Shown here piece by piece: positions 1 to 56,444 of a stretch of DNA of 56,444 nucleotides. The position numbers and the translations under genes are program-made. Positions within the stretch are counted from its first letter, which is position 1; each line of letters opens with the position of its first letter. This DNA is from a virus: positions 1 to 56,444 of IMG/VR virus record IMGVR_UViG_3300042319_001750. One strand, given 5' to 3'. The notes below the pieces were generated by a model. That model searched no databases. It was not told where the DNA came from and worked only from the letters and a program-made list of their open reading frames with translations.

Positions 1-13
1 AGAAGGTCACAAA

Positions 14-26
14 ACCCTTTGCTTCG
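14..26 (+). promoter_or_regulatory. Copy 1 of the ACCCTTTGCTTCG motif
   Basis: Thirteen bases, ACCCTTTGCTTCG, recur exactly here, at 1300-1312 and at 3491-3503, each time ahead of an early plus-strand gene. In this copy the homology ends after CTTCG. A TATGTT lies at 33-38 but no good -35 box precedes it, so a promoter role is only inferred. Confidence 0.4.
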
Positions 27-78
27 GAAGGCTATGTTGTCGGCAATGAAGCTGACACAACCCAAACCAAACACGAAA

Positions 79-609
79 ATGAAAAACACCACGACATCCG
101 CCACATCATCCGCCACATCATCCGCCACATCATCCGCCGCAACCATCGAAGATGGTAACAAGCACCTTACGGCCTTCGCCAAGGCCGCCGAGGTTTACGG
201 CAAAGCCTCCGGCACGTTCAAATCGAAGACCGTCCAGACGGTCCTCGCCCTCCGCGCCGAAGGCTACGATGACAAAGTCATCACCGCCGCGCTCCGTGCC
301 ATCGTTGAGAAGTTCGGCGTTAGCCGTCAACACCTCAACCGTGTGCTCACTGCACCTGCCGCCGAAGGCGGCGCTGGCATGGAGCCAGAGCGCAAACACG
401 AGAAAAGTGGAGCCAAGTCGGTCAAAGCTGAGCTTGGTGCCGCTGCCGCCAAAGGCGGCGTGACGGTCAAGATCGGCGATGCTCACTCGCTGTTCGCCGC
501 CCTGCTCGCCGAATTCGAAGGCAAGCACGCCAAGATCATGGTCTTGGCTGAGAAGCTCAATGAGCTTGCCTCGCAGGGCATGGAGAAGGCAGCTAAAGCT
601 GCCAAGTAA
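79..609 (+). CDS. Hypothetical early protein with Ser/Ala/Thr-rich N-terminus
   Basis: I do not recognise this 176-aa protein. The frame is open from position 19, but I chose the ATG at 79 because it follows an A/C-rich leader (ACCAAACACGAAA) like those of the neighbouring genes. A short SATS repeat, encoded by three 12-bp units at 100-135, is followed by alternating Ala/Lys-rich helices. The segment around AIVEKFGVSRQHLNRVL looks like a recognition-helix pair, so a DNA-binding role is possible. The C-terminus is helical and lysine-rich. It is the first gene in the window and is closed by its own strong terminator, which suggests a separately transcribed and possibly abundant protein. Function is unknown. 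Confidence 0.75.
   Translation: MKNTTTSATSSATSSATSSAATIEDGNKHLTAFAKAAEVYGKASGTFKSKTVQTVLALRAEGYDDKVITAALRAIVEKFGVSRQHLNRVLTAPAAEGGAGMEPERKHEKSGAKSVKAELGAAAAKGGVTVKIGDAHSLFAALLAEFEGKHAKIMVLAEKLNELASQGMEKAAKAAK
100..135 (+). repeat. Three tandem 12-bp units in the first gene
   Basis: The unit GCCACATCATCC is repeated three times in frame and encodes the Ser/Ala/Thr repeat of the first gene. Being in frame, it changes protein length without shifting the frame. Confidence 0.85.
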
Positions 610-631
610 GGCGCAGCGCAACGTCACCCAC

Positions 632-662
632 GGGGCATCTCTTCGGAGATGCCCCTTTTTTT
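632..662 (+). terminator. Rho-independent terminator
   Basis: A perfect 10-bp stem (GGGGCATCTC with GAGATGCCCC) closed by a TTCG tetraloop is followed directly by seven T residues. It sits 22 nt after the stop at 609 and should end the first transcription unit. Confidence 0.95.
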
Positions 663-689
663 GTGCCCTGATCTCAAGACAGGGCGAGC

Positions 690-710
690 CTTGGAACCTC
701 AGGTTCTAAG
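690..710 (+). repeat. 21-bp dispersed palindrome, copy 1
   Basis: Core TTGGAACCTCAGGTTCTAA with flanking C and G. It forms 9 pairs around a 3-nt centre, with one G.U pair in RNA. It is the first of ten copies between early genes and follows the terminator. Confidence 0.9.
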
Positions 711-763
711 CCTCACACCATGCGGCACATGATGCGCCGCGTCACAATCCCCCAGCCTCAACC

Positions 764-784
764 CTTGGAACCTCAGGTTCTAAG
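764..784 (+). repeat. 21-bp dispersed palindrome, copy 2
   Basis: Identical to copy 1 and 53 bp downstream of it, 41 nt before the start at 826. This is the only intergenic region with two copies. The DNA between them contains a short GCGGC/GCCGC inverted repeat. Confidence 0.9.
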
Positions 785-825
785 CCCCCTACGAAGTAGA
801 AACCCCGCAACCCACCCACCCACCT

Positions 826-1257
826 ATGACACCCGCCAATCCCCCGCCCACCGTGCATTGCTCCTGCGGAGCTGAAACCATCCTCGACCATTGCCCCTTC
901 TGCGGGTCTCAGTCGCTCTCCCCCAGCCGCTGCCGCCCCATGAATGCCGCTACCGCAGCGGCTTCGACCATCTCCGACCTCGCCCCCCGCGCGTGGGAAC
1001 TGCTCACGAATCGAGGCTATGCCTCCCGCGCTGCTAAGCGCATCATCCAACGCCGCCTTCGGCGTGAGGGCTACCGGTTCTTCATCGCGTTGCCTGACGA
1101 AGGCCCGGCTCGATGGGGCATCCTGTCCCCCGGCGCGGGAATTCCCCGGCCTGAGGACGAGTTCTACTACGTTGGGGTGAGCCTCAACCACTGTGCCCAT
1201 CAGATGGGCAACGACAACGCCACCATCGGCTGGAAAGACTTCTGGAACTGGGACTGA
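826..1257 (+). CDS. Hypothetical protein with N-terminal zinc-ribbon-like cysteines
   Basis: 143 aa. The N-terminal 30 residues hold C-x-C and C-x-x-C pairs (HCSCG and HCPFCG) that could bind one zinc, followed by a basic segment (RAAKRIIQRRLRREGYRF). The C-terminal half (YYVGVSLNHCAHQMGNDN...FWNWD) is aromatic and unrecognised. The leader is purely C/A (CCCACCCACCCACCT) and has no Shine-Dalgarno. The gene sits alone between two palindrome copies. A small nucleic-acid-binding or regulatory protein is an inference. Confidence 0.75.
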   Translation: MTPANPPPTVHCSCGAETILDHCPFCGSQSLSPSRCRPMNAATAAASTISDLAPRAWELLTNRGYASRAAKRIIQRRLRREGYRFFIALPDEGPARWGILSPGAGIPRPEDEFYYVGVSLNHCAHQMGNDNATIGWKDFWNWD

Positions 1258-1259
1258 GC

Positions 1260-1280
1260 CTTGGAACCTGAGGTTCTAAG
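1260..1280 (+). repeat. 21-bp dispersed palindrome, copy 3
   Basis: TTGGAACCTGAGGTTCTAA core with the centre base changed from C to G. It begins 2 nt after the stop at 1257. Confidence 0.9.
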
Positions 1281-1295
1281 CTCCTCCCGCGCTGC

Positions 1296-1324
1296 GTTGA
1301 CCCTTTGCTTCGCAGTAGTATTTC
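1296..1324 (+). promoter_or_regulatory. Copy 2 of the ACCCTTTGCTTCG motif, candidate promoter
   Basis: Extended copy (CGTTG, the 13-mer, then CAGTAGTATT) shared with the site at 3486. TTGACC (1297-1302) and TATTTC (1319-1324), 16 bp apart, could be -35 and -10 boxes. The next gene starts at 1369. A promoter is inferred from the repetition and layout only. Confidence 0.45.
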
Positions 1325-1368
1325 GATGGATGAACCATCACCCCAAACAACCCCACCGACAACACCCC

Positions 1369-1692
1369 ATGCAAACGACCGCCCACTACACCGCCCACTA
1401 CACCGCCGGACCAAAGAACACCCTGACCGTCGTCCGCGACGAACCCCGCCGGACCATCGCCGTTCTCGTCGTCGATGACGAGGTGGAAGCCCGTCAAATC
1501 GCCGCTGAGGTCGGCGCGAAGTTCTCGACCGACCCTCAACCCGCAACCGGACCCTCGCCCGAAGCCGTCGCAGCGTGGCGTCAACTCCGCGATGAGACCC
1601 CTCTCAGGTCATACCCGACCAGAGTCACGGACAACCGCGCGGCATACCGCCGCAAGCAACTGGGTCTCCCGCCCCTGCAGCAGACGCATTGA
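1369..1692 (+). CDS. Hypothetical protein
   Basis: 107 aa, not recognised. The frame is open from 1261, inside the palindrome; I chose the ATG at 1369 because it follows a C/A-rich leader (CAACCCCACCGACAACACCCC). An alternative ATG is at 1330. The N-terminus has a tandem AHYT duplication, followed by a beta-like segment (TIAVLVVDDEVEARQIAAEVG) and a charged C-terminus. The stop lies 2 nt before the next palindrome. Confidence 0.65.
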   Translation: MQTTAHYTAHYTAGPKNTLTVVRDEPRRTIAVLVVDDEVEARQIAAEVGAKFSTDPQPATGPSPEAVAAWRQLRDETPLRSYPTRVTDNRAAYRRKQLGLPPLQQTH

Positions 1693-1694
1693 CC

Positions 1695-1715
1695 CTTAGA
1701 ACCTCAGGTTCCAAC
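1695..1715 (+). repeat. 21-bp dispersed palindrome, copy 4 (flipped)
   Basis: TTAGAACCTCAGGTTCCAA: the asymmetric positions are inverted relative to copies 1-3, so this copy lies in the opposite orientation. It starts 2 nt after the stop at 1692, and a CCAGCAA-repeat leader follows. Confidence 0.9.
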
Positions 1716-1742
1716 CCAGCAACCCAACAACCCAGCAACAAC

Positions 1743-1946
1743 ATGACCATCGAACGTATCTCCGATCTCACCGGACACCACCACACCCGTGACATCAACG
1801 TCACCGAAGCCCAGATCAAATGCTGGGCCGAGGGCGCACTCATCCAAGACGCCATGCCCCACCTGTCGGATGACGACAGGGAGTTCCTCATGTCAGGCAT
1901 CACCCCCGAGGAGTGGGAAACCCTCGACGAATACCCATTCCCTTAG
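1743..1946 (+). CDS. Small acidic hypothetical protein
   Basis: 67 aa. Start chosen at the ATG following CCCAGCAACAAC; the open frame from 1689 would include the palindrome. It is strongly acidic, with a His cluster (TGHHHTRD) and the segment LSDDDREFLMSGITPEEWETLDEYPFP. A similar L-x-x-DDREFL stretch occurs in the protein at 9838. The TAG stop is supplied by the palindrome that follows. Acidic phage proteins of this size often act as DNA mimics or inhibitors, but nothing here shows that. Confidence 0.65.
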   Translation: MTIERISDLTGHHHTRDINVTEAQIKCWAEGALIQDAMPHLSDDDREFLMSGITPEEWETLDEYPFP

Positions 1947-1962
1947 AACCTCAGGTTCCAAC
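1942..1962 (+). repeat. 21-bp dispersed palindrome, copy 5 (flipped)
   Basis: Same sequence and orientation as copy 4. Its TAG (1944-1946) is the stop codon of the upstream gene, so element and gene are fused. Confidence 0.9.
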
Positions 1963-2008
1963 CCAGCAACCCCGCAACCCAGCAACCCCCTAACACCCAC
2001 CCACATAT

Positions 2009-2230
2009 ATGAGCACCCCACGATACGACCAAGCAGTTCACCTCGCCGCTACCCATCTCCTCTCCGACCTGCCCTACAAGGCAACGGCGGAGGAAATCTT
2101 CGAGGCTCTCGACCGCCCCGAACTCCCGCCCGGATATGAGATGTGCGACGCCGTCAACCTGCCGCAGGAGGAACTCCGCGAGTGGATCGAGAACCTCGCC
2201 CGAGACTTCATGGAATTCGCCCATGAATAA
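2009..2230 (+). CDS. Small hypothetical protein, paralogue of the gene at 2851
   Basis: 73 aa with the pattern PRYxxAxxxAAxHxLSxxPxK, then a hydrophobic/acidic helix and ...LPQEELREWIENLARDFM. The same pattern and order recur in residues 18-94 of the gene at 2851 (PRYSAAITQAAAHFLS...RIDVLARHML), so the two look like a duplicated family. The leader has CCAGCAA/CCCGCAA repeats and ends CCACATAT-ATG. Function unknown. Confidence 0.7.
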   Translation: MSTPRYDQAVHLAATHLLSDLPYKATAEEIFEALDRPELPPGYEMCDAVNLPQEELREWIENLARDFMEFAHE

Positions 2231-2237
2231 CCCCTTT

Positions 2238-2254
2238 CCCCGCGTATAGCGGGG
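2238..2254 (+). other. Small hairpin replacing the palindrome
   Basis: CCCCGC/GCGGGG, a 6-bp stem with a GTATA loop, lies 8 nt after the stop at 2230. This is the position where other early gaps carry the 21-bp palindrome. No T-tract follows. Confidence 0.55.
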
Positions 2255-2256
2255 CG

Positions 2257-2284
2257 AAACCCAAACCCAAACCCAAACCCAAAC
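2257..2284 (+). repeat. (CCCAAA)n leader repeat
   Basis: Four to five AAACCC units in a row directly precede GACAAC-ATG of the next gene. One or two units also precede the genes at 79, 2851 and 3744. This looks like an unstructured translation leader. Confidence 0.85.
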
Positions 2285-2290
2285 GACAAC

Positions 2291-2809
2291 ATGAAACCAA
2301 AATCCAAATCCAAGTCCATCTCCACGCTCCCCCTCGTCCTCCCTACGCCGCCTTCAGGGGCGGCGGCCATCAAGGCTGTGACCCCACCCATCAAGCAGGC
2401 TGACCTGATCGAAGCTCTCGTAGCTCGGGCTCGCCAGAAGCACCGTGCTGCTGGAGCGGCTGCGGCGGAGGCTGCGGCGGCTGCGGAGGCCATCTTCAAG
2501 GACGCACTGATCGAGCTCTTTCGGCAGGAGCCTGAGAACTTTAGTATCATCTGCAGCGCCATGGTCGGTCAGGGTCGGCTCCAGCTAGACGTGGGGACTC
2601 TTTCCCCTGACCTCAAAAAGCTGCGCAGTGCCTGCCACGTCCCCGGCCCCGGCTACTGGGACGAGAAGCGCGTCCGCGCTGAGATCAAGGAGGGGCTCAA
2701 TGGGCAGGCGTCCCGCGTCGCTGCCATGCTGGGGGACACCCACGTCGTCGGCCTCCTCGACGATACCCTTGACGCCTTGAAAAACGCTGCCAAGAAACTC
2801 TCTGCTTAG
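2291..2809 (+). CDS. Hypothetical protein with Ala-rich helix
   Basis: 172 aa. It has a basic Lys/Ser N-terminus (MKPKSKSKS), a long Ala/Glu helix (about residues 40-80), then a globular part with PGPGYWDEKRVRAEIKEGLNGQASRVAAMLGDTHVVGLLDDTLDALK. No family recognised. The start follows the (CCCAAA)n leader and ACGACAAC. The stop TAG (2807-2809) lies inside the next palindrome. Confidence 0.75.
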   Translation: MKPKSKSKSISTLPLVLPTPPSGAAAIKAVTPPIKQADLIEALVARARQKHRAAGAAAAEAAAAAEAIFKDALIELFRQEPENFSIICSAMVGQGRLQLDVGTLSPDLKKLRSACHVPGPGYWDEKRVRAEIKEGLNGQASRVAAMLGDTHVVGLLDDTLDALKNAAKKLSA

Positions 2810-2825
2810 AACCTGAGGTTCTAAG
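2805..2825 (+). repeat. 21-bp dispersed palindrome, copy 6 (perfect)
   Basis: TTAGAACCTGAGGTTCTAA with outer C/G: the only copy whose arms are fully complementary as DNA. It provides the TAG stop of the upstream gene and lies 25 nt before the next start. Confidence 0.92.
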
Positions 2826-2850
2826 CCCTGAAACCCAAACGACAACGATA

Positions 2851-3474
2851 ATGAAACCAAATCCATCCATCAAACCACTCAGCCCGTCCCAAGCGACGGA
2901 GCACCCACGTTACTCCGCTGCCATCACCCAAGCGGCGGCCCACTTCCTGTCCACCGTGCCTGAAAAGCTCGATGGGCGGCGGCTCCTCGCCATTCTGTCC
3001 TTCGGGTCGAAGGAGGACATCGCAAAGGCGGGCATCCGCCTCTGGGACAGCGTTCCCGTTGCCCGTGATGCCTCCCGCCGCATTGACGTCCTCGCCCGCC
3101 ACATGCTGGCGGTTGAGGAACACAACAACTCCAAGGATGCTGTCACCGCTTGCGACTGCCCCTTGGAGGCTGCCATCATGAAGTCCGGCATCCCGATGCC
3201 TCCGAAGGAGGTTCTCGACGCCATCCGCGAGATAGCTGCCATCAAAGGCAACAGTAAAGTGGAGATCACCTTTGACGATGTGCTCCTCGACGACTCGCTC
3301 GTGGATGACGACCACGGGCTCCCGATGGGGTGCTTCATTGCGCTCCAGAAAAGCATGCCCGGCACCCGCGTGGTGCAAGGCAAGGTGATCTCCACCCCGA
3401 AGCTCCCCGTGAGCATAGCGCAGGAGATTCTCGACGCTACCCTCGCCGAAGCTAAGAGAATCGGGCTCATGTGA
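2851..3474 (+). CDS. Hypothetical protein, long paralogue of the gene at 2009
   Basis: 207 aa. The N-terminal third repeats the pattern of the 73-aa protein at 2009 (YxxAxxxAAxHxLSxxPxK ... LARHML). The remainder is unique: a PPKEVLDAIREIAAIKG helix, an acidic loop (DDVLLDDSLVDDDHG), then beta-rich sequence. The leader is CCCAAACGACAACGATA-ATG. No catalytic signature seen. A long structured gap separates it from the AAA+ gene. Confidence 0.75.
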   Translation: MKPNPSIKPLSPSQATEHPRYSAAITQAAAHFLSTVPEKLDGRRLLAILSFGSKEDIAKAGIRLWDSVPVARDASRRIDVLARHMLAVEEHNNSKDAVTACDCPLEAAIMKSGIPMPPKEVLDAIREIAAIKGNSKVEITFDDVLLDDSLVDDDHGLPMGCFIALQKSMPGTRVVQGKVISTPKLPVSIAQEILDATLAEAKRIGLM

Positions 3475-3485
3475 TGCCCTCACAC

Positions 3486-3515
3486 GTTGGACCCTTTGCT
3501 TCGCAGTAGTATTGG
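3486..3515 (+). promoter_or_regulatory. Copy 3 of the ACCCTTTGCTTCG motif, candidate promoter
   Basis: This copy matches the one at 1296 over about 27 bases, except for one inserted G (CGTTGG instead of CGTTG). TTGGAC (3487-3492) and TATTGG (3510-3515) would be 17 bp apart. It heads the 270-bp gap before the AAA+ ATPase and could start the ATPase/CobT/VWA transcript. Confidence 0.45.
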
Positions 3516-3548
3516 TGGCGGCGGTGAATGACCTGCCGCCGTCACCAA
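3512..3548 (+). other. 13-bp stem-loop in the AAA+ gene leader
   Basis: TTGGTGGCGGCGG (3512-3524) pairs with CCGCCGTCACCAA (3536-3548) with one G.U, leaving an 11-nt loop. No T-run follows, so it is not a simple terminator. It could be an operator or a structured leader. The rest of the gap (3549-3668) shows only a GTGGGTCGGGA/TCCCGACCC inverted repeat and a short AGCC-TTTC-GGCT hairpin. Confidence 0.6.
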
Positions 3549-3668
3549 CCCACCAATTTCCCTCGTGTTGGGAATAGGGTGGGTCGGGATGTGGATGACC
3601 TGTTATGTCTCCGCGTCCCGACCCTAACACCCTGATTCCCTCACACCCAAAAGCCTTTCGGCTCGGTG

Positions 3669-3689
3669 CTTAGAACCTGAGGTTCCAAG
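3669..3689 (+). repeat. 21-bp dispersed palindrome, copy 7 (flipped)
   Basis: TTAGAACCTGAGGTTCCAA. It lies 54 nt before the AAA+ ATPase start and about 195 nt after the previous stop, so this copy is placed relative to the downstream gene. Confidence 0.9.
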
Positions 3690-3743
3690 CCCTGCCGATA
3701 CCCAAAAACAAAAACAAAAACCCAACACCCAAACGATAACAAC

Positions 3744-5330
3744 ATGGCTACCATCCCACAACTCGACCCGTCCAAAGCAACCCGCGAAGAAATGCGGACT
3801 TGGATTTCCGCCTCCGCCCGCACCATCGCCACTCACCAGAGCGGCTCGCCCACCATCACCTCGCTCCGTGAGGTGATGAAGTCCGTCGGCTTCGCCTCCC
3901 TCTCCGCCGTCATCGCGGAGGGCACCATGGAATCCCTCCGCACCTGCGTCACCAAGATGCACGATGTGGCCAAGGGGCACGGCCTGCTGGACTCGGAGCC
4001 CGCCGCTGCTTCCTGCCCGCCGCTCCCGCCGCTCCCGCCTCCGGCACCGCTTCCTGCCCCGCCGGAGCGCATTACCGTCATCCTCGACGAGGTTGACGGC
4101 CTTGACGAGGCTTCCCGCCTCGCTGACGTGGCTGCCGACTTCGCTCGTCGTGCTGCTGATGCCGCCGCTCGTGCCGCTGCTACTCCCCGCGCTGCAGGTA
4201 TGTCGGCCGCCGATCTCGAACGTCTCGACAAGGTGGAGTCGATGGCTTCCGCAACCCTTGACGCCCTGCGCGGCGAGGCTTCCAAGATCACCGACCTTCA
4301 GGAGAAGTTCGCCCCGCTGGCTGCCGTCCTTGATGCCCTCAAGTCCTCCTCGGGCGGACCACCCACCCTGCCACCCGCTGCCATCGCCTCCATCAAGGCT
4401 GCGACCTCGGGCGACAGGCTCCTGACGGAGGTGCTGCCGTTCTTCACGCCGGGCATCCAGCAGGGCAACCAGATTCCCTGCGTTGCCAGCCCGCCCAGCT
4501 TCGGAAAGACGTTCATGTCGGACGAAATCAGCCGTCTCTACGACGGCAGCTTTTTCCACCCGTTCAAGGACTCCCTCGACGAGGTTGACAGCCTCGTGGG
4601 CACCCTGATGCCCCGCTCGGATGGCACCTTCGCCGTCATCGACGGCCCGCTGGTGAGCGCCGCCCGCCTTGCCAGCACCGGCGTCAACACCCTCTTCGTG
4701 GGAGATGAAATCTTCAACGCCAGTAAGAAGACGCTGGAGTGGATGCAGTCCTTCCTCTCGCCGCGTCTCGTGGAGTTCGTCAACCCTGACGACGGCACCA
4801 CCGGTCTCCGGCGCTGCTTCGTCATTCAGACCAAGCACAGCTTGGAGGACGGCACGTTCGAGGTCATCAAGGCACCAGAGGAGTGCTTGCACTTCCTGTT
4901 CCTCGGCAACCTGCGCACCAATCCCCCAGAGGCATTGATGTCACGTTGCCGCCTCATGCGCTTCGACTACGACCCAGTGTGGGCTACTGAGACGGCGCTC
5001 CAACGCCTTGAGGGCTACTCCGGCGGTTTGTTCTCCGGCAAGGACGCTCAGGATTGGGCGAAGCGTTGGGCTACGGCGATGACGGCTACTCGCGAGGCTT
5101 ACTCCAAGATGGAGGTCAGCCGCCCGCTGTGCTTCCGCTTCCTCATCGGGGCTGTCACCCACGTTGTCCGCCAGCCGGGTGCCTCGCTCAGCATGCTCTC
5201 CGAGTATGTGGCCAAGTGGGCTCCCCATCAGATCGCCGTGCAGAATGCGGCGACCCAAGACACGGACGCTACCTCCTCCGCCCTCGTCAAGAAGATCGTC
5301 GGCTCCTGCTTCCCCGGCTCCGTCAAGTAG
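3744..5330 (+). CDS. MoxR/CobS-like AAA+ ATPase
   Basis: 528 aa. The N-terminal half (residues 1-215) is Ala/Pro-rich with a predicted coiled coil (ADVAADFARRAADAAARAAA). The C-terminal half is a AAA+ module: Walker A PPSFGKT with Lys255, Walker B LFVGDE with Asp321-Glu322, sensor-1-like FLFLGNL and an arginine-finger-like SRCRLMRF. MoxR/CobS-type ATPases work as hexamers with VWA-domain partners to remodel or metallate target proteins. That partner is supplied by the next two genes, which together resemble a CobT split in two. The leader contains CCCAAACGATAACAAC just before ATG. The target in this phage is unknown. The AAA+ assignment is firm; the CobS-like subtype rests on gene context. 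Confidence 0.85.
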   Translation: MATIPQLDPSKATREEMRTWISASARTIATHQSGSPTITSLREVMKSVGFASLSAVIAEGTMESLRTCVTKMHDVAKGHGLLDSEPAAASCPPLPPLPPPAPLPAPPERITVILDEVDGLDEASRLADVAADFARRAADAAARAAATPRAAGMSAADLERLDKVESMASATLDALRGEASKITDLQEKFAPLAAVLDALKSSSGGPPTLPPAAIASIKAATSGDRLLTEVLPFFTPGIQQGNQIPCVASPPSFGKTFMSDEISRLYDGSFFHPFKDSLDEVDSLVGTLMPRSDGTFAVIDGPLVSAARLASTGVNTLFVGDEIFNASKKTLEWMQSFLSPRLVEFVNPDDGTTGLRRCFVIQTKHSLEDGTFEVIKAPEECLHFLFLGNLRTNPPEALMSRCRLMRFDYDPVWATETALQRLEGYSGGLFSGKDAQDWAKRWATAMTATREAYSKMEVSRPLCFRFLIGAVTHVVRQPGASLSMLSEYVAKWAPHQIAVQNAATQDTDATSSALVKKIVGSCFPGSVK

Positions 5331-5340
5331 TCCCCTTCGG

Positions 5341-5373
5341 GGAGGGCTTGGAACTTCAGGTTCTAAGCCCTCC
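5341..5373 (+). repeat. 21-bp dispersed palindrome, copy 8, extended arms
   Basis: The palindrome (5347-5367, with one C to T change in the left arm) is lengthened by GGAGGG/CCCTCC into about 15 paired bases per arm. CCCCTTCGGGG lies immediately upstream, so its G-run can pair either back with CCCC or forward with CCCTCC. Confidence 0.88.
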
Positions 5374-5403
5374 TCCCCTCAACCCCTTAATCCCTGCAAC
5401 ACT

Positions 5404-6510
5404 ATGACACCGACACCAACACCACCCACACAGATCACCACCCCTGAGTCCGACCGTGCTTTCCGCTTCTCACGGCGGCGTGAAACCCGCAAGCCTGACG
5501 GCACTGTCCGTCAACGTGCTGGCTGCCTCAATCACCTCGCTGTCAAGACGGCCAGTCCCGTTACCTACCTGCTGACCTCCAAGTGCGGCGCACCTACCGC
5601 CTCGTGGCAGTGGAAAGCTGTGGGTGCAGGCTCACGCCACATCATTGAGGTGAACCCCAACTGCGCGACCGTGTTCTTCGCCGAGGCTAAGAACAACTCC
5701 AAGCGGCGCATCGAACTCGTCAAAGCGGTCATCGCTCACGAGTCCTGTCACGGACTCTACACCTCCCGCTCTCCCGACATCCCTCGCGCTTGCCACATCG
5801 TCAAGGTTCCGTTCCGATTGCTCAACCTCTTCGAGGACTGCCGCATCGAACACAAGTATGTGAAGGAGCGCGGGAAGGAGTTCAAGTTCCGCTGGCGTCT
5901 GTTCGACGACAACATGGTCAAGGCTGGCGCAGAAGTCAGCTCCCCGATGACGTGGCTCTACACCATGAAGACTCGTGAGCCTGCCTTGTTCAAGACGCTG
6001 CCCTCCGTCATGGCGGGATTTAAGTGGACAGGCACGGACAGTATGGCGCTACCCTCCGTGGCATACGTCCACCCGCTCAAGCCGATAGAGGGGCGGCTGA
6101 CCTACATCCCTTCCCTCATCAACGTCTTTTACAGAGCGATCATCGACGCCGCCACCACTGAGGATTTGATCCCCCTCGCCCGCTACTGGACGGACATCTT
6201 TGGTAAGGAGTCCGCCTCTGACCTCCCGCCCATCATCGTTGACACGGTGTCGTCAGATATTGGAGGTGTCCCCGAACCTGCTGGAGTTGATTCGGGGGAG
6301 TCGTCCGACGCTGATCGAACGACCCGCGAGGTTGACCACCGAGCTCTCGAAGAACACGGCGGCGGCGACCCCACTGACAAGCGGGCGATGCTGACCCCCG
6401 ACAAGGTGATGCACCACAACACTGACAAGTTCGTGAAGCAGCTTCCACGCGCTGGCTTCATCCCCCTCCTCCGCTACTGCGTTGGATTTGACAGCGACAC
6501 TTCCGTCTAA
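5404..6510 (+). CDS. CobT-like HExxH protein lacking its VWA domain
   Basis: 368 aa. The open frame extends back to 5164 inside the ATPase gene; I take the ATG at 5404, after the palindrome and a C/A leader. Residues 108-117 read VIAHESCHGL with His112, Glu113 and His116, a zincin-like metal site. RLLNLFEDCRIE follows about 30 residues later, like the LxNxLEDxRIE motif of phage and bacterial CobT N-terminal regions. The acidic segment around SDIGGVPEPAGVDSGESSDAD matches the linker that normally joins this part to a VWA domain. Here a TAA and 21 nt intervene before the VWA gene in the same frame. Its likely role is substrate adaptor or metal-site partner of the ATPase. Protease activity is not shown. 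Confidence 0.75.
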   Translation: MTPTPTPPTQITTPESDRAFRFSRRRETRKPDGTVRQRAGCLNHLAVKTASPVTYLLTSKCGAPTASWQWKAVGAGSRHIIEVNPNCATVFFAEAKNNSKRRIELVKAVIAHESCHGLYTSRSPDIPRACHIVKVPFRLLNLFEDCRIEHKYVKERGKEFKFRWRLFDDNMVKAGAEVSSPMTWLYTMKTREPALFKTLPSVMAGFKWTGTDSMALPSVAYVHPLKPIEGRLTYIPSLINVFYRAIIDAATTEDLIPLARYWTDIFGKESASDLPPIIVDTVSSDIGGVPEPAGVDSGESSDADRTTREVDHRALEEHGGGDPTDKRAMLTPDKVMHHNTDKFVKQLPRAGFIPLLRYCVGFDSDTSV

Positions 6511-6531
6511 CAACCCACCCACTACAACGAT

Positions 6532-13514: not shown

Positions 13515-13795
13515 ACGCACCAACACCCGAAACTAAATATGCTCTATCTGTAATATTAGAAGAACACGGCGAACTCTGCGAAGAAACCGCGCCCTTCATT
13601 TTAGTTAGACTTTGTAAAAAACTTGAACACGACATCACCGAACTCAACCTCCGCCTGATCGACCGCCAGCAGACGCTGATGGAACAAGCCGTCAAACTCC
13701 AAGCAGCATCCCGCCTCCTCACTCGTTGCCGCGATTCAGCGGGCCGAGTTGAGATGGGTTTGTATGAGGACATCCAAAACTTTTTGAATAGCTAA
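13511..13795 (+). CDS. Helical hypothetical protein
   Basis: 94 aa, coupled by ATGA to the coiled-coil gene. Nearly all helical (EHGELCEETAPFILVRLCKKLEHDITELNLRLIDRQQTLMEQAVKLQAASRLL). It could pair with its neighbour, but no family is recognised. Confidence 0.68.
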   Translation: MNAPTPETKYALSVILEEHGELCEETAPFILVRLCKKLEHDITELNLRLIDRQQTLMEQAVKLQAASRLLTRCRDSAGRVEMGLYEDIQNFLNS

Positions 13796-13797
13796 CT

Positions 13798-14025
13798 ATG
13801 ATCGACTCTCCAATATGTGTGACACACCACCTTGCCTGTGACTGTCGCGAGGCACTGATGGCGGAAGCTATGCAGACTCAACGCCGAGTGATCGACTGGC
13901 GGGATCAGAGCGATGAGGGGTTGAGGCTCCGTTGCGGAGAACTGACCTCGCAGGAAATCCGAACGATCCGCGCTGTGCTGACCGCAATTCTTCCGCCGAA
14001 CATTCAAACTGAGACACAGCCATGA
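13798..14025 (+). CDS. Small protein with HHxxCDC motif
   Basis: 75 aa. PICVTHHLACDCREALMAEAM is a Cys/His motif seen in many small phage ORFs. The rest is helical with TSQEIRTIRAVL. It probably binds zinc. Its 3' end contains the first attC-like terminal box, and its stop overlaps the next start by ATGA. Confidence 0.68.
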   Translation: MIDSPICVTHHLACDCREALMAEAMQTQRRVIDWRDQSDEGLRLRCGELTSQEIRTIRAVLTAILPPNIQTETQP

Positions 14026-14121
14026 GAAAATGCACCGCCCCATCCCCATTCTGTGAATGCCAAAAATGTTTTGATGCCAAGCAAGGTGCCGTGGCTGTTG
14101 TCTCCAGTGCCCTTGTTCGGC
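13995..14121. repeat. attC-like imperfect palindrome, unit 1
   Basis: GCCGAAC at 13995 and GTTCGGC at 14115 form complementary 7-bp end boxes. Inside them are a 5-nt unpaired spacer and then ACTG-AGAC-ACAGCC against ACTGGAGACAACAGCC (reverse complement of the right arm), leaving two single extrahelical bases. This end-box/spacer/inner-box/bulge layout is that of integron attC sites. The right box differs from the attC consensus GTTRRRY at one position. The start codon at 14022 is in the loop. Confidence 0.55.
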
Positions 14122-14267
14122 TTGCTCCGCCGCATGAGTGCCCTGCGTGTAAGCGCACAGGGTTCTACGAGAAACCGAAAAGGAACTGCTATTACTGCCC
14201 CCACTGCTGGAATCTGTTTGGAGAGATATATGGAGACCCGAAACAAAAGATCAGGCTCGCACAATGA
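14022..14267 (+). CDS. Zinc-ribbon hypothetical protein
   Basis: 81 aa with two Cys clusters: CECQKC near the N-terminus, and HECPACKRTGFYEKPKRNCYYCPHCWNLFG, a full C-x2-C...C-x2-C zinc ribbon. It starts in the loop of attC-like unit 1, immediately after its left arm, overlapping the previous gene by ATGA. Likely nucleic-acid binding. If unit 1 were a true cassette boundary, the gene would span it, which is unusual. Confidence 0.65.
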   Translation: MRKCTAPSPFCECQKCFDAKQGAVAVVSSALVRLAPPHECPACKRTGFYEKPKRNCYYCPHCWNLFGEIYGDPKQKIRLAQ

Positions 14268-14314
14268 AGCCGAGCCGTCCCTGCTCTGGCACAGAGCGGG
14301 GGAGAGAAAACTAA
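14264..14314 (+). CDS. Possible 16-aa micro-ORF
   Basis: ATG overlaps the previous stop (ATGA) and gives a 16-residue basic peptide ending at TAA 14314. It falls in the left arm of attC-like unit 2. Only the overlap supports it, so it may be chance. Confidence 0.25.
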   Translation: MKPSRPCSGTERGREN

Positions 14315-14399
14315 ACCGAAGGAATCAAATCTATGAATGAAGAAAACGTAAATGATGCCATAGCGCCCCGCTCTGTTGACCAGCAGCGCCTTGTTCGGA
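14269..14399. repeat. attC-like imperfect palindrome, unit 2
   Basis: The left arm GCCGAGC...CTGCTCTGGCACAGAGCGGGG faces a right arm whose reverse complement reads TCCGAAC...CTGCTGGTCAACAGAGCGGGG. Eleven consecutive inner bases (ACAGAGCGGGG) pair. The end boxes are less perfect than in units 1 and 3. The start codon at 14333 is in the loop. Confidence 0.5.
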
Positions 14400-14674
14400 C
14401 TCATTGGATTACCGCTCTAAGAGGATACGCCGAACCAGATCCTCCCTACCGATCCCGCTTTAACTTCGTGTGGTGGTTCTGGCTACCGAGACTCCACACG
14501 CAACGTCCCGACGCCATGAACCCGCGAGTAATCCGGCTCATCTGGCTATGCTTCGCTGTGGGGCTGGACATCTGGGGCAAGGAGTCGCGGATGTATTGGC
14601 CGAACAAGCCTGCTCTGGCAGCAAGCCCGGCTAAAAACTCAACCGAAGCGAAAGACTCACAAAATGGAAACTGA
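14333..14674 (+). CDS. Cassette-like hypothetical protein, Trp/Arg-rich
   Basis: 113 aa. It has a Trp-rich middle (FNFVWWFWLPRLHTQRP) and a hydrophobic stretch RLIWLCFAVGLDIWG. The C-terminal tail NKPALAASPAKNSTEAKDSQ is read from the left arm of attC-like unit 3. I chose the ATG at 14333, in the loop of unit 2; the in-frame ATG at 14516 is the alternative if translation starts after the palindrome. Unlike its neighbours it has no C/A leader. Not recognised. Confidence 0.5.
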   Translation: MNEENVNDAIAPRSVDQQRLVRTHWITALRGYAEPDPPYRSRFNFVWWFWLPRLHTQRPDAMNPRVIRLIWLCFAVGLDIWGKESRMYWPNKPALAASPAKNSTEAKDSQNGN

Positions 14675-14725
14675 GTCGATACTCCAAAACGCTGGCGCAG
14701 CTTGCCAGCAGCAGGCTTGTTCGGC
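14599..14725. repeat. attC-like imperfect palindrome, unit 3
   Basis: Best unit: GCCGAACAAGCCTGCT pairs with the right arm over 16 consecutive bases. After one extrahelical G, CTGGCA and AGC also pair. End boxes are GCCGAAC (14599) and GTTCGGC (14719), 127 bp overall, the same length as unit 1. The start codon at 14664 is in the loop. Confidence 0.6.
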
Positions 14726-14990
14726 CTTGCCGTGGCTGAAACGTCCATCTGACTTGGGTATGTGGTGGGCATTCTGGGAGGGCAAATACTCGCTTTGGCA
14801 GGTCATCAAAATCCCGGCTGGCTGGATGGCGATGAATGAAGAAATCGGGAACAGTATGGTGGGCTGGATCAACTCCGCCAATCTCGAAATCTGCGAGCTG
14901 CAAAACTCCATTTGGTTCCCGGCGCTCGGAGGTTGGCCGAACGATAAGGCTCAGCAAAATGAAATAAAAACTCGCTTGCACATTTTCTAG
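14664..14990 (+). CDS. Cassette-like hypothetical protein
   Basis: 108 aa from 14664, or about 76 aa from the ATG at 14759 just after attC-like unit 3. The part after 14759 (MWWAFWEGKYSLWQVIKIPAGW ... SANLEICELQNSIWFP) looks like the folded protein, and the earlier residues are palindrome-encoded. Another GCCGAAC box at 14936 lies near its 3' end without a partner. Not recognised. Confidence 0.55.
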   Translation: METESILQNAGAACQQQACSALPWLKRPSDLGMWWAFWEGKYSLWQVIKIPAGWMAMNEEIGNSMVGWINSANLEICELQNSIWFPALGGWPNDKAQQNEIKTRLHIF

Positions 14991-15017
14991 CCTATCATAT
15001 AAAACCACATTCCCAAA

Positions 15018-15093
15018 GGCAGGGTAGCTCAGAGGCCAGAGCGTCGGGCTCATAACCCGAAAGTCGGAAGTTCAAATCTTCCCCCTGCCACCA
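15018..15093 (+). tRNA. tRNA-Met (CAU), initiator-like anticodon arm
   Basis: Seventy-six bases with a 7-bp acceptor stem (GGCAGGG/CCCTGCC), D-arm AGCTC...GAGC, anticodon CAT at 15051-15053, T-arm GGAAG-TTCAAAT-CTTCC, and encoded CCA (15091-15093). The anticodon stem-loop TCGGGCTCATAACCCGA has the three G:C pairs that mark bacterial initiator tRNAs and equals my memory of the E. coli fMet arm. Positions 1:72 are paired G:C and position 11:24 is C:G, as in elongators. It is therefore a hybrid; tRNA-Ile2 (lysidine-modified CAU) is the other option. Confidence 0.9.
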
Positions 15094-15109
15094 ACTCAAC
15101 AGCCACAAC

Positions 15110-15553
15110 ATGACCACAGCACACATCATCCATCAGGTTCATCCGCTCGATCTCGCGGCCGACATCGTTATAGCTGCCAACCGGCTTCTCTTTGAATCTC
15201 ACATCCCTCACTGGTTCCGTGCCCACACCACCGACACGCATATCCATCTCACCCTGCAACCCGACAACCCACCCACCCCCATGACCGTAATCGAAGTGCC
15301 CATTGACGACATCGTCCTCGACAAAGAACTCCGCCGCGACATTGACTCACAGATTCAGCGTCTTAAATCCTCCGCTCCAAGCCGCGAACGCAGCCTCGCT
15401 ATCACGAAGCTACAAGAGGCGGTGATGTGGCTCGGTATGGACCTCAAGCGCATCAATGAGGAGACCCCCGGCTCCTCACCGAATCCCTATCCAAACTCCA
15501 AGGACCCGAGCAACTTGAAGATCGAGCCCACTGCGGACGGACTCAAACTATAA
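15110..15553 (+). CDS. Acb2/Tad1-hairpin-like cyclic-nucleotide sponge (candidate)
   Basis: 147 aa. Residues 75-116 (RRDIDSQIQRLKSSAPSRERSLAITKLQEAVMWLGMDLKRI) match the helical-hairpin signature SRE-x-SLA-x-TKL-x-EA-x-x-W of the widespread phage Acb2/Tad1-type domain. Characterised members form oligomers that bind cyclic di- or tri-nucleotides or gcADPR and so block CBASS or Thoeris immunity. An in-frame ATG at 15281 (residue 58) follows a typical leader (CCGACAACCCACCCACCCCC) and would give 90 aa, close to the usual Acb2 size, so two products are possible. The N-terminal 57 residues are unrecognised. It lies just after the tRNA in the early region. Domain recognition is by eye; the nucleotide-binding role is inferred. 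Confidence 0.7.
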   Translation: MTTAHIIHQVHPLDLAADIVIAANRLLFESHIPHWFRAHTTDTHIHLTLQPDNPPTPMTVIEVPIDDIVLDKELRRDIDSQIQRLKSSAPSRERSLAITKLQEAVMWLGMDLKRINEETPGSSPNPYPNSKDPSNLKIEPTADGLKL

Positions 15554-15567
15554 ACCACGGCACACCC

Positions 15568-15765
15568 ATGGACATCGAGATAACCAACTACGTCACCCTG
15601 CCACAAGTCTTGACGGCGTATCGCAAGCAGTGGTCGTGCGATGAGATAGTCGAAGACATTATTGCGTTCATCTGTGACCAGCCAGACCAGCAGTTTGAAA
15701 ACAAACTCTTCGCCGCGTTGCAAAAATTCAAAGCCGAGAACGACCCGCCCGAACCTTCACCCTAA
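15568..15765 (+). CDS. Small acidic hypothetical protein
   Basis: 65 aa, MDIEITNYVTLPQVLTAYRK then an acidic helix and FENKLFAALQKFKAEN. It follows the sponge gene by 14 nt with leader ACCACGGCACACCC. Not recognised. Confidence 0.62.
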   Translation: MDIEITNYVTLPQVLTAYRKQWSCDEIVEDIIAFICDQPDQQFENKLFAALQKFKAENDPPEPSP

Positions 15766-15774
15766 CCCTGCACT

Positions 15775-16029
15775 ATGGCCCGAAACACCTTCTCCTATTG
15801 GAGGCGCGTCCCCCACATGCAATGCCCCCTCGTCGTCAACCGAGGCTTGCCGTCCGAGTGTCGGCTTGTTGCTCGCAGCGACCTCGTCTTCATTTACCAC
15901 TATACAAGACTTGACCACCCGAACAGGGCGGTTAAAAAGAATCTCCCCCAAACAGGAGCCGCTCATTTTGAGCAACCGCGCCGGACGTATTCCGGCACAC
16001 CCCCAAGAAAACGAAACCACCATGGCTAA
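15775..16029 (+). CDS. Hypothetical basic protein
   Basis: 84 aa, basic, with no recognisable motif (NTFSYWRRVPHMQCPLVVNRGLPSECRLVAR...). Start 9 nt after the previous stop. Its end overlaps the next gene by 8 nt. Composition is less gene-like than its neighbours, so confidence is moderate. Confidence 0.5.
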   Translation: MARNTFSYWRRVPHMQCPLVVNRGLPSECRLVARSDLVFIYHYTRLDHPNRAVKKNLPQTGAAHFEQPRRTYSGTPPRKRNHHG

Positions 16030-16126
16030 GAAAGCTACTCCCGCCCCAATGAAAGCTGCCCCAAAAAAAGGCGCAGCAGTCCCCGCCAAGAAAGGCGCTG
16101 CTGCGCCGATGAAGAAGGGTTGCTAA
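16022..16126 (+). CDS. 34-aa histone-H1-like Lys/Ala/Pro peptide
   Basis: ATG at 16022 after AAAACGAAACCACC. The product is almost only Ala, Lys, Pro and Gly, in KKxxPxPMKAAPKKG-type repeats, and ends in a single Cys. This resembles the AKKAP tails of bacterial histone-H1-like proteins that coat DNA. The strong terminator 10 nt downstream suggests this is the real last gene of the operon. A DNA-condensing role is inferred from composition only. Confidence 0.65.
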   Translation: MAKKATPAPMKAAPKKGAAVPAKKGAAAPMKKGC

Positions 16127-16136
16127 TCAACCCAAC

Positions 16137-16179
16137 AACAGCCCCTGCTGCTTAAACGTGGCAGGGGCTGTTTTGTTTT
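16137..16179 (+). terminator. Rho-independent terminator of the early operon
   Basis: AACAGCCCCTGC (16137-16148) pairs perfectly with GCAGGGGCTGTT (16161-16172) around a 12-nt loop, followed by TTGTTTT. It separates the plus-strand early genes from the convergent methyltransferase gene, whose stop lies in its T-tract. Confidence 0.92.
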
Positions 16180-16852
16180 ATCGCAGGAGCGCCAGCACTT
16201 TGACGTGCTTGGAATATTTACCGCAGGGCATTGGGAATACATTTCGCGTCATGTGCCCATACCCAGCCTCAGCTATCAGCGCCGCCAGCCCTTCCTCACT
16301 GTGAACCGTGGTGTTATTGTCGGCGTGCTCATAGAGAAACTTGTTTTGGGCCGCCTTCTCCTCCGGCGTATTAGCCAGCTTTTCTTTAGCTAAGGCAAAT
16401 TCAGTTTCACTTACATTGACCGTCATCAATACTTTTGTGTCTGCTGAAATAACTGTCTTGAGGTTGGTTAGGAACAGCTTTAGCTGCGAGGCGCTGCAGT
16501 GAATGAACAGGTCGCTGGCCAAGACGTGAGTGAATCCCCCTTTAAGTGGAGTGAAATCAAACACAGGTGTGTAGAGGAACACAGGGTTCTTTTCTGCTAC
16601 GAGGCCCTGAGCCAGTTCATGGACGACCCCCGCATGCAGGACGCTGACACAAGGCTCCACACCCGTGTAACAGTTCTTGTTCAGGAGGTCAATAAGAGGT
16701 GCCCCAATTCGGAGGCACCCACACCCCACGTCTAAAACTCTGGACGCAGGATTCATCCCGCAGCTACGGAGGGTGTGGATTAAAAAGTCTCGGCCCTTTT
16801 CCCAAGCCCCCGTTGGGCAAATGTGTTGTCTGTGATTTAGCGTCTCGCTCAT
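16178..16852 (-). CDS. SAM-dependent class I methyltransferase
   Basis: 224 aa. Motif I is RVLDVGCGCLRIG (residues 38-50), then FTHVLASDLFIH (motif IV region) and post-Rossmann strands. The N-terminus PTGAWEKGRDFLIHTLRS is typical of small-molecule or sugar methyltransferases rather than DNA methylases; there is no DPPY/NPPY. Its start overlaps the stop of the glycosyltransferase gene by 4 nt, so the pair is one operon and probably modifies the same glycan. GC content seems lower than in flanking genes, hinting at later acquisition. Confidence 0.82.
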   Translation of the reverse strand: MSETLNHRQHICPTGAWEKGRDFLIHTLRSCGMNPASRVLDVGCGCLRIGAPLIDLLNKNCYTGVEPCVSVLHAGVVHELAQGLVAEKNPVFLYTPVFDFTPLKGGFTHVLASDLFIHCSASQLKLFLTNLKTVISADTKVLMTVNVSETEFALAKEKLANTPEEKAAQNKFLYEHADNNTTVHSEEGLAALIAEAGYGHMTRNVFPMPCGKYSKHVKVLALLR

Positions 16853-17709
16853 TGTAATGTCAGGTTAAGATACGTCTTGTCTATCAGGGCTTTGTTATCC
16901 TCAGCCATGCGATACCAGTCGCCCGCAAAATGCACCATCCCCAATCCCTCGTCTAATGAAAATACTTTTGGGCTCACTCGATGTGGGAAGGCGGCTTGCT
17001 CGATAGCCCCCCAGTCAAAGACCCCCGAGGACCCGCACTTCTCCGCAGCGCAGCGAGCCATGAGAATAACCGTCTCGTCGCAGGCTGTGATGTAGGCCAA
17101 CGCCACCAAGGCAGGCCACATAGGACTCTCAATGAGAGACCGGGTGAAGATAATGAACCCTCCGTAAACCCACTGCCTCTCTGGTTCTGCCAGCCATGAC
17201 TTGAACTCCTCCAAAGTTATCCCGAGCAAGGCTTTCATCATTGCGGACAGCCGCCCTCGTTGCTCTTTGATCCGCCAATCCTTGAACCCTTGGTCAAACA
17301 TAGACGACCTTCTCGTCAAGAGCTCCAGAACATTGACGTTGTATTGGTAGCTAGCTATCTGGTTACTCCCAATCAGGGCCCTCACAGTCCCCATAAAATC
17401 ACAGGGCTCGGTGAGCGCCGTGTCTGAGTCCAGTTGTAGCAGAGTGGTCATCGCAGGATATTTTTGGAATGCCTCCCCCACGAGTATGAACTTACGCATC
17501 GCCATCTCTTGGTGTCCCCAAACAGTTGTGGGCAGCTTCATCCGGTTTACCAGCACGTCGAAGGCTTGGTCGCTCGCGTGATGCACATGCGTGGTGAGTA
17601 GAATGTCCTCCCGCAAAACCCCTCCATTTCGCATCAGGGATGCCGCACAGATGACTGCGTAGTTGAGGAACCGCGCTTGGCCTGCGGCGAGCAAATGTAT
17701 CTTGGTCAT
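16849..17709 (-). CDS. GT-A-like glycosyltransferase
   Basis: 286 aa. The N-terminal beta-alpha segment KIHLLAAGQARFLNYAVICAASLMRNG and LQLDSDTAL (D94-x-D96) give a nucleotide-sugar/metal-binding DxD as in GT-A enzymes. The C-terminal FPHRVSPKVFSLDEGLGMVHFAGDW has the typical His/Gly closing region. Coupled to the methyltransferase downstream. The acceptor is unknown: virion protein, phage DNA and host surface glycan are all possible. The start ATG at 17709 faces the divergent gene at 17789. Confidence 0.75.
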   Translation of the reverse strand: MTKIHLLAAGQARFLNYAVICAASLMRNGGVLREDILLTTHVHHASDQAFDVLVNRMKLPTTVWGHQEMAMRKFILVGEAFQKYPAMTTLLQLDSDTALTEPCDFMGTVRALIGSNQIASYQYNVNVLELLTRRSSMFDQGFKDWRIKEQRGRLSAMMKALLGITLEEFKSWLAEPERQWVYGGFIIFTRSLIESPMWPALVALAYITACDETVILMARCAAEKCGSSGVFDWGAIEQAAFPHRVSPKVFSLDEGLGMVHFAGDWYRMAEDNKALIDKTYLNLTLQ

Positions 17710-17788
17710 GTCGCGGGGACGTTATCTAGCCCGCTCCACACAGCAACCCTATCCTTGACGCCCCGCAGCCCTGACGCGAAACTACCCC
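17710..17788. promoter_or_regulatory. Divergent intergenic region
   Basis: 79 bp between the minus-strand glycosyltransferase operon and the plus-strand HTH gene must hold both promoters. TTGACG at 17756 is a possible plus-strand -35 box; no convincing -10 was seen. Confidence 0.4.
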
Positions 17789-18280
17789 ATGCTTATCCCC
17801 GAGAAAACCAAGGACATTATCAAGAACCTCTTTGAGTCAGGCCAGTCTTTCCCAGACATCGCCGAGGCCACAGGCATCCCCATCAACGAGGTCAAGGCGC
17901 TCAAAGCTAAAGGTAAGTGGGGCCGTCAACCGAAGAAGCAGCTTGCGATGGCTGAGGCTCAGCTGGTCAACGATGAGGCCGATGCCGCCGACATTCTGGC
18001 TGCCGCTGAGGAGGCGCTCCACACCAACCCCGGCAAGCGACACTCCGACATGGTGTTCAAAAAAGTCCATGCTGCGCTGACGGGGCTGAAGTCGCTCCCG
18101 CCCCTCAAAAACTGGAAGGACATCGAGATGGCAGACAAGATTGCACGCCGCGCCGCAGGTCTTGACCGTGAAGGTTCCGGCGGTGGGACGGTCATCAACC
18201 TCGGTATCATTGCTGGGGGATACAAGCCAAGGCTCGCACCTGCAAAGAAAGTGGTTGATCTGCAAGTCGTCGAAGGGTAA
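17789..18280 (+). CDS. HTH protein, candidate small terminase subunit
   Basis: 163 aa. An N-terminal HTH (IKNLFESGQSFPDIAEATGIPINEVKALKAKGKW) is followed by a central acidic/Ala-rich oligomerisation-type region and a helix NWKDIEMADKIARRAAGLD. The end is a beta-like tail GTVINLGIIAGG, a layout seen in TerS proteins, where the HTH recognises the packaging site and the tail docks on TerL. It is far from TerL (34 kb) and on the other strand, which is unusual, so a regulator is the alternative. ATG follows ACTACCCC. Confidence 0.5.
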   Translation: MLIPEKTKDIIKNLFESGQSFPDIAEATGIPINEVKALKAKGKWGRQPKKQLAMAEAQLVNDEADAADILAAAEEALHTNPGKRHSDMVFKKVHAALTGLKSLPPLKNWKDIEMADKIARRAAGLDREGSGGGTVINLGIIAGGYKPRLAPAKKVVDLQVVEG

Positions 18281-18351
18281 CTCGACCAATCAGTAACAAC
18301 CCACGCCGCCATTTTTCTGAGCGGTAGCTACCGACTAAAACCCGACCCCAC

Positions 18352-18843
18352 ATGAACCCTCCGACCTCCAACTTTGACGCGATCATCAACTCCCCTTATG
18401 AGGTGTTTGTCTCACAGCTTCACACTCGTTACTGGTCCGCTTCCGAGATCGCTGAAATTCGCGTGGGACTTCAGCAGCGCGTTGAACTGATTACCGACCA
18501 GCTCACCAGTGTTGATAACATTGACCGAGGCACTGCATGGCGCACGTCAACCGAGACCGCCCGGAAGTATTTCATCAAGAAGCTGTCGGTGGTCAACCAA
18601 AGGGCACAACCAGAGCCCGCCCCAAAGAAACCTGCCGGAGGCAATGGGTTCTTGGTGACCTTCCTGATTGACGGTGACCACAGTGTGGTCGCTACCAAGC
18701 AAAACCCCTCAGAACTGTGGGCCGATATGATCGCCGACGCGGAGTCCAAGGACGGCAAGCCCCCAGCCTTGGTTGCTTTTTTGAACCTATCCGAAGAGGC
18801 AGCCAAGAAGCTACCCGAATCGGTGTGGGTTGACGACCTCTAG
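18352..18843 (+). CDS. Hypothetical protein
   Basis: 163 aa. Leader CTAAAACCCGACCCCAC-ATG. The N-terminal half is helical (SEIAEIRVGLQQRVELITDQL). A Pro/Lys linker (EPAPKKPAGG) precedes a beta segment FLVTFLIDGDHSVVATKQNPSELW. Its end overlaps the convergent Cys-rich gene by 4 nt. Not recognised; possibly works with the HTH protein upstream. Confidence 0.72.
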   Translation: MNPPTSNFDAIINSPYEVFVSQLHTRYWSASEIAEIRVGLQQRVELITDQLTSVDNIDRGTAWRTSTETARKYFIKKLSVVNQRAQPEPAPKKPAGGNGFLVTFLIDGDHSVVATKQNPSELWADMIADAESKDGKPPALVAFLNLSEEAAKKLPESVWVDDL

Positions 18844-19423
18844 CCTCGCTCCTTGGTGACCCAGCACCACTCTGGGTAATCCGTCGAGTCCTCCTCATAG
18901 GCATCGACTGGGAGTTGGACCTTCAAGTTGAGGCGGCACCCACACTGCGAACAGTTGTGGAGCCGGTCAGCCATCTCTGGCTTCCGGGCTTCGGGCAAGA
19001 TTCCGTCCATCGCGGCTACTTCACTGAGTCGCTTATCACATGACGAGCACCCTCCGGCCCTGACGTTGCGCGGGCAGGTAGCGCAGATCGAGGCTCGATG
19101 GTTGACGATCAGCATGGGGGCGAGATTCGCTCCCCCAAGAATCCAGTTCTTGGCTGTGGTGAAGAATCGGCCAAGCGTCTCAAACGTCACACCAATGGTT
19201 GGGGTCGCTGTTGTGCTCTCACAGTATGGCGGCTTCAGCCCCATCTGCTCACAGACGGCGCTCTCGATCGCTTCATCCGACATAGGGTCCCTCCCGTTGG
19301 AAGAGAGGAATCCACGGACGGCCCCTATTAGTTTCTGAGCGGAGAAGTTGGTGATGTAGCTCCCCGTCACCGGGTCGCGCCAGCGCCATTTTCCATTGGG
19401 GGTTTGGGCGTTGTGATTGATCT

Positions 19424-19427
<4 letters not shown>
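18840..19427 (-). CDS. Cys-rich zinc-binding protein coupled to the giant gene
   Basis: 195 aa from the ATG at 19427, which overlaps the stop of the giant gene (ATGA); the longer frame to 19511 lies inside that gene. It contains CATCPRNVRAGGCSSC and CSQCGCRLNLK, probably two zinc knuckles, followed by an acidic C-terminus. The N-terminal 40 residues (NGKWRWRDPVTGSYITNFSAQKLIGAVRGFL) are conserved-looking. It is last in the late operon. Function unknown. Confidence 0.75.
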
Positions 19428-33037
<13,610 letters not shown>

Positions 33038-33084
33038 ATTACGCCAACATGCCTAACGCTCGGCCTTTCGTCAAGAAGGCTTCG

Positions 33085-34104
33085 TCACGGACCTTTATTG
33101 TCTCCCTTACTCGGCGCGGGAGCTCCTCCAGCCGCGGGAGGCGTAATATACCTCGAACCTGCGTCAGGACTTCCGTCATCCCCAGCAGCCCCAGATTTCT
33201 GAAGGAGCGCCTTCAGTTCTCCAAGGAGAACTTTTTGTTTATCGCGGTCGATCTCATTCTCCATCTCAGACTGGAGCACCCGGATACGAGCTGAGAGAAT
33301 TTGATTGGAGGATACGCGCTGCTTGAGCAGCCCGATCTTTGATTTGGCGAGATCGCCAAATTTACCATCCTTCTCCCGCAGCTTCTCGACTTGGTCAGGA
33401 GCCATGCCGGAGTCGATGAGGTCCTTCTTGATGGCCCGTTGATTACGGTCGCGGGTCATCTTTTCCGTCAAGGTTGCCAGCATGGAGGGAACTTCAGTCG
33501 GTTTCGACTTCTGAGATTCACGAATCTTGTTAAGCTCGGCGGTGTAGGCAGGCATGAAGTCATCATCCTGTAAATCTTCAGCGTATTTCTGGGCCAATTT
33601 CTCAGCGCCTTCCAGACTGCCGCGGGAGTCGAGGCGCTCTTCGCGTGAGACTTCACGGGCGGTGTTGCGCTCTTCCTCAGCCAGACGCTCCTTATTGGTG
33701 CGGGCTTCCGCATCCAGACGTTGCTGCTCAGTGCGAGCTCCCCCGGCGATGTCAAGGTATGACCGGACGGATTGTGAGGCAAGGGCGTTAGCGCCCCCGG
33801 GCTCAGCCATGAGCTTGCCGACCTCTTGAAAGTATCCCGGCTTGGTAGGGTCAAGCTGCGTCAGACGAGGCATGACGGCTGCCGTGGCAGCCTCTTCACT
33901 TTTGCGCCGAGCCTCGGCGTCGCGGGCGCGCTGGGCGTCTTCTTCCCGCAGACGGAGGGATTGTTCATCGCTCGCCATGGCCATCGCGTTCTTGCGAACC
34001 TCCGAGGCGGCTTTGTAGAACTCAGGCACGACAACTCCCGCCGCACGCGATGTGAGGTAGGTGGGTTGCGGGGTTGCGGGGTTGAGCCAGTCAGCGAGTG
34101 CCAT
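33085..34104 (-). CDS. Coiled-coil internal virion protein (candidate)
   Basis: 339 aa, almost entirely helical and charged: residues 30-75 (SLRLREEDAQRARDAEARRKSEE), 120-165, and 225-300 (KIGLLKQRVSSNQILSARIRVLQSEMENEIDRDKQK) are coiled coils. The C-terminus is a Gly/Pro-rich tail. Position between the Ala-rich protein and the giant protein, on the late strand, fits an ejectosome component comparable to T7 gp15. No sequence match recognised. Leader ACCTCCCCCTACT-ATG. Confidence 0.65.
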   Translation of the reverse strand: MALADWLNPATPQPTYLTSRAAGVVVPEFYKAASEVRKNAMAMASDEQSLRLREEDAQRARDAEARRKSEEAATAAVMPRLTQLDPTKPGYFQEVGKLMAEPGGANALASQSVRSYLDIAGGARTEQQRLDAEARTNKERLAEEERNTAREVSREERLDSRGSLEGAEKLAQKYAEDLQDDDFMPAYTAELNKIRESQKSKPTEVPSMLATLTEKMTRDRNQRAIKKDLIDSGMAPDQVEKLREKDGKFGDLAKSKIGLLKQRVSSNQILSARIRVLQSEMENEIDRDKQKVLLGELKALLQKSGAAGDDGSPDAGSRYITPPAAGGAPAPSKGDNKGP

Positions 34105-34116
34105 AGTAGGGGGAGG

Positions 34117-34983
34117 TTATGCTGTTCGGGAAGGCATCGCACGCCCTTTCGCAAGGAGGCGATCACGCTTCACTTGCGTCTCTTTCTTCTTGTCTGCCAC
34201 GAGTGGGGTAGTGCCGTCAGAAGCCGACTGGACCAGTCGGTTAGCCTCCTCGTCACTGCCCACTTTAATGCGCCCCTCGTTGAGGGCGTTGGCCAGCTTC
34301 AGTCGCGGGGAGAGAGGAGCGGCCTTGGAGGGAGTAGCGGCGGCGGGGGTGGCCCCCACATCGGAGGCCGACTGGACCAGTCGGTTAGCCTCCTCGTCAC
34401 TGCCCACTTTAATGCGCCCCTCGTTGAGGGCGTTGGCCAGCTTCAGTCGGGGGGAGGTGATCTCTGAAGGAGCTTTCTGCCCGGGAGGGACAACAGTTAC
34501 GGCGGGCTTTGAAGTGCCACCAGCGGCGGGAGGGGTAGTGCCAGCGGCGGGAGGGGTCTCTTTCGGCAGGTCAGTAATATTGCCTGCCTCGTCCATGGTC
34601 TTGCCAGAAGACTTGGCGTCAGCGTTATACTTTTGACGAGTGGACTCAAAAGTCCCAGCAGACTTGGCAGCAGCGATTTTCGCTTCACGGGTCTGGCCGG
34701 TGAGGGCTGGCGTCTGAGAGCGCATCTGGTCGGCAAGGGCTTCACGGGAGGCCACACGCCCCTGAGCGAGCGAGGTTGTATCAGCGGCGCTGCCGCCCAT
34801 GCCGTAGGCTTTGCCCTCACTTTCGAGACCAGCGGCAAACTGGAGGGCCTTCTCGTAGTTCTTCTCCTTCTTGGCTTGGCGGAGGCCCTTGCGCATGAGA
34901 GAGGCGCGACCGCGTGAAGAGGCAGACTCGCGAGCGACTTCGCGATCCATTCCAAGAGTAGTGCGGGATGCAGTGATAGCCAT
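34117..34983 (-). CDS. Internal virion-type protein with duplicated segment
   Basis: 288 aa. The N-terminus is basic and helical (REVARESASSRGRASLMRKGLRQAKKEK). Pro/Ala linkers follow, then two copies of the segment SPRLKLANALNEGRIKVG plus SDEEANRLVQSASD (32 aa), 48 residues apart. The DNA copies are almost identical, so the duplication is recent. Placed between the putative adaptor gene and the coiled-coil protein, it may be the smallest ejectosome component. Function inferred from position. Confidence 0.65.
   Translation of the reverse strand: MAITASRTTLGMDREVARESASSRGRASLMRKGLRQAKKEKNYEKALQFAAGLESEGKAYGMGGSAADTTSLAQGRVASREALADQMRSQTPALTGQTREAKIAAAKSAGTFESTRQKYNADAKSSGKTMDEAGNITDLPKETPPAAGTTPPAAGGTSKPAVTVVPPGQKAPSEITSPRLKLANALNEGRIKVGSDEEANRLVQSASDVGATPAAATPSKAAPLSPRLKLANALNEGRIKVGSDEEANRLVQSASDGTTPLVADKKKETQVKRDRLLAKGRAMPSRTA
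34223..34454 (-). repeat. Recent 144-bp-period direct duplication
   Basis: 34223-34305 and 34367-34449 are identical over 83 bp, and 5 further bases match except for one. The period of 144 bp (48 codons) keeps the frame of the gene at 34117. Confidence 0.92.
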
Positions 34984-34985
34984 AA

Positions 34986-35918
34986 TTAGTAGGAGGTGCG
35001 GAGTCCGGGAGACCCGTAGTTGAACGAAGGAATGACGCGAGCCTTGCCGCGGAGGCGGCGAAGTTCGGCATTTAGCAAGGTGTAAGCCTGATCGAAGTGG
35101 GCGACGGAGCTGTCAAGGTCTGACTGGTCCTCAAGGCGGAGGGCAATGAGTCCATGCTTCAGAGCGCCGATATTGTTCGGGATCACCAGATCATCTTCGT
35201 TGACGAGATCGACATGACGGCGGCTGCAGAGGGCAGTGATGGTGCAGTTGGATGGAACAGCTCCGACCTTATAGCGGCGGTAGCTGGGGTCCGTTTCACC
35301 GGGTTCGTAGACACCGAGCTCAGTGGTGCCCGTGCGAAGGGAGCAGTATTTGCTCATCAGGGGCAACGTCAGACTTTCAATGCGGAGCACCGCAGAAGGA
35401 AAGTTATTGTCACCACTGGAGAGAGTGACGCGAAGGCCATCCTGCCCATCAGCGGAGTAGAGTCGTTTACCGGCGGCGTCGTAGCCACGCAGCACAGCCA
35501 CCCCACCAATGCCAGCGTCTCCAGCGGTGACACGAAGGTAGACCGTAGCGGAAGCTGTCAGGTCAGTATGGACGCAGGCATCCTCCATTTCCATAACTGA
35601 CACCATCGTGCGGTCAAACTCATGGGAACCGGGACCAACTTCGTTGAACTCATGTGCCAGCGCGTAGATGCGTCGTGGAGCTTGGTTGGATACCCGCATA
35701 CCCAGCAACGCAGAGGCGCGCCGTGGGAGGGTGATGTAGCCATTCGGGGCGCTGAGATCGGCCTGAAATTCAGCCTTTGCCCACAGCCCACTATCAATGA
35801 ACCGCTGAAGTAGTTGGTTCGTGAGGCGGAGAAATTTCTCGTCCATTGGGTTGCCAGCGTCCACATGCTCATAGAGCAGGTCACGGGCTTTGGCGACGGT
35901 CAAGCGGGCAGAGGACAT
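34986..35918 (-). CDS. Head-tail adaptor / connector-type protein (candidate)
   Basis: 310 aa. The helical N-terminus (TVAKARDLLYEHVDAGNPMDEKFLRLTNQLLQRFIDSG) and the C-terminal VPSNCTITALCSRRHVDLVNEDDLVIPNNIGALKHGLIALRLEDQSDLDSSVAHFDQAYTLLNAEL are patterns I associate with podovirus connector proteins, in which the NIGALKxxLxAxxxED stretch is conserved. The middle is a beta-rich insertion. It is next to a second connector-like gene and upstream of the internal virion genes. Leader: CATATACTTTGTCAAC-ATG. Confidence 0.6.
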   Translation of the reverse strand: MSSARLTVAKARDLLYEHVDAGNPMDEKFLRLTNQLLQRFIDSGLWAKAEFQADLSAPNGYITLPRRASALLGMRVSNQAPRRIYALAHEFNEVGPGSHEFDRTMVSVMEMEDACVHTDLTASATVYLRVTAGDAGIGGVAVLRGYDAAGKRLYSADGQDGLRVTLSSGDNNFPSAVLRIESLTLPLMSKYCSLRTGTTELGVYEPGETDPSYRRYKVGAVPSNCTITALCSRRHVDLVNEDDLVIPNNIGALKHGLIALRLEDQSDLDSSVAHFDQAYTLLNAELRRLRGKARVIPSFNYGSPGLRTSY

Positions 35919-35949
35919 GTTGACAAAGTATATGGTTGACAGGCGGGCG

Positions 35950-36918
35950 TCAAACTTTTCGATGCGCCATTAGTTCGACGGTCCCTGAAGACTGAGGAAC
36001 GTAGAGGCTATCAATCGGGCGGCTACTGAATATAGTAGTTGTGGGAGCGCGGGACACCCTGACAACTCTTGTGGAGAGGAGTGGGTTGGAATAATAGGTT
36101 GTCCCTCCCGGATAGTCATTCCCCCCTTCGTCAACATAAGGAGGGTAACTAGCTGCGGGACCAAGAATTTCATCTGTCTGCCTTAGTCGGAGGTCAAAGG
36201 CCCCCACGCCCTGACCTTTTTCAAAATCTACGGGGAGGTTGCGACGCTCGCGATCAAAAAGGTAGTCAGGAGAATATCCCCTAACAGCTAGCTGGACCGT
36301 CACGGTGGTGCGTGTGCGATTCTGCGAATACCACCCATACACATAACCGGCATCGCTGTAGTGGTATCCAAGCCCGATACGTTCAGGAAGGTAAAGCGCC
36401 CCGGTAGGAATAAATTCTTTGGCTGGAGGGTTGCGGCTTAAATAGTCAGAGCTCAGTGGGGCGATACGGTATCCGCCGTATTTTGCGGAGAAATATCCGG
36501 GCAAGGTAGCAGAGTTGACCAAGTCATCAGAATGGCGGTAGCGATCTTCGTCGTCATACTCCCCGCTGGTGAGATTCCCCAGCGGAAGGAAAACAAACCA
36601 CCCCGTCTCAAGGGTTTTTACCCCACCCCCGTCGATGATTTGGCCCCCGCCTTCAATGGGGGTCCCTCCCATCGTCTCTGTTGGGATATATGAAGGGTCC
36701 CGCGACTGGAAATGAGTGATGTTAGCCCACAAATAGTTGGTGAACACAACGGGCTCCTTAACCATTTCCCGCCCGGGAACTCTGACAGAAACCATCTGAC
36801 CGGTCTTATTGTCCCACGACTCCACTCCCCGGCCAGTGTTGATGCGGAGACGCGACTTCCATTCCGCGATACGTTCAGCGGCGGCCTCGATGATTTCTCT
36901 GGCTTGGGTTGGGCTCAT
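35950..36918 (-). CDS. Tail/connector structural protein (candidate)
   Basis: 322 aa, aromatic and beta-rich: N-terminal helix (AREIIEAAAERIAEWKSRLRIN), then Gly/Tyr-rich strands (YSDAGYVYGWYSQNRTRTTVTVQLAVRGYSPDYLFD). Its start overlaps the upstream 60-aa gene by ATGA. Order and composition suggest a tail-tube or nozzle component. No family recognised. Confidence 0.6.
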   Translation of the reverse strand: MSPTQAREIIEAAAERIAEWKSRLRINTGRGVESWDNKTGQMVSVRVPGREMVKEPVVFTNYLWANITHFQSRDPSYIPTETMGGTPIEGGGQIIDGGGVKTLETGWFVFLPLGNLTSGEYDDEDRYRHSDDLVNSATLPGYFSAKYGGYRIAPLSSDYLSRNPPAKEFIPTGALYLPERIGLGYHYSDAGYVYGWYSQNRTRTTVTVQLAVRGYSPDYLFDRERRNLPVDFEKGQGVGAFDLRLRQTDEILGPAASYPPYVDEGGNDYPGGTTYYSNPLLSTRVVRVSRAPTTTIFSSRPIDSLYVPQSSGTVELMAHRKV

Positions 36919-37097
36919 AGGGCTTCTCGAACAACGACGATAGGGAACCCGGGATGGGTGACGGTGCCTGCGTCAGCAGAATAGACACCTCCAACTTCCA
37001 GCACCGCTTCGTCAATCATGGTGGAGACAACGCGGAAGATTTCATTGGCCTGAGCTTCTGGCCCGGCCTTGCCGTCAAGGAGTTCGCCAGAGGTCAT
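36915..37097 (-). CDS. Small hypothetical virion-operon protein
   Basis: 60 aa, coupled at both ends by ATGA overlaps. Helical N-terminus (GPEAQANEIFRVVSTMIDEAVLEVGG) and a beta-like end (HPGFPIVVVREAL). Probably a minor structural or assembly protein. Confidence 0.65.
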   Translation of the reverse strand: MTSGELLDGKAGPEAQANEIFRVVSTMIDEAVLEVGGVYSADAGTVTHPGFPIVVVREAL

Positions 37098-37312
37098 TTG
37101 AGGAAGAGGAACTGTTCAGTAGAGGTTGACAAGCCACCCACAGACCCTGCACCAAGGACGCGGAACATCCCGAAGGCCGTGTCAATCTGCTGTTCGACCG
37201 TCGTCTTCACCGCCTGAAACTGCATGTCGCCCCCAAGCTCACCGTTCAAAATCTCAAGGAGGGAGGGCTGCTGGGGTTCAGGGGTTGGAGCCTCGTCAGG
37301 ATCGGGGGTCAT
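37094..37312 (-). CDS. Small hypothetical virion-operon protein
   Basis: 72 aa, Pro/Glu-rich N-terminus then LLEILNGELGGDMQFQAVKTTVEQQIDTAFGMFRVLG. Overlaps the tail protein gene and the next gene by 4 nt each. It may assist folding or attachment of the tail protein. Unrecognised. Confidence 0.65.
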   Translation of the reverse strand: MTPDPDEAPTPEPQQPSLLEILNGELGGDMQFQAVKTTVEQQIDTAFGMFRVLGAGSVGGLSTSTEQFLFLK

Positions 37313-40300
37313 GGTTTGAAGATTGCAACTCGATTACGGTCAGCTACCAACAGGTCTCCGCCCTGCCACGTCAACCCAGCGGCGCTATTCAACGTCGTTT
37401 CTGAGCGTGTCAGAACAGAGTTGGTGGTGAAGTTAGGCTGACCTAATACAGCATGAGGTTGACTGCCGTTAGCTGGAGCCGTGTAAAAGATAAGCACGCG
37501 GCGATTGTTGGTGTCGCTGACGGCAAGTTGACCGACAGCATTCATAGACAGTCCACTTGGGCCATTGCACCAGTCTCGAGTGGCTCCAGTGAAGCTAGTA
37601 GATAGGTCTGTCTGGAACAAGATAATGTCCGGGGGAACCCCGGAAGTAGGGACGGACCCATAACCAAGGACGCGGTTAAAATACGCGTCCGCGATGTAGA
37701 GTTTGCCGTCTACTGGGCTGACACACGCTGCTGAAGGGGCCCTAAACCTCGGGAGAGAGAGTGAGCCCGCGGGTGTATAAGAGGGGCCCGTGGGTAAGAG
37801 GGCAACGCTCAAACTCGTCTGACCTAAGGCGAGGTTGGCGGCGGCATTACTGGCTGCGGGAAAACTGTTCCAAATGAGAACGCGATAATTACCCGGGTCA
37901 GTAGCGATGAGCTTCCCCGCTTGCGACCCAGAAGGAACTACAAAAATGTCAGTGATTCCCTTAAATTTAGTCGGAGAGGCTCCCGGCAAGCCTGAGGTGA
38001 AATTAACCTGCCCAAGCACCATATCTGCGGCTTGATTGTTAGTGGCCGGGTTGTTCCAAATAAGGATGCGGTTACGCACGGTGTCAGACACTAAGAGCTT
38101 CTCACCATACCACGCCACCGCTTTTGGGAGCCGAAGGTTTGATTGCGTAATAGCGACGCTATCCGAATAACTCGTCAAGTTGGGTTGACCGAGGACGAGG
38201 TCAGCCGCCTGACCCGTGGCGAGGGCTGGGTAGCTGTTCCAAATGAGAACACGGTTGGCGACTGTGTCAGCGATAGCAACCCTCCCGCTGGAACTGACGG
38301 CGGGGCGAGAGCCCAATGAGGTGCTGAGCTGAGCTGCGGAAGGAGCACCTACCCAAGTTGTATCGGCTGAACTAGATGTCTGCCCGAGGATCAAAGAAGC
38401 CGAACTGGAAGTTGGGAGGCTGCCGGAATTGTAAGAGAACCCGAGAAGGGGCACCTCGAAAGGATTTTCGTCATGGTCGTTACTCGCGATGTTGAGCTTC
38501 GCTTCGAGTGGTCCAACAGTGGTCCCCGGTGTCAACGTCACGTCAACGAAAGCACTCTGACCCGGCTCAAGCCGGGTGACAACTGTCGTGCTGTCGGCAA
38601 GAACGACGTTGGTGACGAAGAACTTTGCCGCGTCAGTGCCTGTGAGAGTGGCCGCTAAGCCAGTGAGGTCAGCATTTCCGACGTTGCGAACCCAGAATCG
38701 TTTAGTGCGGGAAGTCCCCGTCAACATAGACCCGTAAGTAGAAACGCCGGTGTTGTCGGTCAAGATGCTCCCTAAAGGGCTCTCTACCTGAATCTCATGC
38801 TCCGTGCCACCGGTGCCGGTGAGGTTGATGACGTAAGTCGGCTGGTTAGGGTCACTGCTGGCGACCGTCAACACAGCGGATTTCAAGCCGGATGTAGTCG
38901 GGGTGAACCCAATGGTCAAATTTGCAGTGCCCCCCGAAACTACGGAGGTGACGAACGACCCAACCGAAAACTGCGCTGCGTCGGTGCCGGAGAGTGTTGC
39001 AGCCAACGAGCTTAGTGTTCCAGCGCCGCGGTTGACGACCCCGAAGGTTGCCTGCTTGAGAACCGTTGCGGCGGAAAACCCGAAATAATACGAGGCCCCC
39101 GGAGACAGGTCTGCTCCAGATGGCGCAGTCACGTCAATCAGGCCGACGGCGACACCCGTGGCGCTGAGGGTCAGGAGGTAAGGGTCTTCCGCTCCAGTGG
39201 GGTCATTGTTGTTGATCGACACCGACAGCGTTTTTGCCCCGGCTTCGGTGGGAGTAAAGCTGACACTGAAGGTTCCTGTGGCTCCGGCTGCGATTGGGGC
39301 TTCGGGAGAGCTAAGTAAGTCCCAAGGAGGAGGGCTCGAAGAATCGGAGATACCTACCACAGCAGTCAACGCCCCATTTCCAGTGTTGAGGATACTGAAC
39401 GAGAATGTGCCGACGGACCCAGTGTTGACGTTGCCCAAGGCAACAGTGCTGCCGCCAGAAGGCCGCGACACTCCGGCGTAGAGCACGTCAATTTCAGGCT
39501 GCACGGCCGTCCCAGTCAGCGTCACCAGATACGACGGGATATTGACGGCGTTGGACGTGATCGTCATACTCACACTGATGGCCCCGACCGCAGCCGTAGG
39601 ACGCATTTTAACGAGAACGGTCGCATATCCGCCCGGGGCTACGGATGTAGGTAGCGTCCCAACTACCGAGAAGTAGGACCGGTATCCACCCTCAAATACG
39701 ACGGCGATTCCCGACAGGCTGAGCAGCCCATCGTTGCGGATAATGATTGTCTTGAAGGTGTCCTCAGTTGTTTGGGCTTGGCCAAAGTCGATGACACCCG
39801 TTACAGCGGGCAGCGGCACATCATCAATGGTATTGACGAGTCCGTCAGGACCGGGTGTGGAGAGTGCGATTTCTGCCTGCGGCGGGCACATCACTACAGC
39901 AATGTTTGACTCTCTCACCACCGTGGTAGCGCCAGTCGTCCGAGTCACGGTCAACCTACTATAGTAAGGCACCCCACGCGAAGCCCCTGTGACGGTCTTG
40001 GTTGCTAGCCCGAGGACGCTGAAGTCTTTGAAACCCGGCAGAAAACCAGTTTTGAATGTGGGGTCTGAAGAGACGTCCAATTTCAGAGCTGTCGTGTAGG
40101 CCAAATTTCCCCAGTTGAGTTGGAAAGATGTGGCAAAAGTGGTGCCTACAGTAAGATAAAGCTCAGGAGCTACACCTGCTTGTGAGGGGCAGTTGACGAG
40201 CATAACACGCTTGAGCCACCCGCCTTGGTGAGCTCGAAGGTCTACCTCGGCCACAATGCTCCCGGGCCAGCGAGTGTAGTTCGTGGCTGGGAATTCCTGC

Positions 40301-41574
40301 TGGAAATTGGCTGCGTAGAAGGTGATGTAATCATGCAGGCATTCCTGCACGCTGACGTCAAGCAGGGGGCTGTTGAAGGAGATAGCCTTAGGCAGCAGTG
40401 GCGTTGGCTCAGGCAGGAGAGGGCTGGTGGCTTTAGTGCTGTTCCATGTTGGGTCTCCGCCAACTACAGGAAGGGCAGAAGTCCACTCTTCAATGATCGT
40501 CGCGAGACACGGGCCGGAGTAGGCGTCTGCGACGAATCTAGGGGAGGTGACATACCCTGTGACCGCCGAGTAGATGTCGGAGTTATCGGCGTAGACTGGC
40601 GTGATGTTGACGTAGTCTAGGACAGCAGGCCAAGCCCAGTTGGTGACGATTTGGAAAGTGCGGGTTGCCTTGCCGTTGATAGCAGAGCCAGCGAGACCAG
40701 CAGCTTTCTTGGTATTCTTGATTGACCACAGAGTATTGATGGGCTGCAACTCCACGATAGACCCGTCAGACTGAATGCCAGAGGGGATCGTCGTATTGGC
40801 GGGAACCTTAGCACGCCGGAAAGAAGTTGTGGCGTTGATCTCAGGGTCAAACTCTTTGCCGATGATTTCAGAGTCAACATAACGAACTGCCACGGCGTCA
40901 AAAGTCCCTGTAGCAAAAGCGGCTACAGCTGTGTATGCCGTAGCCGGGGGGCTAAAATTACTGACCCGGACACCCGGAGGTAGGTATGTGGCAGGGCACT
41001 CAATGTAATCGTTGATGGCCAACAAAGTTCCTAGGGTGCTGAGCGCCGTCACGTTCGCAATAGTGCCGATACTGAGGGATGCAATGACTTGGCGGACGCG
41101 CAGTTTTTCCCGAGTGACCGCTACCATGACAAAAGTTGATGCGAGCACTTCATCGTTGATAGGACGCTCTTCAACCCCAGTCACAGTCCACTCAAGCGGG
41201 TAGGCTAAGACTTCGACCGGGGGCATGTCATAAGTTGACGTCACCGAAAAGTCAGACCGACGAACGATAAAAGTCTGGGTAAGCTGGGGCCAGTCAGGAG
41301 TGTCCGTCAGCTGCCAGTTGTAGCGATGCTGATTCTCCCGGTTGGCGGAGTAATACCACCGTTGCCATCCAGCGCCCCCTTCAGCGGTCACAAACACCAA
41401 CTCATGGTGAGGGAACTTTGCAGTGTCCGGGTGAGGGTCTCCATAGCTCCACGACTTGTTTTTGGGCAAGTCTCCGTCCCGGATTTCATAGAAGAGCAGG
41501 TCGGCCTGCCCCTCAGGAGTCGGGAAAGAAAGAACGGGAATGCGTTCTGGGATGTCGGGCTTCGGGCGGATCAT
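37309..41574 (-). CDS. 1421-aa tail protein with ASH repeats and NHL-like beta-propeller
   Basis: Residues 1-~590 form an unrecognised N-terminal region that probably anchors to the virion, with a fibronectin-like part near its end. Residues ~590-1040 are four ~110-aa immunoglobulin-like repeats of the ASH/choice-of-anchor-D type, each with a G-N-x-x-x-G/NTGNGALT-like strand pair and an SNDPxxPxYxxxLxG ending. Residues ~1050-1421 hold about six blades of the pattern LGQxNFxS ... G-x-L-x-V-x-D-x-x-N-x-R-V-L-I-W-N, an NHL-like propeller. Such propellers commonly bind glycans or proteins, so host adsorption is likely. Both repeat types are common in PVC-group surface proteins. The start follows ATTGACGAT. 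It is the largest virion gene after the giant one. Confidence 0.82.
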   Translation of the reverse strand: MIRPKPDIPERIPVLSFPTPEGQADLLFYEIRDGDLPKNKSWSYGDPHPDTAKFPHHELVFVTAEGGAGWQRWYYSANRENQHRYNWQLTDTPDWPQLTQTFIVRRSDFSVTSTYDMPPVEVLAYPLEWTVTGVEERPINDEVLASTFVMVAVTREKLRVRQVIASLSIGTIANVTALSTLGTLLAINDYIECPATYLPPGVRVSNFSPPATAYTAVAAFATGTFDAVAVRYVDSEIIGKEFDPEINATTSFRRAKVPANTTIPSGIQSDGSIVELQPINTLWSIKNTKKAAGLAGSAINGKATRTFQIVTNWAWPAVLDYVNITPVYADNSDIYSAVTGYVTSPRFVADAYSGPCLATIIEEWTSALPVVGGDPTWNSTKATSPLLPEPTPLLPKAISFNSPLLDVSVQECLHDYITFYAANFQQEFPATNYTRWPGSIVAEVDLRAHQGGWLKRVMLVNCPSQAGVAPELYLTVGTTFATSFQLNWGNLAYTTALKLDVSSDPTFKTGFLPGFKDFSVLGLATKTVTGASRGVPYYSRLTVTRTTGATTVVRESNIAVVMCPPQAEIALSTPGPDGLVNTIDDVPLPAVTGVIDFGQAQTTEDTFKTIIIRNDGLLSLSGIAVVFEGGYRSYFSVVGTLPTSVAPGGYATVLVKMRPTAAVGAISVSMTITSNAVNIPSYLVTLTGTAVQPEIDVLYAGVSRPSGGSTVALGNVNTGSVGTFSFSILNTGNGALTAVVGISDSSSPPPWDLLSSPEAPIAAGATGTFSVSFTPTEAGAKTLSVSINNNDPTGAEDPYLLTLSATGVAVGLIDVTAPSGADLSPGASYYFGFSAATVLKQATFGVVNRGAGTLSSLAATLSGTDAAQFSVGSFVTSVVSGGTANLTIGFTPTTSGLKSAVLTVASSDPNQPTYVINLTGTGGTEHEIQVESPLGSILTDNTGVSTYGSMLTGTSRTKRFWVRNVGNADLTGLAATLTGTDAAKFFVTNVVLADSTTVVTRLEPGQSAFVDVTLTPGTTVGPLEAKLNIASNDHDENPFEVPLLGFSYNSGSLPTSSSASLILGQTSSSADTTWVGAPSAAQLSTSLGSRPAVSSSGRVAIADTVANRVLIWNSYPALATGQAADLVLGQPNLTSYSDSVAITQSNLRLPKAVAWYGEKLLVSDTVRNRILIWNNPATNNQAADMVLGQVNFTSGLPGASPTKFKGITDIFVVPSGSQAGKLIATDPGNYRVLIWNSFPAASNAAANLALGQTSLSVALLPTGPSYTPAGSLSLPRFRAPSAACVSPVDGKLYIADAYFNRVLGYGSVPTSGVPPDIILFQTDLSTSFTGATRDWCNGPSGLSMNAVGQLAVSDTNNRRVLIFYTAPANGSQPHAVLGQPNFTTNSVLTRSETTLNSAAGLTWQGGDLLVADRNRVAIFKP

Positions 41575-41605
41575 ATCGTCAATCTAATCGCCGTCAGGGT
41601 TGACG

Positions 41606-41935
41606 TCAATACTTGCCCTTGCCCTTAGGCGGAGTCTTTCGATCTCCTCCCGGGCCAGCCCAAAGCTCACGACGAGCCCAATAGTTCGGGCTGGTCTTAT
41701 CGTCTTTGGTCAAGCTACCACCCTTATCGCGAATCTTGGCAGAGCGGGCGAGGTATGACTTGCGGGCGGCCGCAGAGTAATTATGGCCATAGCCTTCAGC
41801 ACCAAAATGGACGATGCGAATCTTATTGGTGTCGGGGTCGCGGACGAAGACGCTCTTCTTCTTGCCAGAAGGAGTGACCCCGGGAATTTTCCGGGGTGAG
41901 TCGAGAGTGACTTCCTTGCCGCGCCAAGTTGCCAT
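41606..41935 (-). CDS. Conserved small phage structural-type protein (YWARxxLW)
   Basis: 109 aa, very basic. KKKSVFVRDPDTNKIRIVHFGAEGYGHNYSAAARKSYLARS ... LTKDDKTSPNYWARRELWAG has the arrangement (V-x-FG...R-x-S-[FY]-x-AR...DKT-x-x-x-YW-x-x-x-x-W) of a small conserved protein next to structural genes in T4-like and cyanophage genomes. Its role is not settled; prohead or capsid association has been suggested for relatives. It lies between the endolysin and tail protein genes. Confidence 0.68.
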   Translation of the reverse strand: MATWRGKEVTLDSPRKIPGVTPSGKKKSVFVRDPDTNKIRIVHFGAEGYGHNYSAAARKSYLARSAKIRDKGGSLTKDDKTSPNYWARRELWAGPGGDRKTPPKGKGKY

Positions 41936-41938
41936 AGC

Positions 41939-42526
41939 TCAGATGAGGGTATTGCTGAACTTAGTAGTCTGGTCCCAACGAGAGACCAGCCCTTTCCAGA
42001 ATTTTGCCCGCTTCCCAACAGGAGGGGCTACCTTCCGTTCGTAGGCTTCGCGGGCTTCACGGAACCGAAGAAGAAAAGCGCGGGGCTCCTTCTCAGCGCG
42101 AGCCAGCGCAGCCAGCGTCATCGGACCAACCTTGCCGTCAACTTCTACGTCAAGGGCCATCTGCAGGATGCGGGCGCAGCCAGTAGTGCCTCGGTTGAAG
42201 GCGGTATCTCGAAGGGCCGCTTCCGAAAAAGGACTTCGAGCCCAGTTGCCTGCTGTATCTGTGACCTTCAGAATGTGCTCGGCAGCTTCCTGCTCAGCCT
42301 GCACAAACTTTTTGCCAGCGATGAGGGACGCGAGGCGGGCCGCAGCCTCGGGGTGATACCGGTCATTGATGCCCGCAACCTCGAAGGTTCCACCACCGTC
42401 ACCAGCGGGTAACCGATAGACGGCGAGGCGTCCACTACGGTCACGGCGAGCTTCCACATCAAGGATGTGTTTGCCGATTGCAAGCGAGTGTTCTGGTCTC
42501 ATTTTGGTTGGTGGGGGAGTGCTCAT
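41939..42526 (-). CDS. Endolysin, GH108-like peptidoglycan hydrolase
   Basis: 195 aa. The N-terminal ILDVEARRDRSG...PAGDGGGTFEVAGI follows the GH108 pattern, in which the first Glu (Glu25 here) is catalytic and D-x-GG-x-T-x-x-GI forms the active-site loop. DTAFNRGTTGCARILQMALDVEVDGKVGPMTLAAL resembles the attached peptidoglycan-binding part. Relatives cleave the glycan backbone of peptidoglycan. No signal peptide is seen, so release by the holin-like proteins encoded upstream is expected. It overlaps the spanin-like gene by ATGA. Confidence 0.75.
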   Translation of the reverse strand: MSTPPPTKMRPEHSLAIGKHILDVEARRDRSGRLAVYRLPAGDGGGTFEVAGINDRYHPEAAARLASLIAGKKFVQAEQEAAEHILKVTDTAGNWARSPFSEAALRDTAFNRGTTGCARILQMALDVEVDGKVGPMTLAALARAEKEPRAFLLRFREAREAYERKVAPPVGKRAKFWKGLVSRWDQTTKFSNTLI

Positions 42527-42759
42527 TGGGTGAGGGCGCGTAGTCGGTTGCGGTCAGCTAGGATTTCCAAATGGTCTTGCAGGTTGACCCAAACCTCATC
42601 CGTCAGTGGGACGTAGCTCTGATTTGCCCGAAGGAACAATCGTGGCGGGGCTGACGAGGGCATAGAGGCGGGAGAGTCTCGCGTGTCGTGATTCCAACTG
42701 CAACAGCCGGGCACGGTCAACAGAAGTAGAAGCACTGTAGCGAAAAATTTCATCGTCAA
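42523..42759 (-). CDS. Rz1-like outer-membrane spanin (lipoprotein)
   Basis: 78 aa. MTMKFFATVLLLLLTVPGC is a lipoprotein signal with lipobox VPGC, and the mature protein is short and Pro/Ser-containing. The first 164 nt of the gene lie in another frame inside the preceding helical gene, the classic nested Rz/Rz1 arrangement. O-spanins join the outer membrane to an i-spanin and fuse the membranes at lysis, which implies a Gram-negative (diderm) host. Confidence 0.65.
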   Translation of the reverse strand: MTMKFFATVLLLLLTVPGCCSWNHDTRDSPASMPSSAPPRLFLRANQSYVPLTDEVWVNLQDHLEILADRNRLRALTQ

Positions 42760-42877
42760 GATCGTTGAGTTCGACAGCTAATTTCCACGCTAACCAGATC
42801 GGAAAAATCTTAGCCGCCTCAGCTGCAGCAAGCAGGAAGGCGGACAAGGATGACGTAAGCGCGGAGAACGAGATCAC
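42596..42877 (-). CDS. Rz-like inner-membrane spanin
   Basis: 93 aa. The N-terminal hydrophobic segment (SAFLLAAAEAAKIFPIWLAW) followed by a coiled-coil helix (DLDDEIFRYSASTSVDRARLLQLESRHARLSRLYAL) fits a small i-spanin. Start overlaps the holin-like gene by ATGA. The lipoprotein gene is nested in its 3' part. Assigned by position and topology. Confidence 0.6.
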   Translation of the reverse strand: MISFSALTSSLSAFLLAAAEAAKIFPIWLAWKLAVELNDLDDEIFRYSASTSVDRARLLQLESRHARLSRLYALVSPATIVPSGKSELRPTDG

Positions 42878-43080
42878 TTCGCGTCAGCGGCTTTGATAAG
42901 TCCGTAACCGCCAGCGATGAGGGCGACGAGTTCGCCCATGTCACCGGGGGTGCCAGTTTTCAGAAAGCTGAGGACTGCATTGGCGATAGCGGCAATGATA
43001 GTGATGACGCCGAGGACGGTAGTTTTGGAGATGGGAGAGGGCATGGCGTCAAAGATTGACATTCGGCTCTTTTTTGTCAA
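42874..43080 (-). CDS. Holin-like membrane protein
   Basis: 68 aa with two hydrophobic segments (TTVLGVITIIAAIANAVLSFL and LVALIAGGYGLIKA) separated by a Gly/Pro turn, the layout of small class II-type phage holins. An ATG 18 nt downstream (43062) is an alternative start. It overlaps the upstream membrane-protein gene and the spanin gene, in a compact lysis cassette. Confidence 0.65.
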   Translation of the reverse strand: MTKKSRMSIFDAMPSPISKTTVLGVITIIAAIANAVLSFLKTGTPGDMGELVALIAGGYGLIKAADAK

Positions 43081-43276
43081 TCGCCTTCTTTCGCCGGATA
43101 GAGAGGGCCAGATTCCAAATAGTCAAGAATCCAACAAGGTTACCAGCTACCAAAGAACTGACGCGGAGCCATGATTCAATATCCTGCATAGAGACGATGA
43201 AAGCGAGGAGGTTAAAAGTCCCTCCAAGGATAGCAGCTAGCGTGCTTGGTAGCGCGTCAGGAGTAGGGGGCGTCAT
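43049..43276 (-). CDS. Second small membrane protein of the lysis cassette
   Basis: 75 aa with two hydrophobic stretches (TLAAILGGTFNLLAFIVSM and VSSLVAGNLVGFLTIWNLAL) and a basic C-terminal tail (RRKKAIDKKE). It could be a holin partner or antiholin. Its start overlaps the gene upstream by ATGA and its 3' end overlaps the holin-like gene by 32 nt. Confidence 0.6.
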   Translation of the reverse strand: MTPPTPDALPSTLAAILGGTFNLLAFIVSMQDIESWLRVSSLVAGNLVGFLTIWNLALSIRRKKAIDKKEPNVNL

Positions 43277-43689
43277 GGCAGCTGAGCGGTTTGAGATACG
43301 TTCAGTGTGACAGGTGCGGTGGTGATGTTAGAATAGGCGGATTGGACTCGGACTTCAAACGTGAGAGGGACCACTCGCTGAGCAGCGAACTGGCCTGACA
43401 ATCCAGACAGCGTGAAGCTGACCTCGGAGAACCGATACCGAGTAGCGATGCCCCGCCCGACAATGGTCGGGGAAGTGGCATACACTAGGGGTTCGCGAGA
43501 ACCGGGGGCGGCATACGCGACAAGCCTCACAATAGTCCCGGTTGGGAGAGGCCCGACACGTCCATCCATTGAGAATGAAACGTCGATCGTCAAGCTATCG
43601 CCTCGACGAGCTGCGAGGCTGCGAATTGGGACTCGGGTTCGTGGAGACGACGCCAGAATACGGTCATTGAGGACAACGTGTAGATTCAT
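43273..43689 (-). CDS. Beta-rich virion-type protein
   Basis: 138 aa, almost all beta: LTIDVSFSMDGRVGPLPTGTIVRLVAY ... PLTFEVRVQSAYSNITTAPVTLNVS, an immunoglobulin-like pattern. It follows the acidic gene with a TAATG junction (1-nt overlap). A capsid decoration or tail accessory role is possible; unrecognised. Confidence 0.62.
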   Translation of the reverse strand: MNLHVVLNDRILASSPRTRVPIRSLAARRGDSLTIDVSFSMDGRVGPLPTGTIVRLVAYAAPGSREPLVYATSPTIVGRGIATRYRFSEVSFTLSGLSGQFAAQRVVPLTFEVRVQSAYSNITTAPVTLNVSQTAQLP

Positions 43690-43943
43690 TAGTCGAGACC
43701 GGCAGAGCCAATTTTAATCTCGACCTGATTGACGAAGCTCTTACCTTTGCCTTTTTCGCCTTCAGGTCCGGCATCTTCACCTTCTTCACCTTCTTCACCC
43801 ATCTCACACTCACATCCTTCCAGACTGATGAGGGTTAGGCGGTTGCCAGCGTCAAGCCGGAGTTCTGCCATAGCCTCAAAGGTGTCGCCTTCCTTCGTGC
43901 CCTCTGGGATTTCAAAACCTTCAGGAGTTGGGAAGCTGGTCAT
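43689..43943 (-). CDS. Small acidic protein with collagen-like GxY segment
   Basis: 84 aa. After a folded N-terminus (FEIPEGTKEGDTFEAMAELRLDAGNRLTLISLEG) comes CECEMGEEGEEGEDAGPEGEKGKGK, a short Gly-x-y stretch encoded partly by 9-bp DNA repeats. It is the first gene after the capsid gene terminator, leader CCCCTCTACGACA-ATG. Head-associated role inferred from position. Confidence 0.62.
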   Translation of the reverse strand: MTSFPTPEGFEIPEGTKEGDTFEAMAELRLDAGNRLTLISLEGCECEMGEEGEEGEDAGPEGEKGKGKSFVNQVEIKIGSAGLD

Positions 43944-43969
43944 TGTCGTAGAGGGGGTGCTGTAGGGGT

Positions 43970-44028
43970 AAAAAAAAAAATGAGATCAGGGGAGGGAGGT
44001 AGGCGTAAAAGGCCAGTCCTCCCTCCCC
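43970..44028 (-). terminator. Terminator after the major capsid gene
   Basis: On the minus strand GGGGAGGGAGG (44028-44018) pairs with CCTCCCTCCCC (43999-43989) around an 18-nt loop. Eight bases later there are eleven T residues (43980-43970). The gap between stem and T-run suggests partial read-through, which would raise capsid mRNA above downstream genes. Confidence 0.75.
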
Positions 44029-44041
44029 GTCACTCAGTAGG

Positions 44042-45343
44042 TTACGGAGCGATCTGAGTAGGATCGCTGGTGGCGTCACAGGCCAGACCAGCAACGCTCG
44101 GAGCGCAGCGGCGGAAGCGGAACACTGTGGCGAGGTCGGGGGCCTGTGGCTTGGCGGCCACGCTCAGCACACCGCGGAAGAAACCAATCGTCCCGTCAGG
44201 GTTGGTGGTTTCATGCGGAATGTTGAGCCAGCGGAAGTCACCCATGTAGTTCTGCGTCGAGAAGGCCGTGCCACCGCCGGGAGCGGTGATTGCCTTCGGC
44301 ACTTGGAACTCAAGAGCTTCGCGAACGAAGACGTAGGCTTCTTCAACGTCCGCGATTTCATACGCGGAGTTGAGGACGAAGCGACGTCCGTTGGTGGTTT
44401 CTTCCGGGGCGAAGGGAAGGATTTCAGTCCACTGGTAGACGGCGGGGCTGGAGTCGGGAACTTGGGTGACATTGAACCGGCGAGGGAACATGTCCACGAG
44501 ATAGAACCAACCCTTGTAGGAGCGTTCGACACCCAGAGGGGCGAGCAGCTCGTTGACGCGGGAGTTGTTGTAGCGGAAGTCATCGCGCAGGTTGAGCCCG
44601 CCGATGCCCCGGAACAGAAACTCCTGAGCTTCAGGGCTGAGCACCACAGCATAGATTGGGCGACCGTTCTCCATGCCCCAAGGTTCAGCGCCCTCACGGA
44701 CGAGCTTGAGGTAGACGCGGTCGAGGATGCCCTGCGAGATGTGCCTCATTGAGTCAACGGTGCCAACAACGGGTGTAGGCCAAGTGGCAGCTCCATCCAC
44801 GCTGGTGAGCGCGGAGGTGACGACGACCTTGTGTTCAGCCAAGTCAGCGTAGACCGAGCGGTAGTAGGTTTCCCACGCCCATTTGGTGTTGTCCTTGAGG
44901 ATGTTGAACATCGCCGTGAGCTGGTCCTTGCGCTTCGCGGCAAAGCGAAGGTCATTGACACAGATTTTCGGGCTTTGCACAGCAGCCTGCTTGAGGCCGT
45001 AGGAGCGAACCGTCTGACCGAAGTTGATGACAGCGGCGGTCGGGAGGCAGCTCAGCAACGTCTGGGGATCAGGGCTCAGCGAGCCATCACCTCCAGTGTT
45101 GTTGAAATACTGCTGGGTGTTGACGTCGGTCCACGACAGACCATTGGCAGGAAGCGAACGCTCCCAAGTGAGGACGTTGATGACGTCGCCCATTTCGTCA
45201 GGGAAGGCACCTCGCTGAGCGAGGTTGAGCCACGCAGACGTGTTGAGCGACTTGGTGTAGATGTCAGGACCGATGCGACCAGCCTCGTTGACGAGGATAG
45301 AGTTGACCGTATCGAGCTGAGATTCAGAGAGAGTAGCAGGCAT
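44042..45343 (-). CDS. Major capsid protein
   Basis: 433 aa from the ATG at 45343 (the frame is open to 45400, but MPATLSESQLDTVNSIL is the natural start). It has alpha/beta composition with a helix around IKDNTKWAWETYYRSVYADLAEHKVV and a beta-rich C-terminal half, consistent with a HK97-type shell protein. The call rests on gene order: TerL, portal, scaffold, then this gene, followed by a strong terminator. No family fingerprint was matched directly. Confidence 0.75.
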   Translation of the reverse strand: MPATLSESQLDTVNSILVNEAGRIGPDIYTKSLNTSAWLNLAQRGAFPDEMGDVINVLTWERSLPANGLSWTDVNTQQYFNNTGGDGSLSPDPQTLLSCLPTAAVINFGQTVRSYGLKQAAVQSPKICVNDLRFAAKRKDQLTAMFNILKDNTKWAWETYYRSVYADLAEHKVVVTSALTSVDGAATWPTPVVGTVDSMRHISQGILDRVYLKLVREGAEPWGMENGRPIYAVVLSPEAQEFLFRGIGGLNLRDDFRYNNSRVNELLAPLGVERSYKGWFYLVDMFPRRFNVTQVPDSSPAVYQWTEILPFAPEETTNGRRFVLNSAYEIADVEEAYVFVREALEFQVPKAITAPGGGTAFSTQNYMGDFRWLNIPHETTNPDGTIGFFRGVLSVAAKPQAPDLATVFRFRRCAPSVAGLACDATSDPTQIAP

Positions 45344-45500
45344 AAAAGTAGGGGGTAGAGAGGAGGTGGGATTGACTGACAGATGAACTCCCCGAGCCAA
45401 GGGAAGGTAGGCTCATAGACTCTAACGGTGAACGGTTTTGGAGATACCGAGCGAACTCGCCGTCAAACTATGACGAGCCCCCTATCAGTCAAGGAAAATC
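45344..45500 (-). promoter_or_regulatory. Leader region of the major capsid gene
   Basis: 157 nt without a gene. On the minus strand TTGACT (near 45489) and TTGACG (near 45463) could be -35 boxes, and a CCGTTCACCGTT direct repeat follows. The segment next to the ATG is pyrimidine-rich (CTACCCCCTACTTTT). A separate capsid promoter is plausible but unproven. Confidence 0.4.
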
Positions 45501-46649
45501 TCATCGCCCTCCGAGCCCCTGTTCAATAGCGTCAAGGAACGATCCCGGTTTAGGGCCGGAGGCAGGCGCACTACCACCTGCAGTAGGGGCCGCCCCCTTG
45601 AAAGCACCAATCTGTCGCTCCAGCTCAGCGATCCGAACATCTTTCTCACGCAGAGCCTTGGAAAGACGAGGTAGGGCAGCTCCAGCGTAGGCACCGTAGG
45701 CACGGAGCCCGGAATCAGCGGAACTGAAATCTACGGTATCTGCCTCAGCGCGAATGGCTTTGGCGGTCGCTTCGTCTGCCAAGAAGGGCAGCTTGCGAGA
45801 CATCAACTCCCACATCTGGTCGGCAGCTTCTTTCTGTTTGCGCAGCTCCTCGACCGATTGGCGACGCTGAGTGTCTGCACGCTCGCGGTCAAACCGCTGA
45901 AGGGTCTCGGCCGCGTTCTCTTCAAGAGAGGTCTTGGTGTTGACGATGGCGTCAAACTCCTCAGCAGTCCGATAGAGCTTCAGGCGATCGGGCTCCAGCA
46001 TCGGCTCTGCCAATCGAGCGAGCTTCTTGACGCGCTCTTTGCGGTTGTCTTCCACAACAGCCGAATTGAGTGCCTCGATGTCCAGCTCGTAGGTATCTGC
46101 GAGGTCTTCCACTGTCGCTCGAACCGTGTCGAGCGGTTGGATGACGCGCTTCTGATACTCCTCTGTAGCTTCAAGTTTAACGCCGGTCAGTTCACGCTCG
46201 TAGCTTTCGAGCTTCTCACGCAGCGCAGTGGCTTCGGCTTCAGCAGCTTTCAGCTTGTTGACCGCTTCAGGCGGGGCTTGAGACGTGGACGCCTCTTCAA
46301 ATTTCCGCTTCCAATCCTTAATCTCAGACTTCAGTTCCTTCCAGCGTTGGCCCGCTTTTTCAGTCATCCCATCTGGAACCTTGTCATCGGCTTCGTCAGG
46401 TTTGACGCTCGAAGCATCTGGAGCGGTAGGCGCGTCTTCCTTCCCAAGGAAAGAGGCCATGTCGTCTTTTTCAGAGTCCGCTGGCAGAGGGCTGGCTGGG
46501 TCGTTGGAAGGACCAGCCGGTGGAGTCGGGTTGGAAGGATCAGGCGCAGGTGGTTCAGCAAACAAGTCGTCAACCGCCCCGAGGCGGTCAATGATGGTGT
46601 CTTGGACGGGAGCTTCAGGAGCAGTTGGGTTGGCGGGGTCGAGGGGCAT
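45501..46649 (-). CDS. Capsid scaffolding protein
   Basis: 382 aa. Disordered Pro/Ala/Asp-rich residues 1-95, then a long coiled coil (AGQRWKELKSEIKDWKRKFEEA ... KAAEAEATALREKLESYERELTGVKLEATEEYQKR), more helices, and a short helical C-terminus (GSFLDAIEQGLGG) of the kind that binds capsid protein. This composition and the place between portal and capsid genes are typical of scaffolds. Leader is a long C/A run (ATCAACCCCCCACATCACCC). Confidence 0.8.
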   Translation of the reverse strand: MPLDPANPTAPEAPVQDTIIDRLGAVDDLFAEPPAPDPSNPTPPAGPSNDPASPLPADSEKDDMASFLGKEDAPTAPDASSVKPDEADDKVPDGMTEKAGQRWKELKSEIKDWKRKFEEASTSQAPPEAVNKLKAAEAEATALREKLESYERELTGVKLEATEEYQKRVIQPLDTVRATVEDLADTYELDIEALNSAVVEDNRKERVKKLARLAEPMLEPDRLKLYRTAEEFDAIVNTKTSLEENAAETLQRFDRERADTQRRQSVEELRKQKEAADQMWELMSRKLPFLADEATAKAIRAEADTVDFSSADSGLRAYGAYAGAALPRLSKALREKDVRIAELERQIGAFKGAAPTAGGSAPASGPKPGSFLDAIEQGLGGR

Positions 46650-46682
46650 ATTGGGGTGGGTGATGTGGGGGGTTGATCGCGG

Positions 46683-47030
46683 TTACTGAGCGGAGTTAGG
46701 TTTGGGGGAGTCAGCGGCCCATTTCCAAGGACCGGTTTGTTCAAGTTCAGAGGCTTTCTGAATTCTGGAGAATGCCCCCTCGTTGAATCCGGGGAGGTCT
46801 TGTAATGCACGCAGGCACGCCTCCCAACCAGCATGATATTGGTGGCAGAGGGCTCCGGCGCTGGGGTCAGATGTCGTCAAGGATTTGGGCGCGTTCATGT
46901 AACGCAACACCGCAAAAGCCCCAACCATAAAAGGCTGGCGCAGAGCAGTGCCGAGGAGGTCACGATAGCTGTCGGACCTTGACCACTCAGTGAGAGTGGT
47001 CGGGATAGGTGCTTGGGTAGTGGCTGGCAT
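46683..47030 (-). CDS. Hypothetical protein between portal and scaffold
   Basis: 115 aa. Helical: LTEWSRSDSYRDLLGTALRQPFMVGAFAVLRYMN ... CHQYHAGWEACLRALQDLPGF. The segment up to HAGW-x-x-C-x-x-AL looks like a small conserved phage head-region protein, but I cannot name it. It lies 5 nt after the portal gene. Confidence 0.68.
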   Translation of the reverse strand: MPATTQAPIPTTLTEWSRSDSYRDLLGTALRQPFMVGAFAVLRYMNAPKSLTTSDPSAGALCHQYHAGWEACLRALQDLPGFNEGAFSRIQKASELEQTGPWKWAADSPKPNSAQ

Positions 47031-47035
47031 GGAAA

Positions 47036-49309
47036 TTACACACCGAGGCGACGGAGCTTCGCGGCCTCCTTGGCGTCATTGATGGCCTGCTTCTGAGCAA
47101 ACTCAGCTTGGCGCATCTGCAGTTTTTGTTGGTGCTCCTCCTGCTTCATTTGAAGTTTGAGGTTCTGTTCGACGAGCTTGCGCTCCATCTCAGGCGGGAG
47201 GGATTGGTCCTGCGTAGGCTGCGCCTGCTGGCCTTCTTGGGCTTCACTGGCAGCTTTCTCCTCAGCTTTGCGGGCTTCGGCCTTTAGTTTTTCCTGACCA
47301 TTCCAAATCATCTCTCCGTATTGCTGGAGTTGCTGACGGTAAACAGCGACCATGTCAGAAGTAGCTGGATCGACTCCACCCATCTCGACGTGCTGTGTCG
47401 CATGAGCGTGGATCATCACCATCGGCTGAACAGCCTCACCCAGCGGTGTGTCCCCGGCTTCGATCGCGTCAAAGAATTGACGCAAGCGGGCATCATGGTG
47501 TTTCAAATGGATTAAGTGCAGTTCGTTGGACTGAACCTGAATGTCCTCCCCACCGATGAGGTGCGAGTTTTCTAACACGGCGAGTTTGTCGTCAATGGTT
47601 GGGCGTGGCTCATTGGACTCAGGGACATAGCGGTCAGCCAGTTCATAGCCAACGCGAGCTGCGATTCGATCGCGCAGTAAGTTATGGCGTCCGACGTCGT
47701 CAAAGGCCGGGGCTTCCTTGGCGAGTTCGTTGAGGATGAGCTGGCGAGCTTCAGGTGAACCGCCGCCGACGGCGCGGTTGACGGAGCACCGGTCAAAGTC
47801 AATGACGCCAAATGCCTCTGGCGGGATGCCCTCTTCAAGTAGGCGATCACGGAGTTCAATGACGAGGTCTCCGCCGGGGAGATCAGGGCCATAGGCCGGG
47901 TTGAACACGCGGCGAGCAACTTCGCGCAAGAGATTCTGGAAGGGCTCGTAGAAGAGGTTCAGGCTCGTGATGCTGAGCTTGCTCATGCGGGCGACATACG
48001 CCTCAACCTCGAATCGGGTGCGCTCCTTGTCGTCAGCAAACATCCCCACCGAACTGTATTGGCCCGACTTGCTCTGCAGCAGCGAAGACATGTCATTGAT
48101 GACGGGCATCGCGTTGTTGGCGAGATTTGGGATCGTGCGTTCGATGACTTTGTTTCCGGGCGTCAAGATAGAGTAGGGGCCATAATAGGTCAGCGACAGA
48201 TCGGCGAGAGCCTGCTCATCGGCGGGCTGAATCATCACGGAACTGGATAACATTGCCGAGTCAATCACCTGATTCCTCAAGCGGTTAGATACTTGAATGT
48301 GCGGGTAGATTTTATACCCGAGGCCGCGGATGCTGTGGACATATCCGTTGGACCCGATACCGAACATGAAGATGTGGAATGGAGGCCGGTTGGAAGGATA
48401 CTTGTCCTCCTTCTTGTAGATGAACTTGTCCGGGGTGCCGATGTCAAGAAACTGGTAGTGTGACCACATGCCAGAAAACTCCTTGACCCAGAGATGTCCG
48501 ATCGGGATTTCATTGCCCACACAATCGAAGTAGAGGTCATTGTTCTTCAAACGCTCCTGAACCTGTTCCCAGTCCATGACGCGACGGTCGCCGTTAGCTC
48601 CGACAGACTTAACAAGGGCGTCGCGAACAGCCTGCACATCCCAGCCAAGCTCAGCAGCCTGCGTGGGATTCTTGATGTATGCGTAGAGTTGAGATGGGCG
48701 GTAGCGTTGAATACTGCCAGCGAGCTCCATAGCGCCGGGGTCAGCAAGCGTGTGGCGTGGGAAGAAAAAGTCGCCGAGCTTAGCCACATGCCAACGCCAG
48801 TCGAGGTGATCTGGGTAGTAGCATACCGAGACCCCATCTGCGATGAAGTGGTGGCAGCAATAGAGGAACTTGTGGAAGAAGCTGCTCCACTTGCGGAGCA
48901 TGCTCGTGAAAATCTTGCTGATCCGGGCCTCATATTCGAGGCGCTGCGGCGCAGGAAAAGAATTGGGGCGCAAACGGAAGCGAAGGAACTCGTCAGTATT
49001 AGAGAAGAGGTCCACATAGCCGCTCATACTAAACTCCAGCAGCGCACCAGCTTCGTCAAAGTTGAGATTTGAACGCCCTCCCTGACCTGTTTCGACAAGG
49101 TCTTCATCCCGATAAGGGCGCTGACCATCGAACATCGCTTGGAACTGCGCTCTTCCGCGGCTCGATTCAGCGTCGTCGTCGATCATCTTGCGGAGCGCCG
49201 AGTGAGCAGACTTAGCGTCAGCAATGCGGCGATCGGGGACGCGCCCCTCAGTAGAAGCGGTGAGTAGACCGTCATCAGTCTGCTGAAATTCAAGGAGGGC
49301 TTTTTGCAT
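47036..49309 (-). CDS. Portal protein
   Basis: 757 aa. Early residues ESSRGRAQFQAMFDGQRPYRDEDL, then MLRKWSSFFHKFLYCCHHFIADGVSVCYYPDHLDWRWHVAKLGDFFFPR, and later RFEVEAYVARMSKLSITSLNLFYEPFQNLLREVARRVF, read as the wing and stem/clip helices of a podovirus-type portal. The C-terminal 90 residues are a Gln/Lys-rich coiled coil (EQNLKLQMKQEEHQQKLQMRQAEFAQKQ), like a barrel. It lies between TerL and scaffold and would form the dodecameric DNA channel. Confidence 0.78.
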   Translation of the reverse strand: MQKALLEFQQTDDGLLTASTEGRVPDRRIADAKSAHSALRKMIDDDAESSRGRAQFQAMFDGQRPYRDEDLVETGQGGRSNLNFDEAGALLEFSMSGYVDLFSNTDEFLRFRLRPNSFPAPQRLEYEARISKIFTSMLRKWSSFFHKFLYCCHHFIADGVSVCYYPDHLDWRWHVAKLGDFFFPRHTLADPGAMELAGSIQRYRPSQLYAYIKNPTQAAELGWDVQAVRDALVKSVGANGDRRVMDWEQVQERLKNNDLYFDCVGNEIPIGHLWVKEFSGMWSHYQFLDIGTPDKFIYKKEDKYPSNRPPFHIFMFGIGSNGYVHSIRGLGYKIYPHIQVSNRLRNQVIDSAMLSSSVMIQPADEQALADLSLTYYGPYSILTPGNKVIERTIPNLANNAMPVINDMSSLLQSKSGQYSSVGMFADDKERTRFEVEAYVARMSKLSITSLNLFYEPFQNLLREVARRVFNPAYGPDLPGGDLVIELRDRLLEEGIPPEAFGVIDFDRCSVNRAVGGGSPEARQLILNELAKEAPAFDDVGRHNLLRDRIAARVGYELADRYVPESNEPRPTIDDKLAVLENSHLIGGEDIQVQSNELHLIHLKHHDARLRQFFDAIEAGDTPLGEAVQPMVMIHAHATQHVEMGGVDPATSDMVAVYRQQLQQYGEMIWNGQEKLKAEARKAEEKAASEAQEGQQAQPTQDQSLPPEMERKLVEQNLKLQMKQEEHQQKLQMRQAEFAQKQAINDAKEAAKLRRLGV

Positions 49310-49314
49310 GGAAA

Positions 49315-50082
49315 TCAGGATTTAGCTCGACGGACAACCCGTGGAGAGGCGGCAGCATTAACCTCGGTCTTGGGCTCCGTGTCAACCTTGACGACTTCGG
49401 GGGTGACTTCGGGGGTGGCAACCTCAGTGACTTCAACTGGGGGCAGGTAGGCCCGGTCACGGGGAGTCTCCGTCAACGGGACCAGCGTGACAGCCCGGCC
49501 CCAAGTCCGCGGGATCACCACCTCGACGGTGGAAGGGGCGTCAACTGCAGTGTCAGAGCAATAAAATAGAGAGGACTCCCGATGAAAAGGAGTCAGTTGA
49601 CTGCCGTGAGCAAGGTGGACAGGAGGGGAGGTGCCTCGGAAGCAGGGGCACTCCCAAGCCCGTAGGCGCTTAAAGGCTCCTGACCGGTAGACTCCGGTGG
49701 TATGCAGATTCTGCGCTCCAATAAGGAGCGAGGTGGCGAACCGCAAACTATCTTCAATTCGGCTCAGCCAACCCGGACCCCCTACGATCGTGGCACCGGG
49801 GTCAAGCCAAAGAGTGTCAGGATGTGGGTTGCGAAAATAAGTCACCCACAAAAAGTTGTGCGGGTGGGCCATCAGCGACATTGACACCGATGACAGCGTC
49901 ACTCCCCCGAACTTGGTTTTGAGGCGTGCGTCAGCGGAGAACTTTTCCGCTATAGGCAGGCACTCGGCAGCCGTCAGGATGTAAAGCTGGTGGCCTTCCC
50001 CGGGGGTTGAAGTGCTCAACATCTTGAGCAACGCGGGTAGATGGGGGATGGTGTCAGGGGAGACGGGGATGGTCAGTCGCAT
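49315..50082 (-). CDS. GT-A-like glycosyltransferase with Pro/Glu/Val tail
   Basis: 255 aa. The N-terminal RLTIPVSPDTIPHLPALLKMLSTSTPGEGHQLYILTAAE and the strand TLWLDPGATIVG resemble the GT-A fold, with D-x-G in place of the DxD metal motif. Residues ~205-255 are a repetitive VTEVATPEVTPEVVKVDTEPK tail. It overlaps the preceding glycosyltransferase gene by 10 nt. Since the DxD is altered, it may be inactive or use another mode. Target unknown. Confidence 0.55.
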   Translation of the reverse strand: MRLTIPVSPDTIPHLPALLKMLSTSTPGEGHQLYILTAAECLPIAEKFSADARLKTKFGGVTLSSVSMSLMAHPHNFLWVTYFRNPHPDTLWLDPGATIVGGPGWLSRIEDSLRFATSLLIGAQNLHTTGVYRSGAFKRLRAWECPCFRGTSPPVHLAHGSQLTPFHRESSLFYCSDTAVDAPSTVEVVIPRTWGRAVTLVPLTETPRDRAYLPPVEVTEVATPEVTPEVVKVDTEPKTEVNAAASPRVVRRAKS

Positions 50083-51146
50083 AGGTCCGACAGGTAGCTG
50101 CTGATGGGTGGGAGGAATTTCCGAAGTTTTATTTTACGAGCAGCCGCGCGTAGCGCAAGCGAAGGTTTTCGGAACAATCGGCGAGCGATAGCTTCGTCAG
50201 CCCATTCAGGGAAGCTCCTGAAGTTTTCTTCCAAAATGAAGCGGCGAGCATACTCTCGGTTAGACATCGTCAAGTCAGGCGCATACTTGCAGTAGTAGAA
50301 ACAGGCGTCGTCGATCGTGTCAAACCGCCGAGTAGCTCGGCCGGAAACCGTCACCCGCCACCCTCCCGGAGGAGTGGGCCAGTTGGCGTAGATTGCAGCC
50401 AAGATACCCTCAGCCTGAGCTTGCACGGCGCTGCCCCCAATGATTGGAAAACTCGAAGGAATCTCAGCCCAGTTGGTGAAGCAAGCATTTGACTCCGGCC
50501 GAACGTAGATGTTGTCGGGATTGCTGAGGCTGACCTCCGCGATCGTAGGCACGCGGGCTCCCTCGGCGACGGCCATCACGGGATTGTGGTTTCCAATGCA
50601 GAGGCAGGCGCTCAAGCAAGTGTCAAGAGTTGACCCGCCCCAGTCATCCGGGAGCCTGTGATCGACGGTCACTCCTTCAGGGATGAGGGGTTGAAAAGCG
50701 GTGTGCTCCTCAGAACTGCCAATAAAGATCAGGCGGTGTCGGTGCAGGGATGCCATCAATGCCCCCCAAGGAAACAGCGGGTTCTGTTGCAGGAGCGACC
50801 GGGATAGCACGACATGAGTCCCCGTTGCAGCTAGCCGTTCAAACCACGGCTTGGCGGCGTAGAGTCCGCAGTAGTATCTCATCTTCGTGAGCATGGCCCG
50901 ACCTTCCTGCTTGGATGAGTAGGGGCGCAAATCGAGCCCATACTGCTGTAGCGGAGGGAGCCCACGCTGGACGCTGCGAATCCACGGCATGCGGCCCGAG
51001 ATCGCCTTGATGCTGTCAAAGTAGTCGCGTGCGGCTGGTTCCCTGAGCGGGAAGTAGACGTGGTGAGGGCCCCCGGGAATGTGGGCAAGAATACCCATCG
51101 CATAAAACGCCTCATGTAGGCGACTGGCTGGGGATACGACTTTCAT
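50073..51146 (-). CDS. GT-B-like (heptosyltransferase-type) glycosyltransferase
   Basis: 357 aa. It starts KVVSPASRLHEAFYAMGILAHIPGGPHHVYFPL and has a second Rossmann part with HRLIFIGSSEEHTAF and DWGGSTLDTCLSACLCIGNHNPVMAVAEGARVPTIAEV, the order seen in GT9/ADP-heptose transferases and similar phage proteins (donor-binding GS-x-E-E, then A-[DG]N...AxA). The stop of TerL is immediately before its start (TGATATG). Embedded between TerL and portal, it may modify virion proteins or host LPS. Confidence 0.62.
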   Translation of the reverse strand: MKVVSPASRLHEAFYAMGILAHIPGGPHHVYFPLREPAARDYFDSIKAISGRMPWIRSVQRGLPPLQQYGLDLRPYSSKQEGRAMLTKMRYYCGLYAAKPWFERLAATGTHVVLSRSLLQQNPLFPWGALMASLHRHRLIFIGSSEEHTAFQPLIPEGVTVDHRLPDDWGGSTLDTCLSACLCIGNHNPVMAVAEGARVPTIAEVSLSNPDNIYVRPESNACFTNWAEIPSSFPIIGGSAVQAQAEGILAAIYANWPTPPGGWRVTVSGRATRRFDTIDDACFYYCKYAPDLTMSNREYARRFILEENFRSFPEWADEAIARRLFRKPSLALRAAARKIKLRKFLPPISSYLSDLCD

Positions 51147-51147
51147 A

Positions 51148-52917
51148 TCAGAAGAACCTACGGGCGCGACCAGCTACATCAAGGCGCTTGAGTGCCTTCT
51201 TCAGCGAGGAGACCTGCTTGCCAGAAGCCGGGCGAGTGGCAGGACGTTCTACGGAGGAAAACCCCATGCGGGAACGACAGAGGTCTATGAGAATGAAAGC
51301 AGCATCAGCCAAGTCGGGGCTGAACCCGACACGGTCCTTCATGTCAATCTTGCGCTCAGCCCGGAGTAGTAGCTTACCCCCACCCTTGACGGTGTCGTAC
51401 TTGCGCGAGACCATTTCGCGGATCGTGGAAGCGTCAAGCCCGCTGAGTTGTTTAGCTCGGAGCAGCTCCTTGCCCGCGAACCACAGCTCAGAGACACGGT
51501 CATGGTATCTCTCATAGGAGGGGGACTTGTCAGATGAGGAGACAGGCACGTCTGAAGCACGCCCGCTGAAGTTGACCCGGAGGAATTCAGGCCCCCACAA
51601 CACAGCAAGCACGTCAGCAAAAGGAGCTCCACCAGCCGTGGCGTCGAGTGCGAAATTGCGAAGGGTCACCCCACGCTTGATGCACTCGTCTCGGACTTGT
51701 CGGCAGATTTGGTGAGTGCGGGGGTCTATTTTGTTGGTGACATCTTCCGAAATGAGGAGGACCTCATCAAAGTTGAGGTGCCTCGCACCACCAAACGTCT
51801 TACCGACTGTCCCAAAACGCAGGACACATCGGTCTCCGCCAGCGGTGAAAGCTACGTCAAGGGCGGCAACCCGGCTTTTAGGGCTGTCGTGAGACCACAC
51901 TGGCGAAGAAGTCCCCCCACCACGCTCAATTTCGATGTCAGAATAGATGCTGTCCTCCGCTCCGATCGGGCACCAGAATCCTTTCACCATTCGGTAGTAG
52001 GCGACGGACTTCTCACCTAGCTTGGCGGCTTCATCGAGGTCGTCCTGCTTCGCGAGAAACGGGTATTTAATGAACCCGAGAGTGATGTTGGGGCTGCGCT
52101 CCGCATCGAACCGAATGAACTGGCCGTGCTTGGTGCGCCACGAGTAGTCCATTTCAGTGACCGACGACCATCCGTCGAATGGCTCTGAGAAGCGGCCGTG
52201 GGGGTCGTAGTGCGAGTTGGGGTTCCCGATGCCAACCATCTTGAAGTCCTCGTTGCGGGCGAGGTTGGAGAAAGCAGTCGTCAAGATGCTGTCTGCGAGC
52301 TCAGGCAACTCGTCGGCTACCAGTCGAAGACGCGGTGCCTTGAAACCCATGAACTTGTTTTGCGCATCACGTTCCTTCTTGCGGTCAGATGCGACGAGGG
52401 TCAGTCCAAACTTGTCAGACTGGATACCATCAGCCTCAAACCGGATCACACCTTGCGAGGAGACCAGTTTACCGGGCAGCCCGGGGATCGCTTGGAAATA
52501 ATCCTCAACCGTGGACCAGATACGCTTGCGGCTATCCTTGAGGCTGGTGGAGGTATAGAGAACCTGCGTCGCGTGTGGGGCGCATAGCCACTCAATGAGC
52601 CCCCATACCGCAAAGAAGTCAGTCTTACCTGAGCTCGCGCAACCTCCGACTGACAGATATTTGTTGGTGCAAATGGCTTCGAGCATCTCCTCCGCCCACG
52701 GGTGCCAGACGAAGTGCTTGCTGGAGGATGGTTGGTTCCAGAGAAGGTCTACCGCCCTGCGAAAGTGATGAGGCTTGCCGGGAGAATCGGGAGCTCCTTC
52801 ACGATAGCAGAGAAGCTCGATGTCGAGGTCGCTGACTTCAGGGCCCCAGATCAATCCATAGACCTCCCGCTCGGAAGGAATTGAAGTTCGTGAATGTTTT
52901 TTCTTGACTGAGGCCAT
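51148..52917 (-). CDS. terL: Terminase large subunit
   Basis: 589 aa. ATPase part: Walker A GGCASSGKTD with Lys98, Walker B LRLVADE with Asp202-Glu203, and coupling segment around VGIGNPNS. Nuclease part: Asp354 (AALDVAF), Asp425 (FALDATAGG) and Asp534/Asp537 (FSPDLADAA) give the RNase-H-like metal site. All key residues are present. It cuts and pumps DNA through the portal. It opens the late minus-strand operon; leader AAAAAACAACAACT-ATG. Confidence 0.93.
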   Translation of the reverse strand: MASVKKKHSRTSIPSEREVYGLIWGPEVSDLDIELLCYREGAPDSPGKPHHFRRAVDLLWNQPSSSKHFVWHPWAEEMLEAICTNKYLSVGGCASSGKTDFFAVWGLIEWLCAPHATQVLYTSTSLKDSRKRIWSTVEDYFQAIPGLPGKLVSSQGVIRFEADGIQSDKFGLTLVASDRKKERDAQNKFMGFKAPRLRLVADELPELADSILTTAFSNLARNEDFKMVGIGNPNSHYDPHGRFSEPFDGWSSVTEMDYSWRTKHGQFIRFDAERSPNITLGFIKYPFLAKQDDLDEAAKLGEKSVAYYRMVKGFWCPIGAEDSIYSDIEIERGGGTSSPVWSHDSPKSRVAALDVAFTAGGDRCVLRFGTVGKTFGGARHLNFDEVLLISEDVTNKIDPRTHQICRQVRDECIKRGVTLRNFALDATAGGAPFADVLAVLWGPEFLRVNFSGRASDVPVSSSDKSPSYERYHDRVSELWFAGKELLRAKQLSGLDASTIREMVSRKYDTVKGGGKLLLRAERKIDMKDRVGFSPDLADAAFILIDLCRSRMGFSSVERPATRPASGKQVSSLKKALKRLDVAGRARRFF

Positions 52918-52952
52918 AGTTGTTGTTTTTTACGACTCTGCCACATTACTGC
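52918..52952. promoter_or_regulatory. Divergent start region TerL / integrase
   Basis: Only 35 bp separate the starts of the late minus-strand operon and the plus-strand integrase, so promoters must overlap the coding regions or lie further away. It holds the A-rich/CAACAAC leader of TerL. Confidence 0.4.
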
Positions 52953-53825
52953 ATGACCAAAACCAAGTCAACCAAACCAAAAACCGCCACCTCGACAGTT
53001 CAGGCATATCTGAAAAGTCATAGATTTGAGGGGCTCTCCATCCACCACATCCGCACGGTGCGCAAGCACATGGGCATTTTCGTGAAATACTTCAAGGAAG
53101 CGCCGCTGGAAGAAGTCACTCCAGAGGAAGTGCTCTGCTCCATGCCCAAAAACTGGGGGCAGACCTCGAAGGCCAACTACATTCGAGCGGTTAAGACTCT
53201 CGCTAATTGGGCGCGGGATAATGACTACCTACCTTACGACCGCCGCACATTTGCCGAGCGTATCAGGAAGCCGAAGGAGGTTCCATTGGAGCCAGAGTTC
53301 TTCACGACTGAAGAAATGCGCCGACTACTGACTGTGGCGGGTATGTTGGTTGGGGGAGAAGAAGAGTTTCTGTTGTCCCTGATTATCCTTGGGGGTTTCG
53401 CTGGACTACGCTCCAGCGAGATCGGACGTTTGCGGTGGGTAGACATCGACCTCCCTCACAAAGCCGTGAGGTTGACGCCGAAGATCACAAAGACATCGTC
53501 TCGTCGTATTGCACTGCTCCCTGACAACGGGGCTGCGTGGCTGGAACACATCAAGGATAAGTCGGGGTTCGTTGTTCCCCAACACCTTATCCCAAATTTG
53601 AACCGCTACATCGGCACACTCGCCAAAGAAGCTGGTGTGGAGTGGAAGAACAATGCCCTCCGCCATTCATACGTCACCTATGCCATGGCACAGGAGCGCG
53701 ATGCGTGGAAAGTAGCCGAGCAAGTGGGCAACTCACCCCGTGTTTTGCAAGCCCATTACAAAGGGCTTGTGCTCCTCCCAGACGCAGTTGAGTGGTTTGG
53801 TATCACCCCTGACAACACCCTATGA
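52953..53825 (+). CDS. int: Tyrosine recombinase / phage integrase
   Basis: 290 aa from the ATG at 52953 (a TTG frame begins at 52920). Core-binding domain residues ~12-95, catalytic domain ~110-285. Catalytic residues: Arg153 (AGLRSSEIGRL), Lys180, Arg237-His238 (ALRHS) and Tyr269 (AHYKG). The usual His before LRH is Asn234, and the His/Trp of the GHS box is Asn260 (VGNSPR), a variant I associate with PVC-group integrases. It should integrate the phage genome. Lysogeny also needs a repressor, not identified here. Overlaps the resolvase gene by ATGA. Confidence 0.88.
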   Translation: MTKTKSTKPKTATSTVQAYLKSHRFEGLSIHHIRTVRKHMGIFVKYFKEAPLEEVTPEEVLCSMPKNWGQTSKANYIRAVKTLANWARDNDYLPYDRRTFAERIRKPKEVPLEPEFFTTEEMRRLLTVAGMLVGGEEEFLLSLIILGGFAGLRSSEIGRLRWVDIDLPHKAVRLTPKITKTSSRRIALLPDNGAAWLEHIKDKSGFVVPQHLIPNLNRYIGTLAKEAGVEWKNNALRHSYVTYAMAQERDAWKVAEQVGNSPRVLQAHYKGLVLLPDAVEWFGITPDNTL

Positions 53826-54304
53826 AGACCATCATCGCAGTAGACCCCGGCCTTAGCGGCGGAATCGTAATCGGAGACAAGGACGAGGTAGCTCCTCACG
53901 CAGTCACTTCTATGCCTGACACTGAAGCGGATGTCGTAGAACTTCTGCGGGAGGCCGTGAACTCCAACTATGACAGGGGTTCTCTTGCCCTCGTCATTGA
54001 GAAGCTGCCCCTCTTCGTCTCCGTCCCCGGAGGCCGCGTCAGCGGAGCCAGCATGGCAAAACTCCACCGCAATGCGGGGCTCTTGACGGGCGCTGCATTA
54101 GCTCTGTCAATCCGCATCGTCGAAGTTGACCCCCATTCATGGCAGAAACATTTCCGCCTCGGCACCAAAGCCTCTGCCGGTGGATACACCGCTTGGAAGA
54201 ACGTGCTCAAGGGGGAGGCGCAGAAGCGTTTCCCGACCGTCAAAGTCACTCACGCAATCGCAGACTCACTCCTGATTTGGGAGTTCGCAAAAACCCTAAA
54301 ATGA
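53822..54304 (+). CDS. RuvC-like Holliday junction resolvase
   Basis: 160 aa. RNase-H-fold acidic residues: Asp8 (IIAVDPGLSGG), Glu60 (LVIEKLP) and Asp148, with a nearby His144 (THAIADSLL), which is the RuvC order. R-x-x-G-x-x-x-G-A-A... is also as in phage RuvC-like enzymes (LHRNAGLLTGAALAL). It would resolve branched DNA before packaging. Length is close to RuvC. ATGA overlaps on both sides place it in one operon with integrase and helicase. Confidence 0.85.
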   Translation: MKTIIAVDPGLSGGIVIGDKDEVAPHAVTSMPDTEADVVELLREAVNSNYDRGSLALVIEKLPLFVSVPGGRVSGASMAKLHRNAGLLTGAALALSIRIVEVDPHSWQKHFRLGTKASAGGYTAWKNVLKGEAQKRFPTVKVTHAIADSLLIWEFAKTLK

Positions 54305-56444
54305 AGAAACCATACCCACAGCAAGAGGCACATATTGAAGTGCTCGCCAACGTCATCAGCCGTCATAACGCGGCCCTTGACTCATCGAAGACAGGAACAG
54401 GCAAAACCCTATGTGCAGCCGAAGTGGCGAAGCGTCTGGGACTCAGTGTGTTTGTCATCGCACCCAAAGCCACGCTGGTAAACTGGTCCCGCGTTCTCAA
54501 GGAGCAGGGTGCTGGAGTCATCGGCATCATCAACTATGAGAAGCTCCGCACAGGGAAGTCGGGCTTCGGGGATTGGAAGAAGGGGTCGTTCTTTTACAAC
54601 CTACCTCCAAAGACGTTGGTGGTGTTTGACGAGGTGCATGCCTGCAAAGGGCACTACACACAAAACGCGAAGATGCTTATTGCATCCAAAACGCTGCCGA
54701 CGCTCATGCTCAGCGCAACCGCCTGCGAGAACCCTGTGGAGTTGCGGGCCATGGGATACCTGCTCGGGCTGCATTTCCTGAAGGACTTCTACGGGTGGGC
54801 TACACGATTTGGAGCCATGCCCAACGCTTGGGGAGCACTTGAGTTTATCAAGCGCCCCGGAAGTGACGCACATCTCGATCGGCTGCGCCGACTTATCTAC
54901 CCGTCGCATGGGAGCATGCTGACGAGAGAAGACTTGGCAGAGTTCTTCCCCAATGGGCAGATCATCTATGACCCTATTTCCTTTGGCAGCGCAGGAGAAA
55001 TCAAGAAGTTGCTCGATGAGTGCAGTGACGAGCTGCAAGCCATCTTTGAGAAGGAAGCCGAAGAGAAGATCACCTTAAAGGGCAACCCAGCCGAGGCCGT
55101 CGTCAAGCTGACGAGGGCTCGCCAGAAGGTTGAGCTTCTCAAAATGCCAGAAATTCGCCAGATGGTGCATGACCGTCTTGAAGAAGGGAAGTCTGTAGTG
55201 GTGTTTCTGAACTTCAACCAGAGTGTGCGCTACCTTTGCGACCTACTGGAAGAAGACGGGGTCACCGCTGGGAAGATTTGGGGCGAAGAGCCCCGCGTTG
55301 CGAAACGCCAGCAAGTGATTGACGCGTTTCAACAGGACGAGATTCATGTCCTCATCTGCAATATCGGAGCGGGAGGGACCGGCGTGAACCTGCACCACAC
55401 TGACTCGGCCGTCCGACCACGCGAGTCTCTCATCTCCCCGTGCTACAATGCGAAAGTAATGGACCAAGTCTTCGGACGCATTGACCGAGCAGGAGCAAAA
55501 TCTGACCCGATCAATCGCGTTCTCGTGGCGGCCGGGTCTGTCGAAGAAAAAGTTTTAGAATCTGTGCAAATCAAGATTGACAACATGAACCGGCTGCACA
55601 AGAAGTCGTTTATTACCACTATGCCAAGAACACCAACATACCCAACTCCCTCCAAAGAGGGTTCCATTGAAATCGACGCCACTGTCGTCGAATCCCCAGC
55701 CGAAGCTGCTGTTGCTTCACCAGCGCCCGCAGTTGAAATCCCCAAAGTGAAGCGTGAACGCAAGCCAAAAAAGGCTCCGGTCGAAGCAGAAGTAGCCGTC
55801 ACCCCACCAGCACCCGAGGTGACCACTCCAGAAGTGTCCCCAGCGCCTACCACAGGTGAAGATGCTGTGAAAAAGAGTGGTGAACGAGGACACGCTCCGT
55901 TCTCCCCTTCGCAACTTGATCCCTTGTCAATCTGCCCCGGCTACATGGGTGGCTCATCCAGTGCATCAGGCATGAAGGCCGCAGAGCAGGGCACTCGATG
56001 CCACGCTGCTTGTGAGACTGGGGACACGACTGGGCTCACCGACGAGGAAAAGATGCTTGTCGAAATGGCGATGGGCTACGAGGCCGATGTTACGGACGGG
56101 GCAGTCGAAGTGAAGCGCGAAATCTGTGTCGAGGTTTTCGATCAGTGGGGCTTCCTCGACACCCTCGCCATCAAGAAGGGCGGCAAGGCTGACATCGTTG
56201 ACTTCAAGTTCGGCATCATGCCCGTCCGTGAAGCGGAGAAGAACATCCAGATGAAAGCCTACACCTACGGCGTGTGGGTCATGTTCCCGAGCATCAAGGA
56301 AATCACTGTCCACCTCGTGCAGCCGAAGCTCGACTCTATTTCTTACCACACATGGGACAGAGATCGTGACATGGAGAAAATCGGTGAGGAGATCAAGCAC
56401 GTCATTGAGCGTGCCAAGCTGGCCCGCATTGACTTCTTCTCAGC
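54301..56444 (+). CDS. SNF2-type helicase fused to PD-(D/E)XK nuclease (partial, runs off window)
   Basis: Open from ATG 54301 to the window edge (714 codons visible, no stop). Helicase: motif I SKTGTGKT (~residues 29-36), DEVH box (VVFDEVHACKG), motif III-like MLSATA, C-lobe VVVFLNFNQSV, ICNIGAGGTGVNLH and motif VI QVFGRIDRAGAK. A Pro/Ala/Val linker (~440-535) follows. Next is a Cas4/DUF2800-like nuclease: Asp620 (GFLDTL), Asp634-x-Lys636 (IVDFKFG) and NIQMKAYTYGV. One polypeptide would thus unwind and cut DNA. It overlaps the resolvase stop by ATGA. An in-frame ATG at 55621 could start the nuclease part alone. Confidence 0.82.
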   Translation, partial: MKKPYPQQEAHIEVLANVISRHNAALDSSKTGTGKTLCAAEVAKRLGLSVFVIAPKATLVNWSRVLKEQGAGVIGIINYEKLRTGKSGFGDWKKGSFFYNLPPKTLVVFDEVHACKGHYTQNAKMLIASKTLPTLMLSATACENPVELRAMGYLLGLHFLKDFYGWATRFGAMPNAWGALEFIKRPGSDAHLDRLRRLIYPSHGSMLTREDLAEFFPNGQIIYDPISFGSAGEIKKLLDECSDELQAIFEKEAEEKITLKGNPAEAVVKLTRARQKVELLKMPEIRQMVHDRLEEGKSVVVFLNFNQSVRYLCDLLEEDGVTAGKIWGEEPRVAKRQQVIDAFQQDEIHVLICNIGAGGTGVNLHHTDSAVRPRESLISPCYNAKVMDQVFGRIDRAGAKSDPINRVLVAAGSVEEKVLESVQIKIDNMNRLHKKSFITTMPRTPTYPTPSKEGSIEIDATVVESPAEAAVASPAPAVEIPKVKRERKPKKAPVEAEVAVTPPAPEVTTPEVSPAPTTGEDAVKKSGERGHAPFSPSQLDPLSICPGYMGGSSSASGMKAAEQGTRCHAACETGDTTGLTDEEKMLVEMAMGYEADVTDGAVEVKREICVEVFDQWGFLDTLAIKKGGKADIVDFKFGIMPVREAEKNIQMKAYTYGVWVMFPSIKEITVHLVQPKLDSISYHTWDRDRDMEKIGEEIKHVIERAKLARIDFFS

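Follow-up and report, generated by a model that had tools for sequence, protein, structure and literature searches.

Three large palindromes close a rightward gene cluster in the window, our term for the entire 56,444-base virus record analysed here, which encodes a terminase large subunit at 51148-52917. The question they raise is whether they are recombination sites (attC) of an integron-type array carried by a phage, or a new family of palindromes that control translation. A preliminary description of the locus left both possibilities standing. The coordinates that it gave, the lengths (127, 131 and 127 bp) and the spacings between right boxes (278 and 326 bp) are all correct, as are the end boxes, GCCGAAC/GTTCGGC in units 1 and 3 and GCCGAGC/GTTCGGA in unit 2. 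We refer to the units as U1, U2 and U3 (Table 1).

Strand and identity of the sites

The three palindromes are real and exceed chance. A finder that scores boxes together with bulged arms returns them as the top three of the window (scores of 31, 28.5 and 25), and when 60 dinucleotide shuffles were searched with the same finder, 28.5 was never reached, 25 was reached in five of the 60, and none contained three sites scoring at least 25. The stability of the DNA folds differs between the units and is weakest for U2 (Table 1).

Table 1. Predicted features of the array. Fold z, z-score of the DNA fold of the plus strand.
Feature	Position	Strand	Basis or remarks
attC site U1	13995-14121	-	Model R2 59.3 bits, E 7.4e-14; fold z -4.5
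U1 parts	R'' GCCGAAC 14121-14115; VTS about 14092-14022; R' GTTCGGC 14001-13995	-	
attC site U2	14269-14399	-	Model R2 29.0 bits, E 9.7e-6; fold z -1.4 (weakest)
U2 boxes	R' GCTCGGC (degenerate) 14275-14269; R'' TCCGAAC 14399-14393		
attC site U3	14599-14725	-	Model R2 27.5 bits, E 2.5e-5; fold z -7.2; inverted repeat I1
Fourth R'-type box	14936-14942	-	GTTCGGC on the minus strand; pattern match, end of g3 body
Cassette gene g1, 81 aa, Cys-rich	14022-14267	+	Relatives L367-L369; best coding frame +
Cassette gene g2, 113 aa	14333-14674	+	Relatives in viral contigs; purifying selection
Cassette gene g3, 108 aa	14664-14990	+	Open frame
g2 cassette as recombination unit (g2 body and U2)	14275-14605	-	U3 R' to U2 R'
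g1 cassette interval (U1 interior, g1 body, U2 left box)	14002-14275	-	Absent exactly from L014

The extra-helical bases of attC sites stand on the R''-L'' arm, and they do so in the bacterial arrays that we examined. Single extra-helical bases had been recognised in the palindromes from the outset, but their position on the right arm, and with it the minus-strand reading, had been missed. In the L'' arm of U1, ACT[G]GAGAC[A]ACAGCC, the two bracketed bases are about 5 nt apart and match the bacterial arm GCT[G]CAGCG[A]AC; the right box is therefore R'' and the left box R', as expected of sites on the minus strand. U2 and U3 are less regular. Unpaired features, the extra-helical bases included, are known to steer recombination to the bottom strand of attC, approximately a thousand-fold above the top strand (PMC8946536). 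When the right-arm pattern of related viral arrays was used to search genomes, it led mainly to Verrucomicrobiota, which have the same GCT[G]CAGCG[A]AC arm. Of 129 viral sites, 128-129 retain the pairs of the R''/R' boxes. The matches listed for a loose GCCGAACA..TGTTCGGC pattern in viral contigs could not be separated from chance and were excluded from the evidence.

It had been anticipated that an attC covariance model would recognise the palindromes, and here the outcome is divided. A model built from 41 attC sites of the bacterial arrays with this arm (R1; covariation 0.488, against 0.141 in shuffles) gave 44 matches at E <=1, all on the minus strand and 33 with E below 0.01, when run against 261 kb of related viral contigs, but it did not match U1, U2 or U3, even with filters off. 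A second model (R2; covariation 0.474, against 0.121 in shuffles) drew on 137 viral sites that R1 had brought in, none of them from the window or from its nearest related phage (L014). In the 56-kb window R2 matched exactly U1, U2 and U3, all on the minus strand, and the next match had an E-value of 1.2. We note that the E-values of R2 depend on the chain by which it was obtained, since it was built in two steps. As judged from sequence, U1-U3 are integron attC sites on the minus strand; that they recombine is inferred, there being no assay data.

The sites are not equally well preserved. The invariant AAC...GTT boxes are present in U1 and U3 and not in U2, in which the GTT core is missing from R' and whose function is probably impaired. 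The outer 17 bp of U3 pair perfectly, and the unpaired central spacer present in U1 and U2 is absent. Given the loss of the core from U2 and of the spacer from U3, the array in the window may be decaying and losing activity, and these two copies may be inactive.

Direction of the cassette genes

Each loop contains the unpaired start codon of a small gene (ATGs at 14022, 14333 and 14664), that of U1 lying at the loop edge. From its start in U1, g1 extends to a stop immediately before U2. The g2 frame leaves the U2 loop through R'', continues across a body ending at the R' box of U3 and stops in the U3 loop, in which g3 starts, such that the end of g2 and the start of g3 overlap. The fourth R'-type box has no recognisable partner; the g3 frame there reads W-P-N, as g2 does at 14599-14605, and we infer that it is a probable remnant of the array end. 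Directly 3' of the array is a tRNA-Met gene (15018-15093, +), the only match from Rfam, and directly after it an Acb2/Tad1 hairpin domain protein (15110-15553, +; PF24729, 33.3 bits, cut-off 27) that may inhibit nucleotide-signalling defence. Elsewhere in the window, 19424-33037 on the minus strand forms one open frame of 4537 aa.

The plus-strand direction of these genes, against minus-strand sites, is best supported for g2, which is under purifying selection in that strand (median dN/dS 0.14; 367, 267 and 970 differences at the three codon positions). We determined orientation more widely by a codon score for each cassette body, using 103 bodies from 32 viral contigs and 136 bodies from 47 bacterial contigs with the attC type seen in the viral arrays. 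Viral bodies were reversed in 69 instances, canonical in 13 and ambiguous in 21, versus 7 reversed, 99 canonical (towards R'') and 30 ambiguous among the bacterial bodies (Fisher p 1.5e-29). Counted by contig, 24 viral contigs are mainly reversed and three canonical, versus two and 39 for bacteria (Fisher p 5.5e-13). Orientation by longest ORF was dropped in favour of these scores, as mirror frames confound it and leave viral arrays ambiguous.

Most related viral contigs in the comparison have the flipped layout, although outside g2 the coding strand rests mostly on codon statistics. In contigs G004 and G006 the reversed strand carries independent matches to the domains DUF1643 (E 2e-46) and R2K ATP-grasp (E 7e-12), and terminase-like matches are present in seven mainly reversed contigs (G001, G006, G008, G010, G011, G014 and G015). 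The mainly canonical contigs of the viral set are L315, L321 and L276; L315 has no terminase match and L321 a weak one, so that a bacterial origin is possible. A clear coding body adjoins 37 viral sites; 23 of these have an in-frame ATG in the VTS loop, while the other 14 have GTG or TTG in the loop (two), a start in the arm (four), a blocking stop (two) or none of these (six). Viral cassette genes usually end at or past the next R' box. The R'' box is not read in one fixed phase (phases 0, 1 and 2 in 15, 9 and 13 sites; p 0.47). The preliminary description was right that a start codon in the loop sets these units apart from standard cassettes, and we now see it as a sign that the genes are systematically reversed relative to attC.

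Cassette exchange and integrases

Relatives of g2 were found at 13 viral loci. In each of the pairs L003/L004, L006/L007 and L011/L012 the two loci nearly duplicate each other, L013 is only a fragment, and L014 has the leader alone; counting the window, about nine contexts are independent, and they share no flank. No relatives of g2 were found in bacterial and archaeal genomes or in annotated phages, and none of g3 in viral contigs. Across contigs, DNA homology of g2 covers the body and the adjoining attC arm and stops at 14605-14610, a few bases from the R' box of U3. When the window is compared with L002 and L003, the attC upstream of the g2 body proves to have been inherited together with it (z 8.5-10.9), unlike the DNA downstream (z -0.5 to 1.2).

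The nearest related phage, L014, has the upstream gene in common with the window and joins window positions 13620-14001 to 14276-14397. Because 14001 is joined directly to 14276, the g1 cassette is either there in full or missing altogether. Its absence from L014, together with co-inheritance of the g2 body and U2, bears out the cassette-level variation between relatives that an integron-type array had been expected to show. One attC plus one gene is thus gained or lost together at R'; that an integron integrase recombines the sites at G^TT of R' is inferred only indirectly, from these evolutionary junctions. Breakpoints also occur at the R'' box: L014 shares the U2 interior (97.6% identical) and L369 the U1 interior, with different bodies beyond the right box, and these are not predicted by standard crossover at R'. 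These shared interiors lie at L014 7944-8066 and L369 5983-6110, each with the N-terminus that it encodes, and are joined there to other gene bodies.

No integron integrase was found in the window, whose tyrosine recombinase gave the best TIGR02249 score, 25 bits against a cut-off of 265. This tyrosine recombinase, encoded at 52920-53825 (+) next to the terminase gene, is weakly XerA/XerD-like (47 bits) and is not an integron integrase. With three attC sites within 731 bp and no intI in the record, the array is a CALIN and not a complete integron. Integron integrases do stand beside related viral arrays, in G004 (290 bits), G009 (231) and G002 (187), the latter two scoring below the cut-off, and in the alignment all three have kept the residues R, H, R, H and Y. 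The three integrase genes lie rightward of their arrays and read along the plus strand. Bacterial integrons arrange intI relative to attC in just this way, from which it follows that the cassette genes have been turned round and not the array. In the integrase tree, support was too weak for a position to be assigned to the enzymes of G004 and G009, and only that of G002 grouped, with an Opitutaceae integrase (98/95). Five of seven Verrucomicrobiota genomes with the arm pattern have an integron integrase above the family cut-off.

Interpretation and known systems

We consider it very likely that the locus is a CALIN of minus-strand attC sites within a rightward gene cluster of a tailed phage, with plus-strand cassette genes that start in their own VTS; of this reading, attC identity by model, gain and loss at R', the coding strand of g2, the start codons in the loops and the flipped layout of most viral arrays are the demonstrated parts. 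The earlier suggestion of an integron-type array carried by a phage is in this way supported by covariance models, cassette-level variation and the integrases of related contigs. A cassette would consist of one attC and the gene body to its right, with the gene on the plus strand, against the usual direction, and with the left box, R', as the predicted crossover point and the right box as R''. The gene would start within the VTS loop of the attC to which it belongs, pass through L'' and R'' and across the body, and end at or beyond the next R'; each cassette would supply its own start region, and whichever cassette follows would complete the last codons. We infer that recombination takes place at R' on the plus (coding) strand in its folded form, through an integron integrase supplied by the host or by another phage infecting the same cell, that expression comes from an upstream phage promoter and not from an attI promoter, and that the hosts are Verrucomicrobiota.

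That the sites are instead decayed relics, acquired a single time from an integron of Verrucomicrobiota, then put to use as neutral junctions between genes and now recombined by no integrase, is unlikely but cannot be dismissed. The missing GTT core of U2, the missing spacer of U3 and the lack of an integrase in the window all fit such a history, but it does not account for compensatory change that keeps the arms across viral sites, for differences in gene content from the nearest relative at exact boxes, or for the integrase residues retained in three related contigs. If modules were exchanged without an integrase, through short conserved boxes that serve homologous or illegitimate recombination, this would be ordinary mosaicism of the kind from which phage genomes are built, and would allow breakpoints at both R' and R'', as in L014 and L369. 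We think this improbable: homologous recombination would have only a 7-bp box to work with, which is short, and mosaicism gives no reason for two conserved extra-helical bases, for covariation of the arms, for the use of one strand per array, or for the integrases.

Two further explanations concern how the genes are read. Hairpins that display a start codon in the apical loop could tune the translation of small genes, their likeness to attC being secondary; strong RNA folds of the plus strand (z -5.2 for U1 and -7.5 for U3), the start codons in loops, the overlap of the g2 stop with the g3 start, and the reported hindrance of ribosomes by attC hairpins (reviewed in PMC8876359) are consistent with this. 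As an account of the sites we judge it quite improbable, since it leaves unexplained the model match to the minus strand only, the invariant AAC/GTT core, gain and loss, and the integrases beside related arrays. The new family of translation-control palindromes proposed earlier is thus not needed for the sites, although an effect on translation is not excluded. It is hardly credible that the orientation is standard and that open frames on the other strand merely mimic reversed genes. GC-rich DNA does give long mirror frames, and counts of longest ORFs are ambiguous in viral arrays, but purifying selection on g2 is confined to the plus strand, the DUF1643 and R2K ATP-grasp matches fall on the reversed strand, and the identical codon score returns the canonical orientation for bacterial arrays.

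Returning to an attC array with reversed genes, we lean towards, without being able to press, a broader proposition: that there is a widespread lineage of phage integrons, probably with Verrucomicrobiota hosts, in which genes are reversed, the cassette pool is separate from that of bacteria, expression is from the phage operon, and attC is both recombination joint and 5' leader with the start codon. If attC has this double role, recombination could swap gene ends. The flipped viral arrays point to a separate phage cassette pool, and phages would thereby gain a site-specific route for acquiring and losing small accessory genes.

Arrays of attC without integrase are already published for virulent phages, in which IntI1 recombines five of six tested attC sites (Qi et al. 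2023, PMC9892861), and the window array is like these CALINs in being a cluster of attC without integrase. In contrast to them, arrays related to that of the window reach about 14 sites and their attC type is mostly that of Verrucomicrobiota; among the published phage arrays checked, the M16-3 array and the single TJE1 attC that was detected have the canonical direction, whereas genes of the window are reversed and start inside attC. Phage CALINs are thus known, but we found no published description of the reversed, attC-started layout in the open literature; most subscription papers were outside the search, and absence is not proof. The integron of phage Rctr41k (L328, KX853513) similarly combines an integron-integrase-like gene with an attC-like array in a tailed phage, but with canonical gene direction and no R2 match. 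Its region at 4680-10101 comprises the integrase-like gene, labelled only as such in the record, then approximately six attC-like sites with co-directional canonical genes.

Chromosomal integrons of Verrucomicrobiota and Planctomycetota (for example L359, L363 and L184), in which an integron integrase is present, agree with the viral arrays in attC consensus (GCCTAAC..GCT[G]CAGCG[A]AC) and attC/intI geometry. Bacterial cassette genes run from R' to R'' outside attC, whereas the viral genes run the opposite way and overlap it; the unit of one attC plus a gene agrees with a standard integron cassette, and the direction and position of the gene do not. The strand preference of attC has been explained in reviews as aiming inserted cassette genes at the attI promoter (PMC8946536), an assumption made testable by many viral arrays with consistently opposite genes. 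A recombination site with a translated frame across the crossover point has a counterpart in ORF-11 of attI1 (reviewed in PMC8876359). ORF-11, however, is a short leader peptide in attI, whereas in the window the cassette genes themselves start in attC, and the recombination sites are themselves protein-coding.
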